Positions 1-64,000 of a stretch of DNA of 64,000 bases are shown piece by piece. The stretch lies in the NCBI RefSeq assembly GCF_000062885.1, contig NC_009142.1, forward strand, positions 7,863,584 to 7,927,583, written 5' to 3'. Source of the DNA: Saccharopolyspora erythraea NRRL 2338. GTDB lineage: Bacteria > Actinomycetota > Actinomycetes > Mycobacteriales > Pseudonocardiaceae. The translations under genes were made by a program, and so were the position numbers. Under the pieces are notes generated by a model. The model was not told the origin of the DNA, ran no database searches, and saw only the letters and a program-made list of their open reading frames with translations. Within the stretch, counting starts at the first letter, position 1, and each line of letters opens with the position of its first letter.

Positions 1-40
1 GACTCCAGGCACGGCGGGAACCGCCGGTAGGATGAGCCGG

Positions 41-157
41 GTGTCCGCCCACCGCCCCGACCGGCACTCCCGGCCGAACCACCGGCACGCGCCGACCGGA
101 GGCACTACGGCCCGGCCTGGGCGACCGGCCCCCCGGCCCTCCTCGTCCGGATCCTGA
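41..157 (+). CDS. Possible leaderless small ORF upstream of the YigZ gene
   Basis: A TAGGAT hexamer at 28-33 is followed by exactly 7 nt and a GTG at 41, the layout seen at many real leaderless genes in this window. The ORF runs 38 codons and stops at 155-157, two bases before the YigZ start. The product would be rich in His, Pro and Arg and resembles no family I know. It may be a leader translated to couple YigZ, or the TAGGAT may be the YigZ promoter with a fortuitous GTG behind it. Low confidence. Confidence 0.25.
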   Translation: MSAHRPDRHSRPNHRHAPTGGTTARPGRPAPRPSSSGS

Positions 158-159
158 CC

Positions 160-780
160 ATGCGCACCATCAGGCAGGCCGGCGAGTTCGAGCTCGAGGT
201 GAAGAAGTCCCGCTTCCTGTGCGCGCTCGCACGCGTGACCAGCGAGTCCGAGGCCCGCGAGTTCGTGCAGTCCCGCCGCAAGCTCCACCACGACGCCAGG
301 CACCACTGCTCGGCCTTCGTGCTGGGCGACCTGGGCGAGATCCAGAAGTCCAGCGACGACGGCGAGCCTGCGGGCACGGCGGGCGTCCCGATGCTGGAGG
401 TGCTGCGCCGCAACGAGCTCACCAACACCGCCGCCGTCGTCACCCGCTACTTCGGCGGCGTCCTGCTGGGCGCGGGCGGCCTGGTCCGCGCGTACGGCGG
501 CGCGGTGTCGGCCGCGCTGGAGCATGTCGGGCTGCTCGAGCGCCGTCCGGTGCGGATCGTGTCCACGACGGTGGATTACCTGCAGGCCGGGAAGCTGGAG
601 AACGACCTGCGTTCGGCGGGCCACCGGATCACCGGCGTCGAGTACGGCGAGCGGGTCCGCATCGACATCGGCGTCGGCGAGGCGTCGGTGGCGGAGTTCG
701 AGACCTGGCTCGCCGAGGCGACCGGCGGCTCCGCGTCGATGGTCCTCGGAGACCTGACCCACGCCGAGGTCGAGGCCTGA
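160..780 (+). CDS. YigZ/IMPACT family protein
   Basis: A 206-aa protein of the YigZ (UPF0029, IMPACT N-terminal) family. The family signature is clear: a SDDGEPAGTAGVPML stretch near residues 68-82, then VVTRYFGGVLLGAGG at about 94-108. A smaller C-terminal domain (about 130-200) corresponds to DUF1949. Proteins of this family are cytoplasmic and are linked to translation control in eukaryotes and to peptide or ribosome-associated roles in bacteria; no reaction is established. The length is normal for the family. The ATG at 160 lacks a strong ribosome-binding site and sits 2 nt behind a possible small ORF. Confidence 0.9.
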   Translation: MRTIRQAGEFELEVKKSRFLCALARVTSESEAREFVQSRRKLHHDARHHCSAFVLGDLGEIQKSSDDGEPAGTAGVPMLEVLRRNELTNTAAVVTRYFGGVLLGAGGLVRAYGGAVSAALEHVGLLERRPVRIVSTTVDYLQAGKLENDLRSAGHRITGVEYGERVRIDIGVGEASVAEFETWLAEATGGSASMVLGDLTHAEVEA

Positions 781-1121
781 GACGGCCGGCGCGACGGAAG
801 TCCACATTGGACTTCCAGGTCGCAAGTACGATCCTGTGTGGATCGAAAAAGTCCCCGCGGTTTCACCCCTTCGGCCGTCTTACGTGGCGTCTTTACCGCC
901 GAACAGCCCAGAACGCGCTGTGGGTATGACCACTGGCCGAATCGGCCGGTTACCGACGTTCCGTAACCGCGTGTTGCGCTAACGTCACGGTCCGCTGTGT
1001 TCATCTTCGAGGCCTGGGGAGGGCGTGCGTGCAGGCGTTGGCCAGGCGACGTCCGAGTCCGGCGGCAGCCGAGCGCGACGGGGGAACCCGCCCGCGGAAC
1101 CGCCCGCACTGAGAGGTCGGA
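781..1121. other. Intergenic stretch with a short perfect inverted repeat
   Basis: No gene seen. A 9-bp perfect inverted repeat (GGAAGTCCA, 3-nt spacer, TGGACTTCC) lies at 796-816 just after the YigZ stop and could be a weak terminator or an operator. The last 120 bases are probably the promoter region of the next gene. Confidence 0.5.
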
Positions 1122-1553
1122 ATGCGAAATCCCACGGGGTATCCCGAGGAAACCCCGGTGACGCGCGAGGTCACGGTCTTCCGCGAGCGTCCCGGCACCG
1201 GCCTGTGCGAGAGCCTGATCGCCCAGGCCAGGTGGTGGGTCCAGGGCCGCAGCGTCTACCTGGAGGTCGAGCTGCCCCCGCACACCTACCGCAGCAGCGG
1301 CACCAGCCTCTTCTACGCGATGCTCGACCTGCGGCAGAGCCGGCTGGAGCCGGAGGGACTGCTGCTGCTCACCGAGGGCTGCCGCAGCGACGTGTGGGCG
1401 CTGGGCACGCCCGAACAGGACTTCCCGGGCACGCGCGGGATCGTCCTGGGCACCGAGACCACCGTCGACCTGCTGGCCACCGTCGGCGAGCGGGACGTGC
1501 CGCGCGTCGGCCGGGTCGGCGACCAGCTCGGGTTCAGCACCGACGAGCTCTGA
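1122..1553 (+). CDS. Hypothetical protein (143 aa)
   Basis: I do not recognise this family. The reading frame has strong actinobacterial codon bias, and an AGAGG ribosome-binding site at about 1111-1115 supports the ATG at 1122. The protein is soluble, has no signal peptide or membrane segment, and is acidic toward the C-terminus (ends FSTDEL). It contains two Trp-rich patches (ARWWVQG and RSDVWALG). It stands alone: a large gap separates it from YigZ, and the TetR gene downstream is convergent. Confidence 0.65.
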   Translation: MRNPTGYPEETPVTREVTVFRERPGTGLCESLIAQARWWVQGRSVYLEVELPPHTYRSSGTSLFYAMLDLRQSRLEPEGLLLLTEGCRSDVWALGTPEQDFPGTRGIVLGTETTVDLLATVGERDVPRVGRVGDQLGFSTDEL

Positions 1554-1588
1554 TCCGCGGCCGGCGAAGACCGGGGGCCTTCACCCGG

Positions 1589-2188
1589 TCACGACCGGAA
1601 GATGCGGTCGAGGTGGTAGTCGATCACCGCGATGGCCTCGTCGCCGCTGCGCATGCCGAGCAGGATGCCCGCCGCCAGCCCGTCCGGGACCGCCAGCAGC
1701 AGTTCCGCCTCCCGCTCCGGATCGATGTCGGCAACCAGCAGGCCGTGCTCCTGCGCCGCGCGCAGCTCGTTGGTGAGCAGGCGTACCACCTTCGGCCACT
1801 CCGCGTTGTAGACCTCGGCCATCTCCGGCTGGTTGAGCGCCCGGAGCATGAAGGCGATGCTGACCAGCAGTGCCGAGCGCCCTTCCGGCGAGACCGGCAG
1901 CATCTCGATCATGACGGTCCGCACGACCTCCCGCGGCGTCGGTGCGACGTCGGCGCGCGCCAGGTGCTCCCGGATTCGTTCGGTGACCTTGTCGTTGGCG
2001 TGGGCGGTGGCGAACAGCAGCATCTGCTCCTTGGTCTTGAAGTAGTGCTGCACCGCGCCCATCGACACGCCCGCCTCCGCCGCGACGTCGCGCAGGCTCA
2101 CGCCCTCCAGCCCTTCGCGGCTCGCGATGCGGATCAGCGCGTCGGCGATCTGCTCCCGACGCGCCGCGTGGTCCACCCGTTTCGGCAC
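1589..2188 (-). CDS. TetR/AcrR family transcriptional regulator
   Basis: A 199-aa one-domain-plus-ligand-pocket repressor. The TetR helix-turn-helix is at residues about 28-55 (VSLRDVAAEAGVSMGAVQHY), with an all-alpha C-terminal domain as in the TetR_C_6/BetI-like group. It is transcribed divergently from a DUF418 membrane protein across a 121-bp gap that holds two related dyads, so it very probably represses itself and that neighbour. The ligand is unknown. Length and domain order are normal for the family. Confidence 0.92.
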   Translation of the reverse strand: MPKRVDHAARREQIADALIRIASREGLEGVSLRDVAAEAGVSMGAVQHYFKTKEQMLLFATAHANDKVTERIREHLARADVAPTPREVVRTVMIEMLPVSPEGRSALLVSIAFMLRALNQPEMAEVYNAEWPKVVRLLTNELRAAQEHGLLVADIDPEREAELLLAVPDGLAAGILLGMRSGDEAIAVIDYHLDRIFRS

Positions 2189-2203
2189 GGCACCCCTTTC
2201 CCA

Positions 2204-2260
2204 TGCAATCGCATTGCAAAAACACCGGCCGACTGGTTACGATGCAAACGCATTGTAACC
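2204..2260. promoter_or_regulatory. Two TetR-type operators in the divergent promoter region
   Basis: Site 1 (2204-2218) is TGCAAT, spacer CGC, ATTGCA, a perfect dyad. Site 2 (2235-2260) has 11-bp arms GGTTACGATGC and GCATTGTAACC around AAAC, with one mismatch. Both share the core ATGCAA-n-CGCATTG. They lie between the TetR gene (start 2188) and the DUF418 gene (start 2310), about 36 bp centre to centre. Assignment to this TetR is inferred from position. Confidence 0.7.
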
Positions 2261-2309
2261 GTGCGTAGCCAGCGCGGCGAGCTGCACCACAACTACCACT
2301 GGGGAATCC

Positions 2310-3485
2310 ATGACCACCGCATACGCCCAACCGACGACGCGGAGCACGTCCGGCGGGCGCATAAGCGCTCTCGACGTCGTGCGCGGCGTGGCCATCATGG
2401 GCACGCTCGGCACCAACATCTGGATCTTCACCGACCCGCAGGGCCCGGCCGGGATGCTGTCCTCCGCCGACACCGGCACCTTCACCGCCAACGTGGAGGC
2501 GTTCCTGCGCTACCTCGCCAACGGCAAGTTCCTGGCGCTGCTCACGCTGATGTTCGGCGTCGGCCTGGAGCTGCAGTACCGGTCGGCGCGGCGGCGCGGG
2601 CACCGCTGGCCCGGCTGGTACCTGTGGCGCGCGGCGCTGCTGTTCATCGAGGGCCTGCTGCACTTCGTGCTGATCTTCGAGTTCGACGTGCTGATGAGCT
2701 ACGCCGTGACGTCGATGCTGGTCGCCTACCTGATCGGCCGCAGCGACCGCGCGGTCCGCTGGTGGATGATCGTGATGGGCTCGATCCACGTCGCGTTCAT
2801 CAGCTGGGTCACCCTCGGCCTCATGGCCGGCGTCGTGTCGCTGGACTCCGGCGGCAACAGCACGCTTCTCGCCAGCGGGAGCTGGCCGGAGCAGGTCGCC
2901 GCGCGGCTGGACGGGCTGTTCGCCTACCGGCTGGAGGCGATCTTCATCATCCCGATGTCCACCGTGCTGTTCCTGCTCGGCGCGCGGCTGATGCGAGCGG
3001 GCGTGTTCGGTGACGACCAGCGGGGCAGGCGGCTGCGCGCCAGGCTGATGGCCATCGGGTTCGGCGTCGGCGCACCGCTGAACCTGCTGACGGCGTTCGG
3101 CGGGGAGCAGTGGTTCATGGTGGACCGCTACATCCTGCCGCCGGTCGTGGCGCTGGGCCTGCTCGGACTCGTCACCTCCGCGGTGTACGCGATGCGGCCG
3201 GCGCCCGGTGTGCTGCGCCGGGGCCTGACCTCGGTGGGCCGCACCGCGCTGTCCTGCTACGTCTTCCAGAACCTGGTCGCCGCGATCCTGTGCTACGGCT
3301 GGGGATTCGGGCTCGCGGCCGAGCTCGACGCGGCGCGGCCGTGGTGGGTGATCGGGGCCTGGGCGGGCATCTGCCTGTCGTTCATGGTGCTGTCCTCGCT
3401 CTGGCTGCGGCGCTTCGAGCGCGGGCCGCTGGAGCTGGTCTGGAACTGGGCCTACCGGGCACCGCAACGCCGAGCGCGCGCCTGA
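2310..3485 (+). CDS. DUF418 domain-containing integral membrane protein
   Basis: A 391-aa polytopic membrane protein of the DUF418/YeiB type. It begins with the typical segment SALDVVRGVAIMGTLGTNIW near residues 18-37. About eight to ten hydrophobic helices follow, with the DUF418 domain in the C-terminal third (FQNLVAAILCYGWGFG). The function of the family is not established; members are often next to TetR regulators, as here, and may move or modify small molecules. Expression is likely controlled by the divergent TetR through the dyads at 2204-2260. It converges on the next gene over a strong hairpin. Confidence 0.85.
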   Translation: MTTAYAQPTTRSTSGGRISALDVVRGVAIMGTLGTNIWIFTDPQGPAGMLSSADTGTFTANVEAFLRYLANGKFLALLTLMFGVGLELQYRSARRRGHRWPGWYLWRAALLFIEGLLHFVLIFEFDVLMSYAVTSMLVAYLIGRSDRAVRWWMIVMGSIHVAFISWVTLGLMAGVVSLDSGGNSTLLASGSWPEQVAARLDGLFAYRLEAIFIIPMSTVLFLLGARLMRAGVFGDDQRGRRLRARLMAIGFGVGAPLNLLTAFGGEQWFMVDRYILPPVVALGLLGLVTSAVYAMRPAPGVLRRGLTSVGRTALSCYVFQNLVAAILCYGWGFGLAAELDAARPWWVIGAWAGICLSFMVLSSLWLRRFERGPLELVWNWAYRAPQRRARA

Positions 3486-3497
3486 CCGACCGGGGGT

Positions 3498-3532
3498 GTG
3501 AGCGGTGGCGCCTGCCCGGCGCCACCGCTCAC
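3498..3532. terminator. Bidirectional terminator hairpin
   Basis: A perfect 14-bp stem (GTGAGCGGTGGCGC, 7-nt loop, and its complement) lies between convergent genes and overlaps the stop codon of the minus-strand regulator at 3529-3531. There is no T-tract, as is usual for actinobacterial hairpin terminators. Confidence 0.8.
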
Positions 3533-4356
3533 GTGTTCCGCAGCGCGCGCAGTTGCAGGCGCAGCAATTTGTCGTGGTCGACGCTGCCGGGTTCGGCGCT
3601 GAAGGTCACCAGGCGCTGGTCGGTGCCCGGGACGTGCAGCGTCTGGCAGTCCAGGTCCAGCGCGCCCAGTTCCGGGTGGTTGATGCGCTTGCGCAGCGTT
3701 TGCGGCCCACGCACGTCGTGCGCGTGCCAGCTCGCCGCGAACTCCGCACTAACCGCCGAACAGTCCCTGACCAGTTCGGCGATCCCGGTGTCGGACGGAT
3801 AGCGCACCGCGGCCTGCCTCAGGTCCGCAGCGGCCTGCCGCAGGAAGCCGTCCCCGCTGCCCCGGCACCACTGCTCACCGAAGCGGACCGACAGTCGCAG
3901 CAGGTTCTGCTCGGCCGCCGGCAGCGCGGCGAAGTCGGTGATCAGCTCGGCGGCCATCGCGTTCCAGGCGAGCACGTCGTGCCTGGCGTTGAGCACGTAG
4001 GCCGGGACCGCGCCGACCCGGTCCAGCAGCATGCGGACGCCTTCGGGCACCTCGGCGGCGGGCCGCTCGCGCGACGGCGGGGTCTGGCCCGCCAGCCGCG
4101 CGAGGTGCGCGCTCTCGTCGTCGCCGAGCCGCAGCGCCCGCGCCAGCGCGGCCACGACCTGCGGAGACGGCCGCGGCGCGCGGGCCTGCTCCAGGCGTTC
4201 GTAGTAGTTCGCCGACACCCCGGCCCGCCAGGCGACCTCCTCCCGCCGGAGTCCCGGGGTGCGGCGGCGGCCGGTCCCCGCTGGCAGCCCGACCTCGGCG
4301 GGCCGCAGCGACTCGCGGCGGTTGCGCAGGAACTGCGCGAGCTCGTGCCTGTCCAC
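3529..4356 (-). CDS. MmyB-like helix-turn-helix regulator
   Basis: An XRE-type HTH protein with an MmyB-like ligand-binding domain. The HTH region is at about residues 25-60 (RRTPGLRREEVAWRAGVSAN, YYERLEQ). The C-terminal PAS-like domain contains AYVLNARHDVLAWNAMA. I chose the GTG at 4356 because family members start Met-Asp-Arg-x-x-Leu; an ATG exists 12 codons upstream at 4392. Neither has a clear ribosome-binding site, and CAGGCT 6 nt before the GTG may be a leaderless -10. It is divergent from an NTF2/NmrA pair, the usual arrangement for regulators of small oxidoreductase operons. Confidence 0.88.
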   Translation of the reverse strand: MDRHELAQFLRNRRESLRPAEVGLPAGTGRRRTPGLRREEVAWRAGVSANYYERLEQARAPRPSPQVVAALARALRLGDDESAHLARLAGQTPPSRERPAAEVPEGVRMLLDRVGAVPAYVLNARHDVLAWNAMAAELITDFAALPAAEQNLLRLSVRFGEQWCRGSGDGFLRQAAADLRQAAVRYPSDTGIAELVRDCSAVSAEFAASWHAHDVRGPQTLRKRINHPELGALDLDCQTLHVPGTDQRLVTFSAEPGSVDHDKLLRLQLRALRNT

Positions 4357-4391
4357 GGCCCCAGCCTGCCACCGCCCGCACCGGTCATCCA

Positions 4392-4406
4392 CGGACCGGC
4401 GGTCCG
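4392..4406. promoter_or_regulatory. Candidate operator between divergent genes
   Basis: A perfect 15-bp palindrome, CGGACCG-G-CGGTCCG, lies just upstream of the MmyB-like regulator and 70 bp before the NTF2-like gene. It is a plausible site for that regulator, but the assignment rests only on position. Confidence 0.4.
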
Positions 4407-4475
4407 GGGCTTGGACAGCCGTTCCCGCGGGCCGGCGACGCGACGAAGCTGGCAGCGGACATGAGGAGGTTCGGC

Positions 4476-4916
4476 TTGCCGACGAAGATTTTCGACGAAG
4501 CGCTGCGACTGCTGCTGGACAAGGACATGCGTGCCTTCACGGAGCTGTTCGCCGCCGACTGCGTGCTGGAGTTCCCGTTCGCCGACGCGGGTTCGCCGAC
4601 GCGGCTGGACGGCAGGGAGGCGTTGTGGGAGTACCTGCGCGACTACCCGGACCGCATGGACATCCGCGAGTTCCCCGCCGTGGAGGTGCACCGCACGCTC
4701 GATCCGGACACGATCACCGCGGAGTTCACCGCGCACGGCCGCACCGTCAGCACCGGCGGCGCGTACGAGATGCGCTACATCGCCGTGATCACCGTGCGGA
4801 ACGGGCTGATCACCGAATACCGCGACTACTGGAGCCCCGTGATGGCCGCGCGGGCCGCAGGCGAGCTGCCCGCGCTGGTGTCGGCACTGAGGGAGGAGCC
4901 GTCGTGCGCATCCTGA
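4476..4916 (+). CDS. SnoaL/NTF2-like protein
   Basis: A 146-aa NTF2-fold protein (SnoaL-like cone barrel). It has the family pattern of an N-terminal helix, LFAADCVLEFPFA near residue 23-35, and a closing strand with the ITEYRDYWSP motif. Members act as small isomerases, hydrolases or binding proteins; the substrate is unknown. The start is set by the ribosome-binding site GAGGAGGT at 4463-4470, which points to the TTG at 4476 rather than the ATG at 4461 that overlaps it. It overlaps the next gene by 13 nt, so the two are probably translated together. Confidence 0.8.
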   Translation: MPTKIFDEALRLLLDKDMRAFTELFAADCVLEFPFADAGSPTRLDGREALWEYLRDYPDRMDIREFPAVEVHRTLDPDTITAEFTAHGRTVSTGGAYEMRYIAVITVRNGLITEYRDYWSPVMAARAAGELPALVSALREEPSCAS

Positions 4917-5713
4917 TCACAGGTGGGACCGGCAACACCGGCCGCCCGCTGGCGGCGGCGCTGCGCGCGCGGGGCGCGGACATCAGGGTCGCGAGCAGGA
5001 ATCCGGGGAACGCCGCCGACCACGTGCGGTTCGACTGGGCGGATCCGGCCACGCACGGCCCTGCGCTCGAAGGCGTCGAGGTCGCCTACCTGGTGCCGCC
5101 GCCGGCCACGCTCGAACCGATGCCGCTGGTCGAGCCGTTCCTGGCGGCTGCTTCCGGGGTTCGCCGGGTGGTGCTGCTCGGGTCGCTGGCGGTGCTGCCC
5201 GGCGCCCCGGGCATCGTCGAGCTGGAGCGGGCGGTCCAGCGGATGCCGGAGTCGTCGATCCTGCGGCCGTCGGGGTTCATGCAGAACTTCCTGGGTGCGC
5301 ACCCGGTGGCGACCGGCATCCGCGAACGCGGCGAGATCGTCAGCGCGAGCGGCCCGGGCAGGCTCGGCTGGATCGACGCCGAGGACATCGCGGCGGTGGC
5401 CGCCGAGGTGCTCACCGGCCCGGACCCGGCGCCCGAGCACGTCCTGACCGGGCCGGAGTCCCTGAGCTACGCCGACGCCGCGGCGGTCATCACCGAGGTC
5501 ACCGGCCGTCCGGTCCGCCACACCGAGGTCAGCGTGGCCGAGCGCGCCCGGATCTTCGGCGAGGTCATGCCGCAACCGTTCGCGCGGGCACTGGCCGCCA
5601 TCGACGCCGAAATCCGGGCGGGCACGGAGGACCGCACGACATCGGCCGTCGAAGACCTCACGGGACGTCCACCGCGCTCGTTCCGCGACTTCGTCGCGGC
5701 GCACATGGCGTGA
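4904..5713 (+). CDS. NmrA-type NAD(P)-binding oxidoreductase
   Basis: A 269-aa atypical short-chain dehydrogenase of the NmrA/NAD(P)H-binding group. The dinucleotide site is at the very N-terminus (ILITGGTGNTGRPLA, a GGxGxxG pattern). Then follow GVEVAYLVPPP and VVLLGSLAV, the second and third Rossmann strands. Related proteins are quinone reductases or redox sensors. The GTG start at 4904 has GGGAGGAG at 4891-4898. It is coupled to the preceding NTF2-like gene and is probably controlled by the divergent MmyB-like regulator. Confidence 0.85.
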   Translation: MRILITGGTGNTGRPLAAALRARGADIRVASRNPGNAADHVRFDWADPATHGPALEGVEVAYLVPPPATLEPMPLVEPFLAAASGVRRVVLLGSLAVLPGAPGIVELERAVQRMPESSILRPSGFMQNFLGAHPVATGIRERGEIVSASGPGRLGWIDAEDIAAVAAEVLTGPDPAPEHVLTGPESLSYADAAAVITEVTGRPVRHTEVSVAERARIFGEVMPQPFARALAAIDAEIRAGTEDRTTSAVEDLTGRPPRSFRDFVAAHMA

Positions 5714-5795
5714 GCCGGCGCGAAAACGAGTGAATGGTGCCGCTGGTTGGCTGGCCAGGTGACGACCATCGAGCGGACTGTTCACAATGGACCGA

Positions 5796-5958
5796 TGCCC
5801 GGCGCAGGTGCAGTGCGACGGGTCGGTGGCCGAGGGCCCGCAGCCGGGAGGCGAGCTCGTCCCAGTGGGAACCGGAGTGCCCGCCTCCGTGCAGCAGCAC
5901 GACCGCTCGACCGCGACCGCCGTGGTCGGTCACGTGCACACTGCAATCCGAGCCGACC
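5796..5958 (-). pseudogene. Alpha/beta hydrolase N-terminal fragment (inverted)
   Basis: Read on the minus strand this segment encodes the start of an alpha/beta hydrolase: a first strand, then the oxyanion-loop motif VVLLHGGGHSGSHWDELASR, then LRALGHRPVALHLRR where a DLRGHG turn is expected. It ends there, with no nucleophile elbow. The C-terminal half of a similar protein lies immediately to the right on the opposite strand. The arrangement looks like one gene split by an inversion and a deletion. Confidence 0.6.
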
Positions 5959-5961
5959 CGA

Positions 5962-6344
5962 GCACTACGCGGGGTTGGAGCGTGCCGAGCAGGAGCACAC
6001 CGCACTGCGGGAGGTGATCTCAGCGATGTCGGCGGAGCCCACCGATCACCAGCGCTCGATCATGCGCGCGGGTGGACGGCCTCGATCTCTTCGCGGTCTA
6101 CCGCCGCGTGCGGTGTCCGCTCGTGGTCACCAGGTCGACCGGTTCCGCGGCGGAAATCCTGCCCGCCGCGAACCGCGATGTCTGGCGGGCGTTCGAGCGG
6201 TGGACACGCGAGCAGTTGGCCGCCGCGGCCGAGGCCAACCCCGCGGTGGAGGTGGTCGAGACGCCGACCGGCCACGACGCGCACCGGGAGCGGCCGGATC
6301 TGGTGACGGCGCTGCTCCACGAGCGGTTGCGCAACCGCCGCTGA
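5962..6344 (+). pseudogene. Alpha/beta hydrolase C-terminal fragment (frameshifted)
   Basis: The plus strand encodes what looks like the cap and C-terminal part of an alpha/beta hydrolase. It begins HYAGLERAEQEHTALREV, then shifts frame near 6066-6070 into VDGLDLFAVYRRVRCPLVVT. It ends with a TGHDAH segment that would carry the catalytic His. No start codon, oxyanion loop or nucleophile elbow is present on this strand, so it cannot make a whole enzyme. It pairs with the inverted N-terminal fragment to the left. Confidence 0.6.
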
Positions 6345-6383
6345 GCCGCCGTGCGTGCCCGGAACTCGGCTAGGTTCGGCCGG

Positions 6384-7925
6384 GTGGGAGTTCTGCGTTC
6401 GCCGAAGGTCCGGGATGCGCTGCTGTGGGCGGTGCTCGGGCTTCCGGTGTGGTGGGCGGTCGCCACCTCGCACCAGGGCCGGTTCGCCTGGTGGGAGTGC
6501 GTCATCGGGCTCGCCGTCGTCGCCGGTGCCCTCGCCCTGCGCAGGCGGCGCCCGTCGTGGGCGGTGTTCGTGGCGTTGGCGGCGTGGGCGCTGGCCACCG
6601 TGGCGCGGTCCGCGCCGACCGAGGTGGGGCTGGTGGCGATGCTGCCGCTCGCGGTGGCGACGAGCTACTCCGCCGGGGTGCGGGTTTCCGAGGCGCACCA
6701 GGCGGTCGCGGGGTTCGCCTGGACCACCGCCGGGGTGTCGGCGCTGGTGGCGGCCGCGACGCGGGACGACGGCGCGGTGCTCGTCGCCGTCATCGGCATC
6801 GCGTTCCTCGGCACGGTCCCGTGGCTGGTGGGCCGTCACCGCCGCCAGTACCGGGACCTGGTGTGGGCGGGCTGGGAACGCGCCGAGCAGCTCGAACGCG
6901 AGCAGCGGATCATCGCCGAGCAGGCGCGGCTGCGCGAGCGCACCCGCATCGCGGGCGACATGCACGACCTGCTCGGCCACGAGCTGAGCCTGGTCGCGCT
7001 GCGGATCGGCGGACTGGAGGTCGCACCGGACCTCGACTCCCGGCACCGGGAGGTCGCGGGCGAGGCCAGGGCCGCGGTGACCTCGGCGGCGCAGCGCCTG
7101 CGCGAGGTCGTCGAGATGCTGCGCGAGGAGCCGCCGCCGCTCACCCCGGGCGGGAGCGTGCGGGAGCTGGTGGAACGCGCCGAGACCTCCGGCATGCGGA
7201 TCCATCTGGCGGAGTCCGGGGAACCGGCGGACACGACGTCGATGCGGCAGCGCGCGGTGTGCCGGGTCGCGCAGGAGGCGCTGACCAACGCCGCCAAGCA
7301 CGCGCCCGGCGCCGAGGTGTCGGTGCGCGTCGAGCACGAGCCCGGCGAAACCCGCGTTCTCGTCGCGAACCCCGCCACTGGCGAGGGCGGCGGTGGCGGC
7401 GGGTACGGGCTGGTCGCGCTGGCCGAACGGGTGCGTCTGGCGGGCGGCGAGTTCCACGCGGGCGAACGGGGCGGCGAATTCACCGTGCACGCCCGGATTC
7501 CGCAGGAGGCGCAGCAGATCGCGCCCGCGCCCGAGGGCTCCGAATCCGCCGCCCGGCTGGCCGCGGCGCAGCGGAAGGTGCGCAGCAGCCGCACCGTCGC
7601 GATCGCCGTCGCCACCGGCTGCGTGGTCGGGCTGGCGACCGTGTCCGGCGCCATCGCGGTCTACGACGCGGTGACGTCGGTGTTGTCCCCGGCCGACTAC
7701 CAGCGGCTCCGGCCGGGGCAGTCGTGGGCCGACGTCGAGCCGTACCTGCCGTCGCGCACCCGCATCGACGATCCACCGCGGAGGGACCCGCCCAGACCAC
7801 CGGGTGCGGAGTGCCTGTACTACAGCACCCACCACAATCCTTTCGACGAGCGGCGGCTCGAGCTGTACCGGCTGTGCTTCCGGGCGGACGTGCTGGTCGG
7901 CAAGGACTTCATCGCCGGGAGGTAG
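6384..7925 (+). CDS. NarL-type sensor histidine kinase with C-terminal membrane extension
   Basis: A 513-aa membrane histidine kinase. Four to five N-terminal hydrophobic helices (about residues 10-150) precede a HisKA_3 dimerisation domain with the phosphoacceptor His194 in AGDMHDLLGHELS. A HATPase_c domain follows (N-box QEALTNAAKHAP, G-box GYGLVALAERV). Unusually, one more membrane helix lies at about 404-425, followed by an 85-residue soluble tail with two Cys that resembles a BamE/SmpA-like fold. The GTG at 6384 is preceded by TAGGTT and 7 nt, a leaderless promoter layout; a GTG at 6351 is possible. Its partner response regulator starts 8 nt after its stop. Confidence 0.9.
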   Translation: MGVLRSPKVRDALLWAVLGLPVWWAVATSHQGRFAWWECVIGLAVVAGALALRRRRPSWAVFVALAAWALATVARSAPTEVGLVAMLPLAVATSYSAGVRVSEAHQAVAGFAWTTAGVSALVAAATRDDGAVLVAVIGIAFLGTVPWLVGRHRRQYRDLVWAGWERAEQLEREQRIIAEQARLRERTRIAGDMHDLLGHELSLVALRIGGLEVAPDLDSRHREVAGEARAAVTSAAQRLREVVEMLREEPPPLTPGGSVRELVERAETSGMRIHLAESGEPADTTSMRQRAVCRVAQEALTNAAKHAPGAEVSVRVEHEPGETRVLVANPATGEGGGGGGYGLVALAERVRLAGGEFHAGERGGEFTVHARIPQEAQQIAPAPEGSESAARLAAAQRKVRSSRTVAIAVATGCVVGLATVSGAIAVYDAVTSVLSPADYQRLRPGQSWADVEPYLPSRTRIDDPPRRDPPRPPGAECLYYSTHHNPFDERRLELYRLCFRADVLVGKDFIAGR

Positions 7926-7933
7926 GGGATTCG

Positions 7934-8587
7934 ATGGTGCGGGTCGTGCTGGCCGACGACGAGGCGGTGATCCGCGCGGGCGTGCGGGCGATCCTGTCGT
8001 CGGACCCGGAGATCGAGGTCGTCGCCGAGGCCGCCGACGGCCGGGCGGCCGTGGACCTGGTGCACAGGCACCGGCCGGACGTCGCGGTGCTCGACATCCG
8101 GATGCCGGTGCTGGACGGCCTGGCCGCCACCGAGCAGCTGCGCGGCACCGGCACCGCCGTGCTGATCATGACCACCTTCGACGAGGACGACTACATCACC
8201 CGCGCCCTGCACGGCGGGGCGAGCGGATTCCTGCTCAAGACCGGAGACCCGCGCGAGCTGGTGCTCGGCGTGCGGGCCGCGGCCGACGGCGGGGCGTACC
8301 TGTCGCCGCCGGTCGCCCGCAGGGTGATCCGCGACCTCGGCGGCCCGCGGCTGTCCCGCGAGGTCGCCGCGCGCAACCGGATCGAAGGGCTCAGCGAGCG
8401 GGAGCGGCAAGTGCTCGCACTGGTCGGTGCCGGCCTCTCCAACGCCGAGATCGCGCGGCGCGTCCACGTCGTGGAGGGCACGGTGAAGGCCTACGTGAGC
8501 GCGATCCTCAACCACCTCGGCTTCCGAAACCGCGTGCAGGCAGCGATCCTCGCCTACGAGGCCGGGCTCGTCGACGAGGACCGCTGA
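7934..8587 (+). CDS. NarL/FixJ family response regulator
   Basis: A 217-aa two-domain response regulator. The receiver domain has the acidic pair ADDEAV near the N-terminus, the phosphoacceptor Asp in VLDIRMPVLDG (about residue 53), and the Thr/Lys pattern MTTFDED and FLLKTGD. The LuxR-type HTH is at about 155-215 (GLSERERQVLALVGAGLSNA, EIARRVHVVEGTVK). It is the cognate partner of the upstream kinase: the genes are 8 nt apart and must form an operon. The signal and targets are unknown. Confidence 0.95.
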   Translation: MVRVVLADDEAVIRAGVRAILSSDPEIEVVAEAADGRAAVDLVHRHRPDVAVLDIRMPVLDGLAATEQLRGTGTAVLIMTTFDEDDYITRALHGGASGFLLKTGDPRELVLGVRAAADGGAYLSPPVARRVIRDLGGPRLSREVAARNRIEGLSERERQVLALVGAGLSNAEIARRVHVVEGTVKAYVSAILNHLGFRNRVQAAILAYEAGLVDEDR

Positions 8588-8595
8588 CCGGCGCG

Positions 8596-9318
8596 TCAGC
8601 GCGACGCGGCCGCCTGCCGCGAGTCCAGGGCGGTGCGGAACGCGCGGTGCGAGCGGATGCGGTGCGTCGTGGGCGTCAGCGGCCCGGTCAGCGGCATCAC
8701 CGCCGTCGCGACCAGTGCGCCGAGCAGGAAGCCCGCGATCACGTCGTGCGGGTAGTGCGCCCCGACGTACACCCGCGAGAAGCCCTCCAGCAGCGCGAGG
8801 AGGACCGCGGCCACCGCGAGCCGCCGCCACGCGAAGGCCAGCGCCACGGCCGAAGCGGCCGCGATGGCGGAGTGGTTGCTCGGCAGCGACCAGTCGCCGG
8901 GCTCCGGGCACTCGGCGAGCGTCGCCGCGATGTCGCGCACCGCGCGGCACGGGCGTTCCTGCTGCCACCACGTCTTGAGCAGCTCGCTGCCGAGGTAGGC
9001 CACCGCGGTCGCGACCGGCGCCAGCAGCGCCGCGGTCAGCTGCCGGTCGCCGCCGGCTCTGGCCCGCCACCACGTCAGGACGAACAGGCCGAGGAATATG
9101 AGGATGATCGCCTCTGTGGCGACGGGGGCCGGCGCGCGGAGCCACCCCGGCGCGTCGGCGGCCAGGTCGGTGACGGCGCGGTACCAGTGCGCGCTGACGT
9201 CCGGCACGTCCTCGATCTCGTTGACCGCCGGGTGCGGATGCGAACTCTCTGTGAACACCCGGTTGACGCTATGGATCAGGCGCAGGTGGGCACCGCGCTC
9301 TTTCGGCATCACCCGCAT
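8596..9318 (-). CDS. PAP2 family phosphatase
   Basis: A 240-aa membrane phosphatase of the type 2 phosphatidic acid phosphatase superfamily. The three catalytic motifs are visible: K-x6-RP in LKTWWQQERP, PSNH in SLPSNHSAIAA (N replacing the usual G), and SR-x5-H-x3-D in SRVYVGAHYPHD. Five to six hydrophobic helices surround them, placing the active site outside the membrane. It probably dephosphorylates an undecaprenyl or phospholipid phosphate. It converges on the response regulator gene with only 8 bp between stops. Confidence 0.9.
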   Translation of the reverse strand: MRVMPKERGAHLRLIHSVNRVFTESSHPHPAVNEIEDVPDVSAHWYRAVTDLAADAPGWLRAPAPVATEAIILIFLGLFVLTWWRARAGGDRQLTAALLAPVATAVAYLGSELLKTWWQQERPCRAVRDIAATLAECPEPGDWSLPSNHSAIAAASAVALAFAWRRLAVAAVLLALLEGFSRVYVGAHYPHDVIAGFLLGALVATAVMPLTGPLTPTTHRIRSHRAFRTALDSRQAAASR

Positions 9319-9414
9319 TGACTTTCGTCAGTCGCCGCAGTGCCCCATCCGGAGGTGTACAGGTCTGGGCCAATGAGCCAAGGTGTTGATTCGCGTTCGA
9401 AACGGGGTGATTCT

Positions 9415-10593
9415 GTGCACCAACGGACACTGCTGGCCGGAACACTGCTCGCGACGGCACTCCTGCTCACCACCTCCGCGACCGCCGGTGCGACCTCGGC
9501 GCCCGAGGACCCGGCGCCCACGCCCCCGATGGGCTGGAACAGCTGGAACAAGTTCGCCTGCGACATCGACGAGCGGCTGATCACCGAGACCGCCGACGCG
9601 ATGGTCGCGTCCGGCATGAAGGACGCCGGCTACACCTACGTCAACATCGACGACTGCTGGATGGCCCCGGAACGCGACGCCGAGGGGCGGTTGCAGGCCG
9701 ACCCGCACCGCTTCCCCTCCGGCATCAAGGCCCTCGCCGACCACGTGCACGCCAAGGGGCTGAAGCTCGGCATCTACTCGTCGGCGGGCACCAAGACGTG
9801 CCAGGGCCTGCCCGCCAGCCTCGACCACGAAGAGATCGACGCGCGGTCGTTCGCCGAGTGGGGCGTGGACTACCTCAAGTACGACAACTGCAACAACGAG
9901 GGCCGACCCGCGGTCGAGCGCTACTCCGAGATGAGCGAGGCGCTGCGCGCGACCGGCCGCCGGATCGTCTACAGCATCTGCGAGTGGGGCGAGAACGACC
10001 CGTGGAACCGGGGCCGCGACGTCGGCGGGCACCTGTGGCGCACGACCGGTGACATCAGCGACTCGTGGTCCAGCATGACGAGCCTGCTGGACCAGCAGGT
10101 CGGCATCGAGCAGCACTCCGGGCCCGGCGGCTGGAACGACCCGGACATGCTGGAGGTCGGCAACGGCGGCATGACCGACACCGAGTACCGCGCCCACTTC
10201 TCGCTGTGGGCGCTGCTGAACGCCCCGCTGCTGGCGGGCAACGACCTCCGGTCGATGGACGAGCCCACCGCGCGGATCCTGCTCAACCCCGAGCTCATCG
10301 CGATCAACCAGGACTGGGGCGGCAAGCAGGGGTACCGGGTTCGCGACGACGGCGAGACCGAGGTGTGGGCCAAGCCCGTGTCGGACGGTTCGGTCGCGGT
10401 CGTGCTTTTCAACCGGGACGGCCAGGAGCGGCGGATCAGCGCCACCACCGAGGAGGTCGGCCTGCCCGGCGCCGACCGGTACCGGGTGCGCGACCTGTGG
10501 ACCGGTGATGAGAGCCAGAACGACGGCGAGTTGGGCGCGTCGGTCCCGTCGCACGGAGCCGTGGCGTACCGCGTGTGGGCGGGCGACGCCTGA
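9415..10593 (+). CDS. Secreted GH27 alpha-galactosidase
   Basis: A 392-aa secreted glycoside hydrolase family 27 enzyme that releases terminal alpha-galactosyl (or related) residues. A signal peptide covers about residues 1-29 (TLLAGTLLATALLLTTSATA). The barrel starts TPPMGWNSWNKFACDID. The nucleophile is Asp157 in YLKYDNCN, and the likely acid/base is Asp213 in LWRTTGDISDSW. A C-terminal beta-sandwich closes the protein. I chose the GTG at 9415, where a GGGG site precedes and the signal peptide begins properly. The GH84 gene follows 17 nt later, so the two form a secreted sugar-degrading operon. Confidence 0.93.
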   Translation: MHQRTLLAGTLLATALLLTTSATAGATSAPEDPAPTPPMGWNSWNKFACDIDERLITETADAMVASGMKDAGYTYVNIDDCWMAPERDAEGRLQADPHRFPSGIKALADHVHAKGLKLGIYSSAGTKTCQGLPASLDHEEIDARSFAEWGVDYLKYDNCNNEGRPAVERYSEMSEALRATGRRIVYSICEWGENDPWNRGRDVGGHLWRTTGDISDSWSSMTSLLDQQVGIEQHSGPGGWNDPDMLEVGNGGMTDTEYRAHFSLWALLNAPLLAGNDLRSMDEPTARILLNPELIAINQDWGGKQGYRVRDDGETEVWAKPVSDGSVAVVLFNRDGQERRISATTEEVGLPGADRYRVRDLWTGDESQNDGELGASVPSHGAVAYRVWAGDA

Positions 10594-10610
10594 TGCGCAG
10601 AGGAGGAGCA

Positions 10611-12563
10611 GTGACCAGAGCGCACACCCGCGTTCTCAGCCTCGCCGGAGCCGTGCTGCTCGCGGCGGCGACCGCGACCGGAGCGGCATCGGCCGCCGCA
10701 CCGGCGCCGCCCCCGGTGCAGGCGGCACCGGACCGGGTACCGCAGGTGACGCCGCAGCCGCAGCAGATCCGGCCGCTCGGCGCCGATGTCGCGGTGCCCG
10801 GCCGCGTCACCGTCGTGGTGGACCGCGAGGTCGACCAGCCGACGCGCGACCTGCTGGCCGGGACCTTCCGGGCCGCGGGCGCGCAACAGGTCGACGTGGT
10901 CGAGGCGGGCGGTCCCGCACCGGGCGGGCTCACCGTCCGGGTCGGCGCGCTGACCACCGACGACGTCGCCAGGGGCCTGCGCGACGCCGGTGTCGAGGTG
11001 CCGCCGGACCTGCCCGCCGAGGGCTACGCCCTGGCTGCCACCGGACGCACCGTCGTGCTCGGCGGCGTGGACGGCGACGGCGTCTTCTACGCGGCGAAGA
11101 CGCTGAGCCGGCTGGCGCGCCCCGGCTCCGTCGCGGGCACCGCCGTCGTCGACCACCCGCTGATGCCGCTGCGGGGCGCGATCGAAGGCTTCTACGGCAG
11201 TCCCTGGACCCATCAGGAACGGCTGGACCAGCTCGCGTTCTACAGCGACCTGAAGCTCAACACCTACGTCTACGCCCCGAAGGACGACCCGTACCACCGC
11301 GAGAAGTGGCGCGACCCGTACCCGCCCGACAAGCTCGCCGAGCTGGACGAGCTGGTCGACCAGGGCTCGCGCGGCCACGTCCGGTTCACCTTCGCGCTCT
11401 CCCCGGGACTGTCCATCTGCTACAGCAGCGAGGACGACTGGAAGGCGCTCACCGCCAAGCTCCAGGCGATGTACGACCTCGGCGTGCGCGCGTTCTCCCT
11501 GCCGCTGGACGACATCGACTACACGAAGTGGAACTGCGCGGGCGATGAGCAGAAGTACGGGGCGCCGTCGCAGCAGAGCGCGGGACAGGCCCAAGTGGAC
11601 CTGTTGAACCGGCTGCAGAAGGAGTTCATCGACAGCCACGAGGGCGCCAGGCCGTTGCAGACGGTGCCCACGGAGTACTCCGACACCGAGGACAGCCCGT
11701 ACAAGCGCACCATCCGCGAGCAGCTCGACAAGCGCGTCGAGATGATGTGGACCGGCGTCGGGGTGATCCCGGTCGAGATCACCGTGGAGCAGGCGCAGCA
11801 GGCCGCGCGGGTGTGGGGCCGCAAGGTCTTCGTCTGGGACAACTACCCGGTCAACGACTTCGACGCCACCGAGGGCAGGTTGCTGCTCGCCCCGTACGCC
11901 GAGCGCGAGCCCGGCCTGCACGGCCAGCTCTCCGGGATCGTGCTCAACCCGATGAACCAGGCTTCGGCGAGCAAGGTCGCCGAGTTCGGCGCCGCCGACT
12001 TCACCTGGAACGACACCGCCTACGACCCGCTGCGCGCCTGGCGCGAGTCCGCTCGGTACCTCGCCGGAGGCGACGGCCGGACGGCGGAGGCGTTGCTGGC
12101 GTTCTTCGACCTGGAGCACCTGGCCCCGACCGGCGACGGAGTCGCGTGGCAACCGCAGGCGCCGGAGCTCGCGCGGCGGCTGGCGGAGTTCCGGGCCGCG
12201 TGGGAGTCGGGCGACAAGGCCGGGGCGCTGGTCGCGCTGCGGCCCTACGCGGCGCTGATCGCCAACGCGCCGGAGCGGATCAGGGCGGGCGTGGCCGACG
12301 AGGCTTTCGCGTCCGACGCCGCGCCCTGGCTGGACGCGACCGACCTGCTCGGCGACGCGCTGGTGCTCACCGCGGACGGGCTGAAGGCCCGGATCGACGG
12401 GAACGAGCAGGACGCCCGTGCGAAGTTCGCCGAAGCCGCGGAGCTCCAGCGCCGGGCCGGGGAGATCCACACCGTTCCGGGTGAGACGCGACCGCAGGGC
12501 CCGGTGCGGGTCGGGGACGGCGTGCTCGACGTCTTCCTCGGGGAGGCACCGGAACTGCGGTGA
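10611..12563 (+). CDS. Secreted GH84 beta-N-acetylglucosaminidase
   Basis: A 650-aa secreted protein of glycoside hydrolase family 84 (O-GlcNAcase/hyaluronidase-type NAGase). A signal peptide covers about residues 1-30. An N-terminal GH20-like domain 2 comes first, then the catalytic barrel starting RGAIEGFYGSPW. The two catalytic aspartates are Asp300-Asp301 in LPLDDIDYTKW. A helical region completes the C-terminus. A strong AGGAGGAG site sets the GTG at 10611. It is in one operon with the GH27 enzyme. It should cleave terminal beta-GlcNAc from glycans outside the cell by substrate-assisted catalysis. Confidence 0.92.
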   Translation: MTRAHTRVLSLAGAVLLAAATATGAASAAAPAPPPVQAAPDRVPQVTPQPQQIRPLGADVAVPGRVTVVVDREVDQPTRDLLAGTFRAAGAQQVDVVEAGGPAPGGLTVRVGALTTDDVARGLRDAGVEVPPDLPAEGYALAATGRTVVLGGVDGDGVFYAAKTLSRLARPGSVAGTAVVDHPLMPLRGAIEGFYGSPWTHQERLDQLAFYSDLKLNTYVYAPKDDPYHREKWRDPYPPDKLAELDELVDQGSRGHVRFTFALSPGLSICYSSEDDWKALTAKLQAMYDLGVRAFSLPLDDIDYTKWNCAGDEQKYGAPSQQSAGQAQVDLLNRLQKEFIDSHEGARPLQTVPTEYSDTEDSPYKRTIREQLDKRVEMMWTGVGVIPVEITVEQAQQAARVWGRKVFVWDNYPVNDFDATEGRLLLAPYAEREPGLHGQLSGIVLNPMNQASASKVAEFGAADFTWNDTAYDPLRAWRESARYLAGGDGRTAEALLAFFDLEHLAPTGDGVAWQPQAPELARRLAEFRAAWESGDKAGALVALRPYAALIANAPERIRAGVADEAFASDAAPWLDATDLLGDALVLTADGLKARIDGNEQDARAKFAEAAELQRRAGEIHTVPGETRPQGPVRVGDGVLDVFLGEAPELR

Positions 12564-12656
12564 AGCGGGCGGATTCCGTTCCTCCGCAGGTGTGTGGAGG
12601 GCGGGGCCGCCGCTAACGTCAGCGGCGACACCGTTCTCGCCACGAGAGGTCACGCC

Positions 12657-13226
12657 GTGCGAATCCGCTCACTCCTGCTCACCGCCGCCGCCGTCGCCGC
12701 TCTCACCGGCGGGACGGCGGCGGCGTCACCGGCCACCGACGCCTCCCTGGTCCCGCTGGTGGAGACCGCCGCGCAACGGGTCGCCACCGCCGACCAGGTC
12801 GCCGCCGCCAAGTGGGGGACCGACCAGCCCATCGACGACCCCGCCCGCGAGCAGCAGGTGCTCGACGCGATGTCGGCCAAGGCCACCGGGATGGGCATCG
12901 ACCCCGAGGTGGTCGAGCGGATCTTCCGCGACCAGATCGAGGCGAACAAGCTCGTGCAGCACGGGCTGCACGCGTACTGGGCGGCCAACCCCGCCGCGCG
13001 GCCCACCGAGCGGCCCGACCTCGGCGAGATCCGGCCGGTCATCGACCGCCTGAACAACGAGCTGCTGGAGCACATCCGCGACTCCGCCCCGCTGCGCGAG
13101 CACCCGTCCTGCGGCCCCCGGCTCACCGGGGCGTACCTGACCGTCGGCCACGAGATGCGGCTCGACGCCCTGCACGGCACCGCCGTCGGACGCGCCCTGC
13201 CCTCGGTGTGCGAAGCGCGCCGATGA
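12657..13226 (+). CDS. Secreted chorismate mutase (AroQ gamma type)
   Basis: A 189-aa exported protein of the periplasmic chorismate mutase family (*MtCM-like). A signal peptide covers about residues 1-24. The AroQ helix follows: LVPLVETAAQRVATADQVAA, AAKWGTDQPIDDPAREQQV, then IFRDQIEANKLVQHGLHAYW. Residues of the known active site pattern (R, K, Q/E) are present. Two Cys near the end (SCGPRL and SVCEA) could form a disulfide as in the mycobacterial enzyme. The GTG start has GAGAGGT upstream. The role of exported chorismate mutases is unclear. Confidence 0.85.
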   Translation: MRIRSLLLTAAAVAALTGGTAAASPATDASLVPLVETAAQRVATADQVAAAKWGTDQPIDDPAREQQVLDAMSAKATGMGIDPEVVERIFRDQIEANKLVQHGLHAYWAANPAARPTERPDLGEIRPVIDRLNNELLEHIRDSAPLREHPSCGPRLTGAYLTVGHEMRLDALHGTAVGRALPSVCEARR

Positions 13227-13309
13227 TCTTCGACGCGACGCAGCCACCGGAGCCAGAGGCGTATTGGGGTCCGCCACGCGAGGTGGGTTCGAACACGGGC
13301 TCTGCGGTT

Positions 13310-13328
13310 CCTGGGTATGACGCACCCA
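13310..13328. promoter_or_regulatory. Operator copy 1, upstream of the SDR gene
   Basis: The dyad CCTGGGT-ATGACGC-ACCCA lies 60 bp upstream of the SDR start. A near-identical sequence lies at 15366-15386 in the AKR/regulator divergent gap. The shared sequence CCTGGGTRTGACGCACCCA suggests one regulator, most likely the MmyB-type protein at 15431. Confidence 0.65.
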
Positions 13329-13388
13329 TCCTGAACAGCGCGGTTCTTCCTAGCCTGAGGTGATCGCAACCATCGCAGGAAGGTCCTC

Positions 13389-14210
13389 ATGTCCGTCTGG
13401 TTCATCACCGGTGCTTCCCGCGGCCTGGGTCTGGAAATCGCGCGGGCCGCGCTCGAACGCGGCGACCAGGTCGCCGCGACCTCGCGGGACCCGCGCACCA
13501 TCCCGCTGCCCGACCAGGAGGTGTTGGCCAAGCTCGCCCTCGACGTCACCGACCACGCGCAGGTCGAGCAGGCCGTCGAAGCAGCCACCGCGGCCTTCGG
13601 CCGTGTCGACGTCCTGGTGAACAACGCCGGCTACGGATTGTTCGGCGCCGTCGAGGAGGTCTCCGACACCGAGGTGCGGACGCTGTTCGACACCAACGTG
13701 TTCGGCCTGCTCGCGGTGACCCGCGCCGTCGTGCGCGGCATGCGGGAGCGGCGGTCGGGCCGCGTCGTCAACATCGGCTCCATCGGCGGCTTCACGACCC
13801 AGGCCGGCTCCGGCGCCTACGCGGCGACGAAGTTCGCCGTGGAGGGCGTTTCCGAAGCGCTGCGCGCCGAGCTCGAACCGCTCGGAATCGCCGTCACGGT
13901 CGTGGAACCGGGCGCGTTCCGCACCGATTTCCTCGCAGGCACCAGCATCCGGCAGGCGCGGCACGTCATCGACGACTACCGCGCGACCGCCGGCGCCCGC
14001 CGACAAGCGATCGGGCAGAACCACGGTAGGCAGGCAGGCGACCCCGCCAAGGCCGCCGCGGCGATCGCCGACCTCGCCCACTGCCCGCGGCCGCCCGTAC
14101 GCCTCCAGCTCGGGCCGGACGCGGTCGCCAAGGTGGAGGCCAAACTCGACCACGTGCGCACCGAATTGGAAGCGTGGCGCAAGGTTTCGGAGTCCACCGA
14201 CCACGACTGA
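13389..14210 (+). CDS. Short-chain dehydrogenase/reductase
   Basis: A 273-aa classical SDR oxidoreductase. The cofactor motif TGASRGLG is at residues 7-14, NNAG at about 78-81, and the catalytic Ser and YxxxK in VNIGSIGG and AYAATKFAV. Arg at the end of strand 2 (TSRDPR) suggests NADP(H). The substrate is unknown. An AGGAAGG ribosome-binding site supports the ATG. It converges on an aldo/keto reductase, and both genes have access to the same dyad, so they are probably co-regulated. Confidence 0.92.
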   Translation: MSVWFITGASRGLGLEIARAALERGDQVAATSRDPRTIPLPDQEVLAKLALDVTDHAQVEQAVEAATAAFGRVDVLVNNAGYGLFGAVEEVSDTEVRTLFDTNVFGLLAVTRAVVRGMRERRSGRVVNIGSIGGFTTQAGSGAYAATKFAVEGVSEALRAELEPLGIAVTVVEPGAFRTDFLAGTSIRQARHVIDDYRATAGARRQAIGQNHGRQAGDPAKAAAAIADLAHCPRPPVRLQLGPDAVAKVEAKLDHVRTELEAWRKVSESTDHD

Positions 14211-14236
14211 CACCTCAGTGGACGGACCCGGTCGGA

Positions 14237-14266
14237 CCTGCGGGGGTGTGGCGGGTCCCCCGCAGG
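14237..14266. terminator. Hairpin terminator between convergent genes
   Basis: CCTGCGGGGG and CCCCCGCAGG form a perfect 10-bp stem with a 10-nt loop between the SDR stop and the AKR stop. Confidence 0.75.
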
Positions 14267-14274
14267 CCAGCGGG

Positions 14275-15279
14275 TCACTCCCGTCCGGCCGAGACGAAGC
14301 TGATGTCGGCGTAGCGGGTGCCGTGCACCTGCTCCGCGATCGGCTCCAGCTCCGCCAGGTCCTCAGTGGACAGATCGAGGCCGAGCGCCGCCACGTTCTC
14401 GTCGAGCCGCGCCCGGCGCCGGGTGCCCGGGATCGGGACGACACCGAGGCCGTGGACCCGGCCCCGCGCGTGGACCCAGCCCAGCGCCACCTGCGCCATG
14501 GTCACGCCGTGCCGCTCCGCGATCCGGCGGATCGGCTCCAGCAGCGTGACGTTGTGACCGGCGTTGTCCCCGGTGTACTGCGGGAAGACCTCGCGCACGT
14601 CGCCGTCCCCGAGCTTCGCGGCGTCGCTGAACGCACCGGTCAGGAACCCGCGCCCCAGCGGCGAGTACGGCACGAAGCCGACACCCAGCTCCGCCGCCGC
14701 GGGCACCACCGCGTTCTCGACGTCGCGGTTGAACACCGACCACTCGCTCTGCACCGCCGCGATCGGGTGCACCGCCGACGCCGCCCGCAGCTCGCCCGCG
14801 GTCACCTCCGACAGTCCCAGGTGGCGCACCTTGCCCGCCTGGACCAGCTCGGCCATCGCACCGACGGTCTCCTCGATCGGCACCGAAAGGTCCCGGCGGT
14901 GCATGTAGTACAGGTCGATCACCTCGACGTCCAGCCTGCGCAGGCTCGCCTCCGCGGCGCTGCGCACGTACTCGGCGTCACCGCGCATCTCCCGCCTGCC
15001 GGGGTCGGCCGGGTCGCGGACGATGCCGAACTTGGTCGCCAGCGTCACCTCGTCGCGGTGCGCGCGCACGAACGGCGACAGGAACTCCTCGTTGGCGCCC
15101 ATGCCGTACATGTCGGCGGTGTCGAACAGGGTCACGCCCCGCTCCAGGGCGTGCTCCAGCGTGCGGCGCGCCTCGTCCTGGTCGGTCGGCCCGTAGAACT
15201 CGCTCATGCCCATGCAGCCGAGTCCCTGCGCGCCCACCACCGGGCCGCGGACACCCAGCCTCACCTGCTTGTCGTTCAT
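14275..15279 (-). CDS. Aldo/keto reductase
   Basis: A 334-aa (alpha/beta)8-barrel aldo/keto reductase of the YhdN/AKR13-like group. The catalytic tetrad is visible: Asp and Tyr in LFDTADMYGMGANEE, Lys in TLATKFGIV, and His in IDLYYMHRRD. The NADPH phosphate site is in GVVPIPGTRRRARLDEN. It reduces an aldehyde or ketone that cannot be named from sequence. It is divergent from the MmyB-type regulator gene, with the 21-bp dyad in between. Confidence 0.93.
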   Translation of the reverse strand: MNDKQVRLGVRGPVVGAQGLGCMGMSEFYGPTDQDEARRTLEHALERGVTLFDTADMYGMGANEEFLSPFVRAHRDEVTLATKFGIVRDPADPGRREMRGDAEYVRSAAEASLRRLDVEVIDLYYMHRRDLSVPIEETVGAMAELVQAGKVRHLGLSEVTAGELRAASAVHPIAAVQSEWSVFNRDVENAVVPAAAELGVGFVPYSPLGRGFLTGAFSDAAKLGDGDVREVFPQYTGDNAGHNVTLLEPIRRIAERHGVTMAQVALGWVHARGRVHGLGVVPIPGTRRRARLDENVAALGLDLSTEDLAELEPIAEQVHGTRYADISFVSAGRE

Positions 15280-15365
15280 CTCGTCCCTTCCGTCGGCCGT
15301 ACCTCACCGAGCATGGGCGGCGCCGCGGGTTCCGGGCAGGTCGCGTTCTTCCTGGACGCGGGCTT

Positions 15366-15386
15366 CCTGGGTGTGACGCACCCAGG
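15366..15386. promoter_or_regulatory. Operator copy 2, AKR/regulator divergent gap
   Basis: A perfect 8-bp dyad, CCTGGGTG and CACCCAGG around TGACG. It sits 87 bp from the AKR start and 45 bp from the regulator start. It matches the site at 13310-13328 in 18 of 19 positions. Confidence 0.7.
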
Positions 15387-15430
15387 CGAAGCGGGGCCCC
15401 GGGGCGCGCGGCTGTGCCAACATCGGTGGT

Positions 15431-16292
15431 GTGGGCAGCAAGAACGAGCTCGGCAACTTCCTGAAGGCGTGCCGCGACCGGCGCAAACCGGAAGAACTCG
15501 GCATTCCGGCCGGTGGTGGCGTGCGCAGGACCCCGGGACTGCGCCGCGAGGAGGTCGCGGCCGCGGCCGGGATCAGCATGGACTACTACACGCGGCTCGA
15601 ACAGGGGCGCGAACGGCACCCGAGCGACTCGGTGCTGGAGGCGCTGGCCCGCGTGCTTGCGCCTGGCGCAGGCCGAGCGGCAGCACCTGCACAACCTCGC
15701 CAGGCACGCCGCGCACCCGCACCGCGGAAAGTCCGCGCCCGAGCCGGAGCCGGTGCGGCCCACCGTGCTGCGGCTGCTCGAACAGCTCGGCGAGTCGCCC
15801 GCATACGTGCTGAACCGGGCCAACCGCATGGTCGCGGCGAACCCGTCGGGGCTGGCCCTGCTGGTCGGGATCGACCAGTGGGAGCCCGAGCGCCGCAACT
15901 CGCTGCGCTACCTGTTCCTGCACCCCAGCGCGCGCACCCTGTTCGTGCGGTGGCGCCAGGTCGCGCAGGAGTCCGTCGCGCACCTGCGCTCGACCTTCGG
16001 CGACAACCCGTGCGACCGGGAGCTCACCGCCCTCGTCGAGGAGCTCTCCAGCAGGAGCGAGGAGTTCGACGCGATGTGGCGGCGAAACCTCGTGCAGCCC
16101 AAGTCCGGCGGGGTGAAGTCGTTCAACCATCCCGCCGTGGGCCGCATGGACCTCGCCTACGAGGCGCTCGACGTCAGCGGCGCGCCGCAGCGGATCGTGG
16201 TCTACCAGGCCCCGCCGGGCTCGCCCGACGAGGACGCCATGCGCCTGCTGGCCCACGTCGCCCGAGAGCAGCGCACCGAGGTCACGTCCTGA
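15431..16292 (+). pseudogene. MmyB-like HTH regulator with a +1 frameshift
   Basis: The N-terminal HTH domain (RRTPGLRREEVAAAAGISMD, YYTRLEQGRE) reads from the GTG at 15431 to LEALARVL. The rest of the protein (RLAQAERQHLHNLARHAA through the MmyB domain AYVLNRANRMVAANPSGLAL) reads in another frame to 16292. One extra T in the pair at 15657-15658 causes the shift; removing it restores a normal protein of about 286 aa. It could be a true mutation or a sequencing error. The intact family regulates neighbouring oxidoreductases, here SDR and AKR. Confidence 0.8.
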
Positions 16293-16377
16293 AAACCGGT
16301 GGCCCGCCGGCCGCCGCCATGCCATGTTCGACGTCGTAGACAAGCGCGGTCGCATGCCGCCGCCCCAGGAGGTTCGC

Positions 16378-16584
16378 ATGGCAGAAGTACCGGAGCAGAC
16401 GAGCCGACCTGACGACGAGCAGACGAGCGGGCCTGACGACCTGAAGCGCCGGATGCGCGAGGCCCTGGAACGCAAGAACGGCCGCACCAAGGCCGGCGAG
16501 GCGCACCAGGACCGCCGTTCGAAGGCCGACGCCGCTCACAACCGCGCGGGGCAGAAGCGCACCTTCCGCCGCAAGTCCGGCTGA
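16378..16584 (+). CDS. DUF5302 family protein
   Basis: A 68-aa highly charged small protein. The C-terminal half has the DUF5302 pattern LKRRMREALERKNG, then an AHNRAGQKRTFRRKSG ending. The AGGAGG site just upstream fixes the ATG at 16378; the frame is open further upstream without a signal. It is basic, predicted helical and cytoplasmic; the function is unknown. Such proteins are widespread in actinobacteria. A very strong terminator follows. Confidence 0.85.
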   Translation: MAEVPEQTSRPDDEQTSGPDDLKRRMREALERKNGRTKAGEAHQDRRSKADAAHNRAGQKRTFRRKSG

Positions 16585-16632
16585 ACGAGGAGCCCCCGGG
16601 GGGGGTGGGTTCCCCCTTCCGGGCCGGGATGA

Positions 16633-16672
16633 CGAATCGCCGCTGCGTCCGCACGGACGCAGCGGCGATTCG
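16633..16672. terminator. Strong hairpin terminator (19-bp perfect stem)
   Basis: Two 19-nt perfect complementary arms (16633-16651 and 16654-16672) are separated by a 2-nt loop. It follows the DUF5302 gene and probably also insulates the FKBP gene. Confidence 0.85.
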
Positions 16673-16882
16673 CACCCCCTGGCTGCGGTTTCCGGGCGGA
16701 GTCAGGTCCGCACCGGAGTTTTCAAAGTGTATCGCCTGGTGCTTAATAACAACCAGAGTCGTGCTGGTGCGGAAGCGCCGCGAGGCGGTGTGAGCGCGGT
16801 GACCGGCGGGTGCGCGGTTACGGTGAACGCCACTACGCGGAACCTGTCGATCGTCTGGCAGGGCCAGGAAGGAACGCAGCGG

Positions 16883-17242
16883 ATGAACAAGCCGGAGGTC
16901 GAGTTCCAGGCGGGTCCCCCGCCCGCCGAGCTCGTGGTGAAGGACCTGGTGGAGGGCGACGGCGTCGAGGCGGTCGCGGACGGCGTGGTCGAGGTCCACT
17001 ACGTCGGCGTCGACTACGAGACGGGCGAGGAGTTCGACTCGTCGTGGAACCGCGGCGAAACCGTCAGGTTCCCGCTGCGCCGTCTCGTCAAGGGCTGGCA
17101 GGAGGGCATCCCCGGCATGAAGGCCGGCGGACGCCGCCAGCTCACCGTCCCGCCGGAGCTGGCCTACGGCCCGGCAGGCGGCGGGCACCGGCTTTCGGGC
17201 AAGACCCTGGTCTTCGTGATCGACCTGATCGACGCGAGCTGA
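16883..17242 (+). CDS. FKBP-type peptidyl-prolyl cis-trans isomerase
   Basis: A 119-aa single-domain FKBP. Recognisable elements are VEVHYVGVDYETGEEFDSSW, then VRFPLRRLVKGWQEGIPGMK, GGRRQLTVPPELAYG and LVFVIDLI. These carry the aromatic pocket residues Tyr, Phe, Asp, Trp and Tyr. It speeds proline isomerisation in folding proteins. No signal peptide, so it is cytoplasmic. AGGAAGGA upstream supports the ATG at 16883. An AT-richer stretch at 16720-16760 probably contains its promoter. Confidence 0.93.
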   Translation: MNKPEVEFQAGPPPAELVVKDLVEGDGVEAVADGVVEVHYVGVDYETGEEFDSSWNRGETVRFPLRRLVKGWQEGIPGMKAGGRRQLTVPPELAYGPAGGGHRLSGKTLVFVIDLIDAS

Positions 17243-17250
17243 GCTCCGGG

Positions 17251-17289
17251 CCGGCTCCGGTGGGGCGGACGGTGTCCCACCGGAGCCGG
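17251..17289. terminator. Bidirectional terminator hairpin
   Basis: A 14-bp perfect stem, CCGGCTCCGGTGGG and its complement, with an 11-nt loop, lies between the FKBP stop and the DUF5134 stop (17290). Confidence 0.8.
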
Positions 17290-17952
17290 TCAGAGCAGGG
17301 TGAAGAACATGTACGCCAACCCGAGCTGCATCACCAGCGCCGTGGCGTGGTCGAGCCGCGCGCTGAACGGCGGCGGCACGGAGGCGGGGTCGGCGGACTC
17401 CTCGTCCCGGCCGGTGACCAGGTCGGTCGCCGAGTAGCCCGCGCGGAGCACGAAGTAGGCCGCCAGCACCAGCGCCACCAGCGGCAGCGCGATGACGGTC
17501 CCGCCACCGTCGATCACGCGGATGTCGAACAGCGGTGCATCGTGCGGGTGCGCCGGTGCCGTCGGCTCCACCGGTCGGACCTGCGGAGCGGGCCCGGCGT
17601 CCGGTGCCCGCACGGCGGCGAACAGGTAGAACATAGCCAGGTCGATCACCAGCAGGTGCGCGTACAGGGCCACGCCGCCGAGGCCCCGGTAGGCCAGCAC
17701 GCACGTCCACACCGCACCCGCCAGGAACAGCGCCTGCCACCACACGGCCATCGCCGCGCCCGGCCCCGGCAGCAGCAGCGCGCACAAACCCACGCCCATG
17801 AGCACGTGCGTGAACGCGACGGGGAAGTCGACGGCCATCGCCCGGCCGCCCTCGACCCGCCACAGCCCGGACACCTGCCGGACCAGCGCCAGCAGCGTGA
17901 AGGTGCCGATGACCGCGAGCAGGCACCAGCGCAGCCACGCGGGCCCGCCCAT
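17290..17952 (-). CDS. DUF5134 domain-containing membrane protein
   Basis: A 220-aa membrane protein with about six hydrophobic helices. It has the DUF5134 pattern of FPVAFTHVLMGVGL, a central WWQALFLAGAVW, and LDHATALVMQLGLAYMFF at the C-terminus. His residues in the helices and a His-rich loop (APAHPHDAP) may bind metal; this is inference. GGAGGGG just upstream sets the ATG at 17952; the frame extends further but without a ribosome-binding site. The function is unknown. Confidence 0.8.
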   Translation of the reverse strand: MGGPAWLRWCLLAVIGTFTLLALVRQVSGLWRVEGGRAMAVDFPVAFTHVLMGVGLCALLLPGPGAAMAVWWQALFLAGAVWTCVLAYRGLGGVALYAHLLVIDLAMFYLFAAVRAPDAGPAPQVRPVEPTAPAHPHDAPLFDIRVIDGGGTVIALPLVALVLAAYFVLRAGYSATDLVTGRDEESADPASVPPPFSARLDHATALVMQLGLAYMFFTLL

Positions 17953-18307
17953 AGCCCCTCCAGTGCGCGGGTAGCTCGGCAGCCGGGTAGCCGAGGTAGT
18001 CACCTTGCCACCGCCGCGTACGCCCCGCAGATCGCGCCCGACCCCCGACCGGGCCGGTGCCATGAGACCGGGACTCCGAGGACGGTGACCGGGTATCCGG
18101 CCTCAACGGCCGTCGCGCGTACGACGTGACCCTCGAACTCGCCCTCCTCGGGTCGGGGACCGCGCGCGGGGTAGGTCGTTCGGGTTCTCGTGCCTGCGCG
18201 GGATGTGACACGGACAGGCGAACTCGCCACCTCGGGCCTCCCCTTCGCAAGATCGCTAAGGCAATGTCACCGGGGCGGGACAGACCTGCGCTCGGGGAGG
18301 GAGCAGC

Positions 18308-18607
18308 GTGGACATCGCCCTCGTGGACTTCGTGCGGACCCGGTTGGACGAGGAGGCCGCCAAGATAGCCGGACTCAGCTTCGGCCGCGCCGCGGCGGGA
18401 GAACGCGGCCAGGCGGCCTCACAGGACGTCGTCGACCGCCACCTGCGGACCGTGGACGTGAAGCGATTCGTCCTCGACGAGTGCCAGGCGAGCCTGCGCA
18501 CGGAGCCGGCGGGGTCGAAGTACCTCGCGGCCGTCGAGCGCGCCGTCACCAACCTCGCCCTGGAGTACGCCGGGCACCCGGAGTTCCGCGAGGAGTGGCG
18601 CCCGTAG
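18308..18607 (+). CDS. DUF6221-like small protein
   Basis: A 99-aa acidic helical protein starting MDIALVDFVRTRLDEEAA, with the C-terminal pattern ALEYAGHPEFREEWRP. These are typical of the DUF6221 family of actinobacteria. The function is unknown, and no membrane segment or signal is seen. GGAGGGAGCAGC precedes the GTG start. Confidence 0.75.
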   Translation: MDIALVDFVRTRLDEEAAKIAGLSFGRAAAGERGQAASQDVVDRHLRTVDVKRFVLDECQASLRTEPAGSKYLAAVERAVTNLALEYAGHPEFREEWRP

Positions 18608-18670
18608 GCAGGGCCGCCACAGCCGCCCCGCACAAGGGGCCGGCACGCACACCAGGCACGATGCGGGGCC

Positions 18671-19036
18671 ATGATCGACACCGGTTCCCTCATGTACCCG
18701 ATCGTCACGCTGCTCGTGCTCGCCCTCATCATGCTCGCCGTGGCCCGCCTCCTGCGGCCAACCGGGAGGCCGGCCGCGCGACCGAAGCTGGTGTACCTGA
18801 TCGAGGACCACACCGACCAGGCACGAACGACGCGGTACTGGGCGCACGTGCACCTCAGCCGCGAGAAGGCCAAGGCCGAGGTCGAGGAGTCGGCCGCGCG
18901 GAGCGGGCACGAGGCGGTGCGCTGGGAGGACCGCTCGGCGGTGTTGCACGCCTTCGCCGACGGCAGCGACGGCACGGACGAGCTGTACCGGGTGGTGTCG
19001 TTGGAGGTGCGGCCGGAGGACGAGGTCCTGATCTGA
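18671..19036 (+). CDS. Hypothetical membrane-anchored protein (121 aa)
   Basis: One N-terminal membrane helix (about residues 8-27, PIVTLLVLALIMLAVARLL) is followed by a soluble alpha/beta domain. That domain has KLVYLIEDHTDQAR, THE pattern SREKAKAEVEESAA, and DELYRVVSLEVRPEDEVLI. I do not recognise the family. The orientation would place the domain in the cytoplasm. The ATG lies 8 nt behind CACGAT, so the gene may be leaderless. It stands between the DUF6221-like gene and a convergent reductase gene. Confidence 0.65.
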   Translation: MIDTGSLMYPIVTLLVLALIMLAVARLLRPTGRPAARPKLVYLIEDHTDQARTTRYWAHVHLSREKAKAEVEESAARSGHEAVRWEDRSAVLHAFADGSDGTDELYRVVSLEVRPEDEVLI

Positions 19037-19135
19037 ACCTTCCCGGCGCCTCCGTTCGAACGCGTCCCGCGCACCGGACGCCCTATGACCGCGGGGTGCG
19101 GGCTTCGCTCGCCGGCGCGGGGTCCGACCGGCGCG

Positions 19136-20848
19136 TCACCGTCCGATGGGGCTGGCGGGCTCCTGCGGGCGGCCGCGCGGATGCAGCGCGTTGGCCGCGA
19201 ACAGCTGGTGGAGGAGCTGGATCGTCACCGAGCCTTCTCCCACCGCGGACGCCACCCGCTTCACCGAACCGGACCGGACGTCGCCCGCCGCGAAGACCCC
19301 CGGCATGCTCGTCTCGAGCAGCAGCGGACCGCGATCGAGCGGCCAGGTGCGGTCGTCGCGCAGACCGGCTCCCGTCAGGACGAAACCGCGCTCGTCCCTG
19401 GCCACGTCGGGTGGCAGCCACTCGGTGTGCGGGCGTGCTCCGATCACGATGAAGAGCCCGTCGGCGCAGACGGTCTCCTCGCTGCCGTCCTCCCTGTCGC
19501 GGAGCACGAGGTGCTCGAGCCGTCCCGCGCCCCCGCCGCCGACGATCTCGGTGCCGAGACGGATCTCCAGTCCCGGCGTCGCCTCCGCCTCGCGCGCCAG
19601 GTAGTGCGACATCCCCGCGCGCAGCGAGGGGGCACGTACGACGAGGGTGACCCGCCGGGCGTAGCGGGTGAGGTACAGGGCGGCCTGCCCGGCGGAGTTC
19701 CCGCCGCCGAGGACGTAGACGTCGCGGCCGGCCATGGCAGGCGCCTCGGAAGCCGGACCACCGTAGAAGACGCCGGCACCGCTGAGCGCGTCGAGCGCGG
19801 GCACGTCCAGCCGGCGGTAGCTGGCACCGGTGGCCAGGAGCACCGCGCGGGCACGCACCCGGACGCTGTCGGACAGGGTGACGAAGTGGTCGTCGTGCTC
19901 GCGCCGGAGTGCGGTGGCCCGCTGCATGAACGCGAACTTCGCGCCGAACACCCACGCCTGGTCGTACGCCTGCTGGGCCAGGCGGCGACCGCTGATGCCG
20001 CGGGGGAAGCCCAGGTAGTTGCGGATCAGCGAGCTGGAGGTCGCCTGGCCGCCGAGCCCGCCTTCGTCGACGACCAGCGTGCTGAACCCCTCCGACGCGC
20101 CGTAAACGGCCGCCGACAGACCGGCGGGTCCGGCGCCGACGATCACGAGGTCGAACTCCATCCGCTCCGGGTTCACCGGTGAGCCGGCCGCCATCGCGAT
20201 CTCGGCATCGGTGGGATCGGTCAGCACCTTGCCGTCGGGGAAGATGACGACCGGCAGCTGCACGCCCTCGCCGATCTCGGCGACCCGGGCACGCCCCTCG
20301 CTCGTGTCGGCCAGGCAGAACGAGTGCGGGATCGCGCAGCGCCCCAGCCGCTCTCTCAGCTCATATGCCCGGCCCGACCAGGACTCGGCCACCACGTGGA
20401 TCGTGTACGGCGAGGCTCGCCGGGCCTCCGCCCAGTCCAGCAGCAGGCTCGAGATCGCCTGGTGGAAGAGCTCGTCCGGGGAAGCCGACGGCCTGAGCAC
20501 GTAGTGGTCGATGAGCCCGCGAGCGATCGAGTCGAAGATCGCCTCGCCGGTCGCTCGGTCTCCCCAGTCTCCCCACCCGATCAGCAGCCCGCGCTTGGCG
20601 TGCGGATGAAGGCGGCGGGCGTGGTCCAACAGCTCGCCCGCCGTCATCCCGGTCAGCCGCTGGCCCGAAAGAACCAGGGCGACCTCGTCATCGGCTGCCG
20701 CGAGGTCGTCGAGGCGTGCACGCGCCTCGTGCGACGAGCGCACGCACAGGATCCGGTAGTGACTCGCGTAGCGCTCGCACAGCTCCCGCTCGACGGCTCG
20801 CAGCGCATCCGCATCCTCGTCGACGGCGACAAGCACAGCGCCGGACAT
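19136..20848 (-). CDS. Fused receiver-like/thioredoxin-reductase-like flavoprotein
   Basis: A 570-aa fusion. Residues about 1-125 form a response-regulator-like domain, 130-240 a thioredoxin-like middle domain, and 250-570 a FAD/NAD(P) reductase (FAD site LVIVGAGPAGLSAAVYG; NAD(P) site VYVLGGGNSAGQAA; ending MPGVFAAGDVRSG). The receiver lacks its phosphoacceptor Asp: the family motif ADQRMPGM reads SGQRLTGM here. The usual CxxC of thioredoxin reductase is also absent (FYGGPASEAPAM). It probably reduces something other than thioredoxin. GGAG precedes the ATG at 20848. The carboxymuconolactone decarboxylase-like gene lies upstream on the same strand. Confidence 0.88.
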   Translation of the reverse strand: MSGAVLVAVDEDADALRAVERELCERYASHYRILCVRSSHEARARLDDLAAADDEVALVLSGQRLTGMTAGELLDHARRLHPHAKRGLLIGWGDWGDRATGEAIFDSIARGLIDHYVLRPSASPDELFHQAISSLLLDWAEARRASPYTIHVVAESWSGRAYELRERLGRCAIPHSFCLADTSEGRARVAEIGEGVQLPVVIFPDGKVLTDPTDAEIAMAAGSPVNPERMEFDLVIVGAGPAGLSAAVYGASEGFSTLVVDEGGLGGQATSSSLIRNYLGFPRGISGRRLAQQAYDQAWVFGAKFAFMQRATALRREHDDHFVTLSDSVRVRARAVLLATGASYRRLDVPALDALSGAGVFYGGPASEAPAMAGRDVYVLGGGNSAGQAALYLTRYARRVTLVVRAPSLRAGMSHYLAREAEATPGLEIRLGTEIVGGGGAGRLEHLVLRDREDGSEETVCADGLFIVIGARPHTEWLPPDVARDERGFVLTGAGLRDDRTWPLDRGPLLLETSMPGVFAAGDVRSGSVKRVASAVGEGSVTIQLLHQLFAANALHPRGRPQEPASPIGR

Positions 20849-20992
20849 GCATCCACTCCAGTTCCGGCCCTCGCACCCGCCATTCGTGCGCCGCGCAACG
20901 CCGCGAGCACCGGTCCTTCCGTTCTGACTGCCATGGTCACGACGTCTCCGCCAACGATGACGCAATGCGAGGTCGCGGCGGAAGGCGATGGT

Positions 20993-21340
20993 TCATCCCT
21001 GTTCGGGGATCATCTCGCCGAGCCCCAGGGCGCGCAGCACGTTCCCCGTAGCCGAGACGATCCGCGCACTGCCGACGATCGGGGCGATCGCCACGCAGAC
21101 GGACTGGGCGTCTTCCGCGGTCAACCCCGCGTCGCGAGCGACCTTGAGGTTCGCGAGGTAGGACGCCGGGGCGGAATCCATCGCGATCAGCGCCGCCAGG
21201 CGCACCAGGTGGTACGTGCGTTCGTCGAGGCCCGAGTTCGGCAGCGTGTCCAGGTGCATCTGGGCGAGCTCTTCCAGCATGGGCATGTCGCCGTGCGCCA
21301 CGGCATCGAGCCGCTGTTCCACCGATGCAGTCATCTTCAC
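20993..21340 (-). CDS. Carboxymuconolactone decarboxylase (AhpD-like) family protein
   Basis: A 115-aa all-helical CMD family protein. It has LPNSGLDERTYHLVRLAALI and AGLTAEDAQSVCVAIAPIVG, the two halves of the fold. It lacks the CxxC active site of AhpD: only one Cys is in the region (SVCVA). So peroxidase-type chemistry is doubtful and its role is unknown. The GTG at 21340 follows GGGAG closely; an ATG two codons later is an alternative. It lies 144 bp upstream of the receiver/reductase fusion on the same strand and may belong to one redox operon. Confidence 0.85.
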   Translation of the reverse strand: MKMTASVEQRLDAVAHGDMPMLEELAQMHLDTLPNSGLDERTYHLVRLAALIAMDSAPASYLANLKVARDAGLTAEDAQSVCVAIAPIVGSARIVSATGNVLRALGLGEMIPEQG

Positions 21341-21481
21341 TCAGCTCCCAGGTTCTGTATCGCCATGCGCGATCCAGCGTGGGACCGGGTGTTGCGACCG
21401 AGAAGGGGCGAAAGCCCCGAGCACGTCGGGGTTTCCGAGCCAGGCCTTTAGCCCCTGGAACGGCGTTTCCGCTTCTCGCAC

Positions 21482-21520
21482 GGTGACTCCCGTGCTCGAT
21501 CCTGCTCGAGCACCGTCACC
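21482..21520. promoter_or_regulatory. Interrupted dyad upstream of the DUF7144 gene
   Basis: Nested arms GGTGAC/GTCACC and GTGCTCGA/TCGAGCAC form a 39-bp near-symmetric element ending 20 bp before the start of the DUF7144 gene. It could be an operator or a 5' UTR hairpin; position alone does not decide. Confidence 0.45.
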
Positions 21521-21540
21521 ACGTGGAACGGAGAGCGACC

Positions 21541-21951
21541 ATGGCAACACACGGGGCACGGCCCGCGCGCACCGGCTGGGTGGGCTGGGTGTACTTCGCA
21601 GCCACCGTCCTGCTGCTGGCCGGCATCATCCAGGTGATCAGTGGGCTGATCGCCTTCAGCCGCTCCGGATCGACGCTCATCACGCCGTCCGGACTCGCGG
21701 TCGAGGTCAGCTACGCCGGGGTCGGCTGGAGCTTCCTGATCACGGGTGCGGTTCTCGCCGCCACCGGTATCGGGCTGTTCGGCGGCCGCACCTGGGCGCG
21801 TGCCGTGGGCATCGCGATCGCCACGATCAGCGTGCTGGCCAACATCGCCTTCTTCGCGGCGTACCCGCTCTGGTCGGCGGTGGTGATCGTGCTCGACGTG
21901 CTCGTGCTCTACGCGTTGGCCGCCCACGGCCGGGAGGCCGGTCGCAGATAG
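21541..21951 (+). CDS. DUF7144 family membrane protein
   Basis: A 136-aa protein with four hydrophobic helices: WVYFAATVLLLAGIIQVISG, SFLITGAVLAATGIGLFGG, AVGIAIATISVLANIAFF and WSAVVIVLDVLVLYALA. This layout is typical of the small DUF7144 membrane proteins of actinobacteria, which are often stress-induced. The function is unknown. A GGAGAG site supports the ATG at 21541; an in-frame ATG six codons upstream overlaps that site. A dyad lies in its leader region. Confidence 0.85.
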   Translation: MATHGARPARTGWVGWVYFAATVLLLAGIIQVISGLIAFSRSGSTLITPSGLAVEVSYAGVGWSFLITGAVLAATGIGLFGGRTWARAVGIAIATISVLANIAFFAAYPLWSAVVIVLDVLVLYALAAHGREAGRR

Positions 21952-21966
21952 CCCGGGTCAGGCGTT

Positions 21967-22872
21967 CTACCGCATGCCCGGCATACCCGCTTGCACAGCC
22001 AGGAGGCGGACAGCGGACAGGCGGTCCGGCACCTGGGGAAGCAAGGAGAGCGGGGTCGCCGTCGCGTGTCGGGTTCCCGAGCCTGCCGACGGGCTGGCGC
22101 GCTTGTGGATCGTGTCGTCGATCCAGGTCCGGTAGGACGAGACCGCGTTCCACTGGCCGTACCCCGTGCCGCACTTGCCGTCCTCGTCGGCGGGCCCGCT
22201 GGTGACACCGACCAGTTCCCAGTCACCCGGCCTGCCTCGCAGCTGCGGGCCGCCCGAGTCGCCTTGGCAGAGGTTGGTGCCGGGGACAGCGCCTTGCCCG
22301 CAGATGTTCCGGGCCTTGTCCATTCCCGCAGTGCACCTGTCGTCGGGGACGACCCGAGCGCTGAGCTCCTGCAGCTCGCGCGGGATGTCCTGGGTGTTCT
22401 CGTTGGTCCTGCCCCAGCCGATGACACGGGTCATGGACTCCGGCGCTTCGGGGTTCGTCGCGAGCTTGACGGGCTTCTGCGGGACGGAGTGGTCCAGTCG
22501 CAGCAGGGCGAGATCCGCCGTCGACTCCTTGTTCTCGGGGTTCACCACGATCTGGGTGACCTTGGCCGTGCTGCCGCCCGTGATCCGGTCCTCGCTGCCG
22601 ACTCGCGCGGTCACGCCGTCGGCCGGTCGCGCGACGGGTGATCCGTTCGCCCCCGGATCCGACACGCAGTGCGCGGCCGTGAGCACCCAGTCAGGGGCGA
22701 CGAGCGAGCCCCCGCAGAAGAACTTGCCGTTGTGGTCGAGGCTCGTCATGAACGGGTACGAATCGACCGCGTTGTTGCCGCCGATGACCTGAGGCGCCGT
22801 ACCGGCAGCAGTAGCGGCAGGCGCGACCAGCAGGGACGCCGCGATGGCGGTGATGGACAGGCAAAGACGCAT
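21967..22872 (-). CDS. Secreted trypsin-like serine protease (S1 family)
   Basis: A 301-aa secreted chymotrypsin-fold protease. A signal peptide covers about residues 1-23, and the mature N-terminus is probably VIGG in APQVIGGNNAV. The catalytic triad is His in LTAAHCV, Asp in TADLALLRLD and Ser in CQGDSGGP. Six Cys fit three disulfides. Asp ahead of the Ser pocket and the overall pattern suggest trypsin-like cleavage after Lys/Arg. The C-terminus carries about 40 residues beyond the protease domain (after YRTWIDDTIHK) with no recognised domain. Confidence 0.93.
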   Translation of the reverse strand: MRLCLSITAIAASLLVAPAATAAGTAPQVIGGNNAVDSYPFMTSLDHNGKFFCGGSLVAPDWVLTAAHCVSDPGANGSPVARPADGVTARVGSEDRITGGSTAKVTQIVVNPENKESTADLALLRLDHSVPQKPVKLATNPEAPESMTRVIGWGRTNENTQDIPRELQELSARVVPDDRCTAGMDKARNICGQGAVPGTNLCQGDSGGPQLRGRPGDWELVGVTSGPADEDGKCGTGYGQWNAVSSYRTWIDDTIHKRASPSAGSGTRHATATPLSLLPQVPDRLSAVRLLAVQAGMPGMR

Positions 22873-23085
22873 TGGAGTGGCCCTTCACGCGGAAGCGGCC
22901 GACTTTAGGACCGCTCCGGGAAGGGCGTCCAGCGCTCCCGAGGCTGGGCTGTGCGTGAGGACACAACGGGGAAGCAGAGCGCAATCGAGCGAGCATCGAC
23001 AGTGAGCAGCCGGCCGCTCCGAGCGCTGATCTTCCGGTACGGCGATCAGCACCTTCGATTCGAGTTCAGGCGGGTCGGCGGTGGA

Positions 23086-23892
23086 TCATTCGGCCGCGGG
23101 GACCTTGCTCGTGTAGGTCGCGTTGCGGGTAACCCAGATCGAGAGCGGCGGGCCCTGCGCCCGCGCCTGCGCGACTTTCAGCTTGTCCGCCCTGTCGCCC
23201 TGGTCGGCGCGTTTCTGGAGGTCGGTGAGCTTCTCCTGGTGGCGTTGCAGGACGGCCTGCTCCTCGTCGGAGAGGTGCTTGGGGTCGTCGAGCATGCTCA
23301 GCCCGCAGCTCAGTCCGCCGCTGCCTTCGATCCAGCGGGGGTTGTCCAGCCGCAGCTCCAGCGTGGCGCGCCGCTGCGGCTCGATGCGCGGGAAGGAAAC
23401 GGTCTTGACGGTCTCGCCAGGCCCGAAGGTGACCGTCACGACGTCACCGTCCTTGCTGGCGGAGTCGCAGACCCAGTGGTTGTGCAGGTCCACCGCGACT
23501 GTGCCTTCGGTGGGGCCCTGCCCGACCTGGGCGAAGTCCTTCTCCCGATGGAGGGTGGAGATCTCCTTGGAGTGACCCTCGCCGGCCTCCTCGATCCAGG
23601 TCACCCTCCAGGCACCGGACCGGCGCACCTTGACGCCCTCGCGGCTGACCCTGACCTCGCAGACCGTCGGGTCGGAGTCCTCCCACTCCCCGCGCAGCGC
23701 CTGCAGCTTGGCGTGCAGCTCGCTGCCTTCGTCGCCGGCGGCCGCGCCGCTGCCGGTGCCGCGGATCTCCTCGTAGATCGGGGCGAGGCCGCGGGCGCGC
23801 TCGGCGTCGTCGACCTCCTGGGCGTGGAAGGACAGGACGGTGAGGTCCCGGTAGCTCTCCTCGCTCAGCTCGGTGACTTCGACGTCGCTCAT
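23086..23892 (-). CDS. Hypothetical protein (268 aa)
   Basis: I do not recognise the family. The protein is soluble, acidic, and has no signal peptide. The N-terminal part contains a charged helical segment. The middle is beta-rich (VCEVRVSREGVKVRRSGAWR, VAVDLHNHWVCDSA). A predicted coiled coil follows at about 210-240 (SDEEQAVLQRHQEKLTDLQK). Three Cys are scattered. The frame and codon use are good, so it is a real gene. No close neighbour suggests a job. Confidence 0.7.
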   Translation of the reverse strand: MSDVEVTELSEESYRDLTVLSFHAQEVDDAERARGLAPIYEEIRGTGSGAAAGDEGSELHAKLQALRGEWEDSDPTVCEVRVSREGVKVRRSGAWRVTWIEEAGEGHSKEISTLHREKDFAQVGQGPTEGTVAVDLHNHWVCDSASKDGDVVTVTFGPGETVKTVSFPRIEPQRRATLELRLDNPRWIEGSGGLSCGLSMLDDPKHLSDEEQAVLQRHQEKLTDLQKRADQGDRADKLKVAQARAQGPPLSIWVTRNATYTSKVPAAE

Positions 23893-24214
23893 GGAACTCC
23901 CCTATCTCGGTGGCCCGGCACGCTGATCATGCCGGGCGCCCCGGACCCGTGAGGACGGCCCCGTGGGGACGGCCCCGTGGGGACCGGCCGGACAGGCCAC
24001 AGCAGACCTGCTTGCCGCGAGCATCGCCATGCCCCTCGACCGGCAGCTCCTCCCGGACCATCTTCCGCAGCGGGACCACGCCCAGGCAACCCACGCGTCG
24101 GCCACCCGGCCCTTGACCGAGCCGGGCGGTCCGCGGCCTCGACGCGAGAGCAGCGCGGACGGACACCCCGGATCCTTTTGTGCACGCGAAGCACATCCAT
24201 GATTTCAAAGAACT
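23893..24214. other. Gap between the hypothetical gene and the accessory segment
   Basis: No convincing gene. It contains a 14-bp tandem repeat (23953-23980) and grades into the lower-GC accessory segment. The short ORFs here overlap each other on both strands and have no ribosome-binding sites. Confidence 0.5.
23953..23980 (+). repeat. Tandem repeat, 14 bp x 2 plus a partial copy
   Basis: GGACGGCCCCGTGG occurs twice head to tail, and a third partial copy (GGACC) follows. It lies 60 bp upstream of the hypothetical gene that starts at 23892. Confidence 0.7.
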
Positions 24215-24241
24215 AAACCCAGGCTCCTGACCTGGTGTTTT
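24215..24241. other. Hairpin resembling the tRNA-Lys terminator (possible element boundary)
   Basis: AAACCCAGG, 7-nt loop, then CCTGGTGTTTT. It is a diverged copy of the hairpin beside the tRNA-Lys gene at 26555-26581; about 22 of 27 positions match. It marks the left side of the decayed accessory segment and may be a terminator duplicated with the element, or a coincidental terminator. Confidence 0.4.
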
Positions 24242-24262
24242 GTCGGAACTATCGGGTTTCGG

Positions 24263-24301
24263 CTGATGCTTGACACGCTGGCTTCACCTGATGCTTGACA
24301 C
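24263..24301 (+). repeat. Direct repeat of an IS481-end-like 14-mer
   Basis: CTGATGCTTGACAC occurs at 24263-24276 and again at 24288-24301. On the other strand it reads GTGTCAAGCATCAG, similar to the inverted-repeat ends I recall for IS481-family elements. An IS481 transposase remnant starts 60 bp to the right. Confidence 0.5.
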
Positions 24302-24359
24302 CGCTGGTCACAGGTTTGATCACCCACTATCGCCGTTCGGGGTGGAGGACTTGGGCCTG

Positions 24360-24557
24360 ATGCTGGTGGAGCTGAGTGTGGTCGAGCAGCGGTATCACGC
24401 CGCGATGGAGGTTCTGGCAGGCATCCCGGTGACTGAGGTCGCGACCCGATACCGGGTGTCGCGTCAATCGGTGCACACCTGGGTGAAGCGGTATCGGCAG
24501 GGCGGACTGGCCGGCCGGGCCGACCGCTCCCACCGCCCGGAGAGCTGCCCTCACCGT
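24360..24557 (+). pseudogene. IS481 family transposase, N-terminal remnant
   Basis: The frame begins MLVELSVVEQRYHAAMEVLA and continues through a helix-turn-helix (VTEVATRYRVSRQSVHTW) to AGRADRSHRPESCPHR. That is the normal start of IS481 transposases. It stops being homologous at about 24557. The DDE catalytic core is missing, replaced by an unrelated hairpin and non-coding sequence. A C-terminal piece of a similar transposase lies at 25317-25466. Confidence 0.75.
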
Positions 24558-24947
24558 GCCAATGGAGCCCGGCGGGATGATCCTCGCCGGGCTCCATTCG
24601 TGCTGGTCACCGTTGCGGAAGCAGGGCCGGACCAGCCTGACCGATGAACGCGCGAGTGCAACAGCGGGCATCCATGGGATGGCCCCGATACCGGTTGAAC
24701 AGCGCTGCGCAGAACTTGCCAAACGGGGGCTGCCGACGAGGGCCAGAGCATCAATGCGTCGTCAATGCGCGTTCTGGCGAACTCGCATGGCAGAAGCGGG
24801 TGGCGGCGTCGGCGCGGCTCTCGATCACATCGCCCGTCCCGGCCGCTTTGAGACCGGGGAAGTTACGAGCGCCGCCTTCGTGAGTCACCAGCGTAAACCG
24901 GCACGCCCCACCCCTATCAACTCGGCGGAACCGGAGGTTGGTGCGGG
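24558..24947. other. Non-coding segment with a 14-bp hairpin
   Basis: No gene supported. A perfect hairpin (AATGGAGCCCGGCG, 10-nt loop, complement) at 24561-24598 directly abuts the broken transposase and may be the terminator of a deleted gene. The rest has scattered short ORFs without ribosome-binding sites. Confidence 0.5.
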
Positions 24948-25169
24948 TCAACCTGGGTAGCTCACCCAAAGGCTGGCACCGTCGCACTTCCATTCTTCGA
25001 ACCATCCGGCATGCATGCCGTTGATGCCTGCGCGTACGCAAGTCGCTTCGTCCGGATACGTCCCAATAAAGTGGTTGATCGGACCTGCCGAAGCGACCCC
25101 GGAGACCAATCCGGCGCCGCCGACCAGACCAAGGGACAGAGCGGATGCGGCGATAACCTTCCGAATCAT
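24948..25169 (-). CDS. Small secreted two-cysteine protein
   Basis: A 73-aa exported protein. The signal peptide is about residues 1-28 (MIRKVIAASALSLGLVGGAG then LVSGVASAG). The mature part of about 45 residues has two Cys (EATCVRAG and EEWKCDG), probably one disulfide, and many aromatic residues. Similar small secreted proteins with this Cys spacing are common in actinomycetes; the function is unknown. GGAG lies 9-10 nt before the ATG. It sits between the two transposase remnants in DNA of lower GC, so it may have come with the mobile element. Confidence 0.7.
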   Translation of the reverse strand: MIRKVIAASALSLGLVGGAGLVSGVASAGPINHFIGTYPDEATCVRAGINGMHAGWFEEWKCDGASLWVSYPG

Positions 25170-25316
25170 CAGCAGTCGAACTCCAATCCAAATATTTGAT
25201 CCACCGAAGACAAACGAAAAACTACCAGGCCCCATCCAGCTAGCGCACCCCATTGCATACAAGGGCAACATTGCTGCCCTATTTTTCCCCCGCCCAGCAC
25301 AGCAAGCGGCGGCATC

Positions 25317-25466
25317 ATGATCGCCCGCCAACGCCTCCAGATCGGCCGCACCCACGCTCACAAGGTGGTCACCGCAACCATCGACGAACACACCATCCAG
25401 GTCCACGGGGCTGCAGATACTGGTCACCGCCGCACGCACCACCACCGAGGTGATCAACCACCGTAG
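25317..25466 (+). pseudogene. IS481-like transposase, C-terminal remnant
   Basis: A 49-codon frame reads MIARQRLQIGRTHAHKVVTA, then TIDEHTIQVHG. This resembles the beta-strand tail that follows the integrase core of IS481-type transposases. It ends in a degraded HHRGDQPP. The catalytic core is absent. It could derive from the same element as the fragment at 24360, with about 0.75 kb in between now holding the secreted-protein gene. Confidence 0.5.
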
Positions 25467-25620
25467 AGCCCAGAACAACTAATCTCACTAGGTCCTGCGT
25501 CAAGGACCAGATGAAGCCAAAACGTCCACCACCTGAAGCCCGAGAGGTCACAGAGTGGGGCCTGGATCGCTGATCGCTGGTACTTCTCCGTGGTCCGGCC
25601 CGCGCACGTCTCGCCACTAG

Positions 25621-25833
25621 CTACTTGTGCTCCGCGCGGCACTCCTCGGCAAGCTTGCGCATTTCTGCAAGCACGTCGTCGTACCTCCATCGGTACTGAC
25701 CGCCCGGCGTGATGATCGCAGGCGTGATCAAACCTTGCTTTGCGTAGAGGGAGATCGTCCGCCGAGACAGGCAGAGCTTGTTCGCGAGCTCGGTGCTCCT
25801 GATCAACGGCGGTTCGACATCGCACACCGCCAT
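25621..25833 (-). CDS. MerR/excisionase-like helix-turn-helix protein
   Basis: A 70-aa single HTH protein. The pattern LIRSTELANKLCLSRRTISL then YAKQGLITPAI then GGQYRWRYDDVLAEM is the winged-helix fold of MerR, BldC and excisionase proteins. Such genes lie next to integrases in actinomycete integrative elements and control excision. I chose the ATG at 25833; no good ribosome-binding site is visible. It may be a surviving part of the decayed element at the tRNA-Lys gene. Confidence 0.6.
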   Translation of the reverse strand: MAVCDVEPPLIRSTELANKLCLSRRTISLYAKQGLITPAIITPGGQYRWRYDDVLAEMRKLAEECRAEHK

Positions 25834-26022
25834 ACTCGGTGCCCCGAACGAGCGTCGCTGCCTTGCATGCCTCGACCTACGCGTAATACCTGATTTCCTT
25901 GCTTGCCTTGTTGGACGAGTCATGGTGTCGGATCGGCAAGCACTCGCAGTCCTCGCACGCGCGGCGCAATGGGAACTGGACGAAGCTGAGTTCGAACGGG
26001 CGGGCGCTCGTCGTCCTCGACG

Positions 26023-26273
26023 GTGGTGCTCGGCTCCGCCGGGCTCTGGGTCGGCTACCAAACGGTCCTCATGGCCGCCGGGATCGCAGTTTTCGCGGGT
26101 GCGTCATGGTGGCTGCTGGACAAGCCCACCTTCGACTGCTTCGCCGGGCGGCTGCTGCGGGCGTGGTTCAGACGCTGGCTGATCTACCAGCGCCAGGGGG
26201 CCAAGATCGTGTTTGCCTGCAACCTGGTCACGAGCAACCACCGGGGCCAGATGTTGGTGCCCCTGCGCGACCC
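26023..26273 (+). pseudogene. Tra (FtsK/SpoIIIE-like) N-terminal membrane fragment
   Basis: The frame encodes two hydrophobic helices (VGYQTVLMAAGIAVFAGASW) followed by LRAWFRRWLIYQRQGAKIVF and CNLVTSNHRGQMLVPL. This resembles the membrane-proximal start of the FtsK-like Tra proteins of actinomycete integrative elements. It runs in frame straight into integrase sequence at about 26274, so the junction is a deletion fusion and not a real gene. Family assignment is from memory of such proteins. Confidence 0.45.
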
Positions 26274-26502
26274 GTCGAACACCCGGCGCGCACTGCGCGA
26301 GGCACGGAGCGCTGAGGGCTTCGAGTGGGTCACGTCAGACGTGTTCCGCAAGACCCGCCGCTAGGATCTTGGACGAGCGGGCTGACTCCCCGCCTGATCG
26401 CCAATCAGCTCGGACACCCCCGGCCGTCGATGCCCCAGGACGTGTCAAGGTCGCAAGGTCATCAGCCGGGAGACGGCCGACGCGCTGGAAGACTCGGTCT
26501 AA
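26274..26502 (+). pseudogene. Tyrosine integrase C-terminal remnant, multiply frameshifted
   Basis: Read across shifts, the segment gives NTRRALREARSAEGFEWVTS, DVFRKTAARILDE, AGLTPRLIANQLGHPRPSM, QDV, and KVISRETADALEDSV before the stop. This is the end of a phage-type tyrosine recombinase. Small indels lie near 26355, 26376, 26383 and 26446. The His of the HxFRK box is Asp here, and the catalytic Tyr region is deleted. It ends 79 bp from the tRNA-Lys 3' end, the expected place for an integrase gene. Confidence 0.7.
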
Positions 26503-26554
26503 TGAGCTTAAGCGTTTTGTGTGGCCAAGGTGTGGTAGCGATCTTGCAAAAGCC

Positions 26555-26581
26555 AAACCCCAGGCCGCTGACCTGGGGTTT
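26555..26581 (-). terminator. tRNA-Lys terminator
   Basis: AAACCCCAGG, 7-nt loop, CCTGGGGTTT: a perfect 10-bp stem directly behind the tRNA CCA end on the minus strand, followed by TTGGC then TTTT. Confidence 0.8.
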
Positions 26582-26657
26582 TGGTGGGGCGCCAGGGGAT
26601 CGAACCCTGAACCCGCGGATTAAAAGTCCGCTGCTCTGCCAGTTGAGCTAACGCCCC
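26582..26657 (-). tRNA. tRNA-Lys (anticodon UUU)
   Basis: On the minus strand the sequence folds as a complete 76-nt cloverleaf. The acceptor stem GGGGCGT pairs with GCGCCCC, the D-arm has GCTCAACTGGCAGAGC, and the anticodon arm is GCGGA-CTTTTAA-TCCGC with anticodon TTT. The T-arm GGTTCGATCC is normal, and CCA is encoded at the 3' end (26582-26584). Its 3' side faces the decayed integrative element, consistent with use as an attachment site. Confidence 0.96.
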
Positions 26658-26824
26658 GTATGCCTAGATTACAAGGCCGGATTGATCTCGTGGCCGAGTG
26701 GGCGGAAGTTCACGGCGGGCGGGCCCGCGGTGGCTTCCCGGGGTCGTCGAGCCAGCGCCACCAGGCCATCCACTGTGGACATGAGGGTGCCCCGGAGCGT
26801 CGTGTGCATGGGAGACCGGGGTGC

Positions 26825-27781
26825 TCAACGGCTGGTGACGCTCCCGGCGGGCCGCCGGGCGGCCTCGGGCGCGGTCACAAGCTTGGTGCGGCTGACCCGC
26901 TCGTGCCAGCCCAGGGCCGCGACGATCGCGACCACCGCGGTGAAGCCGACCCACTGCGTCGCCGTCAGCTCCGCCCCGAGGACGCCGACGCCGACGATCG
27001 CCGCCGTGGCCGGGAACGACAGCTCGGCCAGGGTCGCCCGCGCCGCCGGGGTGGTGCGCAGCCCGACGTAGTACAGCCAGAGCGCGAGCAGGCCGGGCAC
27101 GAGCGCGAGCAGGACCAGGCCCGGGGCGTTCTCCCAGCCGACGGCCACCGGGTCGCCGCGCAGCAGCAAGATCAGCGCCGCCGAGGGCAGCCCGACCGCG
27201 AACCGCAGCGTCGTGACGTCCCGGGCGGGCACGACCGTGCTGACCATGCGGCCCAGCACGGTCCCCGCCGCCCACAGCACCGCCGCGCCGAGCGCGAGCA
27301 GCACCGGCCGCAGCTGGGACACCTGGATACCCAGGGGGTCGGGGAAGGCGAGCAGCCACGCGCCGGCCAGCGCGGGTAGCGCGAAGGCGAGGTAGCGCCC
27401 GCGGATCCGCTCGCGCAACAGCGCCAGCGAAGCGACGGCCGCGAAGATCGGTTGCAGCTTCTGCAACACCAGCGGCGTCACCGGGTCGCCGGCCTTGAAG
27501 GCGGCCGTGAACAGCGCGGTGGCCAGGGCCGACGAGCCGACGCCGATCACGACGACCGCGATCCGCTCCCGGACGCCGCAGGCCCTGAACGCCCGCCACG
27601 CCCGCGGCAGGAACGGCGCCAGCAGCAGCACGATGATCACGTGCTCCCAGAACACGACGCTGGCCGAGGGCAGGCTGGTGGCCAGCGGCTTGCGGAACAA
27701 CGCGTCGGTGCCCCACATCGCGGTGGCGACGGCGACCAGCCACGTCCGGTCCCGACCGGCGCTCCCCTGCGCGAAAGCCAT
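26825..27781 (-). CDS. EamA/DMT family transporter
   Basis: A 318-aa membrane protein with ten hydrophobic helices in two EamA repeats. The first starts LVAVATAMWGTDALFRKPLA, the second LLALGAAVLWAAGTVLGRMV. Repeat ends show LLRERIRGRYLAF and LGAELTATQWVGF, the typical E-R/E-L turns. It is probably an exporter of metabolites; the substrate is unknown. The ATG has TAGGTT with a 6-nt gap on its strand, a leaderless layout. Length is normal. Confidence 0.92.
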   Translation of the reverse strand: MAFAQGSAGRDRTWLVAVATAMWGTDALFRKPLATSLPSASVVFWEHVIIVLLLAPFLPRAWRAFRACGVRERIAVVVIGVGSSALATALFTAAFKAGDPVTPLVLQKLQPIFAAVASLALLRERIRGRYLAFALPALAGAWLLAFPDPLGIQVSQLRPVLLALGAAVLWAAGTVLGRMVSTVVPARDVTTLRFAVGLPSAALILLLRGDPVAVGWENAPGLVLLALVPGLLALWLYYVGLRTTPAARATLAELSFPATAAIVGVGVLGAELTATQWVGFTAVVAIVAALGWHERVSRTKLVTAPEAARRPAGSVTSR

Positions 27782-27926
27782 GCCGCGAACCTAGTGCGCG
27801 GCGCGTACGGGCAGGTGGCGATCCCTCTCCGTGGGAAGCACCCGGCAGTAGGACCGACGACCGGTGCCGAGCGCTCCGGTTACGGGCAGAATCGGTCTGG
27901 TTCCAGTCGGTGACCAGAAGGGGACA

Positions 27927-28547
27927 GTGAACGAAATGCTCCACCGAACCCGAGCGCTCGGCTCGCTCGCCGGACTGTGCGCGACGAGCGCGCTGCTCGT
28001 GGGCTGCGGCAGCGCCGAGAACACCCAGCCGCCGCCCGCCGGACAACCCAGCCCGCAGGCGTCCGCGCCGATCGAGACCACCGGCACCTACGAGCCCTAC
28101 AAGCAGGGCGCCGCGGCGGTCACCTACGACCAGGCACAGGTACCGCCCGGCGCGACGGCGAAGATCAGCTCGCAGCGGCTCGGCGACGGCCAGACCGAGA
28201 TCAAGATCGCGCTCACCGGCCTGCAGCCTAACCGGACCTACGGCGCGCACGTGCACACCAAGCCCTGCGGGCCGACCGGCGAGGACGCCGGACCGCACTT
28301 CCAGCAGAAGCTCGACCCGGTCCAGCCGTCGGTCGACCCGGCGTACGCCAACCCGCAGAACGAGGTCTGGCTGGACCTCCACACCGACGCGCAGGGCAAC
28401 GCGAACCCGAGCGCCAAGGGCAACTGGCAGTTCGACAGCCGCACCGACGCGAACTCGTTCGTCATCCACCAGACGCACACGCACACCGAACCGGGCAAGG
28501 CCGGTACCGCCGGCGCACGCCTGGGCTGCGTCACCGCCAAGTTCTGA
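27927..28547 (+). CDS. sodC: Cu/Zn superoxide dismutase-like lipoprotein (SodC)
   Basis: A 206-aa exported lipoprotein. The lipobox LLVGC is near residue 27 and a Pro-rich linker follows. The SodC barrel has Cu ligands HVH in YGAHVHTKPCG, then GPHFQ, LDLHTDAQGN and VIHQTHTHT. The disulfide Cys are in KPCG and RLGCVTAKF. It should remove superoxide outside the membrane. I chose the GTG at 27927 with AGAAGGGG upstream; an ATG lies three codons later. It is divergent from the EamA gene. Confidence 0.88.
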   Translation: MNEMLHRTRALGSLAGLCATSALLVGCGSAENTQPPPAGQPSPQASAPIETTGTYEPYKQGAAAVTYDQAQVPPGATAKISSQRLGDGQTEIKIALTGLQPNRTYGAHVHTKPCGPTGEDAGPHFQQKLDPVQPSVDPAYANPQNEVWLDLHTDAQGNANPSAKGNWQFDSRTDANSFVIHQTHTHTEPGKAGTAGARLGCVTAKF

Positions 28548-28647
28548 CGGCTCCGCCGCGCGGCATCGCTGCGGCCCGGCTGCGGAGTCGACCTCCGCGG
28601 CCGGGCCGAGGCGAACCACGCCCAGGAACGCCGACGGCCGAGGCGGA

Positions 28648-28857
28648 TCAGCTCCGACGGGTCCGGCCGCGTGCCTGGCCGGTGGCCCGGAGGAGCCGGA
28701 GGACGGTGAGGGCCCGGTCACCCCGCTCGCCGACGGCGAGCACGGCGACGACCCCCGCGATGGTCACCAGCAGTGCGGAAGGTCCGTACCTGAGCAGCAG
28801 CACGACCGCGGCGATCGGCAGCGGCGCGTGGACCAGGACGTCGACGAGCACGGGCAT
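28648..28857 (-). CDS. Small membrane protein (69 aa)
   Basis: A short protein with one long or two short hydrophobic helices (APLPIAAVVLLLRYGPSALL, VTIAGVVAVLAVG) and a basic tail ending GRTRRS. No family recognised. A GAGGGAGC site precedes the ATG at 28857. Upstream extension in frame is Arg/Ser-rich and not protein-like, so the short form is preferred. Confidence 0.6.
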   Translation of the reverse strand: MPVLVDVLVHAPLPIAAVVLLLRYGPSALLVTIAGVVAVLAVGERGDRALTVLRLLRATGQARGRTRRS

Positions 28858-29181
28858 GACGCGTTGCTCCCTCGGCGGCGCAGCGGGGCGCGCGGCATGC
28901 ACCACGCACCACTCCGCGCCCGTAGAAGAAGGAACGCCTGCGCCTCCACGGCCAGCCGAGCCCCCGACGTCACTTCGGCCACCGAGACAGGAACAGACGG
29001 TCTTGGACCCGGCCAGGCTCGCACGGATCGCGGCGGGCGCGGCAGGGCCGCTCGGCGGTCCGCGACGCCTCCGGTCGGTGCCTCCTCGGCTGCTCCGCAA
29101 GGCGCCAGGCGTCGCGGCCGGCGTCGCGCGGGGCCGACGTCACGGCTGTGATCGCCCCGGCATCGGGGACAATGGGCGGCG
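28858..29181. other. Intergenic region before the dus gene
   Basis: No gene supported: ORFs here overlap on several frames without ribosome-binding sites. A GACAAT hexamer 8 nt before the dus ATG is a likely -10 element for a leaderless transcript. Confidence 0.5.
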
Positions 29182-30345
29182 ATGACCGCACTCGACACCC
29201 CGGTCGCGCCGCCCGCGACCCGCACCGCGCCCCTGCGGATCGGCCCCTACCAGGTCGACCCGCCGGTCGTGCTCGCGCCGATGGCCGGGATCACCAACGT
29301 CGCGTTCCGCTGGCTGTGCCGGGAGTACGGGGCCGGCCTCTACGTCTGCGAGATGATCACCAGCCGGGCGCTGGTCGAACGGCATCCGACGACCATGCAG
29401 ATGGTCACCTTCGACCCCGACGAGCACCCGCGCTCGATGCAGCTCTACGGCGTCGACCCGGAGACCATGGGGCAGGCCGTGCGGATGATCGTCGAGGAGG
29501 GCCTGGCCGATCACGTCGACATGAACTTCGGCTGCCCGGTTCCCAAGGTGACCCGCAAGGGCGGCGGTTCGGCCCTGCCGTACAAGCGCAGGCTGTTCGG
29601 CGAGATCGTGCGCGCCGCGGTGCGCGCCGCCGAGCCCGCGGGCGTGCCGGTGACCGTGAAGTTCCGCATCGGCATCGACGACGAGCACATCACCTACCTC
29701 GACGCCGGGCGCATCGCCGAGGACAACGGCGCCGCCGCCGTCGCGCTGCACGGCCGCACCGCCGCGCAGCGCTACTCCGGCCAGGCCGACTGGTCCGCCA
29801 TCGCCCGCCTCAAGGAGACGGTGCGCACGATCCCGGTGCTCGGCAACGGCGACATCTTCAGCGCCGACGACGCGCTGCGGATGGTCGCCGAGACCGGCTG
29901 CGACGGCGTGGTCGTCGGGCGCGGCTGCCTCGGCAGGCCGTGGCTGTTCCGCGACCTGCAGGCCGCGTTCGCCGGCGAGCCGGTGCCGGAGGGGCCGAAT
30001 TTGGGCGAGGTGTGCCGGGTCCTGCGCAGGCACGGCGAGCTGCTCGCCGACCACATGGGCGAGGAGAAGGGCCTGCGCGACCTGCGCAAGCACATGGCGC
30101 AGTACCTGCGCGGCTTCCCGGTCGGCTCGGACCTGCGGCACCGCTTCGGGCTGGTCTCCGGGCTCGCCGAACTCGACGACCTGCTGGCGCAGCTCGACCA
30201 CGAGGTCCCGTTCCCGGTCGACGCGGAGGGACCACGCGGCAGGCAGGGCTCGGCGGGCCGCGTCGTGCTGCCGGAGGGCTGGCTGGACGACCCCGACGAT
30301 CTGTGCGTGCCCACCGCGGCCGAGATCGACCACAGCGGCGGCTGA
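29182..30345 (+). CDS. dusB: tRNA-dihydrouridine synthase (DusB-like)
   Basis: A 387-aa flavoenzyme that reduces uridine to dihydrouridine in tRNA. The FMN barrel has APMAGITNVAFR near residue 33 and MNFGCPVPKVTRKGGGSAL, with the catalytic Cys118. Then come VALHGRTAAQRYSG and VVVGRGCLGRPWLF, the phosphate-binding end. A helical C-terminal tRNA-binding domain completes it, with LRDLRKHMAQYLRGFP. The length is normal. It is followed after 10 nt by a lipoprotein gene, so they may be co-transcribed. Confidence 0.95.
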   Translation: MTALDTPVAPPATRTAPLRIGPYQVDPPVVLAPMAGITNVAFRWLCREYGAGLYVCEMITSRALVERHPTTMQMVTFDPDEHPRSMQLYGVDPETMGQAVRMIVEEGLADHVDMNFGCPVPKVTRKGGGSALPYKRRLFGEIVRAAVRAAEPAGVPVTVKFRIGIDDEHITYLDAGRIAEDNGAAAVALHGRTAAQRYSGQADWSAIARLKETVRTIPVLGNGDIFSADDALRMVAETGCDGVVVGRGCLGRPWLFRDLQAAFAGEPVPEGPNLGEVCRVLRRHGELLADHMGEEKGLRDLRKHMAQYLRGFPVGSDLRHRFGLVSGLAELDDLLAQLDHEVPFPVDAEGPRGRQGSAGRVVLPEGWLDDPDDLCVPTAAEIDHSGG

Positions 30346-30355
30346 GCCGACGCCG

Positions 30356-30781
30356 ATGCCCACCGCGCCGCGCACCGGAGCGCTCGTCCACTGTGGACTG
30401 CTGCTCGGGCTGGCCGCGACCGGGTGCGCGCCGTCCGGCGCGGATCCGGTACGGCAGTACTTCTCCGACTACAACACCGCCGCGCGGCAGGGCCCGGCCG
30501 CGCAGCGGGATTTCCTCGCCCGCACCCAGCATCCGGACTTCACCGACCAGACCTGCGATCTCGGCGACACCACCGTCGAGCTCGACCCGGCGATGTCCAC
30601 GCTGCGGCCGGATCCCGCCTTCTCCCCGGACGGCGCCGGCCCGCCGCGCGGCGAGGTGTGGATCATCGGCGTCGAAGTGGTCCTGCGGCGGGATGGCACG
30701 GTGACCGGCAGACAGGTCGGCTCGCAGCACGTCGTCGTCCTCGACGGCCGCGTGCACGGCTTCGCGCCGTGCCCGTCGTGA
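30356..30781 (+). CDS. Hypothetical lipoprotein (141 aa)
   Basis: A small exported protein with a lipobox LAATGC at about residues 19-24, then an alpha/beta domain with YFSDYNTAARQGPAAQRDFL and EVWIIGVEVVLRRDGTVTG. Two further Cys (TCDLG and APCPS) may pair. No family is recognised; the shape (helix then strands) resembles NTF2-like lipoproteins. It lies 10 nt behind the dus gene. Confidence 0.7.
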   Translation: MPTAPRTGALVHCGLLLGLAATGCAPSGADPVRQYFSDYNTAARQGPAAQRDFLARTQHPDFTDQTCDLGDTTVELDPAMSTLRPDPAFSPDGAGPPRGEVWIIGVEVVLRRDGTVTGRQVGSQHVVVLDGRVHGFAPCPS

Positions 30782-31106
30782 GCGACTCGTTGCCCCGGTC
30801 CATCAGCGTTCTCCCACTTTCGGCGCAGGCGCCGTAACACGGCCTCGGTGGAGTTGCGATGGAGTTGCGATGGCGTGATCGAAAACACACGCGGTTTTGC
30901 TCGTCCGTGCGGGTGGGTCCGAACCGATTCGCTTCCGAAGTGACCCCTCCTGCGGGTACACATCCAAGAGCCGAAGACTCGAGCCGCGCTCACCATTTCA
31001 GAGCAACGCCGGGTCAGCCGGATGAGCGAATTAGCGGTGCGCATGAGCCGGACCAGCTCAAGCGATCCGTCACACCCGACGACACCACGGACGGGAGGTG
31101 AGTGCG
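30782..31106. other. Intergenic region with an 11-bp tandem repeat
   Basis: No gene supported. GGAGTTGCGAT is repeated head to tail at 30850-30860 and 30861-30871. The sequence from about 30880 to 31090 is AT-richer than its surroundings and probably holds the promoter of the diguanylate cyclase gene. Confidence 0.5.
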
Positions 31107-31961
31107 ATGACCGGACTGCGCAACGGTTTCGCAGGCCCGGAACCTCTGCGCGACGAATCCGCGTCGGCCCGGTGCCCGACACCGCCTCCCGGCAGGCGAC
31201 GCGACCTGGCCGACGGCGCGGGCATGGCCGAGCTGCACGAGTCGATCGCGAGCCTGCTGGCCTCGCGGGGGCAGTGGCGGCAGGCCTACCACCACCTGCG
31301 CTCCGCTCTCGACCTCATGTCCACAGAGGACACTCCGAGGGTGCCCGAGCAGCTACGCCACGAAGTCAAGCGCCTGCGGCGGGAACACGCCGAGGCCCGC
31401 GAGCAGAGCCGCCGGGACAGCCTCACCGCCAGCTACAACCGGCGCTACCTCGACGAGCGGCTCGCCGATCTGGTCAGCGACGACCCCGAGGCCGACGGCC
31501 TCGCGGTGGCGCTGGTCGACCTGGACTGGTTCAAGCACGTCAACGACACCTACGGGCACCTGCTCGGCGACCGCGTGCTGCAACGCGTCGTCGACCTCCT
31601 GCAGGAAGTGCTGCCGACAGGGGCGTTCTGCGCCCGCTACGGCGGCGAGGAGTTCGTGCTGGTGTTCCCGACCATCGACGCGGCGGCGGCGGTCGCGGCC
31701 TGCGAAGGCGCCCGCGCCCGCATCGAGCGGTTCCCCTGGGGGCAGATGGCACCGGGACTGCGGGTCACGGTCAGCATCGGCGTCGCGCACGAGCAGCACA
31801 CCACACTGGGATCCGACGCCTCGCCGCCGTCGGCCGAACAGCAGCTGATCAGCGCGGACGCCCTGCTCTACGCGGCGAAGCAGTCCGGGCGCAACGCGGT
31901 CGCCTACCGCACGGGCAGCGAGGTCCGGCTCGCCTCCGGACACCGCTCCGGCGGTTACTGA
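31107..31961 (+). CDS. Diguanylate cyclase (GGDEF domain)
   Basis: A 284-aa soluble GGDEF protein that should make c-di-GMP from two GTP. Residues about 40-65 form one TPR-like pair (ASLLASRGQWRQAYHHLRSA), followed by a short coiled coil. The GGDEF domain has DSLTASYNRRYLDERL, the metal site VDLDWFKHVNDTYGH, and the active-site loop YGGEEFVLV at 178-186. The inhibitory RxxD site is absent (PTGA in its place), so product inhibition at that site is unlikely. A GGGAGG site fixes the ATG at 31107. No membrane segment. An RsiG-like c-di-GMP effector is encoded at 55910. Confidence 0.93.
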   Translation: MTGLRNGFAGPEPLRDESASARCPTPPPGRRRDLADGAGMAELHESIASLLASRGQWRQAYHHLRSALDLMSTEDTPRVPEQLRHEVKRLRREHAEAREQSRRDSLTASYNRRYLDERLADLVSDDPEADGLAVALVDLDWFKHVNDTYGHLLGDRVLQRVVDLLQEVLPTGAFCARYGGEEFVLVFPTIDAAAAVAACEGARARIERFPWGQMAPGLRVTVSIGVAHEQHTTLGSDASPPSAEQQLISADALLYAAKQSGRNAVAYRTGSEVRLASGHRSGGY

Positions 31962-32214
31962 TCGCAACCGCGCCCCGACCCGGGGTGGCAACAAGCCGGT
32001 CATGCCGGGCAAGTGGCCTAACACACCTGCGTGTTTTGGCCTAGTAGGCAGGCAGGATCGTGCACTGATTGTGAAGAAATTGTCTGCACTATCGTCAGTT
32101 CGGGCGATCAGCCGTACTATCTCGAGAGCGCTGAGCGATACGACTGCGGGGGGTTGATCGCCGGCGACGGCGAACCATTGCACATGATCGATCACGAGGT
32201 GGGAGGGAAAACGG

Positions 32215-35200
32215 GTGCCGCAGGACCCCCGCCAAGGCATGAACGCGCACCGACGTTCCCGTCCCGAGCAGGATCCTGGACAGGAGCAACCGGCCGAGAA
32301 CGCCAACGGCGGCAGGCGCCGCCGTGCGCTTGGCGACGACGGCACCGGCGGCACCCGGGTCATCGACCTGCTCTCCAAGCACGGCAAGGCCCCCGGAACG
32401 GGTTCGCACCACCGCAGGCAGGCCGAGCCGCCGCCGAACGGTGAGCGCCCGAGCGGTGGTACCGCGCAGCCGTGGCAGCCGCCGGCGGGCGGGCGCCCGC
32501 AGCGCGGCGGCCCGCCCGGGCCGAACGAGACGGGCGGCCGCAGGCGGGCCCGGCCCGAGCCGCCGGAGTCCGCGCACCCGCCGGCGGGACAGCCAGGTCC
32601 CGCGTCCGGCCAGCAGCGCCCCGCCACGCCTCCGGCCGAACCGCGCCGGTCCCGTTCGCACGCCACCGAACCTCCCGCCGCGGAGCCGCGTTCCGCCGAG
32701 CCCCGGGGCACCGGCCCGCACCAAGTTGAACCCCGCGGCACGGGCCCGCAGCAAGCCGAACCCCGCGGAACAGGGCCACACCAAGCCGAACCCCGCGGAA
32801 CAGGGCCACACCAAGCCGAACCCCGCGGCACCGGGCCGCACCAGGCCGAGCCGCGTCCGTCGGGCGACGAGCCGCGGCCTTCCGGCCGTCGCGCCGTCTC
32901 GCAGGGGACCGGACGCCACGTGCAGCCGGAGCCGCCGGAAGGGCAGCGTCCGCCGCAGGGTCCGCCCGGCGGTGCCGAACCGCGCGCTCCGCAGGCACCC
33001 CGCCGTCCGGGCCCCCCTCCGGGGTCCGAGCGTCCGGCTCCGCCTCAGACGGCCGACCCGCGTTCCTCTTCGCCGGACGCCTGGACGCCGCCTCGGCGTC
33101 CGCAGGCCCCTGGCCGCGGTGAGCCGCCGGCTCCGGGCCCGGACGCGACCCGGCGTCCGGCCGAGCCGCCCGCGGGCCGACGCGGCCGTCCCGCACCGCC
33201 CCGCCCCGCCGGTGGGCCGCCGCCCATGGGCGCCGCGGCAGGTGGAGCGGCGGGTGCCGCCATGGGCGGCGCCGCGGACGCTTCCGGCGCCGAGGCGACG
33301 CGCATAACCGAAGCTCTCGGCGGACCGGCTTCCGGACCTTCCGCACCTCCCGGGCCTTCCGGATCTTCCGGGCCTTCCGCACCTCCGGCGGGTCCGCAGG
33401 CACCCGCGGGCCATGGCGCGCCCGCTTCCGGTCCCGCGCCGGGCCGGGCCGGCGGCCCACCGCACGCGAAGGCACCCGGCCGTCCCGCACCGGACCCCGA
33501 TCTGGAGGCGACGACCCAGCACGCCGCGGTCCCGGCCGAGCCCGGCCCGCAGGGCGGCGACGAGACGGTCGTCGCGCGGGTTCCGGCCGCCAAGCCGCCC
33601 GAGCGCGACGCGTCCGAGGACGACGGTTCCGGCCCCGACGCGACCGTGCTAGCGCGGCCGGTCGGCGGCGGGTCGGCCGACAAGACCTCCGTAGTCGCCG
33701 CTCTGGGCACCGACGCGAAGTCGTCGGACGCCAAGGCCAAGTCCGAAGCCGACGTGTTCGACGACTTCGACGACGATGACGAGGACGACGACAACGACGA
33801 GGTCCGCGCGATCGACGCGACGCTGGCGCGCTTCTCGGCCGTGCACGACCAGATCGCCGAGGAGGAGGCCGAGCGCCGCAAGAAGTACGCGTGGCTGTTC
33901 GGCAAGCGCCGCGAGCCCGAGCTCGGCACCGACATGCCGTTCGACTACGTCGAGGGGCGCGATGCCGGGGCCTCCCGCGTGGAGTGGAAGCGCCAGCAGC
34001 GCAAGCGGCGCACCGGCCTGATCGTCAAAGCGCTCGCGGTGGCCGCCGCGCTGACCATATTCGTCACGATCGGCACCATGTGGGGTGCCAAGACCTGGGT
34101 GGACGGCAAGTTCCGCGAGGTCGCCTCGCTGGACCCGAACTCCGGTGACATCAAGGACGCGGCCAAGCAGACCGGCGACCAGAACTTCCTGCTGATCGGC
34201 TCGGACACCCGCGCGGGTGCCACCGCCGACGACGGTGTGGGCAACACCGAGGACGAGCCCGGCGCGCGCGCCGACACGACGATGATCGCCCACATCCCGG
34301 CCGACCGCAGCCGCGTCGTGGTCGTCTCCTTCCCGCGCGACCTGGAGGTCGCGATCCCGGCTTGCGAGCGGTGGGACGCCGCGACCGGCAGGTACACCGG
34401 CGTGCAGGCGCCCGCGCAGGAGAAGGCGAAGCTGAACCAGGCCTACGCGGTCGGCGGGCCGAAGTGCACCACCAAGGTCATCCAGCAGCTCTCCGGGCTG
34501 TCGATCACCAGCTTCCTCGGCATCGACTTCCAGGGCTTCAAGTCGATGGTCGACGCGGTCCACGGCGTCGACATCTGCACCCAGAAGCCGGTCGTCGACG
34601 ACGTGATCGGCACCGTGCTGCCCAACCCGGGCCACTACAACCTGACCGGTCAGCAGGCTCTGAGCTATGTGCGCGCCCGGCACGTGCAGGGCGACGTGAC
34701 CGCCGACTACGGCCGGATGCAGCGCCAGCAGTTGTTCCTGTCGGCGCTGCTGCGCAAGACGATGTCCAGCCAGGTGCTGCTGGACCCGAACAAGCTCAGC
34801 GGCTTCGTCAACGCGGTCGCCGCCAACACCTTCGGCGAGAACGTCGGCACCGACCGGCTGCTCGAGCTGGGCCAGTCGATGCAGGGCCTGGACCCCAGCA
34901 AGGTCACCTTCGTCACCGTCCCGACCACCGGCTACGCCAACGACGACGGCCGGGAGGAATTGCGCGCGGCCGACAACGACGCGCTGTTCCGGGCGATCAT
35001 CGAGGGCGTCCCGGTCACCCCGCCCGCCAGCGGGGGCGGGACCGGCGGTTCCACGCCCAGCGGCGGTACCGGTCCGATGGCGACCGCCTTCACCGCGCAC
35101 CCGCTGCCGGCGATCCAGCCGTCGCAGGTCAAGGTGGAGGTCGTCAACACCACCGGGTCCGGCGGGTCGGCGGGGACCACCGGCGACCGGTTGCGCGAGT

Positions 35201-35472
35201 TCGGGTTCAACGTCACGGGCACCGGTCAGTCCGGGAGCTCCGCGAGCGGCACGGTCATCAAGCACAGCCCGGCCAACGCCGAGGCGGCCAAGCTGCTCGC
35301 CAGCAGCGTCCCGGGCGCCCGGCTGGTCGAGGACGCCTCCGCCGGGTCGGTGCTGCGGCTGGAACTGGGCGCGGGCTTCGACGGCGCGGTGCACGCCCCG
35401 AGCACGGCGCCCGCGCAGGTGCCCGAGAACCTCGCGACCGTCAACGCGGGCACCGACGTGTGCGCGAAGTGA
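32215..35472 (+). CDS. LytR-CpsA-Psr (LCP) family protein with a long disordered N-terminus
   Basis: A 1085-aa LCP protein. Residues 1-600 are Pro/Gly/Arg-rich and disordered, including five copies of a 10-residue repeat (EPRGTGPHQA) at about 163-212 and an acidic stretch DDFDDDDEDDDNDE. One membrane helix is at 603-625. The LCP catalytic domain is at about 655-850 (NFLLIGSDTRAG, VVSFPRDLEV, YVRARHVQGD, TADYGRMQRQQ). A LytR_C domain is at about 960-1065. LCP enzymes attach polymers such as arabinogalactan to peptidoglycan outside the cell. GGGAGGG precedes the GTG. The cytoplasmic tail is far longer than usual. Confidence 0.93.
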   Translation: MPQDPRQGMNAHRRSRPEQDPGQEQPAENANGGRRRRALGDDGTGGTRVIDLLSKHGKAPGTGSHHRRQAEPPPNGERPSGGTAQPWQPPAGGRPQRGGPPGPNETGGRRRARPEPPESAHPPAGQPGPASGQQRPATPPAEPRRSRSHATEPPAAEPRSAEPRGTGPHQVEPRGTGPQQAEPRGTGPHQAEPRGTGPHQAEPRGTGPHQAEPRPSGDEPRPSGRRAVSQGTGRHVQPEPPEGQRPPQGPPGGAEPRAPQAPRRPGPPPGSERPAPPQTADPRSSSPDAWTPPRRPQAPGRGEPPAPGPDATRRPAEPPAGRRGRPAPPRPAGGPPPMGAAAGGAAGAAMGGAADASGAEATRITEALGGPASGPSAPPGPSGSSGPSAPPAGPQAPAGHGAPASGPAPGRAGGPPHAKAPGRPAPDPDLEATTQHAAVPAEPGPQGGDETVVARVPAAKPPERDASEDDGSGPDATVLARPVGGGSADKTSVVAALGTDAKSSDAKAKSEADVFDDFDDDDEDDDNDEVRAIDATLARFSAVHDQIAEEEAERRKKYAWLFGKRREPELGTDMPFDYVEGRDAGASRVEWKRQQRKRRTGLIVKALAVAAALTIFVTIGTMWGAKTWVDGKFREVASLDPNSGDIKDAAKQTGDQNFLLIGSDTRAGATADDGVGNTEDEPGARADTTMIAHIPADRSRVVVVSFPRDLEVAIPACERWDAATGRYTGVQAPAQEKAKLNQAYAVGGPKCTTKVIQQLSGLSITSFLGIDFQGFKSMVDAVHGVDICTQKPVVDDVIGTVLPNPGHYNLTGQQALSYVRARHVQGDVTADYGRMQRQQLFLSALLRKTMSSQVLLDPNKLSGFVNAVAANTFGENVGTDRLLELGQSMQGLDPSKVTFVTVPTTGYANDDGREELRAADNDALFRAIIEGVPVTPPASGGGTGGSTPSGGTGPMATAFTAHPLPAIQPSQVKVEVVNTTGSGGSAGTTGDRLREFGFNVTGTGQSGSSASGTVIKHSPANAEAAKLLASSVPGARLVEDASAGSVLRLELGAGFDGAVHAPSTAPAQVPENLATVNAGTDVCAK
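32701..32850 (+). repeat. 30-bp coding tandem repeat, five copies
   Basis: Five head-to-tail 30-bp units encode EPRGTGPHQA variants inside the LCP gene. Units at 32761-32790 and 32791-32820 are identical, which points to recent duplication by slippage or recombination. Confidence 0.9.
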
Positions 35473-35518
35473 CCTTGGGCACACTTCTGACCTGCGGCGA
35501 ACGGGTCGATCACGACCC

Positions 35519-35540
35519 GTTCACCCGCGGTTCACCACGG
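35519..35540 (+). promoter_or_regulatory. PHO box upstream of phoU
   Basis: Two adjacent 11-bp direct repeats, GTTCACCCGCG and GTTCACCACGG, match the actinobacterial PhoP binding consensus. The -10 TAGGCT (35568-35573) follows 27 nt later, and the ATG another 7 nt after that. Confidence 0.85.
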
Positions 35541-35580
35541 TGCGCCTTGTCCGATTCCTCCGAGAAGTAGGCTGGTGTGT

Positions 35581-36228
35581 ATGCGTGAGGTCTACCAGGA
35601 ACAACTCGGCAAGCTCGCCGACGAGCTCGCCTCGATGTCCACGATGGTCGGCACGGCGATGGAGCGGGCCACCAAGGCACTCCTGGAGACCGATCTCGGA
35701 CTCGCCGAGCAGGTGATCGAGGAGGACGTGCAGGTCGACGAGGCGCGTGCACGCGCCGAGGAGCACGCCTTCGGGCTGCTCGCCCTCCAGGCACCGGTCG
35801 CGGGCGACCTGAGGACGGTCATCTCCACCATCCACGCCGCCGAGGACCTGGAGCGGATGGGCGACCTGGCCCTGCACGTGGCCAAGACCGCGCGCCGCAG
35901 GCACCCCCACCCGGTGCTGGCCGACGACGTCCGGACCCACTTCGCCGAGATGGGGCGGATCGCCGTCAAGCTGGCCGGCCGGGTCCGCACCGTCATCCAG
36001 ACCCAGGACGTCGAGGCGGCGCGGGGGCTGGAGGAGGACGACGACGAGATGGACGACCTCCACCGCCACCTGTTCACCGTGATGATGAGCCCCGAGTGGT
36101 CGCACGGGGTCGCCGCCGCGGTGGACGTGACGCTGCTGGGCCGGTTCTACGAGCGCTTCGCCGACCACGCGGTGTCGGTGGCGCGCCGGGTCGTGTTCAC
36201 CGTGACCGGGCAGATGCCGACCAGCTGA
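35581..36228 (+). CDS. phoU: Phosphate signalling regulator PhoU
   Basis: A 215-aa protein with two PhoU three-helix repeats. Each carries the metal-binding motif: [17 protein letters not shown] near residue 85 and [14 protein letters not shown] near 185. PhoU links the Pst transporter to the PhoR kinase and keeps the Pho response off when phosphate is plentiful. Start: ATG 35581, seven nt behind the -10 TAGGCT, so leaderless. An upstream PHO box makes it a Pho regulon member. It is separated from the pst operon by about 4 kb, like phoY2 in mycobacteria. Confidence 0.95.
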
Positions 36229-36361
36229 GCCGTTTGCGCAGGTCGGACCGAGTTTCGAGATCGTCGTATTAATACTCGGTCTCATTGCTCGCTAGCTCGA
36301 TCGTCTTGTGCGATCCTCGATCGGGTGAGAGCAGCGATCCGGCCGCCACGTGAGGTGCGGC

Positions 36362-37210
36362 GTGCGTAAGAGCCCGACAGTGCACCGCAGGCGCCTCGGC
36401 GCCGATCTGCGCAAGATGCGCGAAGGCGCCGGGCGCACCCACCGCGAGGTCGCGGCCCACCTGGACTGCTCCCAGGGCAAGATCAGCCAGATCGAGCTGG
36501 GCAGGGTGCCGGTGCGCACCTCCGACGTGCGGCTGATGGCCGAGTTCTACGGGGCCACCGACGAGCAGGTGGCCGCGTTGGTCGACCTCGCGCAGGACTC
36601 CAAGCAGCGCGGCTGGTGGCAGGAGTACCCGACCACCGCGCAGCGCCCTGGTTTCGAGACGTACCTGGGTCTGGAGACCGCGGCGAAGGCGGTCAGCTGC
36701 TACGGCGCCGACCCGATCCCGGAGCTGCTGCACACGGCCGACTACGGCCGCGCGGTGTTGGGCCTGTCCGAGCCGCCCGCCGCCGAGCTGGACGAGCGGT
36801 TGACGGTCAGCCACACCCGGCAGCAGCGGCTGCTCGGGGACCAGCCGCTGGAGCTGTGGGCGGTGCTCGACGAGGCCGCGCTGCGGCGGGCGGTCGGCGG
36901 CCCGGCCGTGATGCGCCAGCAGCTCGAGCACCTGGTGCTGATGGGCTACCGGCGCAACGTGACGATCCAGGTTCTGCCCTTCGCCGCGGGCGGGCATCCG
37001 CTCATGGGCGACCGGATCTCGGTGTTCTCGTTCCCCGACGACGCCGACCCGCAGGTGGTGCACGTCGGCGACACGGCGAACTCGCGGTTCCTGGACAAGC
37101 CAGCCGACACCAGCGGCTACCTCGCGGCGTTCGAGCACGTGTGCAAGGCGGCGCTCAACCCGAAGGACTCCAGCGCCTTCATCTCCGCCATCGCCGACCA
37201 GTACACCTGA
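36362..37210 (+). CDS. XRE-type HTH regulator with DUF5753 domain
   Basis: A 282-aa protein with an N-terminal HTH (REVAAHLDCSQGKISQIELG at about 30-50) and a DUF5753 ligand-like domain (YLGLETAAKAVSCYGADPIP, LLHTADYGRA, VTIQVLPFAAGGHPLMGD). This is the Streptomyces WhiJ-like/Scr1 group. Such genes usually sit next to a small DUF397 gene; none is present here. The GTG at 36362 is preceded by GAGGTG; a GTG at 36350 is possible. A GTATTAATAC palindrome at 36266-36275 lies in its promoter region. Confidence 0.9.
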   Translation: MRKSPTVHRRRLGADLRKMREGAGRTHREVAAHLDCSQGKISQIELGRVPVRTSDVRLMAEFYGATDEQVAALVDLAQDSKQRGWWQEYPTTAQRPGFETYLGLETAAKAVSCYGADPIPELLHTADYGRAVLGLSEPPAAELDERLTVSHTRQQRLLGDQPLELWAVLDEAALRRAVGGPAVMRQQLEHLVLMGYRRNVTIQVLPFAAGGHPLMGDRISVFSFPDDADPQVVHVGDTANSRFLDKPADTSGYLAAFEHVCKAALNPKDSSAFISAIADQYT

Positions 37211-37299
37211 CGGCCGCGCAGCGCCAACCGGCCGATTCCGGTGCGCCGCGCTACCGTCGAGCGGCACGAATCGCCGTTGGTAGTCGGGGGTGGCGCTCG

Positions 37300-38226
37300 G
37301 TGTCGACGCTGGATGAGTTGCGGCAGCGGCTGCCGCCGTGGCATGACGAGACTTCGTCGCGCGCCGTGGACGCGGCCGTCGGCCTGGCCCGGTCGCACGG
37401 GCTGCGTGTCGAGGAGCCGACCGTGCTCGCCGACGTGGTCTCGGTGGTGGTCCACCTGCGGCCGGCGCCCGTGGTGGCGAGGATCCCGACCCACCTGACC
37501 GAGCTGCGGCAACCGATCGCGGACTGGCTCCGCCGCGAGATCGACGTGACGACGTTCCTGGCCGGTCAGGGCGCACCCGTCATCACACCCAGCGGCGAGC
37601 TGCCCCCGGGGCCGCACGAGCACGACGGGTTCACCATCAGCTTCTGGTCGTACGTGGAGCCCGACCCCGACCGCACCGCGAGCACCGACGACTACGCGGC
37701 GATGCTGGTCGACCTGCACAGCGTCCTGCGCGAATACCCGGGGAACCTGCCGCTGCTCGCCCCGGTGGCGAACGAGGTCCCGCTCGGCCTCGCCGCGCTG
37801 GACCGCGCCAGGGGCGTGCTGACCGACTCGGAGATCGACCAGCTCCGGTCGGCGGCCGACCGCCTCCGGCCCTGGTGGGAGGCGCCGAGCGGCGACCTCC
37901 AGCCGCTGCACGGCGACGTTCACACCGAGACCCTCATCCACGGCCGCGACGGCCTGGTGTGGTGCGACTTCGAGGACGCCTGCCTCGGCCCCCGGGAGTG
38001 GGACCTCTCGATGCTGTTCTGGTCCGACCCCGAGGCCGTCGCCCGCCACCACAACCCCGACCCCGACCGGATGCGGGCCCTTTCAGAGCTCCGCGCTCTG
38101 CACCTGGCGTTGTCCGTGGTGGCCTTCCACACCAGCGTTCCCCACGTCGACGGGTGGGAAGAGGGCGTGCGCGTCTTCCTGTCCACGCTCGGCACCGATG
38201 CCGGCAGCGTGCCGGCCTCGGGCTGA
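37300..38226 (+). CDS. Aminoglycoside phosphotransferase-like kinase
   Basis: A 308-aa APH/choline-kinase-fold protein. The catalytic loop is LHGDVHTETL, with the catalytic Asp, and the metal-binding DFED lies in WCDFEDACLGPREWDLSML. The Asn usually found at the end of the HGDxHxxN loop is Thr here. The N-lobe Lys region (VVARIP) is weak. It may phosphorylate a small molecule; a resistance role cannot be claimed. The GTG at 37300 lacks a strong ribosome-binding site. Confidence 0.82.
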   Translation: MSTLDELRQRLPPWHDETSSRAVDAAVGLARSHGLRVEEPTVLADVVSVVVHLRPAPVVARIPTHLTELRQPIADWLRREIDVTTFLAGQGAPVITPSGELPPGPHEHDGFTISFWSYVEPDPDRTASTDDYAAMLVDLHSVLREYPGNLPLLAPVANEVPLGLAALDRARGVLTDSEIDQLRSAADRLRPWWEAPSGDLQPLHGDVHTETLIHGRDGLVWCDFEDACLGPREWDLSMLFWSDPEAVARHHNPDPDRMRALSELRALHLALSVVAFHTSVPHVDGWEEGVRVFLSTLGTDAGSVPASG

Positions 38227-38250
38227 ACGCTCGGGTAGGGGCGCCGCCCG

Positions 38251-39066
38251 CTACGAGTCGCGCAGGGCCTCGGCCGTCGCGGGGTCGGCGGGGAGGAACG
38301 ACTCGATCGCCAGCTCCGCGAGGGTGACGTCGAGCGGGGTGCCGAAGACTGCGGTCATGCTGATGAACGCCAGGTCGCGGCCTTCGTGGCGGTAGCGCAG
38401 GGGGACCGCGACCTCCCCGGCGGCCGGACGTTCGACGTCGGGTTCCGGCTGGTCGCACGGGTATCCGCGCAACTCCTGGTGCAGCAGCTCGAGCCCGGGG
38501 TCCGCAGTCGCGTCCGCCTGCCTGCGCAGGCGGCCGAGGACGTGGGCGCGCCACTCGCCGAGGTTGGCGATGCGCGGGGCGATTCCCCGCGGGTGCAGGC
38601 TGAGCCTGAGGACGTTGACCGGCGGGACCAGTAGATCCTCGTCCGCACCCGCCAGGAACATCCCCACGGCGGCGTTGGCGTCGACGAGGTTCCAACCGCG
38701 GTCGACGACCAGCGCGGGGTAGGGCTCGTACGCGGTGAGCACCTGCCGCAGCGCGGCGCGCACCTCGCTCATCTCCGACGTGTCGAGGTCGCCGACGGGG
38801 TAGACCGGCGCGTGCCCCGCGGCGAGCAGCAGACCATTGCGTTCCCGCAGCGGCACCTCCAGGTGCTCGCAGAGCCGAAGCACCATGTCGCTGGTCGGCC
38901 GCGACCGCCCGGTTTCCACGAAACTCAGGTGTCTGGTGGAGATCTCCGCCTCGATGGAGAGCGCGAGCTGGCTGAGCCTCCGCCGCTCCCGCCACTCACG
39001 CAGCAGCTCTCCCACCGCCCGCTTCGTAGTTGTCGCCACACCCGGAAATCTAGTCGCCAGGGCCAT
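38251..39066 (-). CDS. HTH regulator with MmyB-like domain
   Basis: A 271-aa regulator. The XRE HTH is at about residues 18-70 (ELLREWRERRRLSQLALSIE, AEISTRHLSFVETGRSRPTS). The MmyB ligand-binding domain follows (YPALVVDRGWNLVDANAAVG, MFLAGADEDLL). It belongs to a group that sits divergently from small SnoaL-like or oxidoreductase genes. The ATG at 39066 lies inside a dyad (39065-39081), so autoregulation is likely. Upstream extension in frame is not protein-like. Confidence 0.9.
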   Translation of the reverse strand: MALATRFPGVATTTKRAVGELLREWRERRRLSQLALSIEAEISTRHLSFVETGRSRPTSDMVLRLCEHLEVPLRERNGLLLAAGHAPVYPVGDLDTSEMSEVRAALRQVLTAYEPYPALVVDRGWNLVDANAAVGMFLAGADEDLLVPPVNVLRLSLHPRGIAPRIANLGEWRAHVLGRLRRQADATADPGLELLHQELRGYPCDQPEPDVERPAAGEVAVPLRYRHEGRDLAFISMTAVFGTPLDVTLAELAIESFLPADPATAEALRDS

Positions 39067-39081
39067 TACCCCGGAGGTAAT
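39065..39081. promoter_or_regulatory. Operator overlapping the regulator start
   Basis: ATTACC, spacer CCGGA, GGTAAT: a perfect 6-bp dyad that overlaps the start codon of the MmyB-type regulator and lies 79 bp from the SnoaL-like start. It probably serves both genes. Confidence 0.6.
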
Positions 39082-39159
39082 CGACGCGACGACCTCTGCT
39101 CCCCAGGATTGATCCCAACGACGGGCCACCGGGGCCCGCACCCTCCGAAGGGAAGCACC

Positions 39160-39525
39160 ATGAGCGACTTCGACGACGTCATCGGCCGCTACATCGCGAG
39201 CTGGAACGAGCGCGACCCGCAGCGCAGGCGAACCGCCATCGAGCAGATCTGGACCGAGGACGCCACCTACACCGACCCGCCCGTCGACGTGGCGGGCAGG
39301 GACGCCATCGACGGGATGATCGCGGCCGTGCAGGGGCAGTTCCCCGACTTCAGCTTCCGCCTCGGAGGGCCCGTCGACGCCCACCACCACATCGGCCGCT
39401 TCACCTGGGAACTCGGCCCGGAGGGCGGCGAAGCGGTCGTGGTCGGCTTCGACGTGGCAGTCCTCGACGACACCGGACGCATCAAGTCCGTACTCGGCTT
39501 CCTGGACAAGATCCCGGCAGCCTGA
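39160..39525 (+). CDS. SnoaL/NTF2-like protein
   Basis: A 121-aa NTF2-fold protein. It has the usual start FDDVIGRYIASWNERDPQRR, then IWTEDATYTDPPVDVAGRDA, and the barrel end VLGFLDKIPAA. The His cluster DAHHHIGRF may line the pocket. It probably binds or isomerises a small molecule; the substrate is unknown. GAAGGGAAG precedes the ATG. It is divergent from its presumed regulator. Confidence 0.88.
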   Translation: MSDFDDVIGRYIASWNERDPQRRRTAIEQIWTEDATYTDPPVDVAGRDAIDGMIAAVQGQFPDFSFRLGGPVDAHHHIGRFTWELGPEGGEAVVVGFDVAVLDDTGRIKSVLGFLDKIPAA

Positions 39526-39563
39526 GCCACTCCCACAGCTCCGCCCCCAACAGGGCGGTGCCC

Positions 39564-39702
39564 GGTTCTCATCCCGTCGACCTGGCGCCAGCCCGATCAG
39601 ACCGGGTCAAGGGGCCCTCCGCTCCCCACCGCAGGATTTCTCGAAAACCGGCCCCCTTGACGCGGTCTGATAGCCCTCGTGGAGGTCGACGGGATGAGAA
39701 CC
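39564..39702. repeat. Nested long inverted repeat (139 bp)
   Basis: Outer arms 39564-39583 and 39683-39702 are perfect 20-bp complements. Inner arms 39596-39616 and 39650-39671 are complementary over about 21 of 22 positions. The loop between the inner arms is 33 nt. The whole can form one long interrupted hairpin or cruciform. It lies between the SnoaL-like gene and the pst terminators. It has no ORF and no transposase nearby; it may be a miniature mobile element or a structured RNA. Confidence 0.85.
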
Positions 39703-39826
39703 GCCGACCGCTAACCGCAGCATCCCCCGAAAACCCACTCATCCCGGAGACCTGCCGGGGGCTGGGGGCGGCGAGCGCCCCAGAAACCCCAAACCCACCG
39801 CAAGCCGCAAGGCCAGGGTGCGTGGC

Positions 39827-39900
39827 TCGAAAGCCGGCGCGGCCCCGCGCTGAAAGCGACCCGCCAGCCCCACTGGATGCGTCGAAAACCGGCGCGGCCC
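39827..39900 (+). repeat. 19-bp direct repeat pair
   Basis: TCGAAAGCCGGCGCGGCCC (39827-39845) and the same sequence with one A for G (39882-39900) are 55 bp apart. A shorter relative (TCGAAAACCGGCCCC) lies at 39641, within the loop of the nested inverted repeat. Confidence 0.7.
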
Positions 39901-39919
39901 TGCTCGGAAAGACGAAAAC

Positions 39920-40016
39920 GGGGTTGGGACCGCTCGGTCCCAACCCCGTCGAGCTCATCCAGCCTTCGGCTGGATGGCGCTACCGCGCCGTTTTAAAGCA
40001 CCATCTGGTGCTTTAA
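39920..40016. terminator. Array of four hairpins downstream of pstB
   Basis: Four consecutive stems: 39920-39947 (12 bp, 4-nt loop), 39957-39975 (8 bp, 3-nt loop), 39976-39989 (5 bp, 4-nt loop, then TTTT), and 39993-40016 (11 bp, 2-nt loop, overlapping the pstB stop). They should end pst transcription and shield it from the opposite direction. Confidence 0.8.
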
Positions 40017-40789
40017 CCGAACCGACCCGAGATGTAGTCCTCGGTCGCCTTCTGGTTCGGGTTGGAGAAGATCTTGCCGGTTTCGTCGATCTCCACCAGT
40101 TCGCCGGGCTGGCCGACGGCACGCAGGTTGAAGAAGGCCGTCTGGTCGCTGACGCGGGCGGCCTGCTGCATGTTGTGGGTGACGATGACGATCGTGTACT
40201 CCTGCTTGAGCTCGGCGATCAGATCCTCGATCGCGAGCGTCGAGATCGGGTCGAGCGCCGAGCAGGGCTCGTCCATCAGCAGCACGTCCGGCTTGACCGC
40301 GATGGCCCGCGCGATGCAGAGCCGCTGCTGCTGACCGCCGGAGAGGCCGCCGCCCGGCTTGGCGAGCCGGTCCTTGACCTCTTCCCACAGGTTCGCGCCG
40401 CGCAGGGCGCGCTCGGTGACCTCGTCGAGGTGCTTCTTGTTCTTCTCACCCGACAGCTTCAGCCCGGCCACGACGTTGTCCCTGATCGACATCGTCGGGA
40501 ACGGGTTCGCCCGCTGGAACACCATGCCGATCGTCCGGCGCACCTGCACCGGGTCGACCTTGCCGTCGTAGATGTCCTCGCCGTCGAGGAGGACCTTGCC
40601 GTCGACGCGCGCGCCGGGGATGACCTCGTGCATCCGGTTCAGCGAGCGCAGCACCGTGGACTTGCCGCAACCCGACGGGCCGATGAACGCGGTGACGCTG
40701 CGGGCGGGCACCTGCAACGTCACGTCCTGCACGGCGTGGAACTTGCCGTAGAACAGGTTCAGGTCCTTGATGTCGAGACGCTTGGCCAT
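40013..40789 (-). CDS. pstB: Phosphate ABC transporter ATPase PstB
   Basis: A 258-aa ATP-binding subunit of the high-affinity phosphate transporter. Walker A is GPSGCGKST near residue 37-45, the signature LSGGQQQR near 149-156, Walker B VLLMDEP near 168-174, and the switch His in VIVTHNM. It follows pstA after 15 nt in the pstSCAB operon and energises phosphate uptake at the inner face of the membrane. Length is normal. Confidence 0.98.
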
Positions 40790-40804
40790 GAGTTGGATAC
40801 CGCC

Positions 40805-41719
40805 CTACTTGGTCTTGACCGCGACCATCTTGGACAACAGCGTCGCCAAGAGGTTGATGAGCATGATGACGACGACGAGCGTCAGCGCGGCGCCCCACAT
40901 CCGCGCGTCACCGGCAGCCGTGCCGGTGCTGCGCTCCATGAAGATGGTCAGCGGCAGCGACGCCATCTCGCCCTGGAACAGGTTGAAGTTGATGGAGCTG
41001 GCGTAGCCCACCAGGATCAGCAGCGGCGCCGTCTCGCCCAGCACCCTGGCGAGGCCGAGCATGACACCGGTGAGGATGCCCGACAGGGCCGTGGGCAGCA
41101 CGATCCGCAGGATCGTCTTCCACTTCGGCACGCCCAGCGCGTAGGACGCCTCGCGCAGCTCGTCCGGCACGATCAGCAGCATCGTCTCGGTGACGCGCAC
41201 GACGACCGGGAGCATCAGCAGCAGCAGCGCCAGCGCCACCGCGAAGCCGCTGCGGGTGAAGCCGAACGTGGTGATCCACAGCGCGTAGATGAACAGGCCG
41301 GCCACGATCGAGGGCAGGCCGCTGAGGATGTCGACCATGAACGTCGCGACCCTGGCCAGGCGCGACTCCCGGCCGTACTCGATCAGGTAGATGCCGACCA
41401 TCACGCCCAGCGGCACCGCGATGATCGCGGTGACCAGTCCCTGGAGCAGGGTGCCGATCAGCGCGTGGTAGATGCCGCCGCCGAAGTCGTTGGGCAGCAG
41501 GCCGTAGAACGAGTGCGACCACCAGGTGCTGCTCAGCAGCGGGGTCAGCCCCCGCTGCAGCAGCGTGAACAGCACCCAGAGCAGGGGGATGACGGCCAGC
41601 ACGAACGCGGCGGCGAACAGCGTGGTCGCCAGGTTGTTCTTCAGCTTCCGGCCGAGGCTGAGGTGCTGGAACGCCGGGGGCGTCGCCAGCCGGTCCACGT
41701 CGGCGGTGTCGGTCCTCAT
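40805..41719 (-). CDS. pstA: Phosphate ABC transporter permease PstA
   Basis: A 304-aa permease with six membrane helices. The ATPase-contact loop is in SYALGVPKWKTILRIVLPTA. It overlaps the pstC stop by 4 nt (ATGA), so the two permeases are translationally coupled. Together with PstC it forms the phosphate channel. Hydrophobic segments and length match the family. Confidence 0.97.
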   Translation of the reverse strand: MRTDTADVDRLATPPAFQHLSLGRKLKNNLATTLFAAAFVLAVIPLLWVLFTLLQRGLTPLLSSTWWSHSFYGLLPNDFGGGIYHALIGTLLQGLVTAIIAVPLGVMVGIYLIEYGRESRLARVATFMVDILSGLPSIVAGLFIYALWITTFGFTRSGFAVALALLLLMLPVVVRVTETMLLIVPDELREASYALGVPKWKTILRIVLPTALSGILTGVMLGLARVLGETAPLLILVGYASSINFNLFQGEMASLPLTIFMERSTGTAAGDARMWGAALTLVVVIMLINLLATLLSKMVAVKTK

Positions 41720-42804
41720 TCTTTCCCCTTACCGCTGGCGCTCTCGATCCACCTGGCCAGCGCGTTCACCGCGAACGTGATGATGAACAGCACCAGACCG
41801 GCCGAGATGTAGGCACCGACCTGCATGTTGTTGTTGAACTCGCCGGAACCCAGCGCGATCTTCGACGCGAAGGTCGCGCCGGCGTCGAAGATGCTGTAGC
41901 GCGGCGCGTCGAAGGTGGCGCTGAGGATGATCGTCAGCGCCATCGTCTCGCCGAGCGCGCGGCCGAGTCCCAGCATCGAGCCGCCGATGAAGCCGTTGCG
42001 GCCGAACGGCCACACCGTGGTGCGCACGACCTCCCACCGGGTCGCGCCCAGCGCCAGCGCGCCCTCGATGTGCGAGGTGGGCGTGCGCTGGAAGACCTCC
42101 CGGCTGACACCGGTGATCGTCGGGATGATCATCACGGCGAGCACGACGCCGGCGGTGAAGACGTTGCCGCCGCTGATCAGCGTGTCGGAGTTGCCGTCGG
42201 CGAACAGCGGGATGAACCCGAGGTCGGTGTTCAGCCAGAGCGCGATCGGCTTGAGCACCGGCGCCAGCACCAGGAAGCCCCACAGGCCGTAGATCACCGA
42301 CGGGACCGCGGCCAGCAGGTCGACGATGTAGGCGAACGGGCGGGCGAGGCTGCGCGGCGCGTACTGGGTGAGGAACAGCGCGATCCCGCAGGAGATCGGC
42401 ATCGCCAGGACCAGCGCGACCAGCGAGCTGGCCACCGTGATCCAGGCCAGGTACAGCACGCCGAAGTGCAGGTTGCTCGGGTTCCGGGTGTCCCAGACGC
42501 CGCTGAACAGGAAGCTCTCGTTGTTGACCTGCAGCGAGGGCACCGCGCGGATCAGCAGGAAGATTCCGATCGCCGCGATGAGCACCACGACGAACGCGCC
42601 GGATCCGGTCGCGATCGACGAGAACACGCGGTCGCCGATGCGGACGACCTTCTTGCCCGGCGAGGTGCCGGGCGCGTCCGCTGTGGTCTCTGGAGCGGAA
42701 ATGGTGGCCTCCGGTCCGGGGCTGGGCGCCGAAACGCCCCGCGGGGCACCGGCGTCCTCACCGGTGCCCGCAGGGCGTGTATCGGCTCTCGTGGAGTCGG
42801 TCAC
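41716..42804 (-). CDS. pstC: Phosphate ABC transporter permease PstC
   Basis: A 362-aa permease with six membrane helices after a 50-residue Pro/Ala-rich cytoplasmic start that is longer than in enteric PstC. The loop EGALALGATRWEVVRTTVWP is the ATPase-contact motif. It follows pstS by 84 nt and overlaps pstA by 4 nt. It forms half of the membrane channel for phosphate. Confidence 0.97.
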   Translation of the reverse strand: MTDSTRADTRPAGTGEDAGAPRGVSAPSPGPEATISAPETTADAPGTSPGKKVVRIGDRVFSSIATGSGAFVVVLIAAIGIFLLIRAVPSLQVNNESFLFSGVWDTRNPSNLHFGVLYLAWITVASSLVALVLAMPISCGIALFLTQYAPRSLARPFAYIVDLLAAVPSVIYGLWGFLVLAPVLKPIALWLNTDLGFIPLFADGNSDTLISGGNVFTAGVVLAVMIIPTITGVSREVFQRTPTSHIEGALALGATRWEVVRTTVWPFGRNGFIGGSMLGLGRALGETMALTIILSATFDAPRYSIFDAGATFASKIALGSGEFNNNMQVGAYISAGLVLFIITFAVNALARWIESASGKGKE

Positions 42805-42888
42805 TGCTTGTTGCAGCCTCTCACTTCTCGGACCGGCGGATCCGGGGGGCAGCGGTGGCTGCTCCGGACGGACCCGCCGGCTCCCTCA

Positions 42889-44004
42889 TCAGGAGATCGC
42901 GTTCACCGCGTCGAGGACCTTGGTCTTGAAGGCCTCGGGCAGCGGCACGTACCCGGCCTTCTCCAGCTCCTGCGGGTTGGCGTTGGCGGCAACCGTCAGG
43001 ACCGCCTTGACGGCCTTGGCGGTCTCCGGGTCGTAGCCCTTGGAGCAGACGATCTCGTAGGTGTTCAGCACGACCGGGTAGACGCCCGCGGCCTTGTTGC
43101 CGTAGATCGAGTCGAGGTCGACCTTCAGGTCGTTGCCCTGGCCCTCGATCTTGGCGCCCTCGATGGCCTTGCCGACGTTGGCGGTGTTCAGCTCGACCGG
43201 GCCGGCGCCGCTGTCGATCTTGGCGATGCCGAGGCCGAGGTTCTTCGGGAAGGACCACTCGACGTAGGTGATGCCGCCGGGGGTGGCCTTCACCGACTGC
43301 GCGACCTGGTCGCTGCCGTCGCGGCCCTGGCCGACGCCGGGACCGGGGCGGAACTGCTTGCCCTCACCGGTCCACGCACCGTTGGTCGCCGTGTTCAGGT
43401 ACTTCTGGAAGTTGTCCGAGGTACCAGACTCGTCGGAGCGGAAGAACGGGACGATGTCGAGGTCCGGGAGCTGCTTGCCCGGGTTCAGCGCGGCGATCGC
43501 CGGGTCGTTCCACTTCTTGATCTGGCCCTGGTAGATCTTGGAGATCAGGTCGGGGCTCAGCGCCAGGTCGTTGACCCCGGGGATGTTGTAGGAGATCGCG
43601 ATCGGGCCGAAGACCATCGGGATGTTCCACGCCGGGTTGCCCTGGCAGCGCTGGGCGGCGGCGGCGACCTCACCCTTCTCGTCGCTCAGCGGCGAGTCCG
43701 AGCCGCCGAAGTCGATCTGGCCGGCGGTGAACGCGGCGACACCCTTGCCGGAACCGGACTTGGTGTAGTTCAGCTTCTGGTCGGCGCACTTGAGGCCGTA
43801 GTCGCGGGCGAAGACGTCCATGGCGCTCTTCTGCGCCGACGAGCCCTCGGCCGAGACGGGCTTGGTGCCGCACTGGACCTGGATGGCGTCCAGCGCGGGG
43901 TTGCCGCCCCCCTGGGGCACGTTCTGATCGCTGCCACAGGCGGAGAGCACGAGCGTGCCCGCCGCGAGGAAGCCCAGCGCAGCGCTGTGCCGCTTGATCT
44001 TCAC
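42889..44004 (-). CDS. pstS: Phosphate-binding lipoprotein PstS
   Basis: A 371-aa extracellular phosphate receptor. The signal peptide ends in a lipobox LVLSAC (Cys about 24). Phosphate-site motifs are SAEGSSAQKSAMDVF, YTKSGSGKGVAAF, QIDFGGSDSPLSD and RSDESGTSDNF. GTG 44004 has GGAGGA upstream; the longer open frame is not protein-like. First gene of pstSCAB, behind a PHO box on the same strand, so it is induced when phosphate is scarce. Confidence 0.97.
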   Translation of the reverse strand: MKIKRHSAALGFLAAGTLVLSACGSDQNVPQGGGNPALDAIQVQCGTKPVSAEGSSAQKSAMDVFARDYGLKCADQKLNYTKSGSGKGVAAFTAGQIDFGGSDSPLSDEKGEVAAAAQRCQGNPAWNIPMVFGPIAISYNIPGVNDLALSPDLISKIYQGQIKKWNDPAIAALNPGKQLPDLDIVPFFRSDESGTSDNFQKYLNTATNGAWTGEGKQFRPGPGVGQGRDGSDQVAQSVKATPGGITYVEWSFPKNLGLGIAKIDSGAGPVELNTANVGKAIEGAKIEGQGNDLKVDLDSIYGNKAAGVYPVVLNTYEIVCSKGYDPETAKAVKAVLTVAANANPQELEKAGYVPLPEAFKTKVLDAVNAIS

Positions 44005-44080
44005 TTCGTTCCTCCACTCAGGGAAACTTCGGCGGTTGCGCGGCAGGGCCCGAGCCCGTAGCTGTCTGCCGCCGACGAGA

Positions 44081-44135
44081 ACGCTAAGCAGCCGGAGTGG
44101 ACAGGCGCCGCCCTGGAGGTGAACCCCAGGTGAAC
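44081..44135 (-). promoter_or_regulatory. PHO box and -10 element of pstS
   Basis: Minus-strand direct repeats GTTCACCTGGG (44125-44135) and GTTCACCTCCA (44114-44124) match the PhoP consensus. A -10 TAGCGT (44081-44086) follows after 27 nt, the same spacing as at phoU. Confidence 0.88.
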
Positions 44136-44236
44136 AAGGCACTCTTAGTAAGCAGACACACGTCCCACCGGGTGATCTCGCAACTCCACCGTGATCTCGG
44201 CGTTTGCGGTCAGTGACCTGTCGCACAGGGTACGGA

Positions 44237-45199
44237 CTACCGTCCGAACTGGACGTCGGTGTCCCACCGCGCGAACTCCAGCCGCTGGTAGACCTTGATC
44301 GCCGCGGTGTTGTCCGCCTCCACGTAGAGCATCACCTGGGCACAGCCCTTGGCCCGCAGATGGCGAAGTCCGGCCACGGTCAGTGACCGGCCGAGCCCGT
44401 TACCCTGCGTATCGGGGTCGACGCCGACCACGTACACCTCACCCGTGCCGTCCGGGTGAATTTTGGTCCAGTGGAAGCCGAGCAGCGTGTCGTGCGAGTC
44501 CACTGCGAGCAGGAACCCCGCGGGGTCGAACCAATCCTCGCGTTCCTTGAGCCGCAGATCGTCCTCGGTCATGGCGCCCTGCTCCGGGTGCCATGAGAAC
44601 GCACGGTGATTGACCCGGACCACGGCCGGTTCGTCCACGCCCGTCCGGAATGCACGGATCGTCACTCCCGGCGGGAGCTCGGCCTCGGCGAGCTCGGTGT
44701 CCAGCGGGCGGCCCATCCGCCAGAGCTCCCGCGCGCGCACCAGGCCGTAGCGCTCGGCCAGCCGCAGCGCGCCCGGATGTTCGCCGTGCGACCAGATCCG
44801 CAGCCGGGCGGTGTCGGTGTCGTCGGGGCTGGGCTCGACCGGCAGGTCCGCGCGGTCGAGCAGCGCCTCGACCAGCCGCGCCCCCGCGCCACGCCGCCGG
44901 TGCCGCGGGTGCACCGCCAGCTCGGCGACGAGCTGCCCCGCGGTCTTCTCCTCCGCCGTGTCGACGTGGGCGTAGCCGGCGAGCTCGCCCCCGGAGTCGC
45001 GCACGACGAAGTGCTCGGAGCCGGGCACGTCGGCCTGCACCGGCTCGATCTGGTGCACGACGTCGAGGTGCGCCTTGAGCCGCAGGATCACGTGCTCGCC
45101 GACCGGGGCGACCCCGTCGGCCCGCTCCGTCTCCCGCAGCAGGGCCATGACCTCGGCCGCTTCCGCCTCATCAAGTCCGTTTCGCCAGGTGAGCTGCAC
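44237..45199 (-). CDS. mshD: Mycothiol synthase MshD
   Basis: A 320-aa protein of two GNAT domains that acetylates Cys-GlcN-Ins with acetyl-CoA in the last step of mycothiol synthesis. The C-terminal active domain has the CoA site VVGVDPDTQGNGLGRSLT and ends YVEADNTAAIKVYQRLEFAR. The N-terminal domain has VHPRHRRRGAGARLVEAL. The GTG start lies 7 nt behind TACCGT, a leaderless layout. The neighbours pst and glnR match the mycobacterial order. Confidence 0.95.
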   Translation of the reverse strand: MQLTWRNGLDEAEAAEVMALLRETERADGVAPVGEHVILRLKAHLDVVHQIEPVQADVPGSEHFVVRDSGGELAGYAHVDTAEEKTAGQLVAELAVHPRHRRRGAGARLVEALLDRADLPVEPSPDDTDTARLRIWSHGEHPGALRLAERYGLVRARELWRMGRPLDTELAEAELPPGVTIRAFRTGVDEPAVVRVNHRAFSWHPEQGAMTEDDLRLKEREDWFDPAGFLLAVDSHDTLLGFHWTKIHPDGTGEVYVVGVDPDTQGNGLGRSLTVAGLRHLRAKGCAQVMLYVEADNTAAIKVYQRLEFARWDTDVQFGR

Positions 45200-45275
45200 G
45201 CTTCGAACGGTACCGGTCCGGGCGTGCGAGCGGCCCCGCCGGCCGTGGCCGGAACGCGTGACCTAGATCAACAAC

Positions 45276-45312
45276 GCGGCCCCGGTACTCCGCTCGGGAG
45301 GGCCGGGGCCGC
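45276..45312. terminator. Hairpin terminator after glnR
   Basis: GCGGCCCCGG and CCGGGGCCGC form a 10-bp perfect stem with a 17-nt loop between the glnR stop (45328) and the mshD start. Confidence 0.7.
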
Positions 45313-45327
45313 GGGTCGGTGGTGGGG

Positions 45328-46098
45328 TCAGCGGACGACCGCGGACTCCGCGCTGCGCTGCGCCGGGGCGTCGGCCTGCGTCGCGGCGTCCTGCCGTTCC
45401 TCGGCGACGATCGGCGACGCGGGCTGGCTGGAGCGCGACGGGCGGACGAACTTGTAGCCGACGTTGCGCACGGTGCCGATCATGGAGTCGTACTCCGGGC
45501 CGAGCTTGGCGCGCAGCCGCCGCACGTGGACGTCGACGGTGCGGGTGCCGCCGAAGAAGTCGTAGCCCCAGACCTCCTGCAGCAGCTGGGCGCGGGTGAA
45601 CACCCGGCCCGCGTGCTGGGCGAGGTACTTCAGCAGCTCGAACTCCTTGTAGGTCAGCTCCAGCGCGCGGCCCTTGAGGCGGGCGGTGTAGGTCGACTCC
45701 TCGATGACCAGGTCGCCGACGGTCAGCATGCCGTCGCCCTCGCCCGCGTCGGCGCCGCGCCGGGTGGTCAGCAGCCGCAGGCGGGCGTCGATCTCGGCCG
45801 GACCCGCGGTCGGCAGCAGGATGTCGTCCACACCCCACTCGGCGCTGACGGTGACCAGACCGCCCTCGTTGACCACCGCCAGGACCGGGGCGTCGCCCAC
45901 CGCGAGCACGCGGCACAGGTCGCGGGCGCCCGCCAGGTCGGTGCGGGCGTCGACGAGCACCACGTCGTGGGTGCCCGCGGAGAGGATCGCGCCCGGCTCC
46001 GGAGGCAGCACGCGCACCCGGTGCGGCAGCAGACCCAGCGCGGGCAGCACGGCTTCGCAGTCGCGGTCGCTGGTGAGCAGGAGAAGCTCAGAGCTCAT
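45328..46098 (-). CDS. glnR: GlnR-like OmpR-family nitrogen regulator
   Basis: A 256-aa regulator with an atypical receiver domain and a winged-helix DNA-binding domain ([59 protein letters not shown]). The receiver keeps an Asp (VVLVDARTD) but lacks the full acidic pocket, as in GlnR, which works as a dimer without a kinase. Identity as GlnR rests on this and on the place next to mshD, as in mycobacteria. It would control ammonium assimilation genes. GGAGG precedes the ATG at 46098. Confidence 0.85.
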
Positions 46099-46293
46099 GA
46101 GGAGGGCCTCCATCCCAGGGCGGCAGAACAGCCGGGGGCTGCGGAATCGGTCGTCCGCGGGGAGCAGAATCACTGGACGACCCGGCTTCGTTGCCTGTGG
46201 ATGGCTAGGAGAATAACCGAAACACCTGGGAAAAGCCCAGGTCGAGCTACCCGGGTCACAATTGTGAACAGAAGGCGAACGCAGGTTACGGGC

Positions 46294-47058
46294 ATGTGTC
46301 GCACCCGCCAGGTGGCGCTGACCGCCGCGGACGGTACCGCGCTGGACGGGTTGCTGTACACCGGGCTGGGGCTGCCCGCCGAGCTCGGCGTCGTGGTCGG
46401 TCACGGGTTCACCAACCACATCCGAAAGCCGTGGGTTCGTCGCGTGTTGCGCCGGTTCAGCGCGCACGCGCCGGTGCTGGGCATCGACTTCCGGGGGCAC
46501 GGGCGCTCCGGCGGGCGCACCACCGTCGGCCCCGCCGAGGCGCTGGACATCGCCGCCGCGGTGGCGCACATGCGCGCGCTCGGCTGCCGCCGCGTGGTCA
46601 CCGTCGGCTTCTCGCTCGGCGGGTCGGTCGTGCTGCGCCAGACCGCGCTGTCAGGCCCCGCCGACCGGCCGGACGCCGTGGTCGCGGTGAGCAGCCCGGC
46701 GCGCTGGTGGGTGCGCGACACCGCGGCAATGCGCCGCGTGCACTGGCTGCTGGAGCAGCCGCACGGCCGCTGGAGCGCCCGGCTGATCGGGGTGCGGCTG
46801 GCGCCGCCGTGGCAGGACGTGCCGATCTCGCCGATCGAGCTCGCCGACCGGGTTCCGCCGACCCCGGCGCTGGTCGTGCACGGCGCCGACGACCACTACT
46901 TCCCGGTCTCCGACGCGGTCGCGCTCGCCGAGACCGCCCGCGCCGAACTGTGGCTGGAGCCGGGCATGCGCCACGCCGAGAGCGCCGCCACGCCCGGGCT
47001 CGTCGACCGCGTCGCCGCGTGGGCTGCCGATCGGGTGCGCGAGCTGCCGATACAGTGA
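46294..47058 (+). CDS. Alpha/beta hydrolase
   Basis: A 254-aa serine hydrolase. The oxyanion loop is [10 protein letters not shown], the turn [12 protein letters not shown], and the nucleophile elbow GFSLGGSV (Ser about 112). The acid is in [15 protein letters not shown], and the catalytic His in GMRHAES. It is probably a cytoplasmic esterase or peptidase-like enzyme; the substrate is unknown. It is divergent from glnR; no clear ribosome-binding site precedes the ATG at 46294. Confidence 0.9.
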
Positions 47059-47146
47059 CTTCACACGATCGTGGTTGCCGCCGAGGCGGGACATCGTCCA
47101 GGCTGCACCAGCCCCACGGACCCGACAGGAACGGACGACGCTCGCC

Positions 47147-47962
47147 GTGAAGAAGCTCGCCATCACGCTCGTCATCGTCATCGGCCTGCTGGTGGCCGCC
47201 GACTTCGGCGCGGCCGCGATCGCCGAGTACCAGGTGTCGAAGAAGATGCGCCAGGAACTGGCCCTCAACGAGGACCCCTCGGTGCGCATCAACGGCTTCC
47301 CGTTCCTCTACCAGGCCGCGGTCGGCGACTTCCGGGACGTGCGGCTCGCCGCCCAGGCGGTGAAGGTCGGCCAGCTCAGCGAGGTCGGCATCGAGGCGGA
47401 CCTGCACCACGCGCGCGTCTCCACGCCCGACGTGGTCGCGGGCAAGGCCGACCGCATCCAGGTCGACGAATTGGTGGGGCGGGTCAAGCTGAAGGCATCC
47501 GACGTCGGCCGCTTCATCGGGATCACCGACCTGACCATCAACCCGGCCCCCAAGGACGCCCTCACCAGCGAGGGCGGCTCCTCGGAAGGCTCGGGCGACG
47601 CCGATCAGAGCGGTCCCAGCAGCACCGTCGACCGGACCCGGACCACCGTGCAGCTCGACGGGTCGGTCAACATCGCCGGTGAGCAGACCAAGGTCAAGGT
47701 GATCGCGGTGCTGTCGCTGCTCAACGGCCAGCTCAAGATCGAGCCGCGCAAGCTCGACATCGTCACCGGCTCCTATGGCGAGATCCCGCTGCCGGAGGTC
47801 TTCGAGCGCTCGGTGCTGGAGCAGTTCAACACCAGCCTCGACCCGGGACTGCTGCCGTTCAAGGTCACGCCGACGGCGGTGGGCGTCGAGCGCGGCGCGC
47901 TGATCGTGGAAGGCAGCGCGGCCAACGTGACGATCGGGCCGGGCGGGATGACGACGGGATGA
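47147..47962 (+). CDS. DUF2993 (LmeA-like) exported lipid-binding protein
   Basis: A 271-aa protein with one N-terminal membrane segment (LAITLVIVIGLLVAADFGAA) and an extended beta-rich DUF2993 domain: VRINGFPFLYQAAVGDFRDV, then VQLDGSVNIAGEQTKVKVIA. It is the family of mycobacterial LmeA, which supports mannan elongation in the envelope. A Ser/Gly/Asp-rich insertion lies near residue 145. I chose the GTG at 47147. It overlaps the next gene by 4 nt, as in the mycobacterial Rv0817c/thiX pair. Confidence 0.88.
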   Translation: MKKLAITLVIVIGLLVAADFGAAAIAEYQVSKKMRQELALNEDPSVRINGFPFLYQAAVGDFRDVRLAAQAVKVGQLSEVGIEADLHHARVSTPDVVAGKADRIQVDELVGRVKLKASDVGRFIGITDLTINPAPKDALTSEGGSSEGSGDADQSGPSSTVDRTRTTVQLDGSVNIAGEQTKVKVIAVLSLLNGQLKIEPRKLDIVTGSYGEIPLPEVFERSVLEQFNTSLDPGLLPFKVTPTAVGVERGALIVEGSAANVTIGPGGMTTG

Positions 47963-48399
47963 CCGCCGGGGTGTGGGCGCTGCTCGGCGCGGTGACGGTC
48001 GCGCTGGTCTTCGGGCTGGTGTGGCGCAGCCGCGAGGGCAGGGTGCGCGTCCGGGGAGGCAGTGCCGAGGTGACCTTGTACGACAAGCTGCCCGATGAGC
48101 TGCGCAGGCGGCTCGACGACGAGCCCGCGGCGCCGGTGACGCTGTTGCAGTTCTCCACCACGTTCTGCGCGCCGTGCAGGCACACCAGGATCCTGCTCGC
48201 CGACTTCGCGGGGCGCACCGAGGGCGTGCGCCACGTCGAGGTCGACCTCACCGACCACCCGGAGTGGTCGACGCCGCTTGGGGTGCACCGCACGCCCACG
48301 ACGCTGGTGCTCGACGGCGCGGGCCGGGAGGTCTTCCGGGTCGGCGGCGTGCCCCGCCGCGACGAGCTGGACGCGGCGCTGCGGCCCCTGCTGGCCTGA
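47959..48399 (+). CDS. Membrane-anchored thioredoxin-like protein (ThiX-like)
   Basis: A 146-aa protein with one N-terminal membrane helix (residues 4-21) and a thioredoxin fold. The active site is CAPC in LLQFSTTFCAPCRHTRILLA, and the cis-Pro in VHRTPTTLVL. It should reduce or exchange disulfides, probably on the cytoplasmic side if the helix is a simple anchor. The ATG overlaps the stop of the DUF2993 gene, so the two are coupled. It lies just upstream of the sulfur operon. Confidence 0.92.
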   Translation: MTAGVWALLGAVTVALVFGLVWRSREGRVRVRGGSAEVTLYDKLPDELRRRLDDEPAAPVTLLQFSTTFCAPCRHTRILLADFAGRTEGVRHVEVDLTDHPEWSTPLGVHRTPTTLVLDGAGREVFRVGGVPRRDELDAALRPLLA

Positions 48400-48675
48400 C
48401 GCACGGCCTGGCGGGCACGGCTTCTGCAGGCCCTGTGGCGGGCGGCGGCTGGCGTCCTGGTCGGCCCGCGAAGTCCGGCGGACGGGTTCTGCCTCGGCCG
48501 GCCCTGGAGATCGCTGCGGCCTCCGGCGCCTCGGCCGAACGGCCGCCCGCCACCCACGCCGGCTCCACCCGTGGCGGCCCTCTGAACGGCGGTTTCGGGA
48601 CGCCCGGTCGGCCCAGCGGCGTCTCACCTGGTGAACATCCTTTCCGACACCCGGTCTCCGGAGTAACCTCGCGCT
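48400..48675. other. Gap before the sulfur operon leader
   Basis: No gene supported. The right end carries TAACCT at 48663-48668, the -10 element of the leader-peptide transcript. Confidence 0.55.
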
Positions 48676-48750
48676 CGTGCACGTTCTGCTGACCAGAAGG
48701 CGCGCGGTGGACTACTGCCGCGTGTGCAGCAGCCTGTGTTGGAGGCACTG
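48676..48750 (+). CDS. Cysteine-rich leader peptide of the cysA operon (24 aa)
   Basis: A GTG at 48676 lies exactly 7 nt behind TAACCT, a perfect leaderless start. The 24-codon frame begins MHVLLTRRRAVDY and ends CRVCSSLCWRH, with three Cys in the last eleven residues. Leader peptides of this form (LLTRRRAVD then a Cys run) precede sulfur-assimilation operons in actinobacteria and stall ribosomes when cysteine is short. It stops 116 nt before DUF4395-cysA-sseC. A candidate attenuator pairs sequences at 48754-48820. Function is inferred from sequence and position. Confidence 0.8.
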
Positions 48751-48753
48751 ACC

Positions 48754-48820
48754 GGGCGGTAGTGCGATGTCCTCGGCGCTTGCGCGGTTGTGCCCCTGCG
48801 GGGGTAGGCATCCCACCGCC
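48754..48820 (+). promoter_or_regulatory. Candidate attenuator structure behind the leader peptide
   Basis: GGCGGT (48754-48759) can pair with ACCGCC (48815-48820), extended by GATG with CATC. An inner CCCC-TGC-GGGG hairpin lies near 48793-48804. It could switch between forms depending on ribosome position on the leader codons. There is no clear T-tract, so the mechanism (termination or start-site access) is open. Confidence 0.45.
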
Positions 48821-48865
48821 TGACGAGCTGGCAAGCAAGTCCAACGGTCACCGAAAGGGCCCTCC

Positions 48866-49315
48866 ATGTCCGCCGGATCTCTGGACCCCCGCGGGGTTCG
48901 CTTCACCGCAGCGTTGACGAGCGTGATCCTCGCCCTCGGCCTGGTCACCGGGAGCTGGCGCGTGCTGGCCGCCCAGACCGTCCTCTTCGCGATGTGCGCG
49001 TTCATCGGGATGCGGCTGAACCCCTGGGGCTACGTGTACCGGCAGACCTTGCAGCCTCGGCTGTCCCCGGTCCCCGAGACCCAGCGCGAGGACCCCGCGC
49101 CGGTGCGGTTCTCGCAAGGGGTCGGGTTCGTGTTCACGCTGGTCGCGACGGTCGCCTACGCCGCGGGCTGGACTTCGCTCGGCCTCGTGGCGAACGCCTT
49201 CGCGCTGGTGGCGGCACTGCTCAACGCGGCGTTCGGCTACTGCCTCGGCTGCCAGATGTACCTGGTGCTCCGTCGGTTCGCACCGGCCGGACTGTCCACA
49301 ACAGACACTCGATAA
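48866..49315 (+). CDS. DUF4395 membrane protein
   Basis: A 149-aa protein with four hydrophobic helices and the DUF4395 pattern: DPRGVRFTAALTSVILALGL, then MRLNPWGYVYRQ, and GYCLGCQMYLVLRR at the C-terminus. The CLGC pair resembles a redox or sulfur-carrying CxxC. It is first in the operon with the sulfurtransferase cysA (29-nt gap), so a role in sulfur or thiosulfate transfer across the membrane is plausible. GAAAGGG lies upstream of the ATG. Confidence 0.88.
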   Translation: MSAGSLDPRGVRFTAALTSVILALGLVTGSWRVLAAQTVLFAMCAFIGMRLNPWGYVYRQTLQPRLSPVPETQREDPAPVRFSQGVGFVFTLVATVAYAAGWTSLGLVANAFALVAALLNAAFGYCLGCQMYLVLRRFAPAGLSTTDTR

Positions 49316-49344
49316 CCGACGAGATTGGAAGAAGGAGTCGCTCG

Positions 49345-50190
49345 ATGAGTCGTGAAGAGGTCCTGGTCTCCACCGATTGGGCCGAGCAGAACCTGAACAC
49401 CGACGGTGTCGTGTTCGCGGAGGTGGACGAGGACACGACCGCCTACGACGGCGGCCACATCCCCGGGGCCATCAAGCTGGACTGGAAGAACGAGCTGCAG
49501 GACCACGTCCGCCGCGACTTCGTCAACCGGGAGGGCTTCGAGAAGCTGCTGTCCGCCAAGGGCATCGGCAACGACGACACCGTGATCCTCTACGGCGGCA
49601 ACAACAACTGGTTCGCCGCCTACGCGTACTGGTACTTCAAGCTGTACGGGCACTCCGACGTCAAGCTGCTCGACGGCGGCCGCAAGAAGTGGGAGCTCGA
49701 CGGCCGCGAGCTGACCAAGGAGGAGCCGAACCGGGCCGCCACCGCCTACAAGGCGCAGGAGCCCGACGCCTCCATCCGCGCCTTCCGCGACGAGGTCGTC
49801 GACGCGATCGGCAACAAGAACCTCGTCGACGTGCGGTCGCCTGACGAGTTCGCCGGCAAGCTGCTGGCCCCGGCGCACCTGCCGCAGGAGTCCGCGCAGC
49901 GCGCCGGCCACATCCCGTCGGCGATCAACGTGCCGTGGAGCAAGGCCGCCAACGAGGACGGCACCTTCAAGTCCGACGAGGAGCTGAAGCAGGTCTACGG
50001 CGAGGCCGGGCTGGACACCGACAAGGACACCATCGCCTACTGCCGGATCGGGGAGCGCTCGTCGCACACCTGGTTCGTGCTCCGGGAACTGCTCGGGCAC
50101 ACCAACGTCAAGAACTACGACGGTTCGTGGACCGAGTACGGCTCGCTGGTCGGCGTGCCGATCGAGAACCCCCAGGAACAGGGAGCGTGA
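49345..50190 (+). CDS. cysA: Thiosulfate sulfurtransferase CysA (two rhodanese domains)
   Basis: A 281-aa two-domain rhodanese. The inactive N-terminal domain starts VLVSTDWAEQNL. The C-terminal domain carries the catalytic Cys233 in IAYCRIGERSSHTWF, the CRxGxR loop typical of thiosulfate sulfurtransferases. It moves sulfane sulfur from thiosulfate to an acceptor such as cyanide, a thiol or a carrier protein. GAAGGAG precedes the ATG. The sseC gene follows after 2 nt. The sequence closely matches what I recall of CysA from Saccharopolyspora. Confidence 0.96.
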   Translation: MSREEVLVSTDWAEQNLNTDGVVFAEVDEDTTAYDGGHIPGAIKLDWKNELQDHVRRDFVNREGFEKLLSAKGIGNDDTVILYGGNNNWFAAYAYWYFKLYGHSDVKLLDGGRKKWELDGRELTKEEPNRAATAYKAQEPDASIRAFRDEVVDAIGNKNLVDVRSPDEFAGKLLAPAHLPQESAQRAGHIPSAINVPWSKAANEDGTFKSDEELKQVYGEAGLDTDKDTIAYCRIGERSSHTWFVLRELLGHTNVKNYDGSWTEYGSLVGVPIENPQEQGA

Positions 50191-50192
50191 GC

Positions 50193-50498
50193 ATGAGCGC
50201 CAACGGATGCGGTGCGCCGCAGCAGGGCACCACGACGGTCGCCGCCGACACCGACCAGGTGGTGGTGACCGGCAAGGTGCGCGCCGGTGACCAGCCGGTG
50301 GGCGGTGCGTTCGTCCGGCTGCTGGACGGCTCCGGCGAGTTCACCGCCGAGGTCGTGTCGTCGGCAGAGGGCGAGTTCACCTTCTACGCGGCGCCGGGCA
50401 GCTGGACCGTCCGCGCGCTGCACCGGGACGGCAAGGGCCAGGCCGATGTCTCCGCCGAGGGCCCGGGCTTCCACCCGGTGGACATCGCGGTGGCCTGA
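50193..50498 (+). CDS. DUF1416 protein (SseC-like)
   Basis: A 101-aa protein with a transthyretin-like beta fold (VVVTGKVRAGDQPVGGAFVR, LLDGSGEFTAEVVSS, GSWTVRAL). It starts MSANGCGAPQ, with a conserved Cys. The mycobacterial homologue sseC always follows the rhodanese, as here with a 2-nt gap. Its role is probably to assist sulfur transfer. A strong terminator follows. Confidence 0.9.
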   Translation: MSANGCGAPQQGTTTVAADTDQVVVTGKVRAGDQPVGGAFVRLLDGSGEFTAEVVSSAEGEFTFYAAPGSWTVRALHRDGKGQADVSAEGPGFHPVDIAVA

Positions 50499-50514
50499 CG
50501 GCTGAAGCAGGTCG

Positions 50515-50548
50515 AAGGGGCCGGTGCCGACCGCGGCACCGGCCCCTT
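50515..50548 (+). terminator. Terminator of the cysA operon
   Basis: A perfect 15-bp stem (AAGGGGCCGGTGCCG and complement) with a 4-nt loop lies 17 bp behind the sseC stop. Confidence 0.88.
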
Positions 50549-50662
50549 CTGCATCTCGGAGCTTGCTTTCGGTCTCCGAAGCGGCGCAGCCGCTCGGCCC
50601 ACCCCGCGACCAGCACCGCCGCGGGTTCTCAGGCGTTCTCCGGCGAGGACAGCTCTCGGTGC

Positions 50663-51439
50663 TCAGCGGCCCGCGGCGGCCTTGGAGTGCAGCAGCGCGA
50701 ACGCGCGCTCGTCGCGGTCCTGGGCAGCCGGGTCCGACCCCTCGGTGCAGCCCACGGTGACGAAGTCGAGCACGTCCCAGCCGGTGCGGTCGAAGAGCCT
50801 GCGCAGGCCGGTCTCGGAGAAGATCCAGAAGTTGGTGGCGTCGTTGTTGGCCTCCCGCGGGTCCAGCAGGTAGGCCACCGGCTGGTCCTTCAGACGGGTC
50901 TGGTGGTCGGGCGCGAGCTGGGCGATCCGGGTGGAGACGAAGCACAGGTCGGCCCGCGCCGACAGCGCCTCCAGCACGTAGAACGGGTTCTTCAGGTGGT
51001 AGAGCAGCCCGAGGAAGAACACCGCGTGGTAGTGCTCTGCGGGCAGGCCGAACTGGCTGTCCAGGTCGATCTCGTGCACCCGCGTGGATGACGACAGCTC
51101 CTCAACCAGCCGCCGCGCGCCGCGAAGGCCGTTGAAGTTGGTCGGCGCGTTGTCGATCAGGTCGACCTGGCAGCCGAGCTCGGACTCCAGGAAGAAGCCG
51201 AAGTCGCCGTCGGCCGCGCCGATGTCGGCGATGCGGCCGCCCGCGATGGAGTCGAACACCGAGCGCCGCGGCCCGGACAGCAGCGCGTCCAGGTGCAGGA
51301 TGTTGGCCATCGTGTCGTACGGGTACCAGCCGAACTCGGCGGGCGCGATCTTCTCCTTGCGGGCGAGCAGGTCCTCCCGGAAGGCCAGCGCCCGCTCGCG
51401 CAGGGTGTCGAAGTCCATCAGTTCCGTCCAGTTCCTCAC
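50663..51439 (-). CDS. Class I SAM-dependent methyltransferase
   Basis: A 258-aa methyltransferase. The SAM site is IADIGAADGDFGFFLE near residue 70-85, followed by VDLIDNAPTNFNGL and the acceptor-side HAVFFLGLLYHLKNPFYVLE. The N-terminal helix carries WYPYDTMANILHLDALL, as in tRNA CmoB-like and DUF1698 enzymes. The substrate is unknown. The GTG at 51439 and the ATG seven codons later are both possible starts. It is convergent with the sulfur operon. Confidence 0.88.
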   Translation of the reverse strand: MRNWTELMDFDTLRERALAFREDLLARKEKIAPAEFGWYPYDTMANILHLDALLSGPRRSVFDSIAGGRIADIGAADGDFGFFLESELGCQVDLIDNAPTNFNGLRGARRLVEELSSSTRVHEIDLDSQFGLPAEHYHAVFFLGLLYHLKNPFYVLEALSARADLCFVSTRIAQLAPDHQTRLKDQPVAYLLDPREANNDATNFWIFSETGLRRLFDRTGWDVLDFVTVGCTEGSDPAAQDRDERAFALLHSKAAAGR

Positions 51440-51510
51440 CTGATGCGTCGCCCCAGATCATGCCGGACGCCACACCCCACCGGGGGCTCGCGGTGGTTAT
51501 CCTCTTGCAC

Positions 51511-51621
51511 GTGGATCTGATTGACTTCCTGCACTACTCGCTCGTCGGCATGCTCGGCCTCGCCACCGTCGCGGTGCTGTGGTTCGCCTTCTACGTGGTG
51601 TACCGCCTCTACAACGACTGA
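51511..51621 (+). CDS. Small leaderless membrane protein (36 aa)
   Basis: A short gene with TATCCT at 51498-51503, seven nt, then GTG at 51511, matching the leaderless layout of its neighbours. The product has a single membrane helix (YSLVGMLGLATVAVLWFAFY) and ends VVYRLYND. The frame is clean and uses typical codons. It stops 26 nt before the FABP gene. I know no family name; it may be a small membrane regulator. Confidence 0.65.
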   Translation: MDLIDFLHYSLVGMLGLATVAVLWFAFYVVYRLYND

Positions 51622-51647
51622 GCTCCTGACCAGGTAACCTTCGTCCG

Positions 51648-52286
51648 ATGACTTCGAGTGACCAGCCGGAGCGCGGCTCGGGCGACGCGGCCGTGCAGGC
51701 CGCCGCCGAGCGCGCCGAGCAGACCCGCGGGCGCAACGTCCCGCAGTTCGACGACCTGCCCGGCGTCGGCGACACCGCGAACCTGCGGCTCGGCCCGGAG
51801 CTGAACCAGGCGTGCCTGGCGCTGCTGCCGCTGGTCGGCGTGTGGCGCGGCGACGGCGAGGCCAAGCACCCGTCGCTGGAGGAGTCCTATTGGTTCCGCC
51901 AGCAGGTGTCCTTCGCCCACGACGGACGGCCGTTCCTGTTCTACGAGAGCCGCGCGTGGCGCCTCGACCGCGAGGGCGGCGAGGTCGTCGCCCCGGACTT
52001 CCGCGAGGTCGGCTGGCTGCGTCCGCAGCCCGACGACACCATCGAGTTCCTGCTGGTGCACTCCGGCGGCCTCTCGGAGATGTTCTTCGGCAAGCCGCGC
52101 AACCAGACCACCTGGGAGTTCGGCACCGACGCGGTGGTCCGCACGCCCAGCGCCGAGGACGCCACCGCCGCGAGCCGCCTCTACGGCGTCGTCGAGGGCG
52201 CGCTGGCCTACGTCGAGGAGCGCGCGACCTCCGAGCACGAGCTCCAGCCGCGCCTGTCGGCCAAGCTGGACCGCGTCGTCGGCTGA
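51648..52286 (+). CDS. FABP/nitrobindin-like protein
   Basis: A 212-aa protein with an N-terminal flexible part and a ten-stranded barrel. It has LVGVWRGDGEAKHP (the GxWxGxG motif) and VSFAHDGRPFLFYESRAW. The C-terminal His in TSEHELQPRLSAKLDRV is at the usual place of the haem-binding His of nitrobindins. It is homologous to mycobacterial Rv0813c. It may bind haem and isomerise peroxynitrite, or bind a lipid. ATG 51648 lies 7 nt behind TAACCT, a leaderless start. Confidence 0.9.
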   Translation: MTSSDQPERGSGDAAVQAAAERAEQTRGRNVPQFDDLPGVGDTANLRLGPELNQACLALLPLVGVWRGDGEAKHPSLEESYWFRQQVSFAHDGRPFLFYESRAWRLDREGGEVVAPDFREVGWLRPQPDDTIEFLLVHSGGLSEMFFGKPRNQTTWEFGTDAVVRTPSAEDATAASRLYGVVEGALAYVEERATSEHELQPRLSAKLDRVVG

Positions 52287-52300
52287 CCTTGCAGAACCCG

Positions 52301-52334
52301 CGAAGGGCCCGCTCGTGCGCGAGCGGGCCCTTCG
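52301..52334. terminator. Terminator after the FABP gene
   Basis: A perfect 15-bp stem (CGAAGGGCCCGCTCG and complement) with a TGCG loop, 14 bp after the stop. Confidence 0.88.
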
Positions 52335-52465
52335 TGCTGACAGCCTGTCTTTGATCTTTGCAGCGGCGCCGGCTGCTCGGCCCACCCTCGGAGCCAGAGG
52401 GCGCCTGAGGTTCCGCCACCGGAGCCGCCGCGCGAGGTGAGTCCGAAGACGGCCGCTGAGCGGGC

Positions 52466-53314
52466 TCAGTAGTTCGACTCGTAGAGCTTGCTGAGCTCGG
52501 CGTGCAGGTCGGCGTCGGCGGGGATGCGGGTGCCGTCGACGGTGTGCACCTGGGTGAGCAGCCGGACGCTGGAGGCCAGCCAGAGCCCGTCGGCCCGCAG
52601 CAGCTCCTCGGCGGAGAAGGTCTCCACCCGGGTCTGCCAGCCCGCCTCCTCCGCGGCGCGGAACACCGCGCCCTGCGTGGTGCCGCGCAGGATGCCGGTG
52701 CTCGGCGGCGTGGTGTAGAGGGTGCGGCCCTTGGCGAGCACGACGTTGGAGGTGGGTCCTTCCAGGACCGTACCGTCGGTGGCCACGAAGATGACCTCGT
52801 CGGCCCCGCGGGACTCGGCCTCCCGCATCGCGGCCATGTTGACCGCGTAGGACAGCGTCTTGGCCGACAGCAGCAGCCAGGGGGCGCGCTCCATCAGGTC
52901 GGGCGCGAAGCCGCGGTCCAGGGTCACCACGGACACGCCGTCGCGGCGCTTGCGGATCGTCTCCGGCCCGATCTGCATGCCCATCGCGAACGCCGACGGG
53001 GTGCCGTCGCCGCCGTCGACGCCGCGCGAGCAGACCAGCTTGAGCGCCATCTCCCGGTCGGTGTCCCACGGCCAGTTGTCGATGACGGTGCGGACCGCGC
53101 GCTCCCACGCGGCGCGCTCCGGCAGCCGCATCTCGAGCAGCCGGGCGGAGCGCTCCAGCCGGTCCAGGTGCGGCCCGAGCTCACGCGGCTTGCGGTCGGC
53201 GACCAGGATCGTCTCGAAGACGCCGTCCCCGCGCATCACGCTGAGGTCGTCGGCGCGCAGCAGCGGCGCCTCCGGATCGGCCAGGGTCCCGTCTAGAAGT
53301 GCCAGTACGCGCAT
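52466..53314 (-). CDS. Fold-type IV PLP enzyme (aminodeoxychorismate lyase-like)
   Basis: A 282-aa enzyme of the aminotransferase class IV family. The PLP Lys is in LLLSAKTLSYAVNMAAMREA, and the Glu and phosphate site in GTVLEGPTSNVVL and STGILRGTTQGAV. It corresponds to Rv0812 by context. Likely activity is 4-amino-4-deoxychorismate lyase (PabC, folate synthesis) or a D/branched-chain aminotransferase; sequence alone does not separate these. ATG 53314 has TAGGCT 6 nt ahead, a leaderless layout. Confidence 0.88.
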   Translation of the reverse strand: MRVLALLDGTLADPEAPLLRADDLSVMRGDGVFETILVADRKPRELGPHLDRLERSARLLEMRLPERAAWERAVRTVIDNWPWDTDREMALKLVCSRGVDGGDGTPSAFAMGMQIGPETIRKRRDGVSVVTLDRGFAPDLMERAPWLLLSAKTLSYAVNMAAMREAESRGADEVIFVATDGTVLEGPTSNVVLAKGRTLYTTPPSTGILRGTTQGAVFRAAEEAGWQTRVETFSAEELLRADGLWLASSVRLLTQVHTVDGTRIPADADLHAELSKLYESNY

Positions 53315-53436
53315 GAGCGCAGCCTAGAACGTCCTGTCCCGCCACGACCGGCGGCGTCCGGCTGCGACCCGGTCCGCGGCTGCGCGGAGTTACGATCGAT
53401 GAGGCCAAGCCGACGCGCCGACCACAGGAGCAGGCA

Positions 53437-53880
53437 GTGACAGACCGGGGATCGCTGCGCAGCACCCTGCACCAGCGCGGCATGCGGATGACCCCGCAGC
53501 GCCAGCTCGTGCTGGACGCGGTGCGCGAGCTGGAGCACGCCACGCCGGAGCAGGTCTGCAAGCGGGTGCAGGGCACCGCCGCGACGGTCAACATCACCAC
53601 CGTCTACCGGGCGCTGGACCTGCTGGAGGAGCTCGGGCTGGTCCGCCACACCCACCTCGGGCACGGCGCCCCCACCTACTCGGTCGAAGAGCACGAGCAC
53701 GTGCACCTGGTGTGCCACCGCTGCGACGACATCGACGAGGTCCCGACCGAGCTGCTCGGCGACCTCGCCGACCGGCTCGACGCGGCGCGCGGCTTCGCCC
53801 TGGACGCCACGCACCTGGCGTTGTCCGGTGTGTGCCGCAAGTGCCGCGAAGCAAACCCCCACGTCGAGGAGCGTCGATGA
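53437..53880 (+). CDS. Fur family metalloregulator
   Basis: A 147-aa Fur-type regulator. The winged helix has MRMTPQRQLVLDAVRELEHA and ATVNITTVYRALDLLEELGL. The metal sites are HEHVHLVCHRC and the structural zinc pair CRKC near the end. It could sense iron, zinc or peroxide; the ligands do not settle which. The GTG start has AGGAGCAGG upstream. The stop overlaps the YgfZ start (ATGA), so the two are coupled, possibly linking metal status to iron-sulfur protein maturation. Confidence 0.92.
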   Translation: MTDRGSLRSTLHQRGMRMTPQRQLVLDAVRELEHATPEQVCKRVQGTAATVNITTVYRALDLLEELGLVRHTHLGHGAPTYSVEEHEHVHLVCHRCDDIDEVPTELLGDLADRLDAARGFALDATHLALSGVCRKCREANPHVEERR

Positions 53881-55019
53881 AATCACCCTTGCTGGAGCTG
53901 CCCGGCGCGGTCCCGCCGCCGGACGACTCGGCGGACGCCGGAGTGCCCTGGCACTTCGGCGACCCGTTCGCCGAGCAGCGCTCCGCGACCAGGTCGGCCG
54001 TGGTGGTCGACCGGTCGCACCGGCAGGTGATCGCGGTGCCCGGCGAGGAACGGCTGAGCTGGCTGCACCTGGTCCTCTCGCAGCACATGACCGAGCTCCC
54101 GGACGGCCGGGCGACCGAGGCGCTGGTGCTGGACAGCCACGGCCACGTCGACTGCCACGTGATGGTCGCCCACCACGACGGCGTGGTGTACCTGGACACC
54201 GAGCCGGGCGCGCAGGCGACCAGCGCGCTGCCGAGCCTCGGCGTGGACGGCAGGCAGTCGCTGCTGGAGTACCTGGAGGCGATGCGGTTCTGGTCCAAGG
54301 TCGAGCCGCGCGACGCGAGCGAGGAGTTCGCGCTGCTGTCGGTCATCGGCCCGGACGCCGCGCAGCTCCTGTCGAAGTTCGCGACCGTCCCATCCGGCGG
54401 CGACGAGGTGGCCGGATTGCCGGGCGGCGGTTTCGTCCGGACGGTCCCGTTCCGCGGGCTGTTCACCGCGGACCTCGTGGTGCCCCGCGCGGACCTGGTC
54501 GAGTGGTGGACGAAGCTGACCGACGCGGGTATGCGTCCGGCCGGGACGATGGCCTACGACGCGTTGCGCGTCGAGGCGCTGCGGCCGAGGGTCGGCTTCG
54601 AGACCGACGACCGCGCGATCCCGCACGAACTGGGCTGGGTGCACGTCGCCGCACACGTCGCCAAGGGCTGCTACCGCGGTCAGGAGACCGTGTCCAAGGT
54701 GCACAACGTCGGCAAGCCGCCGCGGCGGATGGTGCTGCTGCACCTGGACGGCTCGGTGGAGATCCGGCCGGAGACCGGTGATCCGGTGTGGCACGGGGAG
54801 CGCAAGGTCGGCCGGGTCGGGACGGTGGTCCTGCACCACGAGCTGGGCCCGATCGCGCTGGCGCTGCTCAAGCGCACCGCACCGGTGGACGCCGAGCTGG
54901 TGGCGGGCGACCCGGAACAGGACCGGGCGGTCGCCGCGGCCGTCGACCCGGACTCGGTCCCGCCGGACACCGGCGAACCGCCGGGGCGGATCGCCGCGCA
55001 GGGCCTGAAGGGCCGCTGA
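53877..55019 (+). CDS. YgfZ/GcvT-like folate-binding protein
   Basis: A 380-aa GcvT-fold protein. The YgfZ signature is intact: KGCYRGQETVSKVHNVGKPP near residue 262-281. The N-terminal folate-barrel has VVVDRSHRQVIAVPGEERLS. YgfZ proteins use tetrahydrofolate to help assemble or repair certain iron-sulfur enzymes. It is translationally coupled to the Fur-family gene and corresponds to Rv0811c. Confidence 0.93.
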   Translation: MKSPLLELPGAVPPPDDSADAGVPWHFGDPFAEQRSATRSAVVVDRSHRQVIAVPGEERLSWLHLVLSQHMTELPDGRATEALVLDSHGHVDCHVMVAHHDGVVYLDTEPGAQATSALPSLGVDGRQSLLEYLEAMRFWSKVEPRDASEEFALLSVIGPDAAQLLSKFATVPSGGDEVAGLPGGGFVRTVPFRGLFTADLVVPRADLVEWWTKLTDAGMRPAGTMAYDALRVEALRPRVGFETDDRAIPHELGWVHVAAHVAKGCYRGQETVSKVHNVGKPPRRMVLLHLDGSVEIRPETGDPVWHGERKVGRVGTVVLHHELGPIALALLKRTAPVDAELVAGDPEQDRAVAAAVDPDSVPPDTGEPPGRIAAQGLKGR

Positions 55020-55125
55020 TCATCCGCCGCGCACCCGCGCCGGCCGCCGCCCGGCGCGGCCGGGGGAGCCGAGTGGTGCGAACGATCCCCGCGCGCCGGG
55101 GCCGCGCTGTGCCAGTATCGACGGC

Positions 55126-55842
55126 ATGACAGCTCTGCCGAAGGGCACGGTCCTGTCCGTGGCACCGACGGGCGTGCACTCCGCCGACGACGTACCGGGT
55201 CTGCCGGTCGCGCCGGAGGAGGTCGCCCGCGCGGTGGCCGACTGCGAGCGCGTCGGGGCGTCGGTGGTCGACCTGGTCCCCCGGGCCGACACCGTGCTGG
55301 CCGACGTGGTGATGGCGGTGCGGGAGCGGTCGGCGCAGCTCATCCGCATCACGGCGCACGCCCGTTCCGAGCCGCTGGGCGCGCTGCTGGACTCCGGCGC
55401 CGACATCGTCGTCTGCCCGCTCGGCGCGCCCGCCGGGTTCGCCGACGACCTGCGGGCGCGGGCCGCCGCGCTGGGCATCACCGTCCACTACGAGGCGACC
55501 AGCCTCGACGAGCTGCGGAAGCTGCCCCCGGACGCCTCGCACGTCGTGCTGGTGTTTGACGGGCAGGGTATGCCTGGTGACGTGCGGACGTTCTCGGCGG
55601 CGATCGAGCTGCTGCCCGAAGGGGTCTCCTACACCGCGGCCGGTGCGGGAGACGCGAGCATGCCGGTGATGCTGGCGGCGCTGGCCGCGGGCGGGCACCT
55701 GCGGGTCGGGCTGGCCGACACCACCGAGTACGCCGAGGACACCCCGGCCCGCGACAACGCGCAGCTCGTCGCGCGTGCCGCCGGACTGGCCAAGATCGCC
55801 CAACGACCTCCGCTGGCCGACGCCGCGGAGGTCCTCACCTGA
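55126..55842 (+). CDS. BKACE-like (3-keto-5-aminohexanoate cleavage) short protein
   Basis: A 238-aa TIM-barrel-like protein. The C-terminal segment MLAALAAGGHLRVGLADTTE followed by NAQLVARAAGLAKIAQRPP is typical of the beta-keto acid cleavage enzyme family. The start VLSVAPTGVHSADD replaces the usual AxNG motif, and the metal-binding His pair is not evident. It is shorter than the 270-310 aa usual for the family. It may have lost the classic reaction. CAGTAT lies 7 nt before the ATG. Confidence 0.72.
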   Translation: MTALPKGTVLSVAPTGVHSADDVPGLPVAPEEVARAVADCERVGASVVDLVPRADTVLADVVMAVRERSAQLIRITAHARSEPLGALLDSGADIVVCPLGAPAGFADDLRARAAALGITVHYEATSLDELRKLPPDASHVVLVFDGQGMPGDVRTFSAAIELLPEGVSYTAAGAGDASMPVMLAALAAGGHLRVGLADTTEYAEDTPARDNAQLVARAAGLAKIAQRPPLADAAEVLT

Positions 55843-55909
55843 CAGCAGTGCCCGGACGAGGTCAGCGGAAGTGCTGGCGGGTACGCACGAGTTACCGGAG
55901 GATGGACAC

Positions 55910-56470
55910 GTGATCGAAGTCCGCCCGGGTGGACGGCGCCGAATCGACAGGGTCCTGTCCCCGGATTACGCCAGTGGCATCGAGGAACGCGAGCTGGGCG
56001 AGGTCCGCCGGCTGCGCGACGAGGCCGCCCAGGAGGAGACCGACCTCTCCTACCTGCGCAGGGTGCTGCACGCGCGGATCGACATCGTGCGCGCCGAGCA
56101 GCGCAGGCGCCGCGACGGCGGCTCCGCCTCGGTCGTCGAGCAGCTGGTCAACATCCTGTCCGACAACGCGGTCGGCCCGGCCGCCGGTTCCGGGCGGTAC
56201 CAGACGATCGAGCCGTCGCGGGCCGAGGCGCACCGCAGGCACGTCGAGGCGCTGGTGTCCGACGTCGACCTGTCGGACGTGATGTCGCTGTCGGACGCCA
56301 AGCTCGACACCACGCTGCACCACTACACCGCCGAGGAGGACTCGGTGTCGCAGCGGCGCCGCGAGGTGCAGCAGGTGGTCGACCGGCTCAACGCCGAGAT
56401 CGCCCGCCGCTACCGGGAGGGCGCGGCCTCGGTCGACCAGCTCCTGGCGGAGGAACGCGACAAGTCGTGA
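55910..56470 (+). CDS. rsiG: RsiG-like c-di-GMP-binding anti-sigma factor
   Basis: A 186-aa helical protein (annotated in relatives as aerial mycelium formation protein). It carries both copies of the RsiG signature E-x3-S-x2-R-x3-Q-x3-D. Copy one is E43, S47, R50, H54, D58 (His replaces Gln). Copy two is E143, S147, R150, Q154, D158, exact. In Streptomyces such helices form an antiparallel coiled coil that binds c-di-GMP and holds the sporulation sigma factor WhiG. GGAGGA precedes the GTG at 55910. No whiG lies in this window. Confidence 0.85.
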   Translation: MIEVRPGGRRRIDRVLSPDYASGIEERELGEVRRLRDEAAQEETDLSYLRRVLHARIDIVRAEQRRRRDGGSASVVEQLVNILSDNAVGPAAGSGRYQTIEPSRAEAHRRHVEALVSDVDLSDVMSLSDAKLDTTLHHYTAEEDSVSQRRREVQQVVDRLNAEIARRYREGAASVDQLLAEERDKS

Positions 56471-56522
56471 GGGGTGGCGCGCCGGCGGACCTGGTTGGAC
56501 CAACGACCCACCGGGTCCGGTC

Positions 56523-57473
56523 GTGAACGGCCCGGTCCCGCTGGTCGAGGTCGTCCGCGACGGCATGCGCGAGGGCCTGCACCACGGCTCGGTCGTCGTG
56601 CTCGGCGCCGACGGCTCGGTGCTGCGCGCGGTGGGCGATGTGGACTCCCCGATGTACCCGCGCTCCTCGAACAAGCCCGCGCAGGTCGTCGGCATGCTGC
56701 GGGCGGGGCTGGAGCTGCCCGACGACGCCGACGTCGCGCTCGCCGCCGCGTCCCACAACGGCGAGCCCGACCACGTCCGCCGCGCCCGGGAGGTGCTGCG
56801 CAGGCACGGTCTCGCCGAGGACGCGCTCGGTTGCCCACCGGACTGGCCCCTGCTCGACAGCGCGAGGGACGCGCTGATCGCTCAGGGCCACGGCAAGCGG
56901 CCGATCACCATGAACTGCTCGGGAAAGCACGCGGCGATGCTCGCCACGTGCGTCCTGCGCGGCTGGTCCACAGAGGACTACCTCGATCCGCGCCACCCGT
57001 TGCAGGTGGCGTTGTGCGACGCGGTGGCGGATCTGTGCGGCGAGCAGGTGCGGGTGACCGCAGTGGACGGTTGCGGCGCGCCGCTGTTCGCGATGTCGCT
57101 GACCGGACTGGCACGCATGTTCCGGAACCTGGCCCTCAGCGGTGATCTCCGCCGCCGCGTGGCCGACTCGATGCGCGGCCACCCCTGGCTCGTCGCGGGG
57201 ACCGGCAGGCTGGACACGGAGCTGATGCGGGCGGTTCCGGGGCTGCTGTCCAAGGAGGGCGCGGAGGGCGTCTTCGCCTTCGCGCTGCCCGACGGGCGCG
57301 CGGTCGCGGTGAAGATCGCCGACGGCGCGGCGCGGGGCAGGGCCCCGGTCGCCGTCGGTGCGCTGCGGGCGCTCGGTGTGGACGGCACCGCGCTCGACGC
57401 GCTGGCCGAACCGCCGGTGCTCGGCGGAGGCCGGCCGGTCGGCGCCGCGCGCCTGCTGCCGGACGTCTTCTGA
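56523..57473 (+). CDS. Asparaginase II family protein
   Basis: A 316-aa enzyme of the Rhizobium-type L-asparaginase II family. Family motifs are YPRSSNKPAQVVGML (the RSSxKP serine-lysine motif), LAAASHNGEP, NCSGKHAAML and AVDGCGAP. It would hydrolyse asparagine to aspartate and ammonia in the cytoplasm. The GTG at 56523 has no clear ribosome-binding site. It lies 52 bp after the RsiG-like gene. Confidence 0.9.
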   Translation: MNGPVPLVEVVRDGMREGLHHGSVVVLGADGSVLRAVGDVDSPMYPRSSNKPAQVVGMLRAGLELPDDADVALAAASHNGEPDHVRRAREVLRRHGLAEDALGCPPDWPLLDSARDALIAQGHGKRPITMNCSGKHAAMLATCVLRGWSTEDYLDPRHPLQVALCDAVADLCGEQVRVTAVDGCGAPLFAMSLTGLARMFRNLALSGDLRRRVADSMRGHPWLVAGTGRLDTELMRAVPGLLSKEGAEGVFAFALPDGRAVAVKIADGAARGRAPVAVGALRALGVDGTALDALAEPPVLGGGRPVGAARLLPDVF

Positions 57474-57558
57474 CCCTCCGCGGCACTTCCGCCACCAGCA
57501 CCTCGCGATTAATCTGTTCGCATGTTGACACTGTCGTTCCGCATCGCGGGATACGCCC

Positions 57559-58362
57559 ATGTGCGCTGACCAGTACACGCACGGCCACCACGAGAGCGTG
57601 CTGCGCTCGCACCGCTGGCGGACGGCGGAGAACTCGGCGGCCTACCTGATCCCGCACCTGCGTCCCGGCCAGGACGTCCTCGACGTCGGCTGCGGACCGG
57701 GAACGATCACAGTGGACCTCGCCGAGCTGGTCGGCCCCGGCACGGTCCTGGGCGTCGACAACGTCGACGAACCACTGCGGACCGCACGAGCCGAGGCCGA
57801 GGCGAGGGGCACCGCCAACGTCGCGTTCCGCACCGCCGACGTCTACCGCCTGCCGTTCCCCGACGACTCCTTCGACGTCGTGCACGCCCACCAGGTGCTG
57901 CAACACCTCACCGACCCGGTCGCCGCGCTCCGCGAGATGCGCCGGGTCTGCCGCACCGGCGGCGTCGTGGCCGCACGCGACGCCGACTACGGCGGCATGC
58001 GCTGGTCACCCGACAACAGCGGGCTGGCCGACTGGCTCGACCTCTACCGCCGCGTGGCGCACCGCAACGAGGCCTACCCGGACGGCGGCCGGATGCTCAG
58101 GGGCTGGGCGCTGGAGGCCGGCTTCACCGACGTCACATGCACCGCGACCGCGTGGTGCTTCGCGACGCTGGAGGAACGGGCGTGGTGGGGCGGCCTGTGG
58201 GCGGACCGGGTCCGCATGACGTCCTTCGCCGAGCAGGCCGTCGCCGCCGGACTGGCCACGCGGGAGCGGCTCGACGAGCTGGCCGCCGCGTGGCACGAGT
58301 GGACCGAGGCCGCCGACGGCTGGTTCGCCGTCCTCAACGGCGAGATCATCTGCCACCCCTAG
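57559..58362 (+). CDS. SAM-dependent methyltransferase (Methyltransf_11/25)
   Basis: A 267-aa methyltransferase. Motif I is VLDVGCGPGTITVDLA near residue 37-52, motif II VLGVDNVDE, then TADVYRLPFPDDSFDVVHAH and EMRRVCRTGGVVAARD. The N-terminal YTHGHHESVLRSHRWRTAEN is typical of UbiE-like actinobacterial enzymes. The substrate is unknown. No close partner gene. Confidence 0.92.
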   Translation: MCADQYTHGHHESVLRSHRWRTAENSAAYLIPHLRPGQDVLDVGCGPGTITVDLAELVGPGTVLGVDNVDEPLRTARAEAEARGTANVAFRTADVYRLPFPDDSFDVVHAHQVLQHLTDPVAALREMRRVCRTGGVVAARDADYGGMRWSPDNSGLADWLDLYRRVAHRNEAYPDGGRMLRGWALEAGFTDVTCTATAWCFATLEERAWWGGLWADRVRMTSFAEQAVAAGLATRERLDELAAAWHEWTEAADGWFAVLNGEIICHP

Positions 58363-58379
58363 CCACCCGCGCGGCTCGG

Positions 58380-58475
58380 AGGTCGGTCGCCGTCGGCCGG
58401 CTCGTAGCCGATCGTGATCGGCCGGCATGGTCGCCGGTCCGCGGCCCCGCTCGCAGGTCGGTCGCCACCGGCCGG
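58380..58475 (+). repeat. 20-bp-class direct repeat pair
   Basis: AGGTCGGTCGCC followed by a CGGCCGG-type tail occurs at 58380-58400 and 58455-58475 with two differences, in the gap between convergent genes. Confidence 0.6.
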
Positions 58476-58506
58476 CAGGGGCACTGCCGGCGGCTCAGCG
58501 CGTCGA

Positions 58507-59400
58507 TCAGTTGTAGCGCTCGTGGGCGGCGAACTCGGACCAGAAGTCGCGCAGGGCCTCGTAGCGCTCGCCGACCTCGCCCGCGTCGCCGGACTCCATC
58601 GCGTCGACGATCGCGTGCACGTCCTCGGCCGAGGTGTCGGCCATCAGGTCGCTGTCGCTCATCATCTGCACCAGGCCGCCGTAGTCCAGCTCGACGGCGG
58701 AGTGCGGGTGGAAGCGCTCCAGCCAGCGGCCGGTCTCCCGCAGGATCTTGGTCGGCCCCTCCTCGCCGAGCGACTCCCGCGCCACCGAGTGCGCCCGCGC
58801 GACGCGGCGGCGGGCGTCGGCCATCGGAGCCCGCCAGGAGACCCGCTTGCGGGTGCCGTCCGACGAGGCGACCAGCCGGCGCTCGGTGGGGTCGACCAGC
58901 ACGAACCAGGGCAGCGGGACCGTCCACGTCGACGACAGCACGTGCACCGCCTTGCCCGCGAGCTCCCCGACCACCGCGCTGGCGCGGACCCTGGCCTTCT
59001 CCACCGGCAGCGACAGCACTGCCGATCGCAGCGGTATCTCGGCCTCGCCGAGGAAGCCGACCAGCGCCGCGGCCGACCGGCCGCGCAGGTCCATCGGGCA
59101 CACCAGCGGGCCGGGCCCCACGGTGGCGGCGGGTCCGGTGGGGACGTCATGCGGCTCCAGGACCATGACCTCCCGAGCCTCCAGCGCCTGCCCGTCCGGC
59201 GACTCGCCGGGCAGCAGCCGGGGCGGGGCCGCGACCTGGCTGCGCAGCCACATGTCCTGTTCGCGGACCCCCGCCTCGAAGGGCTCCACCGGGCCGTTGC
59301 GCACCGCCGAGGCAAGCGCCTCGCGCAGCGGGGAGTCGAATGAGGACAAGGGTTCGTACACCCTCAGGTAGGCGACGAACGGCTCTGGCACAGCGAGCAT
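58507..59400 (-). CDS. Hypothetical protein (297 aa)
   Basis: A soluble conserved-looking actinobacterial protein that I cannot name. It starts MLAVPEPFVAYLRVYEPLSS and contains PLVCPMDLRGRSAAALVGFL, then SSTWTVPLPWFVLVDPTERR. The C-terminus is helical and acidic (DVHAIVDAMESGDAGEVGER). No signal peptide or membrane helix. The frame extends 44 codons further upstream but that part is Pro/Gly/Arg-rich and unlikely to be translated. It is divergent from the DUF3073 gene. Confidence 0.75.
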   Translation of the reverse strand: MLAVPEPFVAYLRVYEPLSSFDSPLREALASAVRNGPVEPFEAGVREQDMWLRSQVAAPPRLLPGESPDGQALEAREVMVLEPHDVPTGPAATVGPGPLVCPMDLRGRSAAALVGFLGEAEIPLRSAVLSLPVEKARVRASAVVGELAGKAVHVLSSTWTVPLPWFVLVDPTERRLVASSDGTRKRVSWRAPMADARRRVARAHSVARESLGEEGPTKILRETGRWLERFHPHSAVELDYGGLVQMMSDSDLMADTSAEDVHAIVDAMESGDAGEVGERYEALRDFWSEFAAHERYN

Positions 59401-59683
59401 CGTCCCATGCCCGGCGGGGACGGCTTCGGCTGGCCGCTCAGGCGTTCCGGGAGGCCCGGACCGACCGGCCGGAACGCCCGCGAAGCGGGCGCCGGCGGCA
59501 CCGTGCCGACCCGCGCCGGAGGGGTGGGGCATACATCACCGAAGACACGTCGACTCAGTGCAGGCACCACGTCGCATCGAACCGCATCGACACGGTACGG
59601 TAGTTACAGGAAAAGTTGTCGAGATCATGCGGGGCCGCCGTTCCCCTGGCCGCCCCGCGCACCCTGCGCGAGGGGGTCGAGCC

Positions 59684-59863
59684 ATGGGGCGCGGCCGGGC
59701 TAAGGCCAAGCAGACGAAGGTGGCCCGCGAGCTTAAGTACAGCTCCCCCGCCATGGACGTCGAGGCATTGCAGCGCGAGCTGTCCTCGGAGTCACCTGGC
59801 GAGCGGTCCGACGAGGACCGCGACGACTCATACGACGACGGGTACGACGACTACCGGCGTTGA
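59684..59863 (+). CDS. DUF3073 small protein
   Basis: A 59-aa protein with the family start MGRGRAKAKQTKVARELKYS, then SPAMDVEALQREL, and an acidic tail rich in Asp and Tyr (SYDDGYDDYRR). It corresponds to Rv0810c of mycobacteria, next to purM. The function is unknown; the basic head and acidic tail suggest binding to RNA or ribosomes (inference). GAGGGGG precedes the ATG; the frame is open upstream but without signal. Confidence 0.92.
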   Translation: MGRGRAKAKQTKVARELKYSSPAMDVEALQRELSSESPGERSDEDRDDSYDDGYDDYRR

Positions 59864-59872
59864 CGCACAAGT

Positions 59873-59912
59873 CCACCGAGTGAGCAGCACGCAGGTGCTG
59901 CTCACTCGGTGG
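59873..59912 (+). terminator. Strong terminator after the DUF3073 gene
   Basis: A perfect 18-bp stem (CCACCGAGTGAGCAGCAC and its complement) with a GCAG loop, 9 bp behind the stop. Confidence 0.9.
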
Positions 59913-60737
59913 TCTGTGCTGCCGGAAGCCGCCGTGATCCAACCCGTGGCGGGTGGGTTGACGAGCTGTGGTCACCACGTGCCCGTCCGGTGTGCGGCGA
60001 TGAGCTCCACGACGCACACCCGACGGGCATGAAAATCCCTATTCGAATCCGACGACCGACGTGAGTGGCATCGCCGACCCGGCGACCGCCGCTCGCGTCG
60101 ATGTCGTGCCCTGGGACCGAACACCTTGCGGGCAAGACCGAGCGCAGTGCGGAGAAGGCACCTCAAGCGGATCGGTACCACCGGCGACGGAACTCCGGTT
60201 TCCAGCGGCAATCCCGCGCACGGTGCAGCCGTCGCGCAGCAAGCGCACTCTCCGCCCGAAATTGGGCCGCACCTGCGGATGAGCGCATCCGAGCCGGGAA
60301 ACACCGTTTCGAGCCGGAATACGCCGCGGCTGGTTGCCATCCCAGGTCGGAACGCCGCGGTACCAGCTCGCTCCGCGAGCCACCACGTCCCAATCCGAAC
60401 CCGTGAGCAGCGGAGAAACCCGCTCCGCACCTGGAAGACGTGGGGCTGGTCCGAGACGAGGCCGGGAACGCTCCACGAAGTTGAGGAGCACCGGGCGAAG
60501 CGACCACCGCACCGCGGGGGCCTGCGGGGGCTCGGCCCCCGCAAAGAAAACGAGGCCCGAGCGAAGGCGCGCAGCGCCGAAGAAGCGAGGGCCGGTGTGC
60601 GGGCCGCCTCTCGGCGGGTGGCTCTGCAAGGCTCCAGCCGAACGGTATTCCAAGCAGGCGATTGTTGGAGCCCGGGGGCACGCGCACACCGGCTCCCCGT
60701 ACAACGGGCGAACGCGGCGGATGATTCCCGGTGCGGT
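59913..60737. other. Large non-coding gap (825 bp)
   Basis: No gene I can support. Overlapping ORFs occur on both strands, but none has a ribosome-binding site, a known motif or normal amino-acid content. The stretch has several small inverted repeats, including GCGGGGGC/GCCCCCGC near 60524-60542, and a repeated GAGCCGG motif near 60291-60316. It could hold an untranslated RNA, a degraded gene or a family-specific intergenic repeat. It separates DUF3073 from the copper-type genes and purM. Confidence 0.5.
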
Positions 60738-61196
60738 TCAGTCGTTGTGGTGAACGTGGTGGACGACGGCGTGGCCCTTGCCACGGCTGATCATCCACCT
60801 GTTCAGCGGCCAGGTCACCACGAAGGCCACCGCCAGCGAGAACGCCAGCGCCGCCCAGAACAGCAACGACAGCGGTCCGGCGTCCATCGCGCCGGGAACG
60901 ATGACCATGACCGCGTTGTCCACGATCTCCATGACCGCGATGGACAGCGTGTCGGCGGCCAGCGCGAGCTTGAGCGCGGCGGCGAGGCCGACTCCGGCGC
61001 GCAGGACGCCGCGCATGGTCAGCGCGTAGCCGAACACGAACGCGAGGGCGACCGCGAGCACGATGGTCGTCGCGTCGTGGAAGCCGAGCGCGGTGCCGAT
61101 CACCATGCCGAGGACCTCGCCGATCGCGCAGCCCGTCAGGCAGTGCAGCGTCGCCGATGCCGCCATCGACCAGGAAGCCTTGGGCGTCGTCGTCAT
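60738..61196 (-). CDS. DUF4396 membrane protein
   Basis: A 152-aa protein with four hydrophobic helices. It has the DUF4396 pattern SWSMAASATLHCLTGCAIGE with a Cys pair, then NAVMVIVPGAMDAGP and LLFWAALAFSLAVAFVVTWP. It ends in a His-rich tail (GKGHAVVHHVHHND). His and Cys suggest metal handling. GGGGTGA precedes the ATG at 61196. It is divergent from the DUF6153 gene across a CsoR-type palindrome, so copper control is likely. Confidence 0.88.
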   Translation of the reverse strand: MTTTPKASWSMAASATLHCLTGCAIGEVLGMVIGTALGFHDATTIVLAVALAFVFGYALTMRGVLRAGVGLAAALKLALAADTLSIAVMEIVDNAVMVIVPGAMDAGPLSLLFWAALAFSLAVAFVVTWPLNRWMISRGKGHAVVHHVHHND

Positions 61197-61223
61197 GAGC
61201 TCACCCCCGCACCCCGCAACGCT

Positions 61224-61238
61224 TACCCCCTGGGGGTA
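61224..61238. promoter_or_regulatory. CsoR-type copper operator overlapping a -10 element
   Basis: TACCCCC-T-GGGGGTA is a perfect palindrome of the form recognised by CsoR copper repressors. Its last two bases are the first two of the -10 TACATT (61237-61242), which lies 7 nt before the ATG at 61250. It also lies 28 bp from the DUF4396 start on the other strand. Confidence 0.75.
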
Positions 61239-61249
61239 CATTCCCGGGT

Positions 61250-61648
61250 ATGCGGACGAACCGGCGAGGCGGTGGGCTGACCCGCCTGGTCCTCATCGCG
61301 CTCGTCCTGTTCGGCGTCGTGGCGATGCACCAGCTCCCGGTGCCGCACGAGACGCCGCCACCGACCGCGGTGGAGCACGTCCACAGCGCGCACGACGCGC
61401 AAGCGCAGCACCACGAGCGGTCGAGCTCGGACTGCTGCGACGTGCAGGGCTCCGGCCATTCCCACCTGCACCTGTGCCTGGCGATCATCGCCGCCGCCGC
61501 GCTGGGGCTGCTGGCGCTGTGGTGGGCGGGGACAGCCCGCCCGTTCCGGCGAACGTTGTTCCACCGGCTCATCGACGGCAGGAGGCGGCACCTCCCCCCG
61601 CCCTGCGTGGTTCCCGACATCTACCGCCTGCGGGTGCTCCGGCTGTGA
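61250..61648 (+). CDS. DUF6153-like His-rich membrane protein
   Basis: A 132-aa protein with an N-terminal membrane segment (LVLIALVLFGVVAMHQL), a His-rich stretch (VEHVHSAHDAQAQHHERSSS), DCC, HSHLHLC, and a second helix (IIAAAALGLLALWWAG). This is the layout of DUF6153 proteins, which often accompany DUF305 genes. The His and Cys residues probably bind copper outside the membrane. The start is leaderless (TACATT, 7 nt, ATG), under the CsoR-type palindrome. Confidence 0.8.
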   Translation: MRTNRRGGGLTRLVLIALVLFGVVAMHQLPVPHETPPPTAVEHVHSAHDAQAQHHERSSSDCCDVQGSGHSHLHLCLAIIAAAALGLLALWWAGTARPFRRTLFHRLIDGRRRHLPPPCVVPDIYRLRVLRL

Positions 61649-61720
61649 CGGGTCAGGCCGGTCCGGTTCCCACCGGACCGGAGCCCGGACACGCCCGAGT
61701 TCGACCCGAGGAGACTTCCT

Positions 61721-62365
61721 ATGAGCACGCGCTCATTGGCCGCCGCGATGGTGGCCGCTTCCGCACTGTTCGCCGCCGGTTGCGCGACCGGGGGCCAGAC
61801 CGACACCCCGCCGCCCGCCGCGCCGCACCAGCAGCAGAGCACCTTCAACCAGGCTGACGTCGCGTTCGCCCAGGGCATGGTCCCGCACCACCGCCAGGCG
61901 ATCGAGATGGCGGACCAGGTGCCGAGCCGCACCACCAACCCCGCCGTCGTCGGCCTCGCGGACCGCATCCGCGCCGCGCAGCAGCCCGAGATCGACCAGC
62001 TGAGCGGATGGCTGGCGGCGTGGGGCGCGGCCGGGAGCGGCGGCCACGAAGGCCATGCCCCGGCCGGGCAGCCCGATCAAGGGCACGGCGAGCACGGCCA
62101 GGCCGGTCAGTCCGGCGACGGCATGGGTCACGACATGGCCGGGATGATGAGCGCCGAGGACATGCGGGCGCTCGAACAGGCCCGCGGCCCGGCGTTCGAC
62201 GAGATGTGGCTGCGGATGATGATCGAGCACCACCGCGGCGCCGTGGACATGGCCGCGACCGAGCTGCGGGACGGCCGGAACCCCGAGGCCAAGGCGATGG
62301 CCCAGCGGATCACCGACTCGCAGCGGGCCGAGATCGACGAGATGACGGCGCTGCTGGGGCGCTGA
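61721..62365 (+). CDS. DUF305 lipoprotein (copper-binding type)
   Basis: A 214-aa lipoprotein with lipobox FAAGC (about residues 17-21). It has two DUF305 halves, each with an HH motif: AQGMVPHHRQAIEMAD and LRMMIEHHRGAVDMAA. They are joined by a His/Met/Gly-rich linker (GHDMAGMMSAEDM). Members such as CopM bind copper outside the cytoplasmic membrane. GAGGAG precedes the ATG. It follows DUF6153 by 72 bp and is probably in the same copper-induced transcript. Confidence 0.92.
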   Translation: MSTRSLAAAMVAASALFAAGCATGGQTDTPPPAAPHQQQSTFNQADVAFAQGMVPHHRQAIEMADQVPSRTTNPAVVGLADRIRAAQQPEIDQLSGWLAAWGAAGSGGHEGHAPAGQPDQGHGEHGQAGQSGDGMGHDMAGMMSAEDMRALEQARGPAFDEMWLRMMIEHHRGAVDMAATELRDGRNPEAKAMAQRITDSQRAEIDEMTALLGR

Positions 62366-62372
62366 CGGAGGG

Positions 62373-62411
62373 CCAGTCGGGCCGGCGCGGAATCCGCGTC
62401 GGCCCGACTGG
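62373..62411. terminator. Hairpin terminator between DUF305 and purM
   Basis: Outer arms CCAGTCGGGCCG and CGGCCCGACTGG (12 bp) enclose a GCGCGG/CCGCGT inner stem. It lies between convergent genes. Confidence 0.82.
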
Positions 62412-62433
62412 TCTAGTCAGGTGGAGTGCCCCG

Positions 62434-63549
62434 TCAGAACCGGGGGTGGTTGCCGCGCAGGACGACGCGGTCGTGCTCGCCGGCCTCCTCGACCGTCGGC
62501 TGCTTGGCGACCTCGCCCAGCACCCACGCGGGGACGTGGCGGGCGGTGAGCACCGCCAGCGCGCGGTCGACGTCCTCGGCGGTGACCACGGCGACCATGC
62601 CGACGCCCATGTTGAACGTCTGCTCCATCTCCGCGGTGTCGACCCGGCCGCGCTGGGCGATCAGCCGGAACACCGGGTCCGGCGTCCAGGTGCCGCGGTC
62701 GAGCACGGCCGTCAGGCCCTCCGGGACGACCCGGGCGAGGTTCGCGGCCAGGCCACCACCGGTGACGTGCGCGAACGTGCGGACCTCGGCCTCGGCGGCC
62801 AGGGCGAGGCAGTCCTTGGCGTAGATGCGGGTGGGTTCGAGCAGCTCCTCGCCGAGCGTGCGGCCGAACTCCTCGACGTGCCCGGACAGCGGCATCCGCG
62901 CGATGTCCAGCAGGACCTTCCTGGCCAGCGAGTACCCGTTGGAGTGCAGGCCGGAGGAGCCCATCGCGATCACCACGTCGCCGGGGCGCACCCGGTCCGG
63001 GCCGAGCATCGAGTCGGCCTCGACCACGCCGACGCCGGTCGCCGACACGTCGTACTCGCCCTCGCCCATCAGCCCGGGGTGCTCGGCGGTCTCGCCGCCC
63101 AGCAGCGCGCAGCCGGCCTGCACGCAGCCCTCCGAGATGCCCTTGACCACGGCCGCGACCCGCTCCGGCACCACCTTGCCGACGGCGATGTAGTCCTGCA
63201 GGAACAGCGGCTCGGCGCCGCAGACGACCAGGTCGTCGACGACCATCGCCACCAGGTCGATGCCGATGGTGTCGTGCAGGTCGAGCGCCTGGGCGACGGC
63301 GAGCTTGGTGCCCACGCCGTCGGTGGAGGAGGCCAGCACGGGCTCCTTCCAGCGGTCCAGCTTGAGCTGGAAGAGCCCGGCGAAGCCGCCGAGCGAGCCC
63401 AGCACCTCGGGCCGGGTCGCGCGCTGGGCCCAGGGCTTGATCAGCTCGACGGCCTGGTCCCCCGCCTCGATGCTCACGCCCGCCGCGGCGTAGGTGGCGG
63501 ACGGTTGCTCGTTGTTCACGCTCGACCCCGACAACAGGTCTTCGGACAC
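62434..63549 (-). CDS. purM: Phosphoribosylformylglycinamidine cyclo-ligase PurM
   Basis: A 371-aa AIR synthetase, step five of purine synthesis: it closes FGAM to AIR with ATP. Motifs are ATYAAAGVSIEAGD, STDGVGTKLAVAQALD (ATP/substrate), CALLGGETAEHPGLM, and HVTGGGLAANLAR. The GTG at 63549 has GTGGAG upstream; a second GTG at 63519 is possible. purF lies just upstream on the same strand, the usual purF-purM order. Confidence 0.96.
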   Translation of the reverse strand: MSEDLLSGSSVNNEQPSATYAAAGVSIEAGDQAVELIKPWAQRATRPEVLGSLGGFAGLFQLKLDRWKEPVLASSTDGVGTKLAVAQALDLHDTIGIDLVAMVVDDLVVCGAEPLFLQDYIAVGKVVPERVAAVVKGISEGCVQAGCALLGGETAEHPGLMGEGEYDVSATGVGVVEADSMLGPDRVRPGDVVIAMGSSGLHSNGYSLARKVLLDIARMPLSGHVEEFGRTLGEELLEPTRIYAKDCLALAAEAEVRTFAHVTGGGLAANLARVVPEGLTAVLDRGTWTPDPVFRLIAQRGRVDTAEMEQTFNMGVGMVAVVTAEDVDRALAVLTARHVPAWVLGEVAKQPTVEEAGEHDRVVLRGNHPRF

Positions 63550-63658
63550 GACTGGCTCCACATCTGGTGCGAGTTTGCGATTCGCCGACGCGCGACTGTG
63601 TAGCACGACCCACGCTACGCGCGTCAGGCGAACCCCTGAGGTATCTGACCGGCCCGGA

Positions 63659-64000
63659 TCAGGGCCGGCGCAGGGCGTCGGCCGCCCCGTAGCCCGCGGG
63701 CTGGACCGGCTCGGCCGGCCCGGAGACGCCCCTGTCGCCCATGCCTTCCAGGAGGTACTTGCCGATCTTGGCGTCCTCGGGCAGCGGGATCGGGTACTCG
63801 CCGTCGAAGCACGCCGCGCACAGCCGGGTGCGCGGCTGCTCGGTCGCCGCGATCAACCCATCGAGCGACACGTGACCGAGGCTGTCCGCCCCGATCGAGC
63901 GACGCACGCCGTCGAGGTCGAGCCCGTTGGCGATCAGCTCCGCGCGGGAGGCGAAGTCGATGCCGTAGAAGCAGGGCCACTTGACCGGCGGCGAAGCGAT
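63659..64000 (-). CDS. purF: Amidophosphoribosyltransferase PurF (C-terminal part)
   Basis: The last 113 codons of purF; the 5' part lies beyond the window edge. The visible sequence starts IASPPVKWPCFYGIDFASRA and continues SLDGLIAATEQPRTRLCAAC, then FDGEYPIPL. This is the conserved end of PRPP amidotransferase, which makes phosphoribosylamine in the first step of purine synthesis. The final residues (GPAEPVQPAGYGAADALRRP) are a lineage-specific tail. purM follows after about 110 bp. Confidence 0.95.
   Translation of the reverse strand: MASPPVKWPCFYGIDFASRAELIANGLDLDGVRRSIGADSLGHVSLDGLIAATEQPRTRLCAACFDGEYPIPLPEDAKIGKYLLEGMGDRGVSGPAEPVQPAGYGAADALRRP

Follow-up and report, generated by a model that had tools for sequence, protein, structure and literature searches.

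Upstream of the DUF4395-cysA-sseC operon of Saccharopolyspora erythraea lies a short frame with several cysteine codons. It raises two questions: (i) whether it encodes a genuine leader peptide and (ii) how a ribosome on it could tie translation of the sulfur-transfer genes to cysteine supply. We analyzed the locus within a 64,000-nucleotide stretch of the genome (the window) and compared it with related loci; the nearest named relatives by DUF4395 protein search are Saccharopolyspora species. Our preferred reading, to which we assign a probability of about 0.72, is a leaderless, cysteine-responsive translational attenuator. The features of the locus are collected in Table 1. A preliminary description had placed a 24-codon GTG frame 7 nt past TAACCT ahead of the operon, and the sequence bears this out. 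Its frame stands; the presumed leaderless 5' end is 48677, the first base of the GTG codon at 48677-48679, and not 48676. The space it had noted between leader and gene also exists and measures 114 nt, not 115, from the leader stop to the DUF4395 ATG. The cysA gene here encodes a rhodanese-type sulfurtransferase (PF00581) and not the sulfate ABC ATPase. A thioredoxin-like protein gene (47959-48399; PF00085, E=6e-7) lies upstream of the leader on the same strand.

Table 1. Features of the leader and operon, in positions of the window.
Feature	Position	Strand	Basis
TAACCT, TANNNT-type -10 element	48664..48669	+	sequence; TANNNT spacing across loci
Leader peptide ORF, MHVLLTRRRAVDYCRVCSSLCWRH, GTG start at presumed +1, 24 codons	48677..48751	+	translation; NF042933 and NF042934 matches
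Cys14 codon TGC, conserved first Cys	48716..48718	+	Cys in 57/59 representatives
Cys17 codon TGC	48725..48727	+	window genome and same-genus G012 (L114); the 20 remaining leaders aligned from close relatives have Gly
Cys21 codon TGT, proposed sensor codon	48737..48739	+	codon fixed; predicted binding-site access
TGGAGG, codons 22-23	48740..48745	+	predicted pairing with CCTCCA 48861-48866, fold with 20 coding nt
Region 2: stop codon and conserved TGACCGGGCGGTAG	48749..48763	+	alignment of 22 distinct close-relative leaders
Region 3: ACCGCCTGAC, partner of region 2	48815..48824	+	swap test
DUF4395 ribosome-binding region, GAAAGGG 48853-48859	48845..48866	+	sequence, alignment, predicted fold
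DUF4395 protein gene	48866..49315	+	PF14340, E=9.5e-43
cysA, rhodanese-type sulfurtransferase	49345..50190	+	PF00581, two stretches, E=1.4e-35
sseC, DUF1416 protein	50193..50498	+	PF07210, E=5.3e-38

Addressing the first question, we identified matches of the leader peptide to two family models. Against NF042933, the model of the Ms5788A family Cys-rich leader peptide, it scores 30.7 bits (E=1.9e-7), short of the curated threshold of 45 bits; against NF042934, a model named putative leader peptide, it reaches 22.6 bits (E=6e-5) where the curated threshold is 27. Matches to NF042933 occur somewhere in the genome in 149 of 150 genomes of the taxonomic family at E<=0.1 (two over the cut-off; 148 of the 150 sampled genomes have no match above it). 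In the order, 88 of 101 genomes have a match at E<=0.001, and in 24 it passes the cut-off. These genome-wide matches are not tied to the cysA operon, and we therefore relied on 45 loci found by the DUF4395 protein alone. The leader is present at all 27 loci with cysA and at none of the 18 without it, cysA presence being scored as a match within the piece fetched around each locus; 15 of the 27 are from Saccharopolyspora or Halosaccharopolyspora, so the number of independent loci is smaller than 27. Two regex matches among the 18 loci fall inside long open frames and are not leaders. In a larger set of 133 DUF4395 loci, 88 of which were picked by a leader match or by being the window itself, 111 carry a leader with a start, three carry the motif without a start by our rule (L115, L137, and L153), and 19 are negative by regex. 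One of these 19 (L061) does carry a leader, and the other 18 are the loci without cysA. That the frame is a chance ORF without function is very improbable: it is short and scores under both curated cut-offs, as such an ORF might, but its sequence, its place before the operon, and its promoter spacing are all conserved over many genera. Judged by this conservation and synteny, the leader is real and conserved.

Some variants of the leader deserve mention in their own right. NF042933 matches with one internal in-frame TGA were found in G034, G067, G095, G045, G185, G188, G193, G231, and G237; these could be shortened leaders or cases of a Cys codon turned into a stop. Four long-tailed leaders (L037, L121, L132, and L136) have a stop that overlaps the ribosome-binding site, one base before the DUF4395 start (GGAGGTGACATG), which suggests translational coupling at these loci instead of a spaced switch.

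The three cysteines of the window leader (C14, C17, and C21) are separated, and a contiguous polycysteine tract is absent. The preliminary description took this spread layout as a special feature of the locus, which comparison does not uphold, as CRVxSSLC is the family norm and clustered tracts occur only in some other genomes. The usual layout at the Pseudonocardiaceae loci examined is RRAVDxCRVxSSLC, with two cysteines, and in relatives with DUF4395 at least 74% identical (Saccharopolyspora and neighbors) the leader reads, for example, MHVLLTRRRAVDLCRVGSSLCCGH or terminates at SSLC. Many loci elsewhere in the order have three cysteines (CRVxSCLC); polycysteine tracts (CRVAGCCCCCCSC) are confined to a few. 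Cys17 alone is peculiar: among the cysA leaders examined, only those of the window genome and G012 have it.

The leader mRNA probably begins at the GTG itself, because a TANNNT element starts exactly 13 nt before the leader start at 84 of 111 loci (a count that includes a few exact duplicates). The distance is 12 nt at eight loci and 19 nt at nine, and in the 19-nt cases another start codon lies two codons upstream of the one chosen by the script. The -10 assignment rests on this comparison across loci, a strict sigma-70 consensus scan having found no promoter-like hexamer pair. By the same rule, a -10 box at leaderless spacing precedes only 4 of 56 leaders of the same motif found before other operons. 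Either leaderless spacing is a trait of cysA leaders and not of the whole motif family, or the rule misses other promoters. PMC9031893 cites GUG initiation on leaderless mRNA for S. erythraea, naming ermE.

The codon at the last cysteine is almost invariant. At this position, nine codons past the motif Asp, TGT stands in all 110 of the 111 cysA leaders that could be read (exact duplicates and polycysteine leaders counted; a contig end interrupts the remaining one). All 62 representatives have it as well. The cysA, DUF4395, and sseC matches at the same 62 loci use 222 TGC codons and 7 TGT, and at the first cysteine, the Cys14 position, the codon is TGC in 56 of the 57 representatives with a cysteine there. 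The preference extends to leaders before other operons (TGT at the motif Cys in 49 of 55) and to 39 of 39 unique leaders sampled class-wide, where the longest high-GC3 ORF of each locus gives 141 TGC to 38 TGT. The other-operon leaders derive from 74 loci in 13 genomes, four of them weak matches of the window genome, after removal of seven cysA loci, eight duplicates, and four loci without the motif; the class-wide set was reduced from 49 loci by removal of three duplicates and seven without the motif. As a cysteine at that position was required for inclusion in both sets, these counts bear on codon choice and not on residue conservation. The six other-operon leaders without TGT all resemble RR[HY][VI]D[FLY]xRVSSA[LM]C (L001 precedes the sulfite/nitrite reductase gene in the window genome), and two leaders of this form (L177 and L178) have TGT. 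We found no paper on a UGU rule, or on this leader in Saccharopolyspora, in the open-access literature searched, outside which the primary Mycobacterium smegmatis paper lies. To our knowledge, no explanation of a UGU preference in leaders is in print.

The motif itself might contribute to sensing. If the nascent peptide LLTxRRxVDLxRVxSxLC slowed the ribosome at the one UGU, a single Cys codon would suffice. Consistent with such peptide-assisted arrest, a single cysteine is present from RR onward in 45 of 56 other-operon leaders (a set from which L235 was left out), the peptide motif is common to unrelated operons, and the motif residues are kept in the representatives while synonymous codons vary at the Arg, Val, and Asp positions. 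At Cys14, Arg15, Ser18, Ser19, and Cys21, on the other hand, codon and residue are almost equally fixed, which could reflect constraints on codon or RNA and tells against a purely peptide-borne effect. We regard a contribution from the peptide as doubtful. Equally tentative is a broader proposal, that sulfur operons class-wide share one ribosome-borne cysteine sensor. Instead of several consecutive Cys codons, the sensor would be a single, near-invariant, rare UGU codon ending the nascent peptide RRxVDLxRVxSxLC. Acting jointly, the uncommon codon and the peptide would hold the ribosome for long enough to report Cys-tRNA charging. Each operon would then read the pause by its own RNA fold, the reader in Pseudonocardiaceae being a co-evolving helix beside the stop.

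Addressing the second question, we identified candidate pairing partners in the leader RNA. The long-range pairing first proposed for 48754-48820 recurs in the predicted fold as GGCGGT (48755-48760) with ACCGCC (48815-48820); an alternative one pair longer joins GGGCGGT (48754-48760) to ACCGCCT (48815-48821). The overall fold energy of the leader RNA is no better than that of shuffles (z +0.37 and +0.54). An alignment of close relatives (22 distinct leaders) shows hardly any variation in the block CACTGACCGGGCGGTAG at the stop codon. It is retained at L045-L050 and L060 despite a leader stop 9 nt farther upstream, and also at L015, whose frame reads through it (...ATG ACC GGG CGG TAG), the block being kept as RNA while the leader stop has moved. 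Two downstream elements recur in close relatives, ACCGCC-TGAC and, immediately ahead of the gene, GTCAGGAGG.

Two approaches to covariation were rejected: an anchored stem table, in which many divergent loci were mis-anchored (17 of 49 set aside), and a composite alignment, in which the SSLC-stop loci, 7 of 32 rows, were wrongly anchored and close relatives varied too little in the helix to be informative. Because the stem table failed on divergent loci, we relied on a swap test that uses positions only and no motifs, applied to 62 representatives of 90 loci; the remaining 21 of the 111 have a space under 55 nt, carry polycysteine tracts, or are cut by a contig end. Native pairing of region 2 with region 3 averages -22.76 kcal/mol, compared with -20.90 (sd 0.38) for permuted partners, and none of 2000 permutations was as good. 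The leader end with the binding-site region was equaled by 5 of 2000, region 3 with the binding-site region by 51 (weak co-evolution), and region 2 with the binding-site region by 105. The leader end with region 3 gave 609 of 2000, and a trp-like 1:2 stem between the first Cys codons and region 2 was rejected at 684 of 2000. Relatedness among the representatives is only partly removed in these statistics; with close relatives excluded (51 loci), the values were 0 for regions 2 and 3, 30 for region 3 with the binding site, and 65 for region 2 with the binding site, again of 2000. Reversed-sequence controls were null (457, 701, 1739, and 1574 of 2000). Regions 2 and 3 thus co-evolve across the family by this test. 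In absolute strength the region 2:3 duplex hardly exceeds shuffled spacers (mean z -0.41; 5 of 61 loci below -1.5), nor does the binding-site region with the spacer stand out (mean z -0.57; 11 of 61).

The 114-nt space could instead hold a terminator and an antiterminator, intrinsic or Rho-dependent, between which ribosome position would choose. A Cys-codon, ribosome-mediated form of such transcription attenuation is proposed in PMC8632094 for uORFC-8-2 upstream of cysS in Rhodobacterales, and the sequence leaves room for Rho-dependent termination. A search for intrinsic terminators (a G+C-rich hairpin and a T run) found none in 48500-49000, where shuffles average 0.2, and it is the ribosome-binding site that ribosome position is predicted to affect. 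We consider termination control unlikely. Rfam covariance models gave no match at E<=5 in 48300-49300. The absence of terminator-like sites and of Rfam matches, together with comparative folding, leads us to favor control of the ribosome-binding site over terminator attenuation. The earlier proposal of a cysteine attenuator survives in its main part, a conserved and probably leaderless Cys-codon leader of the LLTRRRAVD type before a sulfur-transfer operon, and finds no support as regards an intrinsic terminator.

Access to the DUF4395 start was estimated as the cost of opening its ribosome-binding site, for a ribosome taken to cover all RNA as far as 12 nt downstream of the A-site codon's first base. 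Averaged over the 62 representatives, the cost is 10.3 kcal/mol with the ribosome at the last Cys, 11.3 at the stop, and 12.1 both at the first Cys and in free RNA. The difference between stop and last Cys is +1.03, compared with a mean of -0.25 for 20 shuffled-spacer sets (range -0.64 to +0.12), and five further settings give +0.80 to +1.39 compared with -0.63 to +0.20 for shuffles. Across these five settings, 31 to 37 of the 62 loci exceed +0.5 kcal/mol and 8 to 16 fall below -0.5, in the wrong direction. Some relatives are predicted to switch strongly; at L038, computed for a wider site, the cost over five lengths is 2.8 to 6.7 at the last or next-to-last Cys and 11.8 to 13.1 at the stop. 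In the window, with 6 coding nt folded, the costs are 3.5 at the last Cys, 5.4 at the stop, and 6.7 free; with 15 or 25 coding nt, the last Cys is costlier than the stop (8.5 to 6.6 and 7.4 to 7.0), and with 40 or 60 every state costs 5.5. The binding-site region of the window has diverged from GTCAGGAGG of relatives to CACCGAAAGGGCCCTCC. For the window species' own sequence, the folding models do not robustly predict the switch.

A simpler arrangement would dispense with a separate region 2:3 switch. Through TGGAGG:CCTCCA and TGACCG:CGGTCA, the 3' end of the leader would itself sequester the ribosome-binding site until masked by a ribosome stalled at Cys21. Direct sequestration by a leader 3' end is reportedly described for M. 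smegmatis by Canestrari in 2020. The window fold with 20 coding nt shows both pairings, TGGAGG with 48861-48866 and the leader-stop TGACCG with CGGTCA at 48845-48850, and they are gone when 40 nt of coding sequence are folded. Across representatives the leader end and the binding site co-evolve, with a null reversed control, and their duplex beats shuffles (mean z -0.81; 19 of 61 loci below -1.5). At five polycysteine leaders, averaged in a comparison without a shuffle control, covering the Cys tract lowers the opening cost from about 9 to about 5 kcal/mol. Sequestration of this kind would leave the conserved region 2:3 helix unexplained. We give it appreciable weight, short of an even chance and above that of peptide-assisted arrest.

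Returning to the translational attenuator that we prefer, its steps may be as follows. RNA polymerase would start at the GTG, and ribosomes would load straight onto the 5' end and translate the leader. With ample Cys-tRNA, the ribosome would complete the leader and at the stop cover region 2 (TGACCGGGCGGT); region 3 and the rest of the distal RNA could then occlude the DUF4395 ribosome-binding site. Under a shortage of Cys-tRNA, the ribosome would stall with the last Cys codon, UGU 48737-48739, in the A site. There it would cover the leader tail and leave region 2 to pair with region 3 (GGCGGU:ACCGCC), by which the binding site would be freed and DUF4395-cysA-sseC translated. We infer that the same switch, with its cysteine response, operates in the window species with its diverged binding site. 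In mycobacterial relatives, cysteine-responsive attenuation is published (PMC9031893 and PMC13236596). PMC4633059 describes a Cys-rich leaderless uORF upstream of cysA2 in M. smegmatis with ribosome occupancy at the locus, and PMC9031893 describes leaderless sORFs of the same species whose contiguous Cys codons make downstream translation depend on cysteine availability.

Among the leaders examined, eight more of the LLTxRRxVDL type are encoded in the window genome (L001-L008), with NF042934 E-values between 1.3e-7 and 0.0023; three pass the cut-off of that model, and seven have a single cysteine. The next genes encode NIR_SIR, an SDF symporter, a Trans_reg_C regulator, TauE, a cysteine dioxygenase, a protein without a Pfam match at 1e-4, and two luciferase-like monooxygenases. 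Two divergent leaders lie about 140 bases apart at G000:C1:4346234-4346287 (- strand; L003) and 4346427-4346471 (+ strand; L236), one of them before the Trans_reg_C regulator gene. Together with the cysA leader, L001-L008 look like the parts of a coordinated cysteine response. Several such leaders are said to coordinate the response to cysteine in M. smegmatis. Among the Streptomyces lividans leaders listed in the available portion of PMC8079986, none is named for cysteine.

These results would extend the mycobacterial cysteine attenuators to Saccharopolyspora, a genus of antibiotic producers, in a form without a polycysteine tract. They set apart the features that may be essential, namely one UGU, the peptide motif, and regulation at the ribosome-binding site, from an optional one, the run of Cys codons. 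The fixed UGU codon offers a direct handle on whether synonymous codon choice tunes amino acid sensing. The eight further leaders, several of them before sulfur genes, could respond together with the cysA leader.

Among known systems, the closest is Ms5788A of M. smegmatis (NF042933), which shares the position before cysA, a short ORF with an RRAVDxCRV core, C-terminal Cys codons, and probably a leaderless start. The operon behind Ms5788A is one that we take to be DUF4395-cysA-sseC, and at the polycysteine loci L095-L097 and L101 the leader precedes DUF4395-cysA. In contrast to Ms5788A, the window leader has three separated cysteines (the family norm being two, CRVxSSLC), scores under the model cut-off, and is followed by a separate region 2:3 helix. 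Since it falls short of the cut-off and lacks the polycysteine tract, we regard it as a variant and not as a formal NF042933 member. Leaders of NF042934 (cis_reg_atten) share the RRxVDLxRVxSxxC motif with its mostly UGU-coded cysteine, and the paralogs in the window genome precede NIR_SIR, SDF, TauE, cysteine dioxygenase, and luciferase-like monooxygenase genes. The window peptide differs in its score (22.6 compared with 27), in having three cysteines where seven of the eight paralogs have one, and in its promoter, as few other-operon leaders (4/56 by the rule) show a -10 box at leaderless spacing. The uORFC-8-2 leader of cysS (PMC8632094) likewise has uORF Cys codons proposed to sense Cys-tRNA, but it ends in an intrinsic terminator, its tandem Cys codons are mostly UGC, and it belongs to another gene and phylum. 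The window leader most likely works like the mycobacterial cysteine attenuators, controlling translation initiation. What sequence comparison appears to add to these systems is a co-evolving helix at the stop codon and a near-invariant UGU codon with a proposed role as sensor.
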